Position numbers and translations under genes: made by a program. The notes beneath the pieces were generated by a model that saw only the letters and a program-made list of their open reading frames with translations, did no database searches and was not told the origin of the DNA. Below are positions 1-43,663 of a stretch of 43,663 bases of DNA, piece by piece. The DNA is taken from IMG/VR virus record IMGVR_UViG_3300033156_000258, positions 1-43,663 of that record, one strand, 5' to 3'. How positions within the stretch are numbered: position 1 is the stretch's first letter; each line of letters begins with the position of its first letter. Origin of the DNA: a virus.

Positions 1-114
1 GTTCCCAAACCTGGGCCTGGAGGAGACGCCGCAAGAGCATATCGAGCGAATCGTAGCCATCTTTCGGGAAGTGCGGCGAGTGCTGCGGGATGACGGGGTG
101 GCGTGGCTGAATTA
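1..114. repeat. Terminal direct repeat, left copy
   Basis: Bases 1-114 are identical to bases 43550-43663. An open reading frame (the methyltransferase) runs through the join in frame. This means the window is a closed circle or a terminally redundant molecule of 43,549 unique bases. The repeat is short, so it may simply be the overlap an assembler leaves on a circular or circularly permuted genome, rather than a physical terminal repeat. Confidence 0.95.
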
Positions 115-1111
115 TGGGGATTGTTACGGAAGTGGCGAAATAGGCAGGCACGATAAAAACGCTGGAGGCGAATTTGATAGGCCAGGATGGAAGGGAATAG
201 AGAGGAATACCACCGGGCCGCGCAACCCATTACGACAAGGCAATCTCATGCTCATGCCGCACCGCATCGCCATCGCCCTGCAAGAGGATGGCTGGATAGT
301 CCGCCAGGATTTGGTCTGGTACAAGCGAAACCCGATGCCGGAGAGCGTGGCGGGATGGCGCTGGCAGGATGGCGCACTTCGCCGCAGCTCTTGGCGCCAC
401 ACCCGCGCGCATGAGTACGTCTTTATGCTCGTGAAGCAAATGGGATACTGGTGCAATCAAGAAGCCGTGCGCAAGGCATTCGCAGATGAGCGCAGAGGCA
501 GAGATGGCGGAAAAACTCGCAGAGTGCGCAACGTGGGCGGCCGCCAAGATGGCTTCACAACGCCGTATGGCTGGAAGAATGAGTATGGCAACCCTGGCCG
601 CAACCCGCGCTCAGTCATCGATATACCAACCAAGGCATATAGAGGCGCTCACTATGCGACATTCCCGCCAGACCTTATAGCGCCACTCATGCGAGCATCC
701 TGCCCGCGCTGGACCTGCCCAGTTTGCGGCACAGGATGGGCTCCAATCGTTCATCAAGATTGCGAAATAATCCACGGAGACGGCAAGCATATTGCGGGCG
801 CCGATCAAAAGGCCAAGGACGGCGATAAATCATTTGAGCAGCCTAGCAAATGGCGAAAACTATCCAAAGTTATTGCTTATGAGCCAAGCTGTGAGCATCC
901 ACACACGAAAGACGAAGCCATTCCGGGAATCGTTCTGGATCCATTCGTCGGCTCGGGCACAACCGTGATGGTCGCCAAGCAATTGCTTCGTCGAGCAATC
1001 GGCCTCGACATCAGCCGGCCTTATCTGGACGAGCAGGCCAAAGTTAGAACCGGCCTCGGGTCGCCAAGAAATGCCCTGGAGGGACTACCGCTCTTCGCAG
1101 GAGAAAAATGA
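1..1111 (+). CDS. DNA methyltransferase (N4-cytosine/N6-adenine type), C-terminal part; the gene starts at 43431 across the join
   Basis: Read with 43431-43663, this is a 409-residue SAM-dependent DNA methylase of the N-6/N-4 family. The catalytic motif TSPPYW lies at about residues 22-27, in the part encoded at the window end. The SAM-binding motif DPFVGSGT lies at about 353-360 (near base 940). This order, catalytic motif first and SAM motif last, is that of beta-class enzymes. Between them, about residues 274-340, is a Cys-rich insert (CPVCG, then further Cys and His) that looks like a zinc knuckle. The first ATG inside the window (71) is internal, at residue 64. No restriction endonuclease is adjacent, so an orphan methylase that protects phage DNA or marks it is likely (inference). 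The next gene begins directly after its stop codon. Confidence 0.93.
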   Translation, partial: FPNLGLEETPQEHIERIVAIFREVRRVLRDDGVAWLNYGDCYGSGEIGRHDKNAGGEFDRPGWKGIERNTTGPRNPLRQGNLMLMPHRIAIALQEDGWIVRQDLVWYKRNPMPESVAGWRWQDGALRRSSWRHTRAHEYVFMLVKQMGYWCNQEAVRKAFADERRGRDGGKTRRVRNVGGRQDGFTTPYGWKNEYGNPGRNPRSVIDIPTKAYRGAHYATFPPDLIAPLMRASCPRWTCPVCGTGWAPIVHQDCEIIHGDGKHIAGADQKAKDGDKSFEQPSKWRKLSKVIAYEPSCEHPHTKDEAIPGIVLDPFVGSGTTVMVAKQLLRRAIGLDISRPYLDEQAKVRTGLGSPRNALEGLPLFAGEK

Positions 1112-1456
1112 ATGAAACCTAAAAAGATTGCGCTGCCCGAGGCAACCGAGCCCCAATACATCACGCCCTACCTGCCCGCGGATGCGGAGCAAGATATCGA
1201 GATCTGCGAGCGGAGCGGCAAGGCGGCATTCATCAAGGTCATTGCGCAATCAGCGAATGCCGAAGAATGCAAGAACTGCGCCGGCATAGGCTTTATCTAT
1301 GTCTCATTCTGCCGGGCAGGCCCGATCAAATATCATCCGGGATCGGGCAGCATCGGCATCTGGCATGACGGCGACCATCTGCACGGCCGGGGCTGGTACG
1401 TGGTGGGCGAAACGCGCGCCTACCCATGCCCGCATTGCGGCAAGATGGGAGGATGA
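1112..1456 (+). CDS. Small Cys-rich hypothetical protein (114 aa)
   Basis: I do not recognise a family. The protein has a CxxC pair (ECKNCAG, about residues 52-58) and a C-terminal CPHCG, consistent with one treble-clef or DnaJ-like zinc site, with an aromatic, Gly-rich stretch between them. The start ATG follows the methyltransferase stop at once, and GCAGGAG just upstream is a good ribosome-binding site. It is the first of a row of small genes whose stops and starts nearly all overlap, so it is translated from the early rightward transcript. Confidence 0.75.
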   Translation: MKPKKIALPEATEPQYITPYLPADAEQDIEICERSGKAAFIKVIAQSANAEECKNCAGIGFIYVSFCRAGPIKYHPGSGSIGIWHDGDHLHGRGWYVVGETRAYPCPHCGKMGG

Positions 1457-1669
1457 GTGAAGCGCTATGCGATAACGATCCGCGGTAGGCGCAAGGAATG
1501 GTCTTTCCCCATCTGGGCCAAGCCGGAGCACGTGGAGGAGTGGCGGAAGGACGGCCTGATCGTGGACGAGGTTCTGAACGTGATCCCTAAGTGGGTTGTT
1601 GATCTGGGCCTGACCCGCCATTGGTGTTGGTTGCAGGACATCCTGTATGGCAGCCCGGAAGATGCGTGA
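1457..1669 (+). CDS. Hypothetical protein (70 aa), GTG start
   Basis: This is a short protein rich in Trp and charged residues (MKRYAITIRGRRKEWSFP at the N-terminus), of unknown function. The upstream stop at 1454-1456 is followed directly by the GTG. The ribosome-binding site GGGAGGATG belongs to the recurring junction sequence described in the findings. Its own stop overlaps the next start as TGATG. The start could instead be the ATG at 1453 in another frame, but the GTG frame keeps the gene tiled with its neighbours. Confidence 0.65.
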   Translation: MKRYAITIRGRRKEWSFPIWAKPEHVEEWRKDGLIVDEVLNVIPKWVVDLGLTRHWCWLQDILYGSPEDA

Positions 1670-1953
1670 TGGATAAGTCGCAACCGGAAGAGAGGCCGAG
1701 CGAGAGGCTATTTCGTCTGCACGAAGATCTCGCTCAGCTCAAGGATAAAAACCTGGAGCGCTCGGCAATCCTTGCATGGGAGGCCGTGTGCCTGGGTTGG
1801 CAAATCATCGAAATGACGGAAGAGGCGCAGGCAGCGAGGCCGCGCCAAGATGAAGAGATAGAGAGGTTCAGGCATATTGGAACAAAGGCATGGGCCAGGG
1901 CAAATCGCCGCAGGGCCAAGATGAATACCCTCGCCGCACAGGAGAATGAGTGA
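1669..1953 (+). CDS. Hypothetical helical protein (94 aa)
   Basis: This is a highly charged, predominantly helical protein (SERLFRLHEDLAQLKDKN near the start, a basic RRRAK stretch near the end) with no recognised domain. I chose the ATG at 1669 because it overlaps the previous stop as TGATG. A longer in-frame extension back to 1621 would overlap the upstream gene by 49 bases. Composition suggests a small soluble accessory protein of the early operon. Confidence 0.7.
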   Translation: MDKSQPEERPSERLFRLHEDLAQLKDKNLERSAILAWEAVCLGWQIIEMTEEAQAARPRQDEEIERFRHIGTKAWARANRRRAKMNTLAAQENE

Positions 1954-2207
1954 TGGAAAAAGTCGAGAGAAAAGGCCCGAAAATCTATCGTTGGGCATAC
2001 ACCGATGACAACAAAGCCATTGCCGGAGAATTCGTGCGGCTGAAGGATTATGCCAAGCTCGAGGCGGTAGCGAGGGCGGCCCGGAAGCTCCTTTGTCCCT
2101 CTCTTGAGGAGAGTGGCGTGTTTTGTGTTGTCTGCGGCACAAACATTCTGCATACGGACGCGCTGCTCAATGCGCTTGCCGCGGCGGGATATGGGGAGGA
2201 TGAATGA
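1953..2207 (+). CDS. Hypothetical protein (84 aa) with a LEAVA...LAAAGY module
   Basis: The function is unknown. Residues about 33-84 contain LEAVARAARKLLC, a CVVC pair, and the ending LLNALAAAGYGEDE. The 157-aa protein at 2401 has the same layout (LEAVAAAAHYLC ... IAAAGYAEDE), and the DNA around the two ends is nearly identical, so the two genes share a duplicated C-terminal module. The ATG at 1953 overlaps the preceding stop as TGATG, and the preceding GTG in frame is less likely. The 3' end overlaps the next gene as ATGA. Confidence 0.75.
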   Translation: MEKVERKGPKIYRWAYTDDNKAIAGEFVRLKDYAKLEAVARAARKLLCPSLEESGVFCVVCGTNILHTDALLNALAAAGYGEDE

Positions 2208-2401
2208 GCCACGATAATTACTACTGGGGAGGGCGGGGGAATTGTCCCAAGTGCGGGCGATGGGTCGGCCAGATAACGGGAACGATCAATGGCCTAGGCG
2301 AATTGGTAAAGGTCACGGGTGTTTGCAAGCATCATGGGGAAGTAGATCTCAGCGAGCAGGCATGGGATTACGACGATTTTGACCACGGGGAGGATGAGTG
2401 A
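2204..2401 (+). CDS. Small zinc-ribbon-like protein (65 aa)
   Basis: CPKCG near residue 14 and CKHHGE near residue 41 form a plausible Cys3His zinc ribbon. The C-terminus is strongly acidic (YDDFDHGEDE). Start and stop overlap neighbouring genes (ATGA upstream, TGATG downstream), which marks it as a translationally coupled member of the early operon. No function is known. Small zinc ribbons in phage early regions often bind nucleic acid or host polymerase, but nothing here proves that. Confidence 0.75.
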   Translation: MSHDNYYWGGRGNCPKCGRWVGQITGTINGLGELVKVTGVCKHHGEVDLSEQAWDYDDFDHGEDE

Positions 2402-2874
2402 TGAACGAGAAAGGATTATATCAAAAGTATAAGGTGGAGCATGCGGACGGCTCGCCCATTGATCCGCGCGCTCAATATCTGGTATTGCGCTTGGATGCCG
2501 GGGAGTATCTGTCCGCTTGTCGAGCCGGGGCGGCGGCATTTGCGGAGGCGGTTGAGCCACAAAATCCTAAGCTGGCGCAGGGCGTGAGGGACTTACTTTG
2601 TTTGCTGAAGCAGAGTGTGAGTGATGGGCGATTATCCACCCATTACAAGGCGCTGTGGGATGACTATGCCGCCCTCGAAGCCGAGAACAAGCGGCTGCTC
2701 AAGGAGCTCGACGAGCTTATTGCATGGCACGAGGGCGACGACTGTCCACGCGCCAGGCTCGAAGCCGTGGCGGCGGCGGCACACTATCTTTGCCAGATGA
2801 TGGATGGAGACTATTATCCGCTGACACGGTTGCGAAAAGCCATCGCCGCGGCGGGATATGCGGAGGATGAGTGA
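2401..2874 (+). CDS. Conserved phage hypothetical protein (157 aa)
   Basis: The N-terminus (YKVEHADGSPIDPRAQYLVL) resembles a widespread small phage protein of unknown function with a K/YxVxxxDG...YxVLxLD pattern. A helical, partly coiled-coil centre (ALEAENKRLLKELDELIAW) follows, then a C-terminal LEAVAAAAHYLC...AAAGYAEDE module shared with the protein at 1953. It therefore looks like a fusion of a common phage domain to the duplicated tail module. Both ends overlap their neighbours as TGATG. Confidence 0.8.
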   Translation: MNEKGLYQKYKVEHADGSPIDPRAQYLVLRLDAGEYLSACRAGAAAFAEAVEPQNPKLAQGVRDLLCLLKQSVSDGRLSTHYKALWDDYAALEAENKRLLKELDELIAWHEGDDCPRARLEAVAAAAHYLCQMMDGDYYPLTRLRKAIAAAGYAEDE

Positions 2875-3041
2875 TGGACGAATTTGGTGTACTGCTATTG
2901 GTTGCGGCTATGTTGGTGGCAATAGCAGGGATGCTCCTGCCCTTGCATTGGGCACCAAATCCCGTTGAGGTTAGGCGCGAGCTTGGTGGCATTGCACTGA
3001 CGTTATTCATTGTTGGTTGTATAGTTGTCTTGGGAGGATGA
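2874..3041 (+). CDS. Small two-helix membrane protein (55 aa)
   Basis: The frame from the ATG at 2874 encodes two hydrophobic segments, VLLLVAAMLVAIAGMLL (residues 6-22) and IALTLFIVGCIVVLG (40-54). A short loop containing VEVRREL separates them, so the protein should span the membrane as a hairpin. The ATG overlaps the previous stop as TGATG after GGAGGATGAG, and the stop at 3039-3041 is followed by another copy of the same junction. It lies in the early operon, far from the lysis genes, so a role in membrane association or superinfection exclusion is possible but unproven. Confidence 0.75.
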   Translation: MDEFGVLLLVAAMLVAIAGMLLPLHWAPNPVEVRRELGGIALTLFIVGCIVVLGG

Positions 3042-3044
3042 GTG

Positions 3045-3347
3045 ATGGACGCGACAAAAGCCAGGAGCATTGACTATTCAAGATTGCCGCAGCATATGAG
3101 GGGAGGGATGCAGAGATACATCGAGCAGGGCATCCCGCCGGGCGGATTCCTCGCTGCCATTCTAGCGAATGATCTAGTGCTGGCCGCTATGCGCGCCGAT
3201 GCCATAAATCAGCATCAGCTATTCGATTATGCCCATTTTCTATACAACCAGGCGCCCCGGGATTGTTGGGGATGCCAAGAGGCAATTGATGAATGGATCG
3301 AGCAGGGCGGCTTGAAAGGCATACAAGCTCACGAAAGGAGCGAATGA
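3045..3347 (+). CDS. Conserved phage hypothetical protein (100 aa)
   Basis: The pattern MQRYIEQGIPPGGFLAAIL, then NDL...ADAIN, then YNQAPRDCWG and WIEQGGL matches a small conserved phage family of unknown function that I recognise by its central RYIExGIxPGxFLxAVLxNDL core. I chose the ATG at 3045; a GTG at 3042 is also in frame. The 3' end overlaps the next gene. Members usually lie in early or replication regions, as here. Confidence 0.8.
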   Translation: MDATKARSIDYSRLPQHMRGGMQRYIEQGIPPGGFLAAILANDLVLAAMRADAINQHQLFDYAHFLYNQAPRDCWGCQEAIDEWIEQGGLKGIQAHERSE

Positions 3348-3610
3348 TGTCCGAGCAAGCAGAGAGAGAATTGCAAGTTCGTAGCCAATTGAAGTACCTC
3401 AACAACATCATTGACACAATCGAAGCCCAAATGACAACGCTCGAGGCCAGATTGCAAAGTGTCCTTACCCCGCCAATGCCAAAGACGGCGGAACCCGAGC
3501 CCATAGAGGACGATCTTGTGCCTCTCGCCCAGGAAATCGCAGACTTCCGAAAACGGCTCATCATAATCAGCCAGCAATTCGACGACATAGACGAAAGGCT
3601 GGAGCTCTAG
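3347..3610 (+). CDS. Coiled-coil hypothetical protein (87 aa)
   Basis: Residues about 5-38 form a long amphipathic helix suited to a coiled coil (LKYLNNIIDTIEAQMTTLEA). A Pro-rich linker and a second helix to the end follow. An AAAGGAG at 3334-3340 gives the better spacing to the second of two adjacent ATGs (3347), although 3344 makes the usual ATGA overlap. No function is recognised; a dimerising accessory factor is likely. Confidence 0.75.
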   Translation: MSEQAERELQVRSQLKYLNNIIDTIEAQMTTLEARLQSVLTPPMPKTAEPEPIEDDLVPLAQEIADFRKRLIIISQQFDDIDERLEL

Positions 3611-3615
3611 CCGCC

Positions 3616-3978
3616 GTGACCGATCCTGACGACCGCATCCGAAGCCTGATCCTCAAGCGCCTGTATGCCCGGCGCGGCGAACCCGTCTCGCGAAGGCAGC
3701 TCCTCAGCTATGTAATCCAGCACATGCCCCAGGGCCAGCGCAATATCAGCGACCGGGATCTGCGCCGCCATATCGAATGGCTCCGCAACAACACCGATAA
3801 GGGCTCGCTCATTTGCGCTTCCGCTGGGAAAAAGGGATACTGGATCGCCCGGGACCTCGGGGATATCCTCGAGGCCTACCGCGAAGAGCGCAAGCGGGCC
3901 ATCACGCTGCTCATGACCATGAGGCGCCGCCTGCGCCGGGCTTACGCCGTTTTCGGAGGGCAGGATAGGCTTCTATGA
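3616..3978 (+). CDS. Winged-helix DNA-binding protein (120 aa)
   Basis: Residues about 1-75 read as a winged helix: helix SLILKRLYARRG, helix SRRQLLSYVIQH, recognition-type helix SDRDLRRHIEWLRN, then a wing ending in GKKGYWIARDLGDI. A basic helix (YREERKRAI, MRRRLRRAYAVF) closes the protein. This layout is common in small phage DNA-binding proteins near replication and recombination genes. The start is the GTG at 3616, just after the previous stop, and the end overlaps the nuclease gene as ATGA, so the two may act together. Confidence 0.75.
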   Translation: MTDPDDRIRSLILKRLYARRGEPVSRRQLLSYVIQHMPQGQRNISDRDLRRHIEWLRNNTDKGSLICASAGKKGYWIARDLGDILEAYREERKRAITLLMTMRRRLRRAYAVFGGQDRLL

Positions 3979-4355
3979 GCGACGATCTGCTTGCGAAAGC
4001 CATGCTCGAGGCTGTCATGCCGCGCTATCGCTCCAGGGCCGAGGCTGTATGGGCAAGCATGGGCCGGTTCATAATCGAGAATGAGCTCGATCTCGAAGTG
4101 ATCCTTACCCGCTATGAGCCGCTGGGATTCAACCTGCCCGGAGGCCGCTACACCCCCGACTTTCTCTACATCCACGAGGACGGCACCCTGACGCTGGTCG
4201 AAGTCAAGGCCTCCTCCAAGCAAAAGGGATACAGAGATAGCCGCGCCAAGCTGCGGGCTGCTGCAGCCGTTTTCCCCTGGTGCCGCTGGTTCATGGCGAC
4301 CCGCATCCCAGATCGGCAAGGCGGCGGATGGAAGCTCGAACAGATCAACGCATAG
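3975..4355 (+). CDS. PD-(D/E)XK endonuclease-like protein (126 aa)
   Basis: The core signature is complete: YTPDFLYI (about residues 58-65) supplies the PD, and LVEVKASS (about 73-80) supplies the ExK. A helix containing SRAKLRAAAAVFPW follows, as in small PD-(D/E)XK nucleases and Holliday-junction-resolvase-like phage proteins. Length is typical of a single-domain nuclease. The likely role is branch resolution or end processing in replication or packaging (family inference). It is coupled to the winged-helix gene upstream and overlaps the next gene. Confidence 0.8.
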   Translation: MSDDLLAKAMLEAVMPRYRSRAEAVWASMGRFIIENELDLEVILTRYEPLGFNLPGGRYTPDFLYIHEDGTLTLVEVKASSKQKGYRDSRAKLRAAAAVFPWCRWFMATRIPDRQGGGWKLEQINA

Positions 4356-4891
4356 ATTATGCCGAGATCGTGCCGGGCGATGATCAAGATGCCCTGATTC
4401 AACTCGCTGAAAGTATCGATCAATCTGAATGGGCCATAGGCCGCTACGTCAGCGAGCGCTACGACCAGCTCAAAGATCGCTTCACCCGATGGCAAATCTG
4501 CCTTGCGGTCGCCTACTGGACCAAGCAAGAGCCCAACACCATCCGCGACTGGGAATACTGCGCGCGATACGTCCCGCAGGAAGTGATCGATGAATTCCCC
4601 TCCCTGGGCCGATCGCATTTCCGGCTGCTCATCCCCTACTGCGAAGGCGCCGGCGACTACGTGGACCTGCTCAACGCCTGGATGACGGATCCCGCCACCC
4701 AAACGCACTCCGTTCGCTCCCTGGCCCGCTTCCTGACCCAAAACAAGCGCAGCTCGCCGGGATGGTACGACCGCTTCCTTCGCGTGCGCTCGAGCATGAG
4801 CAAGCTAAAAGACGACAAGGCCGCCAGCCCAAGAGTTAGACTGGCGGCCAAGCGCTTCCTCAGCGATACGCGATGGGATTTGAAAGACTAG
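4328..4891 (+). CDS. Hypothetical protein at the end of the early operon (187 aa)
   Basis: The family is not recognised. The protein is mostly helical and rich in Trp and Arg (DRFTRWQICLAVAYWTKQ near residue 50), with a middle region SHFRLLIPYC and a basic C-terminus. The pattern of a helical core that selects, scores and then ends basic is seen in phage DNA-binding factors, but this is weak. I chose the ATG at 4328, inside the nuclease end; the frame is open further upstream to 4280. It is the last gene before the converging leftward unit. Confidence 0.6.
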   Translation: MEARTDQRIDYAEIVPGDDQDALIQLAESIDQSEWAIGRYVSERYDQLKDRFTRWQICLAVAYWTKQEPNTIRDWEYCARYVPQEVIDEFPSLGRSHFRLLIPYCEGAGDYVDLLNAWMTDPATQTHSVRSLARFLTQNKRSSPGWYDRFLRVRSSMSKLKDDKAASPRVRLAAKRFLSDTRWDLKD

Positions 4892-4961
4892 TCGTATGGA
4901 GTCACGAAGCCCATAAGCCTCAGGATCCTCCTAACGGCCAGCTTGAGCAATCGCCGTATTC
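4892..4961. other. Convergent intergenic gap between the early rightward and leftward operons
   Basis: Seventy bases separate two converging transcription units. I see no strong hairpin followed by a T-run. It contains GTCACGAAGC at 4901-4910, an exact half of the iteron repeated in the initiator gene at 42.5 kb, and a palindromic AGGATCCT. Whether the half-iteron has a role is unknown. Confidence 0.5.
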
Positions 4962-5216
4962 TCATTTGGCCCTCGCGCTATCAAGCCAGGAAGCCAGAGT
5001 TTCAAGGCCAATCCATCGCTCAGCCCTGCCGGTTCCATCGCAGGCATCGCACGCCTGCCGATCGTCCCGAAGTTTGCCGGGATGATTATGCAGCACGGGA
5101 TCGGCAACATGCGCGCCGCACTCCTCGCAGGTAAATAACCCCTGCCAGCCCCTTCCCGTGCAAGCCGGGCATGGAGCCTCGATCTTGACGAAAAACTCCA
5201 CCCATTTTGTGCCCAT
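4962..5216 (-). CDS. DnaJ-type zinc-finger-like protein (84 aa)
   Basis: Two Cys clusters are visible, CPACTGRG with CEECG (about residues 16-34) and CDACDGTG (about 56-63). They resemble the CxxCxGxG repeats of DnaJ zinc-binding domains. A start at 5216 is preceded on this strand by AGGAGGGAATTGAA, an excellent ribosome-binding site. It is the last gene of the leftward unit. It has no J domain, so it is a stand-alone zinc module of unknown partner. Confidence 0.75.
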   Translation of the reverse strand: MGTKWVEFFVKIEAPCPACTGRGWQGLFTCEECGAHVADPVLHNHPGKLRDDRQACDACDGTGRAERWIGLETLASWLDSARAK

Positions 5217-5234
5217 TTCAATTCCCTCCTATGC

Positions 5235-5570
5235 TTAGAACTCATATGGATCGATCCGCTCGCCCATCTCGATCAGCTCCCGCCGGCCATCTCCGCCGCT
5301 CCGCGACCAGCCGCAGTAGCACCGCGCCAGGCCCCAATGGTTGCCACATTCGCTGCAGACCCACGCGCCGCAATAGCCGTCGAGCTCGTAGGCGCCAAGC
5401 GTCCCGCAATCCGGGCATGGATCCACTAGATAGGCCCGGCCCATCTTGCGGATGCGCCGCTTGATCCTGACCGCCTGGCGCGCCCTGCGCTGGCTTATAT
5501 GCCCATCGGCCAGCTTCGGCCCGTTCATGATCGCCTCAAGTGCATTCAGCATCGTTTCTAAGCTTGGCAT
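5235..5570 (-). CDS. Zinc-ribbon hypothetical protein (111 aa)
   Basis: The first half is a basic helical region (SQRRARQAVRIKRRIRKMG). The second half holds CPDCG, then CGAWVCSECGNHWG, and a final RCYCGW, giving at least two metal-binding knuckles. The start has AAGGGAG a suitable distance upstream and lies one base beyond the end of the upstream gene. The mix of basic helix and zinc ribbon suggests nucleic-acid binding; no family name is certain. Confidence 0.75.
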   Translation of the reverse strand: MPSLETMLNALEAIMNGPKLADGHISQRRARQAVRIKRRIRKMGRAYLVDPCPDCGTLGAYELDGYCGAWVCSECGNHWGLARCYCGWSRSGGDGRRELIEMGERIDPYEF

Positions 5571-5571
5571 G

Positions 5572-5877
5572 TCAGTCTCCCTTCATGATAATCGCTTGCG
5601 GCAACCGCTGCAGCCAGCATGATATGCTGAGCTCACTCAAGGAAGTAAAAAAGTTATGCAGCGTGCCATAATCGATTTCTTCCGCAGCCTTGCTCACCAA
5701 CAATCTTGATAGGCTCTGCTCTGGCCTCTCAATCTCAAGCATTTGATCCTCGACAAAGGCGCGCAGGGCTTCAGTTCCCTTTTGCGCGGCCTCGAGGGCT
5801 GCGAGAAAGTCGCGCCTATCGCTGGTAAGCCAAAAGAATACGGCCCAAGTTTGGAAGTTTCGCCAGCCATTATGCAT
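5572..5877 (-). CDS. Conserved phage hypothetical protein, NGWxNxxTW type (101 aa)
   Basis: The N-terminus HNGWRNFQTWAVFFWL matches the NGWxNYxTWxVxLW signature found at the start of a widespread small phage protein family of unknown function. I chose the start at 5877 because GGGAGG lies five bases upstream on this strand; an in-frame ATG at 5901 would overlap the G-quadruplex leader. The rest is helical and acidic. Confidence 0.75.
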   Translation of the reverse strand: MHNGWRNFQTWAVFFWLTSDRRDFLAALEAAQKGTEALRAFVEDQMLEIERPEQSLSRLLVSKAAEEIDYGTLHNFFTSLSELSISCWLQRLPQAIIMKGD

Positions 5878-5892
5878 TTTAGCCTCCCTCTG

Positions 5893-5907
5893 CCCACCCA
5901 CCCGCCC
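5893..5907 (-). promoter_or_regulatory. G-quadruplex motif in the leader of the 5877 gene
   Basis: On the minus (sense) strand this reads GGGCGGGTGGGTGGG: four G3 runs separated by single-base loops, the most stable class of intramolecular parallel G-quadruplex. It lies just upstream of the ribosome-binding site GGGAGG. Identical 15-mers occur at 6148-6162 and 7225-7239, all in leaders of the leftward operon. Confidence 0.7.
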
Positions 5908-5915
5908 TTGATACT

Positions 5916-6131
5916 CTAAAGCCAGCCTATGCGCCTCAGCTCCGACTCATGTACCAGGCGATCAACCGGCTGCTGACCTGGCCCAAAGAACACAAGACAT
6001 TTGAAGTTGCCATGATCATCCGGCCCATGCGCATCGATCATGTAGGGGAAGGCCTCGCCCTCAACCTCGAGGCGCGTCTCCGGATCCTTCCAAACCTTGA
6101 TCAACGGAATAGGTTGCGGCTTGCTGCTCAT
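5916..6131 (-). CDS. Hypothetical protein (71 aa)
   Basis: This is a compact beta-rich sequence (IKVWKDPETRLEVEGEAF, then FKCLVFFGPGQQPVDRLVHESEL) without known motifs. The pattern resembles a small SH3-like fold, in which a beta-barrel ends with a short helix. The start at 6131 has AGGAGG at ideal spacing, and the leader holds the second copy of the G-quadruplex motif. Position within a tight operon supports it as a real gene. Confidence 0.7.
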   Translation of the reverse strand: MSSKPQPIPLIKVWKDPETRLEVEGEAFPYMIDAHGPDDHGNFKCLVFFGPGQQPVDRLVHESELRRIGWL

Positions 6132-6147
6132 CTATTGCCTCCTACTG

Positions 6148-6162
6148 CCCACCCACCCGCCC
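6148..6162 (-). promoter_or_regulatory. G-quadruplex motif in the leader of the 6131 gene
   Basis: The same GGGCGGGTGGGTGGG 15-mer as at 5893-5907, again on the sense strand and again followed within a few bases by the ribosome-binding site (AGGAGG). The flanking bases GGGC-AG-(T/A) are also shared with the first copy, so the conserved unit is longer than the G-runs alone. Confidence 0.7.
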
Positions 6163-6171
6163 TATCCTGGC

Positions 6172-6390
6172 CTAGATGATGCCAAGGATCCTCAACGGCG
6201 ATCGATACCCATGCGGGCATACGCCGTCCGGCTCGACTATGCACCCGTCGATTGTCTCGACCGTGCCGAAGTAATCCATCTCATCGGCCAGGCCCACAAG
6301 GTCAAGATTGCTCGCCCATAGGTACTCGTCGCGTTGGCTATATCGCCTCTGCTGCCCTTCCTGCTCGGTCTGCCCAATACACTCATTCAT
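6172..6390 (-). CDS. Hypothetical protein (72 aa)
   Basis: This is an acidic small protein with no recognised domain (LDLVGLADEMDYFGTVETID in the centre). The start at 6390 overlaps the upstream stop as ATGA, and GGAGG lies upstream. The function is unknown. Confidence 0.65.
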   Translation of the reverse strand: MNECIGQTEQEGQQRRYSQRDEYLWASNLDLVGLADEMDYFGTVETIDGCIVEPDGVCPHGYRSPLRILGII

Positions 6391-6587
6391 TGCTGCTCGC
6401 CTCCGTTCTTCTCTGCCCGGATCGCCAGCTCTTCCGCCAGGTCAGCGATCAGCCCAGCAAAGAATTCCCGATCGCCTGGCCTAATCAAGGCGGAAAGCTT
6501 GTGCACATACTCCGCAATCGCTGCAGCTATGCGCTTCGACTCCATGTCCCTATGCACCCTCGGCCTCCCGCTGCTATAGCTTTCCAT
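6387..6587 (-). CDS. Hypothetical helical protein (66 aa)
   Basis: The sequence after the start is a run of amphipathic helices (SKRIAAAIAEYVHKLSALI, then FFAGLIADLAEELAIRAEK). I prefer the start at 6587, five bases after GGGAGG, to the in-frame ATG at 6605. Its start lies inside the end of the clamp-like gene, and its stop overlaps the next start as ATGA, so it is translated by coupling. The function is unknown. Confidence 0.7.
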   Translation of the reverse strand: MESYSSGRPRVHRDMESKRIAAAIAEYVHKLSALIRPGDREFFAGLIADLAEELAIRAEKNGGEQQ

Positions 6588-7209
6588 TCCCGCCTCCCTT
6601 CTCATGCCAATCCGGCATCCGACTCAAGCTCATGATCAGCGCAATGCGATCATCGCCCACGAACAAGACGCAGAAGGGGCCAACATAAAAACGCGCCGTG
6701 CCCTTCCAGCCCGTCAACGCGGCCGCCAAATACCCCGGATCTATGGGAAGCTCAGCCTCGCCCATTTCCAGACGATAGCGAACCGGCCTATTCTGGCGCC
6801 GCTTCCCATGCGGCCACGCCTGGCCATTCCGCGCCCTGAAGTGCATAGCGCCGATGTCCGCATTCCTCGCCATGAGCTCCAAGCTGCCATTGAACGCCAG
6901 CACCGCGCACGATGTCCTAAAAGCTTTCGCCGCCTGCCTGGCTGCCTTATGCAGATGGAACGGACTGAGCTCGCCCCATGCAACGCATTCTGTGAAGCAT
7001 TCGCTGATGAACTCAAGCGCTGCCTCTGCCCTCCCATCCGGCCATTGCCCGGCCTCTGGATCGCTGGCCCCTAGCAGCGCATGCAATCTATACCCATCCG
7101 CTGCCATGATATAGCCCCGGCCTTGGTGCGGCTGCTGCAGCTCTGGCCTCCCCCCTTGTCTAACGCTCTTGATTGCCCGCTTCAAGAATGCCTTATCCCC
7201 TGCCTTCAT
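6574..7209 (-). CDS. DNA sliding-clamp-like protein (211 aa), DnaN-related
   Basis: The protein carries AADGYRLHAL at residues 36-45, matching the conserved TDGxRL signature of bacterial beta clamps. The spacing of strands and helices around it (FLKRAIKSV near the start, later LAFNGSLELMARN and FYVGPFCVLFV) resembles one or two clamp domains. At 211 residues it is much shorter than a full DnaN (about 370), so it would have to form a higher-order ring or act as a decoy. Start chosen at 7209 with GGAGGG six bases upstream; a G-quadruplex lies in the leader. The alternative is a phage protein of only superficial likeness. Confidence 0.55.
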   Translation of the reverse strand: MKAGDKAFLKRAIKSVRQGGRPELQQPHQGRGYIMAADGYRLHALLGASDPEAGQWPDGRAEAALEFISECFTECVAWGELSPFHLHKAARQAAKAFRTSCAVLAFNGSLELMARNADIGAMHFRARNGQAWPHGKRRQNRPVRYRLEMGEAELPIDPGYLAAALTGWKGTARFYVGPFCVLFVGDDRIALIMSLSRMPDWHEKGGGNGKL

Positions 7210-7224
7210 TGGATGCCCTCCGAT

Positions 7225-7239
7225 CCCACCCACCCGCCC
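7225..7239 (-). promoter_or_regulatory. G-quadruplex motif in the leader of the clamp-like gene
   Basis: Third exact copy of GGGCGGGTGGGTGGG on the minus strand. It lies about 15 bases upstream of the clamp-like start, with GGAGGG between. Two other leaders in the same operon have the same element. Confidence 0.7.
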
Positions 7240-7246
7240 CGGCGCC

Positions 7247-7438
7247 CTACCGGCAGTAAAGCGCCTCGTCTTGTGCCTCCGCCTGGAACCTGCGGAAGTC
7301 GTCGGCCCCGCATGCCTCGTGATATGCCTGCCTCGTCAACGGCCAGTAGATAATCGGCTCGCCCTTGCGAATGCGCTTCCCGCACCGCGGACAATCGCTA
7401 GCATATCTGGCTCGAGTCTTATACGGATCTCCCCGCAT
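7247..7438 (-). CDS. Small zinc-binding protein, CPRCG...HEACG type (63 aa)
   Basis: Residues about 16-43 hold CPRCGKRIRKGEPIIYWP and later YHEACG, which together form a Cys2-His-Cys zinc site. The IxKGExIxYWPxTxxAxH context is common in small phage proteins of unknown role. The start at 7438 has GGAGG six bases upstream. The C-terminus is a short acidic helix. Confidence 0.75.
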   Translation of the reverse strand: MRGDPYKTRARYASDCPRCGKRIRKGEPIIYWPLTRQAYHEACGADDFRRFQAEAQDEALYCR

Positions 7439-7456
7439 CTTCGCCTCCGATCTCTG

Positions 7457-7939
7457 CTATATGTCGAAGCCCAGGCCCCGCGCCTTCAGGCTCACGAACT
7501 GCCCGGCGCCGATGATGATATGGTCAAGCACGCTGATATCAAGCAGCTTCCCAGCCTCCACTATGGCACGCGTGACCGCTACGTCCTCTGGACTTGGTGA
7601 AGGGTCCCCGCTTGGGTGATTGTGGAATACAATCATCGCCGCCGCCTCCGCCATGATCGCAGGCCGGAATATCTCGCCTACCCGGATCAATGATCCATTG
7701 ACGGAACCGTAGTAGATGCGCGGCATCCCCAACACCTGATTGCGAGTATCAAGCAGCAACACCCATAGCCCCTCTTTGATCTCGCCCGCCAATAACGGCA
7801 TGGCATACGCCGCCGCCTCTTGCTCTGAGCTGATCCGCCAGGCGCCACTATGTCGCTCCCATACCTGGCGCAGCTCCGCAAGCGCGCGCTGGTACTCCGG
7901 TCGCTCTGCAACCGGCAACACCTGTTCCTGTCCTTGCAT
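7457..7939 (-). CDS. radC: RadC-family JAB/MPN (JAMM) domain protein (160 aa)
   Basis: The JAMM metal-binding motif is complete: H106-N-H108, seven residues, S116, two residues, D119 ([15 protein letters not shown]), with an upstream Glu at 89. The usual RadC follow-on, [13 protein letters not shown], comes next. The N-terminal helix-hairpin-helix region of cellular RadC is missing and is replaced by about 45 helical residues. RadC-like proteins are frequent in phages and mobile elements and their chemistry is unsettled; some act as anti-restriction factors. It is first in the leftward operon, with GGGAGG six bases before the start and the promoter at about 7981. Confidence 0.9.
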
Positions 7940-7980
7940 GGCAAAGCCTCCCCGCTCGTTGAACGGATACCCACGCCTCC

Positions 7981-8009
7981 ATCATACAACGGAAACACGT
8001 TTCATTTTC
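7981..8009 (-). promoter_or_regulatory. Promoter of the leftward (radC) operon
   Basis: On the minus strand a near-consensus -10 box TATGAT lies at 7986-7981. Seventeen bases further up, the hexamer (GAAAAT at 8009-8004) is a poor -35, and it is covered by the 11-bp repeats at 7998-8030. A strong -10 with a weak -35 under a repeat array suggests activator-dependent transcription. Transcription would start near 7974, giving a leader of about 35 bases. Confidence 0.55.
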
Positions 8010-8030
8010 GTTACAATTCCATTACAACTT
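7998..8030. repeat. Three 11-bp phased direct repeats between divergent promoters
   Basis: Consecutive 11-mers CGTTTCATTTT, CGTTACAATTC and CATTACAACTT occupy 7998-8030 without gaps. Related arrays occur at 8633-8654 and 9516-9570. A period of 11 bp would put every repeat on nearly the same face of the helix, as expected for cooperative binding of a regulator. The array overlaps the -35 regions of both divergent promoters. Confidence 0.65.
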
Positions 8031-8058
8031 GCAGGGATCATCCCCGCTGGTGTATGAT
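8029..8058 (+). promoter_or_regulatory. Late rightward promoter, apparently leaderless
   Basis: TTGCAG (8029-8034), an 18-base spacer, and TATGAT (8053-8058) form a sigma-70-like promoter. The ATG of the first late gene at 8065 lies six bases after the -10 box, where transcription would start, and no ribosome-binding site precedes it. The mRNA would be leaderless. The -35 overlaps the last 11-bp repeat. Confidence 0.65.
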
Positions 8059-8064
8059 CTGATC

Positions 8065-8628
8065 ATGGAAACCCAAGAGCTCCCCCCTCAATTCCAGGAT
8101 CCCCCAGGCCGATATCGCCTATGCAAGAATGGCGCCATTTTCGACAATGAAACTAAACGATTCGTGGCCGGTCCCCTAAGTAAACATAATCCCCCAGAAG
8201 TGATAGAAGCGCGCGCTAAGCAGATGCAACAAGCTAGAACGGAAAAGCAGAGGCGCCTAGTGCTGGAGCGCATCCAAGAGGCCGCAGTTAGAAGGGCTCA
8301 GGATGGCCTAAACAGGCCGCCTAGGGAGCCAGCGGACGCCATCGCATACGGAATAGCCCACCTGTACGAAAGATCGCTAGATGGCGATGAGCCCCTGCGG
8401 GACGCGGTGGCAGCGCAACGACTGGTAATCACGGTAGCGGCGCCGGAGCTGATGCCACGGGCAGGCCAAGCGGTCGATGGCGGCGCCCCGGTAATCCAGA
8501 TCAACATCTCCGGTCAGCTCGCTGGGGCCTATGCTGGCGCCCTGGCGGAGCGGTTGCGAGAGGCCGGGCAGGATCCCAGCGTGATAGATGGCGAATGGAG
8601 CGAGGCTGAAGGTGACAATGGCGCATGA
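8065..8628 (+). CDS. Candidate small terminase subunit / first late gene (187 aa)
   Basis: The N-terminus (RYRLCKNGAIFDNETKRFV) and the following helical, basic region with many Arg/Lys and Ala resemble phage proteins that precede terminase genes and may be small-subunit-like. The C-terminus is hydrophobic-to-acidic (VIQINISGQLAGAYAGALAERL). There is no clear helix-turn-helix, so this is an inference from position and general pattern. The ATG at 8065 has no ribosome-binding site and sits at the predicted transcription start; an in-frame ATG at 8029 would lie upstream of that start and inside the -35 box. Confidence 0.45.
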   Translation: METQELPPQFQDPPGRYRLCKNGAIFDNETKRFVAGPLSKHNPPEVIEARAKQMQQARTEKQRRLVLERIQEAAVRRAQDGLNRPPREPADAIAYGIAHLYERSLDGDEPLRDAVAAQRLVITVAAPELMPRAGQAVDGGAPVIQINISGQLAGAYAGALAERLREAGQDPSVIDGEWSEAEGDNGA

Positions 8629-8884
8629 ATTCCGTTACGATTTCGTTACAAACATGCCTGATGGTGAAGATATCAGCCATTATCGCAACCTTGCCGATGG
8701 CGGAGCGGCGCCACCCATGAGCCCGATCCCCCGCCAGGTGGCGCCGGCTGCCCAGGATCCCCCCCGCCGGCCGATCTCTTGGCGCCCGCAGCCAGCGACC
8801 AGCTCCCGCCTCGACCTGGAGCCCTGCCGGGTGGCGCCGGATCCCCCAGCTGGCAGGTTTGCCCTGCCGCAGGTGCGCCCGTGA
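8618..8884 (+). CDS. Pro/Arg-rich hypothetical protein (88 aa)
   Basis: The frame opens at 8618, overlapping the previous gene by 11 bases. The first 30 residues (FRYDFVTNMPDGEDISHY) look ordinary, and the remainder is Pro, Ala and Arg-rich (APAAQDPPRRPISW; EPCRVAPDPP), with repeated DNA words such as GGTGGCGCC. Low-complexity composition makes it either a short disordered protein or mostly a DNA/RNA structural region with an accidental frame. The second 11-bp repeat array lies in its first codons. Confidence 0.4.
   Translation: MAHEFRYDFVTNMPDGEDISHYRNLADGGAAPPMSPIPRQVAPAAQDPPRRPISWRPQPATSSRLDLEPCRVAPDPPAGRFALPQVRP
8633..8654. repeat. Two 11-bp phased direct repeats (second array)
   Basis: CGTTACGATTT and CGTTACAAACA follow each other directly at 8633-8654. 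They match the consensus of the arrays at 7998 and 9516. The 11 bases before them (CGCATGAATTC) match weakly. Here the repeats overlap the start of a reading frame, so coding constraint cannot be excluded. Confidence 0.55.
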
Positions 8885-8994
8885 CCGAGGTTTTGAAGTG
8901 TCGGCCGGCCACCCCCCACGTCGCCAGACGTGGTCGGGTGGGATATGAGGGTCCCCTTGCGCGCAAAAGCGCACGTAGCCGGGGAAGGTGAGAG
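8885..8994 (+). ncRNA. Possible structured RNA leader with two hairpins
   Basis: The 110-base gap holds two nested hairpins. The first has CCACGTC (8916-8922) pairing with GACGTGG (8927-8933) and extends through CCACCC (8909-8914) with GGGTGG (8936-8941), about 13 pairs. The second pairs TGCGC (8958-8962) with GCGCA (8969-8973), plus CCCC (8953-8956) with GGGG (8981-8984). The GGGG lies next to the ribosome-binding site of the gene at 8995, so the fold could control its translation. It matches no RNA family I recognise; a packaging site is an alternative. Confidence 0.35.
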
Positions 8995-9492
8995 ATGGGA
9001 TTTACGCGATTTAGGCGGAAGATGGGGGTGGCGGCGGGTCGGCGTCGATTTCCGCGGGTAGCGAATGTTGCGAGTGCGAATGGTGAGCGGCGGTTGAGGC
9101 TGAATGAGGGAAGGGGTCCGGAGTGGCGAGATGCGGGGGAGGACAGGGTTTATTATTTAGCGAGGTTGATAGAGGAGCGGGTACCTCGAGGGATAGAGCT
9201 TGGATTGGCGCAGTTATTGTATGAGGAGGTATTGCCTATGGCGGGGGAAATAGGGGAGCGAATGGGGAGGCGAGGGGAAGTAGTGAGGGAATATCCGTCG
9301 AGGCTGTGGCCGCCTGGTGTGGGGGAGGAGGCGGGGGCGATTGGTCGGGTGGTAGGGGGAATAGGGAGGGGGCTAGGGCAAGCGGTGAATGCGTTGGCGC
9401 CGTTATTGATGGTGCCGGATGAGATGTGGAGGGAGATGATCAGGGCGATACCTGGGGAGTACGAGTTTGGGGAGGGGCGGCCGACTGGGTGA
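8995..9492 (+). CDS. Gly/Arg-rich hypothetical protein with compositional bias (165 aa)
   Basis: The family is not recognised. The N-terminus is strongly basic (FTRFRRKMGVAAGRRRF), the middle helical and acidic, and about residues 118-142 hold a glycine-zipper-like segment (IGRVVGGIGRGLGQAVNAL) that could insert in a membrane. The sense strand is unusually G-rich, using GGG, GAG, AGG and GCG where neighbours use GGC and CGC, and contains two potential G-quadruplexes (about 9242-9279 and 9347-9372). This suggests separate origin or selection on the DNA or RNA. It may be a minor virion protein, but the evidence is only positional. Confidence 0.55.
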   Translation: MGFTRFRRKMGVAAGRRRFPRVANVASANGERRLRLNEGRGPEWRDAGEDRVYYLARLIEERVPRGIELGLAQLLYEEVLPMAGEIGERMGRRGEVVREYPSRLWPPGVGEEAGAIGRVVGGIGRGLGQAVNALAPLLMVPDEMWREMIRAIPGEYEFGEGRPTG

Positions 9493-9515
9493 GGGAGGCG
9501 GAGTGGGGTTATGGT

Positions 9516-9570
9516 AAGTACAGAATTGTTACAAAATCGTTTCAATTTGGTTACAGGAGTGTTTCATGAT
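9516..9570. repeat. Four to five 11-bp phased direct repeats overlapping the start of the 9566 gene
   Basis: From 9527 the units are TGTTACAAAAT, CGTTTCAATTT, GGTTACAGGAG and TGTTTCATGAT, end to end with period 11. A weaker unit (AAGTACAGAAT) precedes them at 9516. The fourth unit contains the ribosome-binding site AGGAG and the fifth the ATG of the next gene. Protein bound here could block translation or transcription of the receptor-binding-like gene. Confidence 0.65.
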
Positions 9571-10063
9571 GTCTGAGGTGGGGCCAAGGACGTTCATGGG
9601 GCCGGTCAAGTTCATGGATCGGGTGTTTGGGCCTTATAAGGGCGTTGCGGTTCGCGTATATCGGACGATCGACCAGACGATTACAAATGACCAATGGAGT
9701 CCGATCACGTTCAATGCGATGCGATTTGACACCGGGGGCATGTGGAACTCGCTTCAGGGCTATATGCTGACCTGCAAGGAAAAGGGGATCTATCAGATAA
9801 CGGGCAACATTATTTGGGAGGCGAACACAAGCGGGATAAGGAGCATTGAGATCGATTTGAACGGGGTTACGAGCATAGCGGCCATGAGGGGCCCGAATTT
9901 GGGTGTAGATTGGACAGGGCATGCGCAGTTCATTTCAACGCTATATAAGCTGGATGTTGGCGATTATATTCGTTTTCGTGTTTATCAAAATAGCGGAGGC
10001 TTCTTAGATATCGTCTCTTATGGCAATTCGACGCCGGAATTCATGATGGTGAAGGTGGCCTAG
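9566..10063 (+). CDS. C1q/TNF-like jelly-roll virion protein (165 aa)
   Basis: From about residue 26 the sequence follows the C1q-like pattern: ITFNAMRFDTGGMWN, then GIYQITGNIIWEAN, SIEIDLNGV, AQFISTLYKLDVGDYIRFRV, and a closing TPEFMMVKV strand. Such trimeric jelly rolls form heads of phage fibres and other receptor-binding proteins. The start is the first of two ATGs, after AGGAG. Position in the late unit near an S-layer-homology lipoprotein and a fibre-like protein supports a role in host recognition. No collagen-like stalk is present, so it would attach through another protein. Confidence 0.75.
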   Translation: MMSEVGPRTFMGPVKFMDRVFGPYKGVAVRVYRTIDQTITNDQWSPITFNAMRFDTGGMWNSLQGYMLTCKEKGIYQITGNIIWEANTSGIRSIEIDLNGVTSIAAMRGPNLGVDWTGHAQFISTLYKLDVGDYIRFRVYQNSGGFLDIVSYGNSTPEFMMVKVA

Positions 10064-10090
10064 GGCATACCGGGGGCGAGGGAGCTCCCG

Positions 10091-10495
10091 ATGAAGAAAC
10101 TATGGATAGCGTTGCTAGTTTTCGTGATCGGAGGGTGTACTATGTCTAAGCCGGATTTTGCGGACGTGAGCCCGCACATGAATTCCTATTCTGCGATCAA
10201 GGAGCTGCGGGATGAGGGATGGGTTGTGGGCATCGGCGGCAATCAGTTCAAGCCGTGGGATACGCTCACGCGGGCGGAAATCGCGGTCATGATCGTGAGA
10301 GCCAAGCATGGGCCTAAGTATAAGCCTCCCAATGCGCAGGGCGTCATTCCGGATGTCCCTGCGAGCTATTGGGGCGCGAAATGGATCGAGCAGGCCGTGA
10401 AGGAGGGCATGGATCTTTACTGGGATGGGAATTTCTATCCCCGTGAGGCTGCCCGCCGGGCCGATATGGCCGTGCTGGTCTGGCTCTTGAAGTAG
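10091..10495 (+). CDS. S-layer-homology lipoprotein (134 aa)
   Basis: The N-terminus MKKLWIALLVFVIGGC is a signal peptide ending in a lipobox-like IGGC, so the protein should be exported and lipid-anchored. Two S-layer homology modules follow: FADVSPHMNSYSAIKELRDE...FKPWDTLTRAEIAVMI (about 23-70), then PDVPASYWGAKWIEQAVKEG...ADMAVLVWL (about 88-133). SLH modules bind cell-wall polysaccharide. A phage copy could mask or compete for surface sites during infection or help release. GAGGGAG precedes the start. SLH genes are rare in phages and argue for a host with S-layer proteins. Confidence 0.85.
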   Translation: MKKLWIALLVFVIGGCTMSKPDFADVSPHMNSYSAIKELRDEGWVVGIGGNQFKPWDTLTRAEIAVMIVRAKHGPKYKPPNAQGVIPDVPASYWGAKWIEQAVKEGMDLYWDGNFYPREAARRADMAVLVWLLK

Positions 10496-10513
10496 GATAA
10501 GGAGGCCCCCGGT

Positions 10514-10669
10514 ATGCCTTGGACTGTCAAACAGAAGCGAGCGATGCGGGCTGAGATCCGCCGCAGAAGGAGGGGGATGAAACCGAGAATGTTTCGTGGA
10601 ATGAGCCTCGCCAAGCTCGAAAGAGAAGTCAAGAAGCCGACCAAGAAGGCTAAAAGTAAGAGGAGATGA
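10514..10669 (+). CDS. Small, very basic protein (51 aa)
   Basis: An open frame from ATG 10514 ends with TGA at 10667-10669 and is preceded at nine bases by a strong AAGGAGG. The protein is mostly Lys and Arg (AEIRRRRRGMKPRMFRGM, then EREVKKPTKKAKSKRR) and could bind nucleic acid, perhaps as a minor packaging or internal protein. No family is recognised. The next gene's start overlaps or follows its stop immediately. Confidence 0.7.
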   Translation: MPWTVKQKRAMRAEIRRRRRGMKPRMFRGMSLAKLEREVKKPTKKAKSKRR

Positions 10670-10671
10670 TC

Positions 10672-11151
10672 ATGGACATGGAAGCAGGCGTGAAGGTGCG
10701 GGGCTTTTTCCACCTTCAGATTGCCGAGGACGATAAGATCGTCGGCGATAGCGGTATCGTCGAGAATGCCGTCGTGAATGAGGGATTTCGCGACTATCTG
10801 GCGAGAGCATTGGGTGCATTGGCGAACTCTAAGCAGATAAGCCATGCTGCTCTTGGCACCGGAGGCGAGCCTGGCGCAGGTGATACAACGCTTGAGGGCG
10901 AGATTGGGCACAACGCCTCCAGCCGCGACGCCGTTGCCGCAGCCACGAATGGCTCGACCGCCGTCCGCTTCACCGGCACCTTTGCCTCGGGAGACAGCCA
11001 TATCACAGATACGGTAAACATCGCCAACATCGGCCTCTTCCAGCAGTCGAACACTCAATCTGGCACGATCTTTGCGGGCGCCACCTTCGCCTCAAGCTCC
11101 TGGGCAACGAATCAGTCTGTGAACTACACCTATGACATCACCTTCTCCTAA
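10672..11151 (+). CDS. Virion or tail-fibre-associated protein (159 aa)
   Basis: The sequence follows a pattern common in phage tail and fibre proteins: ENAVVNEGFRDYLARAL, ISHAALGTGGEPGAGDTTL, then beta-rich VRFTGTFASGD..., IANIGLFQQSNTQSGTIFAG, ending in a TYDITFS strand. Start chosen at 10672, six bases after AGGAG; an ATG at 10666 is also in frame. It lies between host-interaction genes. Its end overlaps the methyltransferase gene by 20 bases. Confidence 0.65.
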   Translation: MDMEAGVKVRGFFHLQIAEDDKIVGDSGIVENAVVNEGFRDYLARALGALANSKQISHAALGTGGEPGAGDTTLEGEIGHNASSRDAVAAATNGSTAVRFTGTFASGDSHITDTVNIANIGLFQQSNTQSGTIFAGATFASSSWATNQSVNYTYDITFS

Positions 11152-11719
11152 AGGCGATGGCAAGGTTGCGGATTGGATTGCGGACAAGGCGGGTATTCAG
11201 CTCGATCTCGGCTGCGGCGAGCATAAACAGCCCGGCTTTGTCGGCATAGATGTTCGCGACCTTCCTGGCGTCGATATCATCCATGATCTGAATGTGCATC
11301 CCTGGCCGCTGCCGGATGAATGCGCCATCCGCATCATGGCGAGCCATCTGGTTGAGCATATCCCGCCCGTGGCGGTTGGGCCGCTTGGAACCTGGTTCCC
11401 CTTCATGGCCTTCATGGATGAGGTCTGGAGGATCGCAAAGCCAGGCGGGGAGCTCATGATTTCGGCCCCCTATTGGACTTCGCCCGGCTTCGCGCAGGAT
11501 CCGACCCATATCAACGCCATCAGCGAAGTGACATTCGCCTATTTCGATCCCATGCACCACAGCGGCCTATGGGGCATCTATAAACCTAAACCCTGGTACT
11601 ACAGCTACGTGAGCTTCGATCCCCAATGGTCTATTGAAGTCCTGCTGCGCAAACATTCCGAAGATCCCGACTTATGGCAGAAGGAGCGTGATCTGTGGGG
11701 ACCCCCGAAGAGTTCCTAG
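11132..11719 (+). CDS. Class I SAM-dependent methyltransferase, small-molecule or sugar type (195 aa)
   Basis: Motif I LDLGCGEHKQPGFVGID (about residues 24-40) binds SAM. ASHLVEHIPP (about 70-79) and WRIAKPGGELMISAPYW (about 99-115) complete the Rossmann-like core of the methyltransferase-11 type. There is no DNA-methylase catalytic motif. Next to a glycosyltransferase, it most likely modifies a sugar or glycan. The pair may decorate virion proteins or the host surface. A second, inverted-order pair lies at 30154-31645. Confidence 0.8.
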   Translation: MTSPSPKGDGKVADWIADKAGIQLDLGCGEHKQPGFVGIDVRDLPGVDIIHDLNVHPWPLPDECAIRIMASHLVEHIPPVAVGPLGTWFPFMAFMDEVWRIAKPGGELMISAPYWTSPGFAQDPTHINAISEVTFAYFDPMHHSGLWGIYKPKPWYYSYVSFDPQWSIEVLLRKHSEDPDLWQKERDLWGPPKSS

Positions 11720-12465
11720 GCATACTCAAAAGCGGCGCCAATCCCTATAGCCGCCTGTGCATCGGCACGCCGACCCTCGGCACGATTCGCATGGAGTGGC
11801 ATCAGGCCCGTATCAGCCTGATCATGCCCGTCAATTGGGCCGAAGTGCGTGTCATGCAGAATATGCCGGGCTTCATGCCTCTCGGCTTCCTCGTGGCCGA
11901 TGCCCAGAATTTGATCGTGAGGCATGCGATCGATCAGGATTCGGAATGGCTCCTGCTCTATGAGGATGATGTGCTGCCGCCTCTCGATGCCTTCGTGCGG
12001 CTGAATGAATACATGATGGACGGCGGCACGCCGATTGTATCGGGCCTTTATTACACCAAATCGAGGCCCTCCGAGCCCTTGATATTCAGGGGCCGCGGGA
12101 ATGGCTACTACCCCAAATGGAAGCGAGGCGATCTTGTCTGGGCAGATGGCGTGCCGACAGGTTTCCTGCTGATCCACATGAGCATCATGAAAGCCCTGTG
12201 GGAGGATAGCGAAGCCTATATCGTGCGCGGGCAAGAAACCCGCCGGGTGTTTCATTTCCCGCGCGATATGTGGCAGGATCCCGAAACCGGCAACTACAAG
12301 ACCATGCACGGAACGAGTGATCTGGCCTGGTGCAGCCGCATCATCGAGGGCGGCTATTTCAAGAAGGCCGGCTGGCCCAAATATCAGCGGAAGAAATACC
12401 CCTTCCTGGTCGATACGAACATCTTCTGCAGGCACATTTCACCCAATGGAGAGCTTTTCCCATGA
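11695..12465 (+). CDS. GT2-like glycosyltransferase (256 aa)
   Basis: The fold pattern of a nucleotide-sugar glycosyltransferase is visible: N-terminal strand SLIMPVNWAEV, acidic metal-binding motif LLLYEDDVLPP (about 87-97), then IVSGLYYTK, DGVPTGFLLIHMSIM and a C-terminal H-rich region FCRHISPNG. The start is the GTG at 11695, nine bases after AAGGAG, and overlaps the methyltransferase by 25 bases. The likely job is adding sugar to a phage or host surface structure, together with its neighbour. Confidence 0.75.
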   Translation: MGTPEEFLGILKSGANPYSRLCIGTPTLGTIRMEWHQARISLIMPVNWAEVRVMQNMPGFMPLGFLVADAQNLIVRHAIDQDSEWLLLYEDDVLPPLDAFVRLNEYMMDGGTPIVSGLYYTKSRPSEPLIFRGRGNGYYPKWKRGDLVWADGVPTGFLLIHMSIMKALWEDSEAYIVRGQETRRVFHFPRDMWQDPETGNYKTMHGTSDLAWCSRIIEGGYFKKAGWPKYQRKKYPFLVDTNIFCRHISPNGELFP

Positions 12466-12668
12466 ACCATGAAGCAAAAATCATTTGGATCCCGGCAGAA
12501 AAATACTACAAGCTTGTCTGCCGGAAATGCGGCCAGACATTGGCGGAGGGCATGACTGATATTCAGGCGATTGTTTTTGATTTCCCTGGCGAATGCGGCA
12601 TGCCCGAATCGCTCCAGGTGCATGCGAGCGAAGAAATCGGGCTGAAGGATCGGTTTGGATGTGAGTGA
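12462..12668 (+). CDS. Small hypothetical protein with CxxC (68 aa)
   Basis: ATG 12462 overlaps the glycosyltransferase stop as ATGA, and the stop overlaps the next start as TGATG, so it is tightly coupled to both. It contains CRKCG (about 20-24) and a further Cys at about 46; metal binding is possible but not certain. No family is known. Confidence 0.65.
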   Translation: MNHEAKIIWIPAEKYYKLVCRKCGQTLAEGMTDIQAIVFDFPGECGMPESLQVHASEEIGLKDRFGCE

Positions 12669-15073
12669 TGGCATGGATTGAAGTACCGGAGGGACGAAGG
12701 CGTCACTCCAAACTCTTCCAAGATAGCGATGATCCTACACGGTTTGCTATTGATGGGATTGTGGGCCTGCCCCTGCATTATGAGGGGCAGCTCGATAGCG
12801 GCGTTCACGACACCCAGGTAGATCTCACACCTCAGCGTGTTTTGGCCGGCGGAAATGATGGCTGGCGGATTATCAACAATGGCTGGCACTATTTCCTCGG
12901 GCAGCCCGCAGGTAAGGCGACCGATGGATGGGTTGGCTTTGGCGGAAGAAAAGGCGCCGCATGGCTGCTTTTCAGACTGCTCAGGATGGGCTATATCCAT
13001 TGGCCGACGAGATCCTGGGATGATATTGCTGGTGCCCCAAACTATGACCGGCAGAATCTCAGCCGCCAGGTGCAGAGGATTGAGCTGCCATCCACGGGAG
13101 AGACAATCCCTGCGCGTTGCATATCCACCTGGAATGATATCTGGAGCGCCTCTGTTGGCGGGCCGGTCGATGTCAGATGGCAGGCGGACCCACGCAGGCT
13201 GAAGGAAGAGATTGTCGTCAGCGAGGCTGCTCGCAATTGGATCACAAGCAACCACCCTCCGGCGACTCCCGCAAATGAAACTTATCTCGCATTTGTCTTT
13301 CGCATCGACCCCTCGCAGATACCGCGCTGGGTCAAAAATGGCATTCTCCAGAACATCGAGGATGATTTTGATGATGACGGCGCGCCCGGCATCGAGCTTC
13401 GAGATGCTCTGGATAACCTGCTCGCATTTCTGCCTGTCTCCGAGCTGAGAGTGCCCTCAAGCGACCCCTGGCTTGATAATCCTCCGGTTCAGCTCAAGAA
13501 GCGTATCTGGAAAGACGGGACCAACTATTACTTGCTCGTTGGTGCCAGGGTTGACCAGATCGCCGCCCTGCCCGCAGGCGATTTGATATTTGACCCGACC
13601 TTGGAAGAAGATATCGCTGCGAGCGCCGATGATGCAGACGAGGCCGGCGACGGAGGCTTCGATCTCACCGGCGATAACGTTGATTGCTATTCTTACCACG
13701 AGGCAACCAATCCAAGCTATCAGCACGCGGGTTTTCGCTTTCAGACAGTAGAGGTGCCACAAGGGGCCACGATTGACGCCGCCTATTTGGACTTATATGT
13801 AAATGCGGTATTGAATGGCTATGATGCTTTTATCTATGGCAATGATGTTGATGATGCGGTGGATTTCAGCACGGATGCAGATATTGATGGGCGGACAAGG
13901 ACAACCGCAAACGTTTTCATTGACACTACGCCTGCGGATGACGATTACAACCAGACCCCATCGATTGTTTCAATCGTACAAGAAATTGTGGATCGCGAAG
14001 GCTGGGAGTCCGGCAATGATATGTGTTTCTTGTTCATTGCCGTCAACGACAATGGCACAAACGAATTCGTGCGCCACGACAGTTATGATAAATCTGGCGG
14101 CAATCCCGGCAAGCTACACATTGAATACACCGCCGCCGCAGGCGGCCCGGAGCCCAACGTCTCCGATGGCGTCAGCGTTGCCGATACGCCCTCAGTAAGC
14201 CCGATCGTAATTCCCGATCTCTCAGAATCCGAAGCGGTTACGGTAACAGATGCGCCGACCCTGCTTCTAGGACTTGATCTGCCGACCGAGCAGGAAGCGG
14301 TATCTGTCGGCGATACGGCCTCGGTTTCTCCGCTCACAATCCCAGGTCTTTCGGAGCAAGAGGCCGTCTCGGTCGGCGAAGCGGCGCAAGCCGAGATCGC
14401 CATTCCCGGCGTCTCTGAGCAAGAAGCGATCACGGTCGGCGATTCCCCAAGCGTCCAGATAACCACCATCTCTGATTTGAGCGTTTCCGAGGCTGAGACG
14501 ATCAGCGTAGGCGACAGCGCGACCGTGCAGCGTGTGATCCCCGGAATTCTTGAGATCTTCGCCAGCGACGCGGTTACGATCACAGATGCGCCTGGCTTCA
14601 TGATCGATCCACTCCTACTGCTGATCTCGGAGCCCGTGGCGGTGGCTGAGGCGCTGGTCGCGGAAATCCCAGGTATTGCAAAGGGGCCTGATCCAGTATG
14701 GAGGCGCTACCGCAGGGATGAATTTCCCGAACTTCCGCATGTGCCCAAGCCGCGGCGATCTCCGGCCCAAGAGCGCATGGAACGTCTCAATGAGGCCGTA
14801 CGCGAGCGCGAGCGCCGGGAGGCCGAGGCCGCGCAGCTCGCGAGCCTGCGGGACCAAGCACAGGAAAGGGTTGCTCAAAAGCTCGCCGCGCAGCGTCTCG
14901 AGCAGCAGAGGGCCGAGCAGCGGCGCATAAGCAGCATGATCAATCTGGAGATTGGCCGCATCAAGCAGGAAGCACGGGAGGCTCGCAAGGCTGAGATGGA
15001 TAAGATCAGGCGCAAGAATCTGCGTAAGGCAAGGGCCAAGCTACGGCGCCAGCGGAAGAAGAAAAAGAAATGA
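12668..15073 (+). CDS. Large modular fibre-like virion protein with repeats and a charged coiled coil (801 aa)
   Basis: Four regions are visible. Residues 1 to about 350 are an unrecognised N-terminal part. Residues about 350-490 resemble a DNRLRE-type carbohydrate-binding beta domain (HAGFRFQTVEVPQGATI, AYLDLYVN, then KLHIEYT). Residues about 495-670 hold seven to eight degenerate 20-25-residue repeats around SEQEAVSVGDTASV. From about 690 to the end is a long charged helix rich in Glu, Arg and Ala that ends in KKKKK. The carbohydrate-binding-like domain and the repeats suggest a receptor-binding or fibre protein. It is placed before the terminase, which is unusual for a fibre. Confidence 0.65.
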   Translation: MAWIEVPEGRRRHSKLFQDSDDPTRFAIDGIVGLPLHYEGQLDSGVHDTQVDLTPQRVLAGGNDGWRIINNGWHYFLGQPAGKATDGWVGFGGRKGAAWLLFRLLRMGYIHWPTRSWDDIAGAPNYDRQNLSRQVQRIELPSTGETIPARCISTWNDIWSASVGGPVDVRWQADPRRLKEEIVVSEAARNWITSNHPPATPANETYLAFVFRIDPSQIPRWVKNGILQNIEDDFDDDGAPGIELRDALDNLLAFLPVSELRVPSSDPWLDNPPVQLKKRIWKDGTNYYLLVGARVDQIAALPAGDLIFDPTLEEDIAASADDADEAGDGGFDLTGDNVDCYSYHEATNPSYQHAGFRFQTVEVPQGATIDAAYLDLYVNAVLNGYDAFIYGNDVDDAVDFSTDADIDGRTRTTANVFIDTTPADDDYNQTPSIVSIVQEIVDREGWESGNDMCFLFIAVNDNGTNEFVRHDSYDKSGGNPGKLHIEYTAAAGGPEPNVSDGVSVADTPSVSPIVIPDLSESEAVTVTDAPTLLLGLDLPTEQEAVSVGDTASVSPLTIPGLSEQEAVSVGEAAQAEIAIPGVSEQEAITVGDSPSVQITTISDLSVSEAETISVGDSATVQRVIPGILEIFASDAVTITDAPGFMIDPLLLLISEPVAVAEALVAEIPGIAKGPDPVWRRYRRDEFPELPHVPKPRRSPAQERMERLNEAVRERERREAEAAQLASLRDQAQERVAQKLAAQRLEQQRAEQRRISSMINLEIGRIKQEAREARKAEMDKIRRKNLRKARAKLRRQRKKKKK

Positions 15074-16695
15074 CCCGTGCCCATGATTTGATGCTCGATT
15101 ATCTGACCTGGCACAAGATCGGCGATGCCAAAAAGCGTGATCGGGCATTCGAGGCCATCTACGAGGAAGTGAAGGCCGACACCGTGGACGGCTTCGATCT
15201 CTATTATCAATTCCGCCGGGGCATGATCATGCCGCGGCATGTGAGGGCCTGGGCGGATGAGTTTTACGGAATCGGCGGAAGCCGCCTCTGCAATGTGGCC
15301 TTCCGAGGCGCCACAAAGACCACCTGGGCGGAGACATTCCAGGAATATCAGATCGGACTACATCCGGAGAGATCGAATTTGCTGGTGCAGGCAAGCGATG
15401 ATAGCGCCGAACAGTTTGCGAGCAATGTGGCCGACACGATTGCAAAGATGCCTGAATGGAAGCTATTCTTTCCGCATGTTGTCCCTGACGAAGAAAAGGG
15501 ATGGGGCGCGAAGGGCTATTATGTGAGAGTGCAGGGCGCGCCTGATTGGGAACGAAAACGGCATAAGGACCCGACCATGCTCGGAGCCAGCTACAAGGCG
15601 GCGGTTGTCGTCGGCAAGCATCCCACCGGCGTATTCAACATGGACGATATCAATGACGATAAGAACACGGAATCAGATCGGGAGAGCGCCAAGACGAATC
15701 GCATTGTGACCGATACGCTATTTCCAATGACGGAGGGCACGCGGCACAAGATATTCTCTCAAACGCCCTGGACGCGAAAGGACGCTCTTGCACTTGTCAG
15801 ACAAACGGGAATATGGCATGTGATCGAAACGCCTGTGATGAGCATCGTGCCGGAGGGCGCCCCGGGCGCGCAATGGATTGAGATCAAGGATGCAGATGGC
15901 TTTGTGCATTTCGCGGACTGGGCGATATTGACCTGGCCGGAGAAATTCAATCGGGATCTGATCGAGGAGAAATACCGCGAGGTTGGGGCAAGAGGCTTTG
16001 CGAGGATGTATATGCTGAGCTTGAAACAGGCTGAGGGTGCCGTTCTGAAGGCCGGCTGGCTTCACAAGATGCCTAATGATCACATAAATCAAACCTGGCC
16101 GGTGTTCATGGGAATAGACTACGCGGAGATTACGACCGCTGATATCGGGAAGGATCCTGACTATTTATCAATCACATTCGCCAGACAGCTCCCGAATGGG
16201 CGCCTGGTCATCATAGATGGCTTCCGGGGGCATCTGGATCAGGGCCAGGCCGAGCAGAAAGTCAAGTTCTTTGCGCACCTGTACGGGCAATATCTGGTTG
16301 CGATCGGCGTCGAGATGGATGGCAGCGGCCGGAGCTTCTATAGTACCCTGGTCCGGCAGACGGATTTGCCGCTTTACCCATCTTTCACCAGGGGGAAATC
16401 GAAAGAGCATCGCATCGAGAAGATCATGGCGCCCTATTTCGAATTCCGCCGGGTCTGGATCGCGGAAGATGAAACCGAATGGCTGCGAGCCTTCAAGGAT
16501 GAATGGCTCAATTGGCCGAATAGCGAACATGATGATACGCTGGATTCGACATTTCATTGTCTGGCCGCGGCGGGCGTCCTTTTTGAACAAACGCAGGCCG
16601 ATGCCAGGCAAGAGCCGTATTCATATGGCGCATGGTCCGAGAAGCGCAAGCGGGAAGACAAGAATATGTGGGTGGAGCTGAGCAAACATGGCTGA
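15070..16695 (+). CDS. terL: Terminase large subunit (541 aa)
   Basis: The packaging motor carries an ATPase domain with a deviant Walker A, AFRGATKTTW (residues 77-86), a Walker B-like VFNMDDIND near 190, and a C-terminal RNase-H-like nuclease with MGIDYAE (about 346) and HDDTLDS (about 487). The length fits a complete protein. It overlaps the fibre-like gene by 4 bases (ATGA) and the portal gene by 8, so the packaging genes are coupled. It translocates DNA into the prohead through the portal and cuts the concatemer. Confidence 0.93.
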   Translation: MTRAHDLMLDYLTWHKIGDAKKRDRAFEAIYEEVKADTVDGFDLYYQFRRGMIMPRHVRAWADEFYGIGGSRLCNVAFRGATKTTWAETFQEYQIGLHPERSNLLVQASDDSAEQFASNVADTIAKMPEWKLFFPHVVPDEEKGWGAKGYYVRVQGAPDWERKRHKDPTMLGASYKAAVVVGKHPTGVFNMDDINDDKNTESDRESAKTNRIVTDTLFPMTEGTRHKIFSQTPWTRKDALALVRQTGIWHVIETPVMSIVPEGAPGAQWIEIKDADGFVHFADWAILTWPEKFNRDLIEEKYREVGARGFARMYMLSLKQAEGAVLKAGWLHKMPNDHINQTWPVFMGIDYAEITTADIGKDPDYLSITFARQLPNGRLVIIDGFRGHLDQGQAEQKVKFFAHLYGQYLVAIGVEMDGSGRSFYSTLVRQTDLPLYPSFTRGKSKEHRIEKIMAPYFEFRRVWIAEDETEWLRAFKDEWLNWPNSEHDDTLDSTFHCLAAAGVLFEQTQADARQEPYSYGAWSEKRKREDKNMWVELSKHG

Positions 16696-18601
16696 GAAAA
16701 CGCATCAGGATATCGTAAAGATCGCCAATTATTTGATCGAGCGTGACAGGAAGCTTAGGGAGGCGCAGGAAGATTATGAGCGTATGTCGCGGTTGTCATA
16801 CAAGCTGCCCGCTGCGCTGCGCAATCTGGAATGGGTGCGGCCTATTATCACTACCAAACCCTATGATGCCTTGAGGGGCGCGGTGCGGGCCTTTGCCAAT
16901 CTCAATGAACGCCTCTATATCAATCCGGTTACTTGCCTTGATCAGGCCGGCGTGGATAGCGATGAGAGCATTGCCGCAATCGAGATGGCGAATAAATGGG
17001 AAAAGGCCCTGCAATGGGCACAGGAGAAGGCGGCCCGAAGAAAGGCCGCGTTCCGTTCTTCGATCATGTATTCGTCCGTTCTCTATCATGAAATCATCGG
17101 ATATCTCATTCATCTTCCGACTGAGTTCAAGATCATCGATATCGGGCAAGCACGCGAGAATGCGGCGCTTCGTTATGGAGATTGGGCTTCGAGGGTCGTG
17201 CATCCCAAAATGGCTCATATCGATTATTCCGATTACATGGCGGAACGCGCTCTTTTCGCAAGCGTCAGGACTGCCGAACAAATCGTGCAATTGCGAGGCG
17301 ATAGGGCCAGAGAGATCAGGGGGAAGATTGAAAATGACCCCGCGCATGCGAGCGCGGAGTATGTCGAATTCAATTACATCGATTACGACTGCCAGCATAT
17401 TTGGGCGGTCGAGGGAAATGTCGAATCGGTGATCGAGGAAGAGGGCATTGAGATCCTCGAGCCTAGGCCCTGGATGGAAATCGATGGCAAGCCGGCGCCA
17501 TTCCTGCCAGTCATAGCTGCCGCGGGCGGCATCGATTTCGAAGATGCGCCTGAGCATAAGCGTAAGCCCTTGCTCTATTCCGTCCGGCAAGCGGAGCTCT
17601 GGGCAATTGCGAATATCATGGGCACAATCAATTATTCTAAGGCCCTGGCCGAAGCCAATGCGCCCATTCATGTATTCAAGGGAGCTGATCGGACGAGGGT
17701 AGATCATACTGAGCCGGGTGGAAGGCTCGATCTTCCTCCGGGGCCATTCTCCGAATATCACCGCATTCAGAATTATGGGCTCGAGCCATCCATGATGCAG
17801 TCTTTTGACCGGCTGGAGCAGGCCATTAATAGCACCACGCTTTCAGAGATTCTTGTGACAGGCTTGCCGATGGGAGGCGTCGAAGCCTATGCCGCCTACA
17901 ATCTACAGGTGCAGACTGCGCTCGCCTCGCTTGGCGATTTCAAAGAAGTGGCTGAGCGCTTCTATGATGCCTATTATGAGCGCATGCTTCTGATAGCTCA
18001 CTATACCGGCAATGATATAGTGGGCTATGAAGTCGATCGAGAGAAAAAGAAAATCAAGAAGTATGTGATCGACGCAAACAAGATCAATCCGCGGGCAATC
18101 TATCTGAAAACGGAATTGACGCCGGATGTGCCAGTAGATCGCGTGCAGCGCGTGACAGCAGCCCGGGTGATGTCCGAAGTGCTGAATTATTCTCCGCAGC
18201 GCATCTACAAATTCCTGGGCGATTCGGATCCTGAGGGCGCATTCAGGGAATGGAAGCGCTGGCAATTGGATCTGGCAAACTTCTCGGGCAAGTTAGAGCG
18301 CATGAGGGCGGAGGCGTCGGGCCAATATGAACGCGATGTGATCGAGATGGCCCAGCAGATTGTTCAGAATAATCTGGCTCAGCAGCAGGTGAATATCGGC
18401 GGCGGCGATGGCGCAGGCCAGCTTCCTCCCGAATTCGAGATAATGCAGGAGCAGTTCGGCGCAGAGCAGGGGCCTATGGAAGGCATGGAATCCACAATGA
18501 CCCCGCCGATCGAGGCCAGCCCCGAGGGCGCCACATATGAGGGTGCTACGGGCAGGGATCGCCTCGGCAATCAGGCCGCAGAAATACCAGGAGCGCCATG
18601 A
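16688..18601 (+). CDS. Portal protein (637 aa)
   Basis: Length, position directly after the large terminase, the N-terminal TKPYDALRGAVRAFANLNERL region, a central helical stem, and a C-terminal acidic, Gln/Gly/Pro-rich tail identify it as the dodecameric portal through which DNA enters and leaves. The end overlaps the next gene by ATGA. No protease or MuF minor-head gene follows it; the giant protein takes that place. Confidence 0.85.
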   Translation: MAEKTHQDIVKIANYLIERDRKLREAQEDYERMSRLSYKLPAALRNLEWVRPIITTKPYDALRGAVRAFANLNERLYINPVTCLDQAGVDSDESIAAIEMANKWEKALQWAQEKAARRKAAFRSSIMYSSVLYHEIIGYLIHLPTEFKIIDIGQARENAALRYGDWASRVVHPKMAHIDYSDYMAERALFASVRTAEQIVQLRGDRAREIRGKIENDPAHASAEYVEFNYIDYDCQHIWAVEGNVESVIEEEGIEILEPRPWMEIDGKPAPFLPVIAAAGGIDFEDAPEHKRKPLLYSVRQAELWAIANIMGTINYSKALAEANAPIHVFKGADRTRVDHTEPGGRLDLPPGPFSEYHRIQNYGLEPSMMQSFDRLEQAINSTTLSEILVTGLPMGGVEAYAAYNLQVQTALASLGDFKEVAERFYDAYYERMLLIAHYTGNDIVGYEVDREKKKIKKYVIDANKINPRAIYLKTELTPDVPVDRVQRVTAARVMSEVLNYSPQRIYKFLGDSDPEGAFREWKRWQLDLANFSGKLERMRAEASGQYERDVIEMAQQIVQNNLAQQQVNIGGGDGAGQLPPEFEIMQEQFGAEQGPMEGMESTMTPPIEASPEGATYEGATGRDRLGNQAAEIPGAP

Positions 18602-18885
18602 TGCTAGGCTTCACGGAAAGAGATTTTGACATTTCCCTCGAGGAGATAAATGAGCAGAACGACGATCTGATCGCTCGCTATCTGAAGGATATGCTTGGGC
18701 ATCGGAAAGAGCTTCTTGCGGAGAAGTATCGCAGGATCACAGGGCGATTGTTGCCCGAAAGCGAGTTGCAAGATGGCGCGAGGATATTGGACAAGGGAAA
18801 CCGCAGAGCAGGCGCAGCGAGCGGGCCTGAAGCAGAGCAGCCTGGCTATTCCCCGTATCAGGCGCCCTATACTCCCCAGGGTTGA
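18598..18885 (+). CDS. Hypothetical virion-region protein (95 aa)
   Basis: This is an acidic helical N-terminus (TERDFDISLEEINEQNDDLI) followed by a basic helix and a Pro/Tyr/Gln tail. It starts at an ATGATG that overlaps the portal stop and overlaps the next gene by about 113 bases in another frame. It could be a head completion or internal protein; nothing is diagnostic. Confidence 0.65.
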   Translation: MMLGFTERDFDISLEEINEQNDDLIARYLKDMLGHRKELLAEKYRRITGRLLPESELQDGARILDKGNRRAGAASGPEAEQPGYSPYQAPYTPQG

Positions 18886-19546
18886 GACGCCTCGGCCGCC
18901 AAGAGGCGTGACCAGGCAGAGATATGAAACATCGCGCCAGCGCAAGGGCGCCTATGGCACCTGGACGCGGCCGATGATGAAAGAACTTACCCAGAGAGGC
19001 GCGCCGCTTGCGGGCGTAACCGTTTCTACATTGGGCAGCCCAGCAGCTCTCAGGCCAACGGGATTGATGGGTCGCGCTGGCGCCATTGCGCAGACGCCAT
19101 CTGAAAGCTATCGGGGGACATCGGCGATCACACAAACTCCATCCGAGCGCTATACGGGACCTGCGGAAAGCATTCGCAGACAGGGCGGCTCGATACAGGG
19201 CCGCATAGGCGATGCCGCCCGCTATACTGCCCAGACGCTTTTCGGCGGATGGGACGTGCGCACCGGCACCTATTTCACCGGCGCATACGATTCCGAGGGC
19301 AATCTTGTCAACCCTGAGCTGGTTCCCAATATGCTGTCGCCTGAAGTGGGCAACGCAATAGGCTTGACTGAAGAGGACCGCATTGCTTTGGGATATAACC
19401 CCGAATGGCCCTATGAGCTTCAAGAGGTGACGTCCTATAGCGGAGGCGGCGGAGGCGGAGGCGGAGGCAGAGGCTATAGACGCGGCGGAGGCGGAGGCTA
19501 TGTGACAAGGCCTCAGGCGTGGGGCCTCCACCATTGGAGATATTGA
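18773..19546 (+). CDS. Arg/Pro/Gly-rich virion-region protein (257 aa)
   Basis: The protein has a basic, Pro-rich N-terminus (RPILPRVETPRPPRG), a repeated TPSESYRGTSAITQ / TPSERYTGPAE motif, a compact central part ending YELQEVTSYS, and a poly-Gly tail of nine Gly with Arg and Tyr. I chose ATG 18773, the first plausible start, which overlaps the upstream gene in a different frame; the frame is open back to 18695. It is probably a structural or internal virion protein with disordered tails. The stop overlaps the giant protein's start as TGATG. Confidence 0.6.
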   Translation: MARGYWTRETAEQAQRAGLKQSSLAIPRIRRPILPRVETPRPPRGVTRQRYETSRQRKGAYGTWTRPMMKELTQRGAPLAGVTVSTLGSPAALRPTGLMGRAGAIAQTPSESYRGTSAITQTPSERYTGPAESIRRQGGSIQGRIGDAARYTAQTLFGGWDVRTGTYFTGAYDSEGNLVNPELVPNMLSPEVGNAIGLTEEDRIALGYNPEWPYELQEVTSYSGGGGGGGGGRGYRRGGGGGYVTRPQAWGLHHWRY

Positions 19547-22500
19547 TGACCGAGAATCCCGAGCAGCAGGCACCTGAGGAAGAAAAAGAGCCGCAAGAGG
19601 AAGGTTTCCCGCGGCCAACGGCTCAATTCCCGGGCAAGATTGAAAACATTCAACGTGCGGTTGCGGCAAGGCGTGAGTATTTCCGCGGCCAGATCCGAGT
19701 GCCAACGCCTCCACGCGTGCTGCGCATGCCGTCCGGCAAAGAGATCACGCTTCCCAGGACGCCGACAGACTGGAACGCCCTCCGCAGGCTGGATGAGAAT
19801 TTTCTAACAGGCCAGCCCGAGCATCTCTCCAGATACGATGAGCTGAGCGAACGTGAGCGGCTCTGGATTTCAAGATTTGCTGGCGCTCCAGATTATCCGA
19901 TCGTCCAATGGGGAGCCAAGCTGCTTGAAAATATCGGCGATATTCCCGTGGCCGGCCCGGCGCTTGAATGGCTCGGCAAGGGCGCGATAGATGCGCTCAA
20001 TTGGAGCTGGATGGAACTTGAGCGGCATTTGGGCTATGCGGCTCAACACTTGCATGATCCCGATCTGCGCACCGCCGAGGCGATGGAGATCTATAGGCGC
20101 CCCGATCTTCGATGGAGATTGCGGCGAAATCCCGAAATGGTGGAATCGCTGAGCCCAATTCAACGCAAGGCATGGGCCGCATGGCAGGCATCAGATTATT
20201 TCTATCAGGCTGCGCCTATCGGCTATGACGAATGGGCATCATTATTCAAATTGTTTGCGGCCGGGGCGCCGGCAATAGAGGCCAAGGAAGCGCCTGAAGA
20301 AGCGCCATTCTGGAAAAGATTCAGATTGACCTATCCGCTGCTGCAGGTGTTCGAGGAGCGTATCAAGAACGGCACCTTCTTTGCGGCCGACAAGATTGGC
20401 CCCTATGAGCGCGCCTGGATGGAGCGCTACGGCATCGACATCGTTTTCGGCGAGGAGTATTACGAAGATAGCGCTAGGAAATGGAGGGCATTTTTAGATT
20501 GGCAAAACGATCCCGAGGAGGCGGGACTTAGTGAATTAATCAAGCTGCGCCAGGACCTTATCAATGGCGCCGACCTCGAAACTGCATATGCGGCATATAT
20601 CGAGAGAAGCGGTGCGCTCGCTTTCCGGGGCCAGATCAATGAGATCTTGATGGCGATCGCGCTGGACCCGATGAATTACATCATGCCCTATCTGCGGCCA
20701 GTCGAGCGGCTTCATGCACTTCGCCAAACGCTGCTTTTCAACAGGGTCGCGCCAGAGGTTATGCAGGCCGCCGAGGAATTGAAGCGGGCCGCATCGCTGG
20801 TCGATCAGGTCGATGATTTCGCCCGCTTCGCCGATGATATCGCCCGCATAGGCGAGAAGATGGCCGTTGAGGGCGTGGAAGAAATTGTTGAAAACGTCAA
20901 GAATATGGCGAAAGCAGGCGTCTCTGATGCAGCGGAATATCAAAAAGCGCTTGCGCCGCTGGACGATATCGTTTCCCGGCTGGATGAATTGAAGGACATG
21001 CCTCGCTACGGCCGATTTATCATCGCGCTCACGGGCGGGGATCCTCTCCATCCAACATTCGGGGCCAAGCGATTCCGGCTGAACCCGCTTGCCTTGAGCG
21101 CCACGGCCCGCGTGAATGAATATCTAGATACGGTCTATAACAATCTCTCCATTATGCTCAGAATGGCCGATGGGGTAGAGGGCTCTAGGGGAATGGTGGC
21201 AATCTTCAAACGGGCTGCGGCGGGCGCCTTTGGCAAGACCTTCGGGCATATGTTCGTCTCGCCCATTGGAAGGCATGTACAGGCTGTCTATCGCTATGCA
21301 AGCTCCAAGATCGATGATCTTCTTCTTGTATATCAGCAGACGAAACCGCTGGTCGCCAGGGCGCGTACATTCGCCAGTCTTCTCGGGGAGGACCTGGTCG
21401 AAATGGTTACGCGGCTTGGAGAGAGCGCCGATGAGGCACAGGCAATCCTGAAAGCCGCGATAGAAAGGCTTGATGAATTGGCGGCAGCGGGCCAGCTCAC
21501 GGAAGCGCAGAGGCTTCTCCGGCAAGCCATCAGGCAAAGGCGCTTTGGAGTCGATGATCTGGTCGAGATCGGCGCCATGCTCAAAAGCACTCCGGACAAG
21601 ATCATCCCCTATACGCCCGAATTATTCCGAGCCGCCATGATGAATGAGGTCGTCGAGGCGGCGGCCAAGCTGGGCGAGCTGCATTTTGGAATACAGGAAA
21701 TGCGTTGGCTGGAGAAGGGCGCTAATTATTTGAAGGCCGCCGAAAGCTTGCTCCTTCTCGGCTTCAACCCTAAGTATCCGATCCAGAACTTCTTCAACAA
21801 CGAAGTGACGATGGTAGCGCGGGGTCTTTATGGGCTTATCCTACCGGATTTCCTAAGCCGAAAGATTCCCGCGACCAGGAAGATCATCCTCACGGTTGAG
21901 GATTATTTCCGCTCGCATGGCTACGAGCCGGCACGATTGTTCGAGGGTTATGGCATCGTTGGCCCGGATATGCTCGAGGAAGCCGGCGAATTCATGGCAA
22001 CAAAGGCCGAGCGGCAAGCGCTAATCAGAGGTCGCCAGATTGTCAGACAAACTCTTTGGGGGCCTCAACCCAGGCTTGGTCGGAAGTTTCTTGATTTCAC
22101 CAGGAATATAAAGGGCTTCCGCCAGGTGTCGGCGGCGATGGAGAGATGGGCGCGGCAGCGCTCCATGATGATCGGGCATATGAAAGCATGGAATCAGCTC
22201 TGGCGGCCCGGGAAGGCTTTCAGCCGCCTGGATGATTTCAGGCCCAGTCTGGCTGCCAGACTCGCTGAACACGATGATGAGCTTCCAAGGATCATCGAGG
22301 ACCTCGCGGCTGCGTCCAGGCAGCCTAAAGATTTTGATTCCCTTGCAGCGCTTGAGGATTTGCAGCTCAATGCTGAAACGATATTCCGGCGCACCGCAGA
22401 GGAGCTCGGCCTTGATGTGACGGAAATGCCCGAGATCGTGGGCTTCGATGTTCAGGAAGCGGTAAGGGCGAGGCTGGCCGAATTGCCCGCCAGACCCAAT

Positions 22501-25500
22501 GTAGATCAGATTCAGGGTGCATATGACGATATCCGCGACATCGTTCAGGTAAATCTGGATGAGGCATTTCGCTCTCATATCCCTACGATGCTCGAGGAAT
22601 CGATCGCCAAAGTCGAAGCCAATGGCCCGAGAGGCGTAATCTCAATCTATGGCGAGATCTCCGATGCTCTCTATGCGCGCCATGAATCCCATATGATGCG
22701 GCTGGATGAACGCATTGCGCAAATCAATCTGATGACAGACCCCGTGCTGAAAGATCGGGCATGGAAGATTCTCCTGGAAGAGGCGGATATTGCATGGGCG
22801 CGCTATTGGGATATGGAAGAAGCCATGCGAAAGGGAATCGTCCGCGGCCTCGAAAGAAGGGGCATCTCCGTTCCCGATGAATTCATGGGCAGCTTCAAGA
22901 AGCTGCGCGGAGAAAGCCAGAGCTTCATCGATCTGAGAAATAAACTCTGGAGCCAGCACTTCGATCAAATTGTGAAGGGCAAATTCTCCGATGATGTCGA
23001 GCGTATGGCTTCGGCCGCAGCCATCTATGAGAGGCTGGATGGCGAATATCATAAGCTGATCGAGCTCACAGAGGCCGCGCACCTGCAGATGGATGAGGTT
23101 TTCCTGGGCTCAGCGATCAGCGTGAAAGACGAGATGCTGGATGCGGCGATTGAATGGCGCCGGATCGTGCGCGCCATGCGCAGGCAGGACATGGAAAACG
23201 TGCTCGAATTTCGGCGCAGCATCCGGGGCCTGCGAGATGTGCGAACCATCAATGAGGCCTGGCGCGATTTCCACCAAAACCGCATTCGGGATATGGCCCG
23301 CATAAATCAGATGGAGAAATACGGCCAGCTCATGCTCGATGGCGATGAGAATGCGGTTCAATTCTTCCTGCAAAATGCTCGAGCAAGAGCGCAAAGGGCG
23401 GAGCTTGAAGTGCCCGTGATCGTGCGCCGCGTGCAGGAAAGGGCGCAGCAAATCGCCGAGAACCCGGCGCTGAGAACGCCATTGGAGCGCACGCTTTCAG
23501 AGTTTCCTGGGATTGGCGCAACAACGGAGGATCAGGCCAATCTGGCGCGGCAGCTTTCAGATCCCGAGATGCTCGATGAAGTCCGGCTCACGCAACAGAG
23601 GACGCAAGCCTTTCTGAGAAATGTTACGGAAGGCGACACAGTAACGATTTATCGATCGCAGAGAGGACGGTCGGCCGGGGAGCCGATCGAGGAATTTGTT
23701 CAGCCTGCTGGCACATACGATATGCAGAGGCCCGATCAGCGGACGATGCCGATGGAGGCGCGGCCCTGGGAGCCGGAAGAGCCCTATCACTATACGAGAG
23801 CGCAGCTACAGCAAAAACTTGAAGATCATGAAGCAGGTCGAGTTGCTGTAGGTGGAAGCGCCCGCAGAGATGCAATCCTGAATTTGCGATGGGAGATTGA
23901 TCGGCATAAATCGCTGGTCGATGAGGCGCTGCGCGAGGGCAAATATGTGCCGCCGGAAGTCATTGCAGAATATCCCGATATCCAAAAGAGCATCGAGCTG
24001 AGCCAGAACTTCCGCGGCCTTGCGCCAATCATCGAGGAGAATACCGAACGCTTTGGGCAAATCTCGCGCTACCGGATGAAAAAGAGCGATTCTAATGGAT
24101 ATATGCCGCAGATCATCAACGGCGAAGTATGGTGGACTGATGGCATCGTTTTGTTCAAGGGAGAGCCACCCAAGAAATGGGATCTGAATGATAGGGTATG
24201 GAATTTCCGAAAAGAAATTGACGAGATTTTCTCCATTGAAGATCCTGCCGAGCGGATGCGCAGATGGGAAGCACTCATCGCTGAAGGCAAATATCCCAAT
24301 GCAAAGGATGTTCTCGATCAGAGCTTGAAGGACGGAGATAATCTGAAATCTGTCCGGCCGGCAATGGTAATCAGCCTCGGCGAGGAGGCCTTTGATCCCA
24401 AGAATGCAACCGTTGTTCTTGCTACAGAGGATGGGAGTCTTGCAACCTTCATAAATGCCCGCTTCTATAACGAGGCGGTCAAGCGATATGGAAAAGATCT
24501 GACTTTCGTGACGGTGGCTCCCGATCGCCCCGTGATCGTCTATGCCGAGGGGAAGCCGGTCGCGGTGATTATGCCGCTCGATGCCCAGTACGCATTCAGG
24601 GGCTCGACATCGACAGCCGAGATCGGGCTGCCCGTCTATCCGCCGCTTGCTGAAGGTCCCGCCGGTGCTGCCGCATTCGGAAGGGTTCCCGTGCCGGATG
24701 ATATCAAAAATCTGGGCTTCCCCGACGAGGTGGCGGAGGCATTCGCCTGGGAGCTGCGGGCCAAGATCGATCTGCTTGAGGCAAATCGGGGCCCGCCAGG
24801 ATTGGAGGGCGCTCAAGCCCGCCAAGAAGCAGAGAAATATTCCCGCGGCGCTTCAATGCAGGCAAGCCAGGTCTATAAAGAATATGGCGTTACGAGAGAT
24901 GAAATCCGGGCCGCGATGAAGCGCGCCGGAATGCCGGTGACGCCTAGAGAATGGCTTGAAGGAAGAGCACCTGCGCCGCGCGCACGAGCCCCTCAGCTTG
25001 AGCCTATCAATCAAGCCGTGGGCCAATGGCTTGCCGAGAATGTCCCCAATTTGACAGAGGAGATGCAGGAGCCTATTGGCCGCTTCCTGAAGGGCGACAT
25101 CGACGCAGAGGCGATGCTGGCCGAAATAGAGGCCAGGATACCCGACGAGGCTAAAGAAGCCTTCAGGGCGCAGTTTATCGGCGTCCGGCGGGTCGTTGAG
25201 GGCGAACCCGGATTGCCATCCTGGCAGAGGCTCCTTCAGGGCAATGGCGATTGGTCCATCTGGAGCTTCGACGGCGGCATCGCGGGCCAGCACCCAGGCG
25301 ATCTCTATGAAGTCGAAGTGCCAATCGAGAATGTTTTCGCAATTGATCGCACTCATGCTGGCTTGATGCAGCATGCGCACGAGCAGCCTGCAATCCTGAG
25401 CGATGATGGCCTGCGAGGCGCGCGATTGGTTTCAATAAATGGCGAAGCGCCGCCCGCAGAGATTGCGGCTGAATTTGAGCGCCTGCCGCCTCGGGCCGAG

Positions 25501-27609
25501 GATCTTTTCAAAGGCATCGAGTTTGGCGAGGAGGTACCTTCACTTCCTGATTTCGATGGCGTTGTGGGCAAGCAGATGTATGTAGGGCTGGGCGCCGATG
25601 AGTTATGGTTCGAGAAAGGCTCCTCGATCCTGGACGAAATGGAGCGGCAGACCATCGCGATGCTCGATCGGCCTGCGTTGCGCCTCGAAAGACTGCCCGA
25701 GGACTTGCAGCAAGAAGTGATGAACTATTTCCAGCATGTCACCGGGCAGATGAATGATGCCGAGCTGGCCTCGATCCGCATCGCCGAGGGCCTCTCCGAT
25801 GCTGCTCTCTTGAATTACAACCGCCGATACAACATCGACAATTGGATGGGCATCATGATGCCTTTCCACTTCTGGTTCACGCATAGCGCCGTGAGGTGGG
25901 CGCTACACTCCATCGATAGGCCGGCGATGCTCTCCAGTTTCATAAAAATCCGGCATTTCCTCAATAGCGTGATGGGCGAAAATAGAGGCTTTCCATCCAG
26001 GCTGAGAGGTCATGTGAAATTGCCCATTCCGTTTGCGCCTAAGGAGTTTGGCGAGATCTGGATCGATCCTTTGAGGGCATTTGGTTTGCCCTTTGAGCAA
26101 TTCACTCAACCCTTCGAATGGATGGCGCAGAACAAGATGTGGCTGGAGAGCAGGATTCGAAGAAAGCTTGATGACATGGTTGAGCAAGGCCAGATCACAG
26201 AGCAAGAGAAGAAGGCCGCGCTCGCCAATCCATCGAGCCCGCTATATCAGAGAGCAAGGCAGATGGTTCTTGCCGAAGATGATAATCTGAGCTTCGACAT
26301 CATGGACTTCATGAACCTTTCCGCCTCGCCACATCTGCCGCTGCAAATGGCATGGAACATTGCAAGGGGGAGGCCGGAAAAGATTGCCCCGCTGCCGCAT
26401 ACCAGAGCTCTCCGCAATCTTTCCGTTCTACTCGGGGTTGAGCCGGGTGTCTATGATAATGTTTGGGGCAATGTGAGAAAAGCGATTGGCCTGGCGCCCT
26501 TCGATGAATTTGAGAGCTACCGCATCGAACGAGAAGTTAGCACGATGGCGGGCGAAAATCTTATCACGGCTGATGAAGCTATAGAGGCGATGATAAATCA
26601 TGAAGGGCCAGCCTGGGAGGAGGCTCGCAAGAGATCAGCCAAGATGGAGGCGGCTGCATGGGCGGCTAATACGATAGGCATTCCGGCAAAACCCTATCCT
26701 GAGGGCGAGCGGCATTTGCGCGAGCTCTATGACCAGTTCTATAAGGCGCTGAATCTAAGGGATCGGGGAGATGCTACCGCCGTCAAAGATTTCTTTGAGC
26801 AACATCCAGAGTTTGAGGCGCGCCTGGCGTTATTCGATGATCCCGAGACGCGATTGAAACAATTCCTGGTCGATCAGATTTGGGATCGCTATAATGGCCT
26901 TGATAGCCTTGGAAGGCGGGAGGCGCGAGAAGCGCTCGGCCCGCAGTTCCAGGAGCTATTCTTGAATCCCAATACGCGCTCAACAGACGCGCTCACGCCG
27001 GAAGTGCTGGCGATGTGGACGCGAATGCTTGGAGGCAGCGATCCCGGCAACCTGGCCCCAACCGCGCTGCCCATCCCGCTGACAGATCGCATGACTGCGA
27101 AGCGGATGGAGGCATTCTATGATTACCGGCGCCGCTTCTTCCCTGAATATTATGATCTGCAAAAGGATTACTTCAAGCTGGAAAAGGGCGATGCCCGCAG
27201 GGCGTTTCTAAGGCAGAACCCCGGGTTGCAGGCATATTGGGATTGGCGCAGGGATTTCATGTATCGCAATCCTGATCTGGCGCCATACATCGAAGATGAT
27301 CCTGATAAACTGCCGAATTATGGCAGCATTGAGGAGCTGCAGCAGATCCAGGCCGCAGAGCCTTCTTACACATGGGGTGAATGGACCCGCATCATCGTCG
27401 ATCATGGCGGGGAAAGCATGATGAATTTGATCGTGGATTATTATCAGAATGATCTGGCCCTTCCAGATATCACCCAAAGGGACCTGGATAAAATCGGGGC
27501 AAATCTTGGGATCGGAGGCTGGAGAGAGGTTCTGGCGAGAATGGAGGAATCCATGCAAATTGAGGAGCAAGTGCCTTCTGGCTTGACAGAGCCCTACTAT
27601 CAGCCCTAG
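19546..27609 (+). CDS. Giant polyvalent virion protein (2,687 aa), likely ejected with the DNA
   Basis: One uninterrupted frame takes 18.5% of the genome. The N-terminus is acidic and disordered. Most of the chain is long amphipathic helices with scattered aromatics. About residues 1360-1375 contain GDTVTIYRSQRG, about 1600-1690 a beta-rich module (AMVISLGEEAFDPKNATVVL; VIVYAEGKPVAVIMP), and about 1900-1960 another (IAGQHPGDLYEVEVPIENV) with the look of ADP-ribosyltransferase-like or other embedded domains. A hydrophobic, aromatic MPFHFWFTHSAVRWALHS lies near 2100. Polyvalent proteins of this kind are carried in the head and ejected. Specific catalytic residues cannot be assigned. The position between portal and scaffold matches an internal head protein. 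Start ATG overlaps the preceding stop as TGATG. Confidence 0.75.
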   Translation: MTENPEQQAPEEEKEPQEEGFPRPTAQFPGKIENIQRAVAARREYFRGQIRVPTPPRVLRMPSGKEITLPRTPTDWNALRRLDENFLTGQPEHLSRYDELSERERLWISRFAGAPDYPIVQWGAKLLENIGDIPVAGPALEWLGKGAIDALNWSWMELERHLGYAAQHLHDPDLRTAEAMEIYRRPDLRWRLRRNPEMVESLSPIQRKAWAAWQASDYFYQAAPIGYDEWASLFKLFAAGAPAIEAKEAPEEAPFWKRFRLTYPLLQVFEERIKNGTFFAADKIGPYERAWMERYGIDIVFGEEYYEDSARKWRAFLDWQNDPEEAGLSELIKLRQDLINGADLETAYAAYIERSGALAFRGQINEILMAIALDPMNYIMPYLRPVERLHALRQTLLFNRVAPEVMQAAEELKRAASLVDQVDDFARFADDIARIGEKMAVEGVEEIVENVKNMAKAGVSDAAEYQKALAPLDDIVSRLDELKDMPRYGRFIIALTGGDPLHPTFGAKRFRLNPLALSATARVNEYLDTVYNNLSIMLRMADGVEGSRGMVAIFKRAAAGAFGKTFGHMFVSPIGRHVQAVYRYASSKIDDLLLVYQQTKPLVARARTFASLLGEDLVEMVTRLGESADEAQAILKAAIERLDELAAAGQLTEAQRLLRQAIRQRRFGVDDLVEIGAMLKSTPDKIIPYTPELFRAAMMNEVVEAAAKLGELHFGIQEMRWLEKGANYLKAAESLLLLGFNPKYPIQNFFNNEVTMVARGLYGLILPDFLSRKIPATRKIILTVEDYFRSHGYEPARLFEGYGIVGPDMLEEAGEFMATKAERQALIRGRQIVRQTLWGPQPRLGRKFLDFTRNIKGFRQVSAAMERWARQRSMMIGHMKAWNQLWRPGKAFSRLDDFRPSLAARLAEHDDELPRIIEDLAAASRQPKDFDSLAALEDLQLNAETIFRRTAEELGLDVTEMPEIVGFDVQEAVRARLAELPARPNVDQIQGAYDDIRDIVQVNLDEAFRSHIPTMLEESIAKVEANGPRGVISIYGEISDALYARHESHMMRLDERIAQINLMTDPVLKDRAWKILLEEADIAWARYWDMEEAMRKGIVRGLERRGISVPDEFMGSFKKLRGESQSFIDLRNKLWSQHFDQIVKGKFSDDVERMASAAAIYERLDGEYHKLIELTEAAHLQMDEVFLGSAISVKDEMLDAAIEWRRIVRAMRRQDMENVLEFRRSIRGLRDVRTINEAWRDFHQNRIRDMARINQMEKYGQLMLDGDENAVQFFLQNARARAQRAELEVPVIVRRVQERAQQIAENPALRTPLERTLSEFPGIGATTEDQANLARQLSDPEMLDEVRLTQQRTQAFLRNVTEGDTVTIYRSQRGRSAGEPIEEFVQPAGTYDMQRPDQRTMPMEARPWEPEEPYHYTRAQLQQKLEDHEAGRVAVGGSARRDAILNLRWEIDRHKSLVDEALREGKYVPPEVIAEYPDIQKSIELSQNFRGLAPIIEENTERFGQISRYRMKKSDSNGYMPQIINGEVWWTDGIVLFKGEPPKKWDLNDRVWNFRKEIDEIFSIEDPAERMRRWEALIAEGKYPNAKDVLDQSLKDGDNLKSVRPAMVISLGEEAFDPKNATVVLATEDGSLATFINARFYNEAVKRYGKDLTFVTVAPDRPVIVYAEGKPVAVIMPLDAQYAFRGSTSTAEIGLPVYPPLAEGPAGAAAFGRVPVPDDIKNLGFPDEVAEAFAWELRAKIDLLEANRGPPGLEGAQARQEAEKYSRGASMQASQVYKEYGVTRDEIRAAMKRAGMPVTPREWLEGRAPAPRARAPQLEPINQAVGQWLAENVPNLTEEMQEPIGRFLKGDIDAEAMLAEIEARIPDEAKEAFRAQFIGVRRVVEGEPGLPSWQRLLQGNGDWSIWSFDGGIAGQHPGDLYEVEVPIENVFAIDRTHAGLMQHAHEQPAILSDDGLRGARLVSINGEAPPAEIAAEFERLPPRAEDLFKGIEFGEEVPSLPDFDGVVGKQMYVGLGADELWFEKGSSILDEMERQTIAMLDRPALRLERLPEDLQQEVMNYFQHVTGQMNDAELASIRIAEGLSDAALLNYNRRYNIDNWMGIMMPFHFWFTHSAVRWALHSIDRPAMLSSFIKIRHFLNSVMGENRGFPSRLRGHVKLPIPFAPKEFGEIWIDPLRAFGLPFEQFTQPFEWMAQNKMWLESRIRRKLDDMVEQGQITEQEKKAALANPSSPLYQRARQMVLAEDDNLSFDIMDFMNLSASPHLPLQMAWNIARGRPEKIAPLPHTRALRNLSVLLGVEPGVYDNVWGNVRKAIGLAPFDEFESYRIEREVSTMAGENLITADEAIEAMINHEGPAWEEARKRSAKMEAAAWAANTIGIPAKPYPEGERHLRELYDQFYKALNLRDRGDATAVKDFFEQHPEFEARLALFDDPETRLKQFLVDQIWDRYNGLDSLGRREAREALGPQFQELFLNPNTRSTDALTPEVLAMWTRMLGGSDPGNLAPTALPIPLTDRMTAKRMEAFYDYRRRFFPEYYDLQKDYFKLEKGDARRAFLRQNPGLQAYWDWRRDFMYRNPDLAPYIEDDPDKLPNYGSIEELQQIQAAEPSYTWGEWTRIIVDHGGESMMNLIVDYYQNDLALPDITQRDLDKIGANLGIGGWREVLARMEESMQIEEQVPSGLTEPYYQP

Positions 27610-27624
27610 AATAAGGAGCAAGAA

Positions 27625-28377
27625 ATGGCAACCCCCACAAACCCGGAGAGCGGCGAGGAGCCGCAGGAACCGCAGGGATCGCCAATCCCCAAAGTTTCTG
27701 GAGCTTCGAGCGACGAGCAACCTTCGGCGGGAATGGAGGGCACCGCGAACGCCCTTGAGGAGATCCGCGCGCTCAAAGAGGAGATCGCGGCAATCCCCGA
27801 GCTGGTGCAGCGGGAAGTGCAATCGCTGAAGGATAAGCGGCTTCAACCCGTAGAACAGGCATTCTCGGGCGTAGATCCGCAAGTCCTGAAGGTCTTCAAT
27901 GCCAAGCTCAAGGAGTACGGCGGCGATGAGGATCGAGCGATTCGTGAGATGGAACTCGATGCGCTTCTGGCTGAGCGGCGAAAGGCCAAGCAAGGTGTTG
28001 GTGGCGCGACGCCGAGCGAGGAGCAAGGGCAGCAAGGTTCTTTAGAGGACCAGATCGCGGTTCGCCTAGGTCGCGCTCGATTGCAAGGCGTTGTGATCGA
28101 GGATGATGAATTGCAAGAGCTTTGGGGCGATAAGCCCTGGCCGAGCGGTCAGGCTGCGCTCCAGGCGCTTGATAATTTCATCGAGAAGAAACGCCGGCAA
28201 GAGAGCGTGACACCTGCTGCCGCCGTGGGATCGGAAGGTCGCCCTCCGGGATCCTCCTCAGGGCAAGACGAACTCATGCGGCAGTACAAAGCAAGGCTGG
28301 CAAAAATCAAGCGCGGAGACGTCAATAGTATCGTTGGCCTGAAGCTCGAATTCCGCAAGAAGGGCCTTGATATTTGA
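27625..28377 (+). CDS. Capsid scaffold protein (250 aa)
   Basis: Acidic, low-complexity N-terminus with many Pro and Glu, a coiled-coil-prone centre (EEIRALKEEIAAIPELV), and a basic C-terminal helix (LMRQYKARLAKIKRGDVNSI...LEFRKKGLDI) of the kind that binds the capsid shell. It precedes the major capsid gene, as scaffolds do. AAGGAG precedes the start. The role is to shape the prohead before DNA packaging. Confidence 0.8.
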   Translation: MATPTNPESGEEPQEPQGSPIPKVSGASSDEQPSAGMEGTANALEEIRALKEEIAAIPELVQREVQSLKDKRLQPVEQAFSGVDPQVLKVFNAKLKEYGGDEDRAIREMELDALLAERRKAKQGVGGATPSEEQGQQGSLEDQIAVRLGRARLQGVVIEDDELQELWGDKPWPSGQAALQALDNFIEKKRRQESVTPAAAVGSEGRPPGSSSGQDELMRQYKARLAKIKRGDVNSIVGLKLEFRKKGLDI

Positions 28378-28402
28378 TCTCCGCGCATAAGGAGATCAAC
28401 TC

Positions 28403-29521
28403 ATGGCCGTTGATTCACCGTTTACCTCTTACTCGGATACCACTCCGCATAAGAGGGCGATCACGGATGCCATCTCGCTAATCGATCCTTCCGACATTCC
28501 AGCCGTGGAATTGTTCGGGGGCCTCGATGGTGCGATGAGCAAATTCCGTCTGGTGAACTGGCCTCACACAAAGGTCGAATGGCTCGAGGATACGCTTCCT
28601 CCGCTGACTGGAACCCTTTCTACATCCTGCACCAGCGATACCACGGGGATTTCGGTTGCGGATGCCTCTATCTTTCAGGAGGGCCATGTCCTGCTTATTG
28701 ATAGCGAGCAGGTATGGGTAAGCGCAGTCAATACTTCGACCGATCTTGTGACCGTGACCCGCAATTATGGGGGCACGCAGGCCACTCACCAATCCAACTC
28801 GACCATCACAATCGTCGGCTTGGCCCGTCTGGAGGGCGATGACAGCGATGATCTCGCCTTCACCGACCGCACCGCGCCTTACAACTACACTCAGATCTTC
28901 CACCAGGAGATCAAGGTAAGCCGGACGCAGAATCAGCTCTCGCAATATGGGATCGCAGAGGAATTCGATTACCAGGCTGCGAAGGCGGTTCCGTCGCTCG
29001 GACGCCTCATCGAGCGTCAGCTTCACTACGGTCAGCGAAAGGCGGGCTCGGCCACCACGCCGCGGGCATTCGGAGGCTTCTCCACTTTCATCACCGATAA
29101 CCTCGTCTCCGGCGCAACCCTGGCTCAATCGCAATTTGAGAATGCCGTGAAAGCGGCCTATCAAGATGGCGGTTCAGGCCCCTGGGTTGCGTTATGCTCT
29201 CCATCCAACCTCCAAAAGATCAAGAATTTCTATGACTCATCCAACTTCCTCCGCATCGAGCGGGCGGAATCAACCGTTGGTATGGTCATCGAAGATGTGC
29301 TGACGCCCTACGGGCTTGTCAGTCTGGCGCTTGATCGTTGGGCCACGGATAGCGAGATCTGGATCGTTGATCCCGATCATGCGGGCTTCTTGACCTACTA
29401 CCCCTTCACGCAGGAGCCTCTTGCAAAAGACGGCGACTACCAGAAGGGCGAGGTGATTGGCGAGTTCACCTTCCTGCTTCGGCAGGACAAGGCGCACGCA
29501 GCCCTGACGAACGTGAGCTAG
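28403..29521 (+). CDS. Major capsid protein, SU10/DUF5309-like (372 aa)
   Basis: HK97-fold capsid of the SU10 major head protein type is suggested by YTQIFHQEIKVSRTQNQLSQYG (about 160-180), a helical spine with LIERQLHYGQRK, and a C-terminal IGEFTFLLRQDKAHAAL domain. A beta-rich insert is seen at about 73-140 (STSCTSDTTGISVADASIF to HQSNSTITIVGLARL), resembling domains added to the capsid surface. Length and position after the scaffold agree. AAGGAG lies before the start, and a strong hairpin follows the stop. Confidence 0.85.
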   Translation: MAVDSPFTSYSDTTPHKRAITDAISLIDPSDIPAVELFGGLDGAMSKFRLVNWPHTKVEWLEDTLPPLTGTLSTSCTSDTTGISVADASIFQEGHVLLIDSEQVWVSAVNTSTDLVTVTRNYGGTQATHQSNSTITIVGLARLEGDDSDDLAFTDRTAPYNYTQIFHQEIKVSRTQNQLSQYGIAEEFDYQAAKAVPSLGRLIERQLHYGQRKAGSATTPRAFGGFSTFITDNLVSGATLAQSQFENAVKAAYQDGGSGPWVALCSPSNLQKIKNFYDSSNFLRIERAESTVGMVIEDVLTPYGLVSLALDRWATDSEIWIVDPDHAGFLTYYPFTQEPLAKDGDYQKGEVIGEFTFLLRQDKAHAALTNVS

Positions 29522-29524
29522 TGG

Positions 29525-29548
29525 ATAGGGGGGAGCGATCCCCCCTAT
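29525..29548 (+). terminator. Hairpin after the capsid gene
   Basis: ATAGGGGGGA (29525-29534) pairs perfectly with TCCCCCCTAT (29539-29548) around a GCGA (GNRA) tetraloop, a 10-bp stem. No T-run follows (TCAAATTG), so it may act as a partial terminator, or stabilise the abundant capsid mRNA against 3' decay. Confidence 0.65.
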
Positions 29549-29564
29549 TCAAATTGAGATTAGC

Positions 29565-29786
29565 ATGAGCGTTCTTTCAACGCGGCCGGTGCTTCGCTGC
29601 CGGCGATGCGGAAAGCCCGTTGTCGTTTCCCATTTGCAGACAATCGATTCCGACCCGGATGGCGAATTGCTTCAGCAATTGCTGAAGGGGTTGGCAAAAT
29701 CAGCGCTTTGTCCTTCTTGCAGGAAGCAGAGGGAATACTATATCCTTACCGGCAGAGGCGAAGATTGGGAGAAAGGGAGATTATGA
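29565..29786 (+). CDS. Zinc-finger protein of the capsid region (73 aa)
   Basis: CRRCG (about 12-16) and CPSC (about 49-52) make a four-Cys zinc site in a short soluble protein with a charged C-terminus. The end overlaps the next gene as ATGA. The function is unknown; small Cys4 proteins occur repeatedly in this genome and this is the only one between capsid and connector genes. Confidence 0.75.
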   Translation: MSVLSTRPVLRCRRCGKPVVVSHLQTIDSDPDGELLQQLLKGLAKSALCPSCRKQREYYILTGRGEDWEKGRL

Positions 29787-30154
29787 TGCGTGTCTTGTGC
29801 AAGGAAAACTACAAGAATGGGGCCATCATCAATTTCGAAATGAAGCAGGATAAGGAATACGAGATCACGCCCGCTCAATTGCAGCAAATCCTCGCGGATA
29901 ATCCGCATGCGGTGATCCCAATGCCGAAGGAGGAATTCTTGCGAGCGCAAGGCATGGCGCCTGATCCAGAATCCGAGGATCCGCTCGTTGCGGCTTTCGG
30001 AGAGAACATCGCCGAGAGATTGAGGGCGGCGGGATATACAGAAATCGGCCATGTCGAGGCGCTGATCGAAGATGGGGAGCTCGAGAATGTTCCCGGGATC
30101 GGCCCCTCCAGGGCAGCCAGGATTTACAATTACTTCGTCAGCGAGGATCGATAA
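29783..30154 (+). CDS. Helix-hairpin-helix head-region protein (123 aa)
   Basis: An N-terminal beta-rich half (VLCKENYKNGAIINFEM; KEYEITPAQLQQIL) is joined to a C-terminal helix-hairpin-helix motif, LENVPGIGPSRAARIYNYF, at about residues 98-116, typical of non-specific DNA binding. It starts at ATGATG, overlapping the previous stop. A head-completion or connector role that contacts DNA is possible. Confidence 0.75.
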   Translation: MMRVLCKENYKNGAIINFEMKQDKEYEITPAQLQQILADNPHAVIPMPKEEFLRAQGMAPDPESEDPLVAAFGENIAERLRAAGYTEIGHVEALIEDGELENVPGIGPSRAARIYNYFVSEDR

Positions 30155-31065
30155 TGGCCTCCAAAAAGCCATTAGTCGATATCGGCATAGCCTGTTCAGG
30201 CTTTCAATCGCATTCATGGTGGGCGAAGCTGTGGGGGATAACGCATCAGGAAATCCAAAAGGGGCTCTTTGAGATAGGCAAAATCTTCGCCATATCCTCA
30301 GCCGTGCCTGATCATGCTAAGAATCACGGCGTTGGCGTCCCTGTGGTTTTTGGCAGCGTCGAAGAAAAGCGCAGAAATGAGCGCACGGACGCGAATCGTG
30401 TTGCGATCGTAGGGGCGAAGGCTGCTGGCGGCGCATTGGAGAATACATTTTGGGATAGCGGCGCTGACTTCCTGCTATTCCTGGATGATGACACGGTGCC
30501 GCCGGAGAATTTCATCAGCCATCTAATCAGCCTGAAGCGGAAATTCGTGGCCGGGCTTTACTTCATGGCCCGCGAGCCCTTCAATCCAATTGCCTATATC
30601 CGCAACCCCGATGGCCTTTACAGCGCATTCTATAACTATCCGCCGGGGGCTCTGGTCCAGGTTGACAGCGTGGGAATGGGCTGCACGCTCATTCATCGCA
30701 GCGTGTTCGAGGCGATCATTGATGCCTATGAGGTCTATCAAAGGCCGAACGGCTCGCTTTTCCCCGTGCGGAAGCATTCAATCTACAATGAGCGTGAGCC
30801 AAAGCGGGCCGATCCATATGTGAAGAATGGCTACTATCACATGCCGATCAAGAAGGTTGAGCCTGATGACAATCGCGCCTGGCCCTTCTTCGTGCTGGAA
30901 TATGGCCGCACGGAGGACCATCATTTTTGCGAGTTGGCATCGAGCGTAGGCTTCCGGCCCTGGCTCGACACCACCATCGTCTGCAGTCACATCAAGCCGC
31001 ATGGCTTCGGGCGCCGGGAATATCTGGAGCATTTGCCGAAGGAGATGAGGCATGAGGGAGCTTAG
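30154..31065 (+). CDS. GT2-like glycosyltransferase (303 aa)
   Basis: The metal-binding motif is FLLFLDDDTVPP (about 108-119). FVAGLYFMAREPFNPIAYI, a VDSVGMGCTLIHRSVFE acceptor region, and a C-terminal CSHIKPHGFGR segment follow the same order as in the enzyme at 11695, to which it appears distantly related. It starts with a TAATG overlap and overlaps the methyltransferase. A sugar is probably attached to a virion or host-surface target. Confidence 0.78.
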   Translation: MASKKPLVDIGIACSGFQSHSWWAKLWGITHQEIQKGLFEIGKIFAISSAVPDHAKNHGVGVPVVFGSVEEKRRNERTDANRVAIVGAKAAGGALENTFWDSGADFLLFLDDDTVPPENFISHLISLKRKFVAGLYFMAREPFNPIAYIRNPDGLYSAFYNYPPGALVQVDSVGMGCTLIHRSVFEAIIDAYEVYQRPNGSLFPVRKHSIYNEREPKRADPYVKNGYYHMPIKKVEPDDNRAWPFFVLEYGRTEDHHFCELASSVGFRPWLDTTIVCSHIKPHGFGRREYLEHLPKEMRHEGA

Positions 31066-31645
31066 GCGTTTGCGCCTCTTGAATATCGGGGCAGGCAAGA
31101 ATGGCTCCATTCCAGATCGCATCAGGCCAGAGGATTTCAAAGAGATCGTGACGCTGGACATCAACCCGGAATGCGAGCCTGACATCGTGGCCGACATCAG
31201 CGGCGATCTCGATGGCATCGATGGCGAGTTCGATGTGGTCGTGGCCTTCCATGTGATCGAGCATATTGATTTCAACAAGGTGCTCAAGGCCCTGGAAAAC
31301 ATGAAGTCGCTCGTTGCAGACAGGGGTGAGCTATGGCTTGCCGTTCCTGCTATGGAATGGGCCGCAATTCAGCTCTCACAGGAAGCAATGCACCCTGTCC
31401 TGCAGGGCTTCATCTATGGATCGCAGGAAAACGAATACGAATATCACCGCTCATGCTTCCGGCTGCAGGATCTCCGCGGCTTGGTTCAGGCCATTGGGCT
31501 CATCCCCAGAGAGGCCTATCAGGCTCCGCTCATTCTCGAAAAGGAGGGCAAGATTTACCAGGCCGTGCAGAATATCGTGATAGCCCTGCGAGATAAGGAA
31601 TTCGAGAATGCTCTTGGCGATCCTTCTGGCGCTATTTCCGACTAG
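31052..31645 (+). CDS. Class I SAM-dependent methyltransferase (197 aa)
   Basis: LLNIGAGKNGSIPD (about 9-22) is motif I; ADISGDL, then VVAFHVIEHIDF (about 66-77) and LWLAVPA (about 95-101) complete the core. It overlaps the glycosyltransferase upstream by 14 bases and the membrane protein downstream by 38, so the three form one cassette. Likely substrates are sugars or glycans made by its neighbours. Confidence 0.78.
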   Translation: MRELRRLRLLNIGAGKNGSIPDRIRPEDFKEIVTLDINPECEPDIVADISGDLDGIDGEFDVVVAFHVIEHIDFNKVLKALENMKSLVADRGELWLAVPAMEWAAIQLSQEAMHPVLQGFIYGSQENEYEYHRSCFRLQDLRGLVQAIGLIPREAYQAPLILEKEGKIYQAVQNIVIALRDKEFENALGDPSGAISD

Positions 31646-32843
31646 CGTCATCGCCTGGCGATATGCGAAAGCGCCGGCGGATCCTGATTATGCGCTTTTC
31701 AATCTTCCTGCCATATGCGGAAGCTGGTATGGCCGGGATTTTCCCGACTGTAAGACACCTGCGATCCATGTCTGGTTCTGGTTGCTTTCGAAGATCGTTG
31801 GAAGGGATATAGCAAGGATCAAATTCGCGCATCATTTCATCATTGGCGCCGCCGGTAGTACCCTGGTATTACTCCTCCAGGGTAATTTCTGGAAGGCGCT
31901 TGCATTCGCCACGCTTATAAACTCTGCGTGGCTTTATGCTTTTCACGGGAATGTCGGCCAGGTGCCAGCGTTGCTAGTTTTGGGGTCGCTTTTGATTGCC
32001 AATCAGCCGTGGTTAGCGGCAGGGTTGGCCCTGGCCGCCGTTCTATTCGAGCCGAAGCTATTGCCTTCATTCGGGGCGATGGTGATCATCTATGGCTGGT
32101 GGCTGCCGGCGGCGATCTATGCGGCAATTGGGGCCATTTGCTGGCTGCTCTTGCAGCGAAGGGAGATCGGGCGATGGATATGGGAGAGCAGCGTCACTAT
32201 CCCAATGCGCATCGCGGCCGCCAGGGGAAAGCAAGGATGGTCGTACCCCTGGGTGCCCTGGTACACGGCGGTTGCATTATTGTATCTTCTGCCCTGGACC
32301 GTGGCGGCAGTCTGGAGCAGGAGCGACCTGATCTTCTGGATCCCGGCGGTGATCTACATGATCGTGATCTCGCTGGGCAAAGTGATCCGCAACAATCATC
32401 TTCTGCCAATCGTTCCGTGGATCGCGCTGGCGATCGGGATGCCCGAATGGGTTCTAGCTCTTACGGCAATCGATTGGCTCACAAGCGGGCTCTATCTTGG
32501 TAACCTCTGGTTCCGCTTCTACCCCTCGATAAATCAATCCGTGCATGATGCCAGAGTGGCGGGAGAATGGCTGAAAGATAAGCCAGGCTCGCTCTGGTCG
32601 AATGGCATGTTCTCGGCCTGCGTATATCTATACTCTGGCAAGCCTGTCGATTATGGCCTGACAGAGAACATTGAGGTACGCGAAGTCGCGCATGAACGCG
32701 TGAAGGCCATGAAGCGCATGTGGAAGGGAAACCCTGCCGATTGGATCGTGGAGACGGACAATCCGCTTGTCCGATTCACCGGCAAAGGCTATTCTCTTGT
32801 TGGAGAATTGGCGACGGTAAAGATCTGGAGGCGAAATGACTGA
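31608..32843 (+). CDS. Polytopic membrane glycosyltransferase, GT-C-like (411 aa)
   Basis: Nine or more hydrophobic segments fill the first 300 residues (LLAILLALFPTSVIAW, ALLVLGSLLIA, LAAVLFEP, MVIIYGWWLPAAIYAAIGAI, LLYLLPWTVAAVW, FWIPAVIYMIVISLG and others). The first loop has ADPDYALFNLP and DFPDCKTPAIHVWFWLL, the pattern of a lipid-sugar-using GT-C enzyme with an acidic active-site motif after the first membrane span. A soluble tail follows. Together with the GT2 and methyltransferase it resembles the O-antigen-modifying gtr arrangement of temperate phages, but here within the virion operon. AAGGA precedes the start. Confidence 0.65.
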   Translation: MLLAILLALFPTSVIAWRYAKAPADPDYALFNLPAICGSWYGRDFPDCKTPAIHVWFWLLSKIVGRDIARIKFAHHFIIGAAGSTLVLLLQGNFWKALAFATLINSAWLYAFHGNVGQVPALLVLGSLLIANQPWLAAGLALAAVLFEPKLLPSFGAMVIIYGWWLPAAIYAAIGAICWLLLQRREIGRWIWESSVTIPMRIAAARGKQGWSYPWVPWYTAVALLYLLPWTVAAVWSRSDLIFWIPAVIYMIVISLGKVIRNNHLLPIVPWIALAIGMPEWVLALTAIDWLTSGLYLGNLWFRFYPSINQSVHDARVAGEWLKDKPGSLWSNGMFSACVYLYSGKPVDYGLTENIEVREVAHERVKAMKRMWKGNPADWIVETDNPLVRFTGKGYSLVGELATVKIWRRND

Positions 32844-33723
32844 GACGCTCTTTGATCTGACGCATGCCCTGGCCGCTGAATTGGGCGTTGTCGAAGAAGG
32901 CTATGCAACCGGCGGAAGCACGACAACGATTATCGATACTGATCAGCGAACCGAGGCGGATGACCATTGGAAAGGGGGCGCGGCCTGGATTCTGAGGGAT
33001 GCCGCTGGCACGGGCTCGGCGCCGGAGAACGAATTCTCGATCATTTCAGATTTCGTGAATTCAAGCAATACTATCACGCTGCAAGATGCGCTCACGCAGG
33101 CTGTGGCGTCTGGCGATTGGTATGCCGTGGCGACGGCGCTCTATCCGCTCGATCAGCTCATCCGCCATATCAACCGCGCCATCTCCAAGCTCGGGCCGAT
33201 CCCCATTGTGGATAAGAACCTGACCACCGTCTCCGGCCAGACGCTCTACGATCTGCCTGACGCAGCGCTGAACATGGACATTCGGGATGTGCTGGTGGCG
33301 ACTTCGAAGGATGCAGATGATCCCGATTATGTGCGCGTTCCAGACTGGGACATCGAGCGGACGGCGATCGGCACGGCGGACAAGATTTACATTCCCGACC
33401 GCTATGGCAGCGGCTACACAATCCGAATTGATTATGTGGGCTATCATGGCGCGCTACGCGTCGCAAGCGACAATCTCTCCGAGACAATCCATAAGGACCT
33501 GGTGATCTACCAGGCCGCCTTGAACTTGCTTCTCTGGCGCAAGAAGCAGCCTGGAGGCTCAGGCGATAAGGATATCAATGAGCTTCTGAACTATTACAAC
33601 TCTGCGCTGAATGAAATGAAGATGCTTTACGGCATCGAGCGAGAGGGCAGGAAAAGCCTGCTATTTCCAGTCCGCTCAACGCGTTACGCAAGCCGATATC
33701 CTGGAGATAGGAACCCGCGATAA
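32836..33723 (+). CDS. Head-tail adaptor protein (295 aa)
   Basis: The helical, acidic pattern (DHWKGGAAWILRDAAGTG, IRHINRAISKLGPIP, and a C-terminal IYQAALNLLLWRKKQPG...LLNYYNSALNEMK) matches adaptor proteins that follow capsid genes in podovirus-like phages. It starts eight bases inside the preceding gene, and its stop overlaps the tail nozzle start as TAATG, so the two are made together. Confidence 0.65.
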   Translation: MTETLFDLTHALAAELGVVEEGYATGGSTTTIIDTDQRTEADDHWKGGAAWILRDAAGTGSAPENEFSIISDFVNSSNTITLQDALTQAVASGDWYAVATALYPLDQLIRHINRAISKLGPIPIVDKNLTTVSGQTLYDLPDAALNMDIRDVLVATSKDADDPDYVRVPDWDIERTAIGTADKIYIPDRYGSGYTIRIDYVGYHGALRVASDNLSETIHKDLVIYQAALNLLLWRKKQPGGSGDKDINELLNYYNSALNEMKMLYGIEREGRKSLLFPVRSTRYASRYPGDRNPR

Positions 33724-36344
33724 TGGTTGATCCGAGCGCATCCGGTCAGACCAAGACGCACCATATCACGCTGGAGGATGCCAGCGGCACAAAGATTGGC
33801 CTGGTCCTCTGCGATAGCGAAGGCCGGGACGATCCTCGGGGCATCTCGCGTCGGCCGTACAAGCAGACAGGCATCCGCTTTCAGGAGGGGGATACGAAGT
33901 GGTCTGACTTCGAGGATCCCTACCACAAAGACGCGCAGGATAATTGGATTGGCGGGCGTGGGCTCTTAGATTTCAACGATAAAACCCGATATTGGCACGG
34001 CTATATGGTCAATACCATGCTGCCCAACAAGGCTTTTCTTGGGCCGCAGCCGACCATCGCCGGCGGTTATCGAGACGAATACAGGGATCTGATTGGCAGC
34101 ACAACCTTTCAGGCGCTTACCGGAAGCACGCGCTATATCGCCAGGAAGTTCACGGTAGGGGCATCGAATTTCAATTCGCGGCGCATCATGGTCTGGCTGA
34201 AGCAAATCGGCACGCCCGGGGATCTGCGCATTGAGCTTCGCAATGATTCTGGAGGTGAGCCAGGCGGAACCGTATATAAGCAGGAGGACGTATCTGCCGA
34301 AAGGATATATCGAGACTGGCTCGCCTGGCTGCACGTGATGGAATTCGCCGCGACGCAGATCCTCAGCGCCTCCACCGATTATTGGATCGTCGTTCGGGGA
34401 GATGCCTCGGATGACGCCGATGATCATTGGGAAGTCGGCGTCAGGGATGCCGCGGGCGATAGTATGCAATCGAGCGATGGATCGAGCTGGTCTGCGGCCT
34501 CGGTCGATATGTATTATTGGATCACCGATTGGTACGGCGGCAAGCAAATGATCGCGCGCTTCTTCGAGTACAAGGGAGCGCTCTATTTCGTCGCTGATTA
34601 TGATTATTCAGGCTATGCGGGGGCGCCCAAGCTGTTCATCAACGGCGACCGCGGGCAGGCGAGCGCAGGATCGGCCACGACTCTTACCGATTCATCAAAA
34701 GCCTGGACGAACGATGAGCATATTGGCAAGATCCTAAAAATCGTTGGCAATACCGGCGCGGGCCAATGGCGGGAAATCACAGATAACGACGGAACGCAGA
34801 TAAGCGTGAGCCCGGCCTGGAAAACGAATCCGGATGCAACATCAGAATATGTGATCGTTGCGGATGATAATTTCACCGAGATTACCGGGCACGGGCTGAC
34901 TGGCCCTATAACCGATATCGAAGTGGTCAAGGATGTCGTCTATTTCTGCCAGGGCGAAAGCGTGAACATCATCCGTTTCAATTATGAGGCGGGATCAAAT
35001 ACCTTTTCGTCCGACGGAACAAATAAGGCCACGTTCTTGAAATATGTGCATGACAGCGGCGGCGCCCAGGTTCACAAAGCCAACAACGGCGCCACCGTGA
35101 CAACTATATCGCGTGCAGATCCTAAATCCTGGGGGACAAATCTTACTTTCGGCCACGAGAAAGAAATCGGGCCATCCGATATTCGCATCACCGGCCTTGA
35201 GCGCTACTTCGATCCGGAGTATCTGATCATCTTTACTGAAGGCGGAGTATTCCGCAGGGTGGGCGACGAGATTCAGCAGATGCCGCTGCGCGAGATGATG
35301 AATGTGCGCTCCGAGTTTACAGGCAGGGCAAGCGATGTGAGCGGCGCCTATCTCTGGTTCTCTCTGCTCACCAGCCTGCAGCGCTATTACAACAATCAGC
35401 TTGATGACAAAGGTCCTGATAGGGATGACGGCCTGCAGCCGGGCTACCAGGGACCGATCTATGATGTCAAAAGCTATCCCGGCAGGATCTATGTCGCTGT
35501 TTCGGGCTCGGACTGGGGCTCGGGCTCATTCGGAAGCGTGATCGTGCATAACGGATACGGCTGGCACATCCTTTATCGGGGACTTCATAACAGCGACAAT
35601 CCCATCCGGCAGATTCATTTCCAGGTCATCCCGGGCAGCAAGCCGGATCGCCTTTGGGTGAGCGAGGGCGATCATGTGCTCTGGCTGCCCATCGCGGCTG
35701 AAACGCGGGATCCCACGCAGGACAGCCAGTATAAGTATTTCTTCCAGGGAATGCTGCAGACATCCTGGATGTACGCCAATCTGAAGGATGTGCCCAAAAC
35801 CTTCAGATCTCTCAAGCTGTTCATTGATGGCGCAACAGCCGACGAGCAATACATCACGAGCTCATGGGCCATTGATGAAGGCTGGAATGCGGCCGGCCAA
35901 TATAAAGAGGCATTCGCCACCTTCGATACCTCTCCAGTTCAGGAGGAGGACCTTGATACCAGCCAAATATTGGGTAAGCGCGTCCAGTTCAAGCATGTAT
36001 TCTGGACTACAGATGAAACCAAGACGCCGATCTTGAAGGCTTCTGTACTGGAGGAAATCATTCATCTGCCGACAAAGTTCTTCTATCCCGTCACGTTCCG
36101 GGCCAGGGATGATGACCCCACGCTCGGCGGTCAGGGCGAGGCGCTGACGGCGGCAGCCAAGATCAGCCAAATCGAGACATGGGCCAATTCGGGGACGATG
36201 CTCACGATGCAGCATGAGGACAGGGGCGGGCCGTTCGACAACAAGGAAGTCGTGATCTCCGCGCCCGAGCAGTTCCCGCTTTACATCGAGAACGCGGTGG
36301 ATAAGGCAGGCTATTTGTGTCGAATGCGAATTTTCGAGGTATAG
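33723..36344 (+). CDS. Tail tube/nozzle protein, beta-propeller-like (873 aa)
   Basis: This is the second largest structural protein. It is almost all beta-strand with repeating WxxD/G motifs and aromatic strands (FEYKGALYFVADYDYSG, VVKDVVYFCQGESVNI, VKSYPGRIYVAVSGSDWGSG, DRLWVSEGDHVLWLP), as expected for propeller-like nozzle proteins at the end of short tails. A beta-sandwich-like insert lies at about 130-260. No tape-measure or sheath gene exists in the genome, which fits a short tail. It may also contact the receptor. Confidence 0.65.
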   Translation: MVDPSASGQTKTHHITLEDASGTKIGLVLCDSEGRDDPRGISRRPYKQTGIRFQEGDTKWSDFEDPYHKDAQDNWIGGRGLLDFNDKTRYWHGYMVNTMLPNKAFLGPQPTIAGGYRDEYRDLIGSTTFQALTGSTRYIARKFTVGASNFNSRRIMVWLKQIGTPGDLRIELRNDSGGEPGGTVYKQEDVSAERIYRDWLAWLHVMEFAATQILSASTDYWIVVRGDASDDADDHWEVGVRDAAGDSMQSSDGSSWSAASVDMYYWITDWYGGKQMIARFFEYKGALYFVADYDYSGYAGAPKLFINGDRGQASAGSATTLTDSSKAWTNDEHIGKILKIVGNTGAGQWREITDNDGTQISVSPAWKTNPDATSEYVIVADDNFTEITGHGLTGPITDIEVVKDVVYFCQGESVNIIRFNYEAGSNTFSSDGTNKATFLKYVHDSGGAQVHKANNGATVTTISRADPKSWGTNLTFGHEKEIGPSDIRITGLERYFDPEYLIIFTEGGVFRRVGDEIQQMPLREMMNVRSEFTGRASDVSGAYLWFSLLTSLQRYYNNQLDDKGPDRDDGLQPGYQGPIYDVKSYPGRIYVAVSGSDWGSGSFGSVIVHNGYGWHILYRGLHNSDNPIRQIHFQVIPGSKPDRLWVSEGDHVLWLPIAAETRDPTQDSQYKYFFQGMLQTSWMYANLKDVPKTFRSLKLFIDGATADEQYITSSWAIDEGWNAAGQYKEAFATFDTSPVQEEDLDTSQILGKRVQFKHVFWTTDETKTPILKASVLEEIIHLPTKFFYPVTFRARDDDPTLGGQGEALTAAAKISQIETWANSGTMLTMQHEDRGGPFDNKEVVISAPEQFPLYIENAVDKAGYLCRMRIFEV

Positions 36345-36787
36345 GCTATCGTTTCCCCACGCGGCGGGCAGCGAAATTCCGCCCGCAAGATCGCCGGCCA
36401 ATTTTCACCGTGCCCCGAGGCGAGGAGCCAATCGGCGCCATTCAGGGCGTCATGCCCGCCAGCAAGGAGGAATGGTTCGTTGCGAAGGCTCTTATGCGCC
36501 TGGGGCATGTCTTTGAATATCAGGTGCCTGTGCTGGGCGGCTATTGGGTGCGCGGCGGGCAGATCTTGGATTTCTGGATTCGGACCACCGCGCCCAGGGA
36601 GACAATCCTCGAGGTGAATGGCGAGTATTGGCATATCGGCGAAATGGGATCCGAAGAACATATGAAGATGTCGAGCTTGGAAAAGGAATTTGGCGCCTTC
36701 GCGAATATCGTGGTACTTTGGGGGTCGGATTTGCAGAGCGAATCGCAGGCATATCAGGCCGTCGCGAGAGAGATTGGGCCAGCATGA
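36317..36787 (+). CDS. PD-(D/E)XK-like nuclease fold protein (156 aa)
   Basis: ASKEEWFVAKALMRLGH, GGQILDFWI (about 73-81) and ILEVNGEYWH (about 91-100) give the E, D and E-x-N of a restriction-endonuclease-like fold. The usual Lys is replaced by Asn, as in some very-short-patch-repair-like or inactive members. A GTG at 36317 overlaps the nozzle gene; V32 (36410) and M46 (36452) are alternative starts. The end overlaps the lysin as ATGA. The role in a virion/lysis context is unknown. Confidence 0.6.
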   Translation: MSNANFRGIGYRFPTRRAAKFRPQDRRPIFTVPRGEEPIGAIQGVMPASKEEWFVAKALMRLGHVFEYQVPVLGGYWVRGGQILDFWIRTTAPRETILEVNGEYWHIGEMGSEEHMKMSSLEKEFGAFANIVVLWGSDLQSESQAYQAVAREIGPA

Positions 36788-37485
36788 TCTATGGATTTGA
36801 CAGCCGTTATACGCGCACAATCCCCTTTGACGGCAGATTCGTTTTCGCGTGCATCAAGATCAGCGAAGCCGTCCGCGGCGGACCTTATGAGGAGCCTGTG
36901 CTTCAATGGCGCCTGGCCGGAGATCGGGGCATGGCGCGTCTGCCGTTCCATTTCTGGCGCTGCCCGCAGCGGGGCGATCCCGTTGAAGATGGAATCGAGC
37001 AGGCAGAATGGATGCGCTCGATATATGAGCAGCACTTTCTGCTGAATGGATATGCGGAACTTCCGCCTGCGATAGACTGCGAGGATATCTATTCTCCGAG
37101 GGGCGAGCGGCCGATCCTGAGCATGCTCGCATGTCTGCATAGGACGAGGGAGCTATGGGATAAGGATCCGCTCATTTATTCCGCGGGCTGGTGGTGGGAT
37201 TATCGCATCAAGCCTTATACCATGCCCACGCACGAGCTATATTCTTATGATTTATGGGAGGCGGACCCGCCGCCGGACACGCTCATCGGATATTTCGGAG
37301 AACCGGTCATCAGGCAGATAAGGCTTGATCATTATGAGGAGGGGTTCAGCGCCAAAATTGATACAAATACAATGATTGAATCCTACTGGAGAAAGCATAT
37401 CGAGCCGGAAGGCCCATCGATACGATCGCGCCTGGAAAAGATCGCGGATGAGCTGCAGAAGGTAATCGGGGAGATTGAAGAATGA
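36784..37485 (+). CDS. GH25-type lysozyme (endolysin), 233 aa
   Basis: The N-terminus YGFDSR has the first-strand Asp (residue 6). FVFACIKISEAVRGG and RLPFHFWRCPQRGDP follow the GH25 strands, and PPAIDCED (94-101) supplies the catalytic Asp98 and Glu100 of the DxE pair. LIYSAGWWWDY and IRQIRLD complete the barrel. A short C-terminal helix replaces a wall-binding domain. It would cut peptidoglycan between sugar units at lysis. The in-frame opening back to 36544 is inside the upstream gene; ATG 36784 (ATGA overlap) is the natural start. Confidence 0.85.
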   Translation: MIYGFDSRYTRTIPFDGRFVFACIKISEAVRGGPYEEPVLQWRLAGDRGMARLPFHFWRCPQRGDPVEDGIEQAEWMRSIYEQHFLLNGYAELPPAIDCEDIYSPRGERPILSMLACLHRTRELWDKDPLIYSAGWWWDYRIKPYTMPTHELYSYDLWEADPPPDTLIGYFGEPVIRQIRLDHYEEGFSAKIDTNTMIESYWRKHIEPEGPSIRSRLEKIADELQKVIGEIEE

Positions 37486-37838
37486 GCTTTGTGGATATAA
37501 TCAATGTCGCGAGCAATTTCGGCGTGATGGGCGTCATGGGCATTTTCCTTTGGCTGCTCTATACGGGGAAGCTTGTCTCGCGAAGCATACATGACCAATC
37601 AAGGCAGGACGTGAAGGGGCACGTTGATAGCATCAAGGCGATCGTCAATTCAGATTTTCATGAGTTGGCAGATCGTTTCGCCGAGAACACAAAAGTGCAG
37701 CGTGAGATGATCGATGAGCTGAAAAATCAGCGGGACGAATCGAGGGCTGCGAGGGAAAAGATGAACATCGTCATAACCTCGATGAATGCTAATCTGAAAT
37801 TCTTGACCGACTGGCTCAAGGAGCAGTCGAGAGTCTGA
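37482..37838 (+). CDS. Small membrane protein with coiled coil, holin-like (118 aa)
   Basis: An N-terminal hydrophobic helix, FGVMGVMGIFLWLLYTG (about residues 13-29), is followed by a long amphipathic region (AENTKVQREMIDELKNQRDE) with charged heptads. The form and position, coupled to the lysin by an ATGA overlap, match holin-like or lysis-accessory proteins with one membrane span. It may collaborate with the holin-like protein at 38747. Confidence 0.7.
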   Translation: MSFVDIINVASNFGVMGVMGIFLWLLYTGKLVSRSIHDQSRQDVKGHVDSIKAIVNSDFHELADRFAENTKVQREMIDELKNQRDESRAAREKMNIVITSMNANLKFLTDWLKEQSRV

Positions 37839-39028
37839 GCAAAACACATAGGGCCGTCATTGCGCTGGCGTGTATGATGGCCCTTTTGCTTTCTATGCCG
37901 CAGCCAGCCTGGGCAGACAGACCTACGCCCACCCCCACGGCCACAGCCATCCCGCCGGCAGCCGAATATCTTGGATTTGAATATTTCGATCTCTTTCGCA
38001 TCGAGAATGCTTTCGACTGCGGAGGATCTGCACATGATTGCATGTGGAGTGAGCCGGACGATCTGGTGCTGACCAGGATCGCGATGGGCGAGGCTCCGAA
38101 TTCGATCAACGACCGCATCTACATCATGTGGACTATCGTCCTGCGGGCCGAGCTTGGCTTCAAGAATTCGCGGCACGAGGGCCATATTTGGGATGATCGA
38201 TGGGGCGAGCGAACCTCGATCAAGGAAGAGGCTCTCTGCAATTCAGGCTGCCAGTTCTCACCTGCCAGGGCAGCGCAGGACATCTATTTCCCCTGCCGGC
38301 TTCCCGAGGGCAGCAACATGCGCATCATGCTTTGCCCCACAGATGACCAGATTCCGGCTTTCCTGGCGACCTACATAGCCGCCAGGCGGCTGAAAACTGC
38401 CCCGCTAAGCGATTTTCCTATGGAATTGAGGGGATATGATGGCTTCCGCTCGCCCAGCGTCTCCTGGAATGGGACAATCGATTGGCTAGGGGGGCAGCCG
38501 AGCCGCCAAATGTTCCCTCGAGGCAATGTCTGGAGAGACGAATATCCAGAGGATAATGCTTTCTGGCAGGCATTCGATCAGGCGCCCCCCAAGATCCCGA
38601 CCGGCACATCAACGGCTGCGCCTGCCACGAAAACGCCAATGCCCGAAAACGGTTTGGTTGCAGATCTCATGTTGCATGGCGGCAAGCCTCATGCTATGCT
38701 TTTGCCCGAGCCTGATGAGCAGACTATCCAAAAGGAGGATACAGTCATGTTCGAGCTCAGTCCTGAGATGCTGCTGGTCGTAGGTCTGGTGGCATCGATC
38801 CTCACCCAAATTCTCAAATTTATTTTCGAGAAGGCGGGATGGAGTCCCCCAGGCGAGGTAAAGATGGTCATTCTCTTTGTGATCGCGGTGGGTCTGGCAT
38901 TTGGCTTTTTCTATGCCTCATTCATGGCCGATCCCATTGGCTCCATCGCGGGCATCATGGGTGTGGCTGTCGTGATCTATGAATTGCTCATGAAGAAAGT
39001 GATCTTCCCTGTGGTTCGCTTGGCGTAA
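37835..39028 (+). CDS. Secreted cell-wall-hydrolase-like protein fused in frame to a holin-like domain (397 aa)
   Basis: The first ATG (37874) would give a signal peptide without its basic end. Reading back to CTG 37835, which overlaps the previous stop as CTGA, adds LSKTHRAVIALAC and makes a textbook signal peptide ending PQPAWA. An AAGGAG lies 11 bases before it. After a Thr/Pro linker (RPTPTPTATA), a domain with LTRIAMGEAPNS, IYIMWTIVLRAELGF and Cys-containing EALCNSGCQFS resembles SleB-type cell-wall hydrolases. A second linker leads to three membrane spans (from 38747) with their own start. Either a bifunctional lysis protein or a stop-codon loss that fused two genes. Confidence 0.65.
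   Translation: MSKTHRAVIALACMMALLLSMPQPAWADRPTPTPTATAIPPAAEYLGFEYFDLFRIENAFDCGGSAHDCMWSEPDDLVLTRIAMGEAPNSINDRIYIMWTIVLRAELGFKNSRHEGHIWDDRWGERTSIKEEALCNSGCQFSPARAAQDIYFPCRLPEGSNMRIMLCPTDDQIPAFLATYIAARRLKTAPLSDFPMELRGYDGFRSPSVSWNGTIDWLGGQPSRQMFPRGNVWRDEYPEDNAFWQAFDQAPPKIPTGTSTAAPATKTPMPENGLVADLMLHGGKPHAMLLPEPDEQTIQKEDTVMFELSPEMLLVVGLVASILTQILKFIFEKAGWSPPGEVKMVILFVIAVGLAFGFFYASFMADPIGSIAGIMGVAVVIYELLMKKVIFPVVRLA
38747..39028 (+). CDS. Holin-like protein from an internal in-frame start (93 aa)
   Basis: ATG 38747 is preceded at seven bases by AAAGGAGG (38731-38738), among the strongest ribosome-binding sites in the genome, although the frame is continuous with the hydrolase upstream. The product has three hydrophobic spans (LLVVGLVASILTQILKFIF, VKMVILFVIAVGLAFGFF, IAGIMGVAVVIYELLM), as in small class I holins. 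In the +1 frame, TGATGA sits at 38713-38718, as would be expected for the natural end of an upstream gene. Confidence 0.7.
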   Translation: MFELSPEMLLVVGLVASILTQILKFIFEKAGWSPPGEVKMVILFVIAVGLAFGFFYASFMADPIGSIAGIMGVAVVIYELLMKKVIFPVVRLA

Positions 39029-39053
39029 GAGCTTCTCCTCCTGAAGCGGGCAG

Positions 39054-39084
39054 GCCCCGGTGGCAGCCGGGGCTTTGCCTTTTA
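39054..39084 (+). terminator. Rho-independent terminator of the late operon
   Basis: GCCCCGG (39054-39060) pairs with CCGGGGC (39067-39073) around TGGCAG, followed by TTTGCCTTTT. It lies 25 bases after the holin-like stop and ends the whole rightward late unit, whose genes are all on the + strand. Confidence 0.85.
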
Positions 39085-39121
39085 AAAGACATCTCCCTCC
39101 CGGGATGCAAAGGAGGGAGAT
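39080..39121 (-). terminator. Rho-independent terminator of the leftward recT operon
   Basis: On the minus strand ATCTCCCTCC (39121-39112) pairs with GGAGGGAGAT (39100-39091), a perfect 10-bp stem with an 11-base loop, and is followed by GTCTTTT. The T-run is shared in reverse complement with the rightward terminator (TTTTAAAA). The stem's right arm also looks like a ribosome-binding site before an ATG at 39122, but that frame is not convincing. Confidence 0.8.
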
Positions 39122-39221
39122 ATGGGGCCAGCCTGTCCTATAGCGCATGGGGGGAATGCGCGACGGGGCTTGTGGGCATCCTTTCAGGCATCAGGCCAGC
39201 CCAGGCCGATTCAAGCAGAGA
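39122..39221. other. Gap beyond the recT gene
   Basis: I see no gene in these 100 bases. A 60-residue frame starts at ATG 39122 behind an apparent GGAGG but runs into the recT gene on the other strand and has no recognisable content. A short AT-poor tail of the leftward transcript is the likely content. Confidence 0.5.
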
Positions 39222-40427
39222 TTACCAGAGATCACTCAGAAGGTCAATCGCCTCCTGTTCATAGGTTGGATAGATGGTATCGGCAGTTTTGGACCATGAG
39301 ATAGAGTCGCCCTTGGAGTCCTTTTCCTTGGCATACTTGCGTGCCAGCGCCCAGGCGACGGCGGTTTCAGGATTCAAGTGGCCGTATGGCAGCTCGATGA
39401 AGCATGAGAGGTTGAGCAAGTTCACGGCGTGAGTGCGGGCCTCGGCCAGCCCGGTATCCATGAGCGCTTGGACGACATCGCCTTCCCATTGGTTCATAAG
39501 CCGTGGCGGCTTTTTATGGGTGGACTCCGGCGCAGGTTGCGGCTCGGGCTCAGGTTCCGGTTCATGCTCCGCCTGGGGCTCCGTTTGCGGGACATCGATA
39601 GCCGCGTCGGTTTCGGCTTCTGGTTCCGCCTCCGGTTCTGCTTCCTGTTCCTGATCCTCGCCTGCCAGCCTGCGCCGGAGATCCTCGATGCCTTCCTCCG
39701 TCCGGCTCTTGAGCAAGAGATTGGCATATTCATCGCTCAGGCCATTAGGGACATCCGCCCAGTCCTCATCGCCCATTATCTGATGATCGGCGGCGATGAC
39801 GCGGTTTGCCTCGGGGCTGAGATCAAGGTATTTGGCGAGCCGCTTCACGGCGACCTTGCGGGCCATCTCCGAATACCAAGCCTTCCAGGCTGGAGAATCA
39901 GGCGCCCTCGATGTCAGCCGGGCCTGTTCAATTTCATCCTTGTGGACCACTTCGAAGGTAGGCTCCGTGCCCTGCCGCCAGATGATAGCGTAGGCATGAG
40001 TTACCTCCCTATTTTCGCGATGGCCGCTCTGATCCGGCCGGTGGACCAGCTTCGGGGCAATTCCATATTCGTAATAGAACTCATCGCCCTCGAAAACGGC
40101 GCGGGCCTCGATCTTCAAGACGCCAGGCGATCGCAGCATGAGGTTGATGATGCCCTGAACCATCGGGATCAGTACGGCCTGGCCCTTATAGACGATGATC
40201 GTGGCCTCCCGACCGTCAGGATGCAGGCCCAGGCGTCCGGCCTCGCTGATGCTGAGGATCAAGCTTGCCTGGCTGGCCTTCGCCAGATCGGGCCGGCGCG
40301 AGAGCATCATCAGGGCGACATTGATGAAGCGATCGACATCGATATAGGATGGCAGAACGTGGGAAAGATTATCCCGCTTGCGTGCAAGGATCCCGCGCAT
40401 TTCGGGCAGAGATACCAGTTCGCTCAT
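39222..40427 (-). CDS. recT: RecT-family single-strand annealing protein with extra C-terminal domain (401 aa)
   Basis: The N-terminal 220 residues match RecT: DVDRFINVALMMLSRRPDLAKAS, SLILSISEAGRLGLHPDG, YKGQAVLIPMVQGI, VVHKDEIEQA and WYSEMARKVAVKRLAKYL. Next is an acidic repeat linker (EAEPEAEPEAETD; EPEPEPEPQPAPE) and an unusual C-terminal region (about 310-401) ending YPTYEQEAIDLLSDLW, as in acidic tips that bind partner proteins. It pairs complementary strands during recombination and replication. Preceded one base upstream by the exonuclease gene. Confidence 0.92.
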   Translation of the reverse strand: MSELVSLPEMRGILARKRDNLSHVLPSYIDVDRFINVALMMLSRRPDLAKASQASLILSISEAGRLGLHPDGREATIIVYKGQAVLIPMVQGIINLMLRSPGVLKIEARAVFEGDEFYYEYGIAPKLVHRPDQSGHRENREVTHAYAIIWRQGTEPTFEVVHKDEIEQARLTSRAPDSPAWKAWYSEMARKVAVKRLAKYLDLSPEANRVIAADHQIMGDEDWADVPNGLSDEYANLLLKSRTEEGIEDLRRRLAGEDQEQEAEPEAEPEAETDAAIDVPQTEPQAEHEPEPEPEPQPAPESTHKKPPRLMNQWEGDVVQALMDTGLAEARTHAVNLLNLSCFIELPYGHLNPETAVAWALARKYAKEKDSKGDSISWSKTADTIYPTYEQEAIDLLSDLW

Positions 40428-40428
40428 G

Positions 40429-41382
40429 TCATTCCTCCGAAGGCTTGATGAAGAATGGGGCGAATTGACGGTAGCCCTTGCCGATCACCTTATATTCATC
40501 GAGGGGAAGCTGGGCGGCTGCAGCAATGGCTTCGGCTGTCTTTTTCCAGGACACGCGGCCGGACATAGTGCGATAGTAGAAGCGGGCCATGCCAGGGATT
40601 TCGATGGCGGCGTATTCATGCTGATCCATCATCTCGCGGATGAGGGATTTGGCCTGATCTTCGAGCGCCTGGGCGGCCTCTCGAAGCTCGCGAGCTTCCT
40701 GGAAGTCCTTGGCGGCTTTGATCCATTCCTCGCCATCGACATAAATCAGGGCGCCTTCGACCTCGGGCATTTCAATGGCTTCGACGGGTTCGGTCGGCGG
40801 CGGCGTATCTTTTTCGACGTATTTCCAGAAGTCAACCTCGGCCTGGACGATTTGCTCGATCAGCTTGGGGTCGGCCTCGATGTCGAAGTGGAAAATATCC
40901 CAATTTTCGGCGTTGAACAGGGCGAAGCTGCCCCATTCGTAGCCATAGACCGCCAGGTAGTGCATGATCTGGGCGACCATGTAGTCGGGAAGCCCGCGGT
41001 TCTTTATATTGGCCATCGTGCGCAGGCCGGGGCACTTGATCTCCAGCACGCCGGTTGAAGAGACATCACCAACGGCCAGGATTTGGCGGTCAACGTTGCC
41101 GATGATGAACGGATATTCGGGGTGCTTTTTGAGGGGCTGGCGCCGGAGCTGGCGGCCGGTCTTTTCGGCATACAGCTCAGCAGCGACGGGCTCGAGAGTG
41201 ATGCCGCGCATCATTGCAGCGGTGATCATGGAGGGAGCGCTGCGGCGAGTCTTATCGAGCCAGACATCATAGGCCGATTTGTAGGGGTTGAGGCCGAGGA
41301 TGGCGCCTGCGTCAGAGCCGCCGATGCCCAGCTTGCGGGCCTCGAGCCAGGCTTCACGGTCCTTATAAGATGCGATACTCAT
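40429..41382 (-). CDS. YqaJ-family viral exonuclease (317 aa)
   Basis: The signature GIGGSDAGAILGLNPY is at residues 19-34. Other core residues are E64-P, D98 within NVDR, and LEIKC (113-117, E114 and K116), which together form the metal site of lambda-exonuclease-like enzymes. A helical C-terminus is longer than the core requires. It degrades one strand of broken DNA so that RecT can anneal the other; the two genes are adjacent and leftward. Start overlaps the upstream gene as ATGA. Confidence 0.92.
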   Translation of the reverse strand: MSIASYKDREAWLEARKLGIGGSDAGAILGLNPYKSAYDVWLDKTRRSAPSMITAAMMRGITLEPVAAELYAEKTGRQLRRQPLKKHPEYPFIIGNVDRQILAVGDVSSTGVLEIKCPGLRTMANIKNRGLPDYMVAQIMHYLAVYGYEWGSFALFNAENWDIFHFDIEADPKLIEQIVQAEVDFWKYVEKDTPPPTEPVEAIEMPEVEGALIYVDGEEWIKAAKDFQEARELREAAQALEDQAKSLIREMMDQHEYAAIEIPGMARFYYRTMSGRVSWKKTAEAIAAAAQLPLDEYKVIGKGYRQFAPFFIKPSEE

Positions 41383-41573
41383 TTCTCTTCTCCTTTTTCG
41401 TTATGGCATTGGTGGGGCTGATATGCTAGGATCTTCTGGGCGCCTCCGCTTGGGGAAAGCTGATAGACGCTGATGGGCTCGGGCTCAAGAAGGACCTCCT
41501 TATGCGTGGCGACGAGCCTCAGGGATATCACCGGCATATGGCAATCGGGACATTTATAGAACAGATTGTTCAT
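41379..41573 (-). CDS. Small zinc-binding protein, first gene of the recombination unit (64 aa)
   Basis: CPDCHMP near residue 8 and HQCHNEKG near 54 are a plausible zinc site spanning most of the protein. The start at 41573 follows a strong GGAGGGG, and the promoter is about 30 bases upstream. The stop overlaps the exonuclease start as ATGA. Similar small proteins sit before recombination genes in other phages; the role is unknown. Confidence 0.7.
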   Translation of the reverse strand: MNNLFYKCPDCHMPVISLRLVATHKEVLLEPEPISVYQLSPSGGAQKILAYQPHQCHNEKGEEK

Positions 41574-41600
41574 CTCCCCTCCGTGAACACGGGCAAAGGT

Positions 41601-41629
41601 ATTCTACACCAGCTTAGCGCATTAGTCAA
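41601..41629 (-). promoter_or_regulatory. Promoter of the leftward recombination operon
   Basis: On the minus strand TTGACT (41629-41624), a 17-base spacer and TAGAAT (41606-41601) form a strong sigma-70-like promoter. Transcription from about 41594 would give a 20-base leader with GGAGGGG before the 41573 gene. Confidence 0.8.
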
Positions 41630-41641
41630 ACCGGTGTTGAC
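41625..41641. promoter_or_regulatory. Inverted repeat between divergent promoters, possible operator
   Basis: GTCAA (41625-41629) and TTGAC (41637-41641) flank ACCGGTG. The arms are the two -35 boxes themselves, which lie only seven bases apart, so the symmetry may follow simply from the divergent promoters. A symmetric site here is nevertheless well placed for a small dimeric regulator such as the adjacent ribbon-helix-helix protein. Confidence 0.45.
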
Positions 41642-41665
41642 AAGCTGGCTGGGCCGTTATATACT
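41637..41665 (+). promoter_or_regulatory. Early rightward promoter, apparently leaderless
   Basis: TTGACA (41637-41642), exactly 17 bases, TATACT (41660-41665): an almost perfect consensus promoter. The ATG at 41672 lies six bases after the -10 box, where transcription should start, and no ribosome-binding site precedes it. The late promoter at 8029-8058 has the same geometry. Confidence 0.85.
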
Positions 41666-41671
41666 GTGAAC

Positions 41672-41848
41672 ATGGCTAGGACAAAGTTCTTTCACGTTCG
41701 GGCATCGGGCAAGGAGCGGGCGATGCTGGGCGATCTTGCGAAGGCAAGCGGACTGACGCGCAGCGAAGTTCTCCGCTTTGCGATCGAATTCGCCCGTGAG
41801 CATGCATCCCTGTTCCTGCTCTGGATCGACAGGCGCCTCAAGAGATAA
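41672..41848 (+). CDS. Ribbon-helix-helix regulator (58 aa)
   Basis: The sequence KFFHVRASGKERAMLGDLAKASG-LTRSEVLRFAIEFA has a ribbon-helix-helix pattern: a short beta strand with alternating residues, a helix, a turn, and a second helix starting SEVLRFAI. As the first gene after a divergent promoter it is a natural candidate for an autoregulator. The size matches the Arc/CopG class. A GTG at 41666 is in frame but would overlap the -10 region. Confidence 0.75.
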   Translation: MARTKFFHVRASGKERAMLGDLAKASGLTRSEVLRFAIEFAREHASLFLLWIDRRLKR

Positions 41849-41851
41849 TCA

Positions 41852-42082
41852 ATGCGGATAATCCGCGTGCCGATGAGTGGGGCCGATCTTAGGCGCTTAT
41901 CGGACATCTGTGAGGTTCTCGAGAAAGGCCGGGCCGAGGCGCTATCCTTTGCGATAAGCAGCCTGTGGCTCCGGCTTATTATTTTTGATGAGGATGCCAA
42001 TGACAGCGATAAAGATATGCAATGGGCTCTGGCTGATTCGGGGGAAGAAGAAGAAACTAGCCTGGGATCCGAACATCGATAA
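41852..42082 (+). CDS. Second ribbon-helix-helix-like protein (76 aa)
   Basis: RIIRVPMSGADLRRLSDICEVLEKGRAEALSFAISSLWL repeats the strand-helix-turn-helix order of the preceding protein, with a longer acidic tail (DEDANDSDKDMQWALADSG). A gene pair of this kind could form a heterodimer or a repressor and antirepressor. It starts three bases after the upstream stop without a clear ribosome-binding site. The last third overlaps another frame (42000). Confidence 0.6.
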   Translation: MRIIRVPMSGADLRRLSDICEVLEKGRAEALSFAISSLWLRLIIFDEDANDSDKDMQWALADSGEEEETSLGSEHR

Positions 42083-42170
42083 CTATCTCGCACGCGATAT
42101 TTGGCACCTGATCAACAGGGAGCCATCCAGGCGCGACAAGAAGCATTCCCGGGCGGGCGATGGCCTCTAA
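42000..42170 (+). CDS. Small hypothetical protein overlapping its neighbours (56 aa)
   Basis: A frame from ATG 42000 (after AGGAT at five bases) runs to 42170. It overlaps the regulator by 83 bases and the initiator by 11. It fills the otherwise empty 77 bases between these genes and contains RGKKKKLAWDPNIDNYLAR and a basic C-terminus. The heavy overlap makes it uncertain. Confidence 0.4.
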   Translation: MTAIKICNGLWLIRGKKKKLAWDPNIDNYLARDIWHLINREPSRRDKKHSRAGDGL

Positions 42171-43113
42171 ATACTGGATCAAGCTATATCACGAAATGCT
42201 GGACGATCCCAAGATAGGGAAGATGCCGGATCGTCTATGCTGGCGCATGGTGCAGCTATTCCTGGTCGCTGGAGAATTGGACATGGCCGGCCTTCTGCTG
42301 ACGACCGAGGATCTGTCCTGGCGGCTGAGGATGGAGCAGACAAAGCTGGAAGCTGATCTCCTTGCGCTGCAGAAATTTGAGATCATAAGCCAGGAAGAGG
42401 GCCTATGGAAAGTCAGGAACTTCGAAAAGAGGCAAGGCCCCATGAGCGCAGCCGAGCGAAAGCGGCGCCAGCGCGAAGCCGAGAGAAGGAAGAAAGAGGC
42501 CCTGTCACGAAACGTGACGGATGATGTCACGAAGCCGTCACGAAACGTGACAGATGATGTGTCACGAAGCGTGACAAAAGACGACATAAACGGAAACAAT
42601 ATTCAAGAAAATGAATGTCACGAAATGTCACGCGTAGATAAGATAAGAATAGATAAGATAAGAGAAGAAGAGAATCACGCGCGCGCGCACGCGCACGCGC
42701 GAGGCCAACAAATTGAAGATCATGAAAAGCCGATGTCACGAAGCGTGACGGATGATGTCACGGAAGTGTCACGAAGCGTGACGCCTGCTGCTCCTGCTGC
42801 TCCTGCTGCTCCTGCTTCCAAGGGCGACATTATCCGGATCCTCGCATCCGCAACCGGCATGATGGCAATCCCCCCAAAGGAATACGATCGCATCGAGCAG
42901 ATCTGGACGCTCATCGATCAATTCGGAAATGAAAAGGTCGAGGACGCGATACGCGTCGCATTCCAGAAGTGGATCAACACGAGGTCAAAAGATGGACGAT
43001 TCTACAAAAGAACGAATCTCGGATTCATCGATTGGGCCCAGGAAATTCTGCATGGAGGAAGCCTCGAATCTGGCAAGGAATCCTTCCTTGACCAGCTCAA
43101 AAGAGGCGATTGA
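42160..43113 (+). CDS. DnaD-like phage replication initiator with an in-gene origin (317 aa)
   Basis: Residues 1 to about 100 (YWIKLYHEMLDDPKIGKM, RLCWRMVQLFLVAG, LLTTEDLSWRLRM, LQKFEIIS, WKVRNFEKRQ) match the N-terminal winged-helix domain of phage replisome organisers. Residues about 115-208 are a low-complexity linker made entirely by the iteron DNA (repeats of SRNVTDDV, then VDKIRIDKIREE, then a His/Ala run and PAAPAAPAAPA). Residues about 215-317 form a DnaD-like C-terminal domain (EYDRIEQIWTLIDQFGNEKVEDAI). It would bind its own gene, open DNA and recruit host helicase. The start overlaps the small gene upstream. Confidence 0.85.
   Translation: MASKYWIKLYHEMLDDPKIGKMPDRLCWRMVQLFLVAGELDMAGLLLTTEDLSWRLRMEQTKLEADLLALQKFEIISQEEGLWKVRNFEKRQGPMSAAERKRRQREAERRKKEALSRNVTDDVTKPSRNVTDDVSRSVTKDDINGNNIQENECHEMSRVDKIRIDKIREEENHARAHAHARGQQIEDHEKPMSRSVTDDVTEVSRSVTPAAPAAPAAPASKGDIIRILASATGMMAIPPKEYDRIEQIWTLIDQFGNEKVEDAIRVAFQKWINTRSKDGRFYKRTNLGFIDWAQEILHGGSLESGKESFLDQLKRGD
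42504..42782. other. Candidate replication origin inside the initiator gene
   Basis: Five full copies of the palindromic iteron GTCACGAARCGTGAC lie at 42504-42518, 42537-42551, 42561-42575, 42735-42749 and 42768-42782. Half copies occur at 42526, 42617, 42627 and 42757. Start-to-start spacing is 33 bp for two pairs. Between the left and right iteron clusters are an A-rich tract with the tandem 15-mer TAGATAAGATAAGAA/G (42635-42664), a probable unwinding element, and an alternating purine-pyrimidine (CG) tract at 42676-42702. The arrangement mirrors lambda ori within gene O. Confidence 0.75.
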
Positions 43114-43237
43114 ACGTTGCCCCTGGTGCATGGGAAGCGGCATCGATCTTCCCGGCGCAAGGCTCGGCAAGTATGGCCCCGATGATATAGCTGATTGCCC
43201 GATGTGCGGAGGAGAAAAATGCCGCGAGAGAGATTGA
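43052..43237 (+). CDS. Small zinc-finger protein (61 aa)
   Basis: CPWCMGSG (about residues 23-30) and CPMCGG...C (about 51-58) make a DnaJ-like four-Cys zinc site. I chose ATG 43052, 62 bases inside the initiator; a TTG at 43088 would remove most of the overlap. The 3' end overlaps the next gene by 19 bases. It resembles the single zinc modules at 4962 and 1112. Confidence 0.65.
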   Translation: MEEASNLARNPSLTSSKEAIERCPWCMGSGIDLPGARLGKYGPDDIADCPMCGGEKCRERD

Positions 43238-43437
43238 TTATCGACAATCGAACCGATATGCCCATGAATGATGTGCTTCAATACGTCGCAAAGGTGATTG
43301 ATATGGGCAGAATATCCGATGAAGGCAGAAGCTATTGTTATGCAACAAGCTTCGTGAATGGGATTGTGATTGCAGCCATTAGAAACAAACGGTCTGATCG
43401 CCTGCTGATTTATAAGGCCGAAGCGAATAGATGCTGA
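43219..43437 (+). CDS. Conserved small phage protein (72 aa)
   Basis: The sequence MPRERLIIDNRTDMPMNDVL, then YVAKVIDMGRISDEGRSYCYATSF and IVIAAIRNKRSDRLLIY matches a recurring small phage protein of unknown function with the pattern IxNxTDxPxxDVLxYVxxVxxxGRIS. GGAGGAGAAAA lies before the ATG at 43219. It is upstream of the methyltransferase and overlaps it by seven bases. Confidence 0.8.
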   Translation: MPRERLIIDNRTDMPMNDVLQYVAKVIDMGRISDEGRSYCYATSFVNGIVIAAIRNKRSDRLLIYKAEANRC

Positions 43438-43663
43438 TCCAGGCTGATGCAGCTCGCATCCCTCTGCCCGATCGATCGGTTCATTGCGTCGTCACATCCC
43501 CGCCTTATTGGGGGCTGCGCAAGTACGCCGGGGACCAGGCCGCCGGGGAGTTCCCAAACCTGGGCCTGGAGGAGACGCCGCAAGAGCATATCGAGCGAAT
43601 CGTAGCCATCTTTCGGGAAGTGCGGCGAGTGCTGCGGGATGACGGGGTGGCGTGGCTGAATTA
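43431..43663 (+). CDS. DNA methyltransferase, N-terminal part; continues at base 1 (through 1111)
   Basis: ATG 43431 opens a frame that runs to the window end and continues through the circular join in frame with 1-1111 (409 residues in total). This part encodes the catalytic motif TSPPYWGLR at about residues 22-30 and the LGLEETPQEHIERIVAIF helix. It lies seven bases inside the preceding gene. See the entry at 1-1111 for the rest. Confidence 0.9.
   Translation, partial: MLIQADAARIPLPDRSVHCVVTSPPYWGLRKYAGDQAAGEFPNLGLEETPQEHIERIVAIFREVRRVLRDDGVAWLN
43550..43663. repeat. Terminal direct repeat, right copy
   Basis: Exact copy of 1-114; see that entry. Its 5' boundary at 43550 falls inside the methyltransferase gene and shows no motif of its own, which favours an assembly overlap over a physical cohesive or redundant end. 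Confidence 0.95.

Follow-up and report, generated by a model that had tools for sequence, protein, structure and literature searches.

Little is understood of what RNA quadruplexes do naturally in bacteria, and translational control between the cistrons of phage operons is mostly discussed in terms of Shine–Dalgarno (SD) strength and coupling. By analogy, the nearest biological precedent for the locus described here is given by the Start Associated Sequences (SAS) of cluster K mycobacteriophages, for which a role in translation initiation was suggested and about half of whose sites bear 17-bp imperfect inverted repeats upstream—the ESAS (PMC3203893). SAS are short asymmetric repeats, positioned in one orientation immediately upstream of the start codons of several unrelated genes. 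The same arrangement is found in the window—the whole stretch of viral DNA analyzed here, 43,663 nucleotides in length—where a repeated asymmetric sequence lies immediately upstream of unrelated starts, always in one orientation. The composition of the two elements is different: SAS correspond to GGGATAGGAGCCC and not to a four-run quadruplex, whereas the repeat of the window consists of four G3 runs positioned 5' of a separate SD. Searching the window for GGGATAGGAGCCC with up to two deviations yields one match, which is at chance level and does not fall into a leader of the operon in question. Inverted repeats of the ESAS type are absent from the window, as only 7–9 nt separate the stop codon from the quadruplex (G4). 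In an unrelated phage, G001, hairpins accompany the G4 much as the extra inverted repeat accompanies some SAS just upstream, but these hairpins are different from and shorter than the ESAS repeat. Start-associated repeats are thus already known; new would be one built from a predicted RNA quadruplex. In the literature searched, with most subscription journals outside it, no description of a repeated quadruplex leader in phages was found.

A second comparison is offered by RNA G4s engineered into Escherichia coli 5'-UTRs, which raised translation, acted synergistically with an upstream hairpin, and lost their effect in the presence of a G4 helicase—leading to the proposal of a physical barrier (Lee et al. 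2024; PMC11087576). As in these constructs, four short-loop G3 runs are found in the window on the transcribed sense strand, 5' of the SD, and the engineered order of hairpin, G4, and SD is that of G001. The engineered elements are, however, synthetic, monocistronic, and for enhancement positioned 46 bp upstream of the SD, whereas those described here are natural, intercistronic, and 3–8 nt away from it (PMC11087576). Naturally occurring examples come from the PE/PPE transcripts of Mycobacterium tuberculosis, whose RNA G4s are reported to influence translation; they are described as inhibitory and not as a repeated intercistronic leader of the kind present in the window (PMC10801317).

Predicted quadruplex leaders of the leftward operon

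The window probably represents a phage contig in its complete form. An exact repeat of 114 bases occupies its two ends (1–114 and 43550–43663), pointing to a circularly permuted assembly with 43,549 unique bases, and two parts of one DNA methyltransferase gene seem to lie at opposite ends of the record. Large terminase, major head protein, RecT, YqaJ nuclease, and a replisome organizer are encoded.

The 15-mer GGGCGGGTGGGTGGG occurs in three exact copies within this 43.7-kb record, at 5893–5907, 6148–6162, and 7225–7239. All of them reside on the minus strand, which is the sense strand for a leftward operon, and each is followed at its 3' side, after 3–5 nt, by a GGAGG; the original prediction of three identical sense-strand motifs directly before ribosome-binding sites is hence borne out. 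This operon runs from approximately 7939 to 4962, with radC as its first gene (start at 7939) and about nine small genes thereafter, the close packing of which suggests a single transcript. The leaders had also been described as 5' leaders of one operon: they do belong to genes of the leftward operon, but they are internal leaders, situated between genes rather than at the transcript's 5' end.

In the direction of transcription, the operon begins with a RadC-like JAB-domain protein (7457–7939; Pfam PF04002, E 1.9e-38), whose leader is devoid of a G4, and continues with a putative zinc-finger protein of 63 amino acids (7247–7438; phrog_1581, E 5.9e-6), which is preceded by an 18-nt gap without G4 and ends just before the first copy. 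Here, the upstream TAG (7249–7247) is followed by 7 nt, the G4 (7225–7239), and 15 nt up to the ATG at 7209, with the SD (7217–7221) located 3 nt 3' of the G4 and 7 nt from the ATG; the junction reads TAG-GGCGCCG-G4-ATC-GGAGG-GCATCCA-ATG. The 211-residue protein behind this leader (6574–7209) has no PHROG, no Pfam match above cut-off, no tblastn homologue in phages, and no solved structure. The next gene (6387–6587, start at 6587) is overlapped by the start of a 72-residue ORF (6172–6390), which in turn ends just before the second copy. At this junction—TAG-GCCAGGATA-G4-CAGTA-GGAGG-CAATAG-ATG—the TAG (6174–6172) and the G4 (6148–6162) are 9 nt apart and 16 nt lead to the ATG at 6131, the SD (6138–6142) being 5 nt 3' of the G4 and 6 nt from the ATG. 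It precedes a 71-residue protein (5916–6131) without family match in PHROG or Pfam, behind which the third junction follows as TAG-AGTATCAA-G4-CAGAG-GGAGG-CTAAA-ATG, comprising the TAG at 5918–5916, 8 nt, the G4 (5893–5907), and 15 nt to the ATG at 5877, with the SD (5883–5887) 5 nt both from the G4 and from the ATG. The 101-residue protein encoded there (5572–5877) bears weak, sub-threshold similarity to DUF7249/phrog_871, and a tblastn search against phages returned no homologue. All of these genes lie on the minus strand. The three proteins downstream of the G4 copies are unrelated to each other, which rules out that paralogous genes brought their leaders along.

The common layout is therefore a TAG, 7–9 nt, the G4, 3–5 nt, GGAGG, and the ATG, with 15 or 16 nt from G4 to ATG. 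Only three gaps within the operon exceed 20 nt (37, 40, and 38 nt), and each of them carries the motif; the remaining junctions measure 18, 1, or 18 nt or are overlaps. Since the motif is confined to the long gaps while all others are at most 18 nt long, it gives the impression of some 20 nt inserted into a default SD leader.

Chance does not account for this pattern. On both strands of the record, the only matches to the general pattern GGGNGGGNGGGNGGG are the three copies of GGGCGGGTGGGTGGG, against 0.00 expected from dinucleotide shuffles and at most 0.015 per genome from Markov models of order 1–4. Even with the G-rich operon itself as training sequence, the model predicts 0.002–0.010 sites per 3 kb and reached three sites in none of 3000 simulations; chance and G-rich composition are ruled out as the origin of the repeats. 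The placement adds to this: by our own estimate, with the gene count rounded, a random site would fall 12–20 nt upstream of any of ~70 starts with a probability of ~0.007, and three of three would do so with ~4e-7. As to composition, the sense strand of the operon (4962–7990, minus strand) shows a strong G over C skew (36% versus 23%) that is unlike the whole genome, with 88 GGG runs versus 12 C-runs over ~3 kb.

Among RNA quadruplexes, those whose loops are a single base long rank with the most stable. Each copy of GGGCGGGTGGGTGGG consists of four G3 runs connected by one-base loops, which are C, T, and T in all three. With quadruplex energies included, ViennaRNA predicts for each of the three leaders a minimum-energy structure that contains the G4, 27–36 kcal/mol below the fold lacking it, and also prefers the G4 in the leaders of G001 and of two further viral contigs discussed below (L168 and L165). 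The predicted accessibility of the SD in the presence of the G4 is inconsistent between the three leaders of the window. An Rfam search matched the element to no known RNA family.

In the rightward operon (1112–3347), the junctions are of a different kind. The sequence GGAGGATGA(G/A)TGA occurs there six times, at junctions where SD, stop, and start codons overlap or directly adjoin each other; counted as GGAGGATGARTGA with at most one mismatch, these six copies lie at 1448–3045 (plus strand; 0.21 expected). Such an overlap of SD, stop, and start is the classical arrangement for translational coupling. The contrast between overlapping repeats on the one side and spaced G4s on the other suggests that this phage uses two standard junction types, presumably a coupled one in the rightward and a spaced one in the leftward operon.

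A phage that repeats one junction six times might also have spread another one by short-patch recombination, so that the 15-mer would be nothing but a copied start cassette—a gene-junction linker without G4 function, whose G-richness is tolerated beside the SD. Its exact identity in three copies fits this idea, as does the likeness of the copies at 5893 and 6148 beyond the motif (27 nt at 93%). The copy at 7225, however, has essentially only the 15-mer, its immediate edge, and the SD in common with the other two, meaning that the conserved core coincides exactly with the quadruplex. The same core is moreover present in the unrelated G001, and the motif is absent from 31 other viral records picked regardless of G4. 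Mere copying is therefore quite improbable in our judgment, the least probable of the readings considered here.

Recurrence in an unrelated phage

An exact scan of 2.9 million IMG/VR contigs for GGGCGGGTGGGTGGG returned 69 stretches, one of which (L051) presents the motif followed by an SD and an ATG. It belongs to phage G001 (IMGVR_UViG_3300002966_000450), a record of 39,847 bp with 45% G+C over its first 8.3 kb, in which tblastn detected no similarity to the ORFs of the window. Over the whole record, seven quadruplexes are predicted with loops of up to 7 nt—at 853, 2733, 3267, 3666, 4750, 5008, and 5972—and all seven are sense-strand sequences with an SD directly on their 3' side; a degenerate eighth copy is located at ~5651. 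As G001 was found through one exact copy of the motif, this copy does not count as independent evidence, while the other six do.

One tight copy is built as in the window, with TAA, 8 nt, GGGTGGGTGGGTGGG, 19 nt, and ATG, and has the same spacing from stop to G4. In other leaders, a hairpin is inserted between the stop codon and the G4. The stem of this hairpin is formed by CTCC/GGAG in four of the leaders and by CCTC/GAGG in a fifth, a change on both sides by which the pairing is kept. The 5' arm of several of these hairpins, CUCCUU, is complementary to the SD, and such an anti-SD-like arm would allow a switch. The variant copies mostly keep their four G-runs—those at 3666–3688 and 5972–5987 do so with differing loops—and at 5972 the last of the four belongs to the SD itself. 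The gene at 4321 carries a UUCG hairpin (GGGGAGC-TTCG-GCTCCCC) before its SD in place of a G4. G001 hence adds natural variants to the system: loop changes, an added hairpin, a hairpin replacing the G4, and a G4 overlapping the SD. A long array of TAACGATC/TAACGTTC-like units is further seen at the start of the G001 contig (L170, 1–560), upstream of the operon with the G4 leaders.

Possible roles at the cistron boundary

The presence of the same G-rich 15-mer before three unrelated genes and its recurrence in an unrelated virus make it probable that the predicted quadruplex serves as a built-in control of translation initiation. The four sense-strand G3 runs, their constant position in front of the ribosome-binding sites of three genes unrelated to each other, and the reappearance in G001 fit the shared RNA device that the original prediction had put forward as a possible attenuator or timer of translation. 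What such an element does beside an SD—insulate, enhance, or repress—might be addressed in this compact natural system of a precisely spaced, repeated G4 leader in two unrelated phages.

A ribosome stopped at a TAG covers the mRNA roughly to +15/+16 from the P-site codon, and an initiating one reaches back to about −15/−20. Together with the measured spacings, these distances would place the G4 exactly between the two ribosomes, which favors a barrier or insulator. The element would be a very stable parallel RNA quadruplex of three G-tetrads with one-base loops, located between adjacent cistrons of a polycistronic mRNA. Once folded, it would abut the leading edge of the ribosome terminating on the upstream gene as well as the trailing edge of the one initiating on the next, and might act as a physical barrier to the onward or backward sliding of post-termination ribosomes or 30S subunits. 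Translation of the downstream gene would then depend on de novo initiation at its own SD, with a rate independent of the neighboring gene. We propose such a quadruplex-based, start-associated barrier at cistron boundaries as our first choice, and quite possibly the right one, while holding it tentatively. The net effect on downstream output may be higher or lower; both directions are conceivable here, as the published sign depends on the distance of the G4 from the start (PMC11087576).

The main rival is a repressive or timed version, in which the RNA G4 competes with the 30S subunit at the adjacent SD and keeps expression of the three genes low until a helicase or RNA-binding protein of host or phage unfolds it. 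With only 3–5 nt between the 3' end of the G4 and the SD, such a competition is easily imagined, and, as cited in PMC11087576, Holder and Hartig found translation lowered by a G4 ~20 bp upstream of the start. The G001 copy at 5972 with its SD-borne G-run and the SD-complementary CUCCUU arms point in the same direction. In the window, on the other side, each of the three SDs is a strong one in an otherwise good position, the G4 can fold in each of the three copies without overlapping the SD, and among the proteins scanned there is no candidate G4 helicase or RNA-binding regulator. We regard repression or timing as rather unlikely on this balance.

The element might also act at the level of DNA—as a protein-binding site or as a non-template quadruplex or R-loop that pauses or stimulates RNA polymerase—in the manner of stoperators. 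The stoperator sites of cluster A mycobacteriophages share one orientation, and their 13-bp repressor-binding motif is GATGAGTGTCAAG. Like the copies described here, they occur as multiple sites in small intergenic gaps; as 13-bp repressor-binding DNA sites, they require no fixed distance to a start codon, whereas the G4 of the window keeps a near-constant spacing (e.g., PMC9283540). In favor of such a DNA element are the location of the copies in gaps, in one orientation relative to transcription, the identity of their C, T, and T loops, as a sequence-specific binder would need it, and an effect of non-template G4s on transcription that is stated in PMC11087576. Against it, two unrelated phages keep the element at a tight distance from the start codon, which points to translation, and in G001 the loops vary while the G-runs persist. 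Furthermore, GATGAGTGTCAAG has a single two-mismatch match in the window against a chance expectation of 0.68, i.e., nothing beyond chance. A role at the DNA level thus appears improbable.

Returning to the barrier, a more general version is that strong RNA G4s, alone or with a hairpin, serve as modular cistron-boundary elements that set each downstream gene separately and evolved in at least two unrelated phages. We consider this possible, with greater reserve than the barrier itself; if true, the synthetic hairpin–G4 translation enhancers would have a natural counterpart, present in multiple copies, in these leaders. Should the G4 insulate or enhance, it would also offer a ready-made part for the building of operons.

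Distribution of the motif and further repeats

The original prediction had proposed to look for the motif in related phages, and the outcome is divided: close relatives were not found and the best structural relative lacks the motif, while the unrelated G001 carries it. By DNA, none of 50,697 phages is a relative of the window, and in IMG/VR neither the terminase nor a two-sequence alignment of the 637-residue protein beside it revealed one. The best relative by structural genes is the podovirus MW202608, with a similar overall plan and ~23–39% identity in structural proteins; GGGNGGGNGGGNGGG is absent from it, as it is from all 31 distant viral records mentioned above, which were picked by RadC similarity.

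A scan of IMG/VR for GGGTGGGTGGGTGGG-AGG-ATG led to three leaders of G001, to L168, and to four near-identical non-coding matches, whereas the control with TCC in place of AGG gave one near-identical pair only, i.e., chance matches. L168 and L165 look like genuine single G4–SD leaders, the latter with a hairpin before the G4, and L153 is a weaker candidate. L218–L221 match the pattern of G4, AGG, and ATG and were rejected as leaders, as the ATG opens a frame of two codons; these four AT-rich viral contigs share a near-identical block, CATATGCT-GGGTGGGTGGGTGGGGGAGGGGCTAAATGCTATAATG, in which no gene opens at the ATG. Across bacterial and archaeal genomes totaling 257 Gb, 41 stretches have a GGAGG within 2–9 nt after GGGCGGGTGGGTGGG, none of which is a convincing leader of G4, SD, and start; a spread of the leader through bacterial genomes was rejected on these grounds. 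The G4–SD leader is a rare device that is repeated in the window and in G001.

Tight quadruplexes also occur in other settings. The 121-kb viral record G019 was discarded as a leader case, as its three tight G4s (L172, 2400–3510; G019:C1, ~116,400–117,510) lie in a long, apparently non-coding, hairpin-rich region. Three sets of viral contigs bear conserved, apparently non-coding blocks around GGGCGGGTGGGTGGG that are not leaders—for example, TACCCATCTA, the G4, a GC-rich stretch, and TTGTCAAGGGGG—and might represent a conserved quadruplex element. The first set comprises L007, L012, L021, L023, L027, L045, L055, L057, L058, L064, L070, L071, and others; the second L024, L025, L029, L037, and L050; and the third L004, L018, L043, L067, and others. 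In the Clostridia MAG Lapin-002__bin56 (L180, L187, L199, and L201), a dispersed repeat family with inverted-repeat arms around a tight G4 is present in many copies and both orientations, unrelated to SDs.

Two further repeats of the window deserve mention. A CGTTWCAWTTYSRTTACAA-like sequence occurs in four copies (7998–8027, 8633–8651, and 9538–9556; 0.06 expected), two of which overlap in tandem between the divergent radC (minus strand) and the gene at 8065 (plus strand); it looks like an operator. Palindromic GTCACGAAGCGTGAC units are repeated at 42500–42790 (plus strand) inside the replisome-organizer gene (42160–43113, Pfam PF09681); such a pattern would be expected from the iterons of a putative replication origin.
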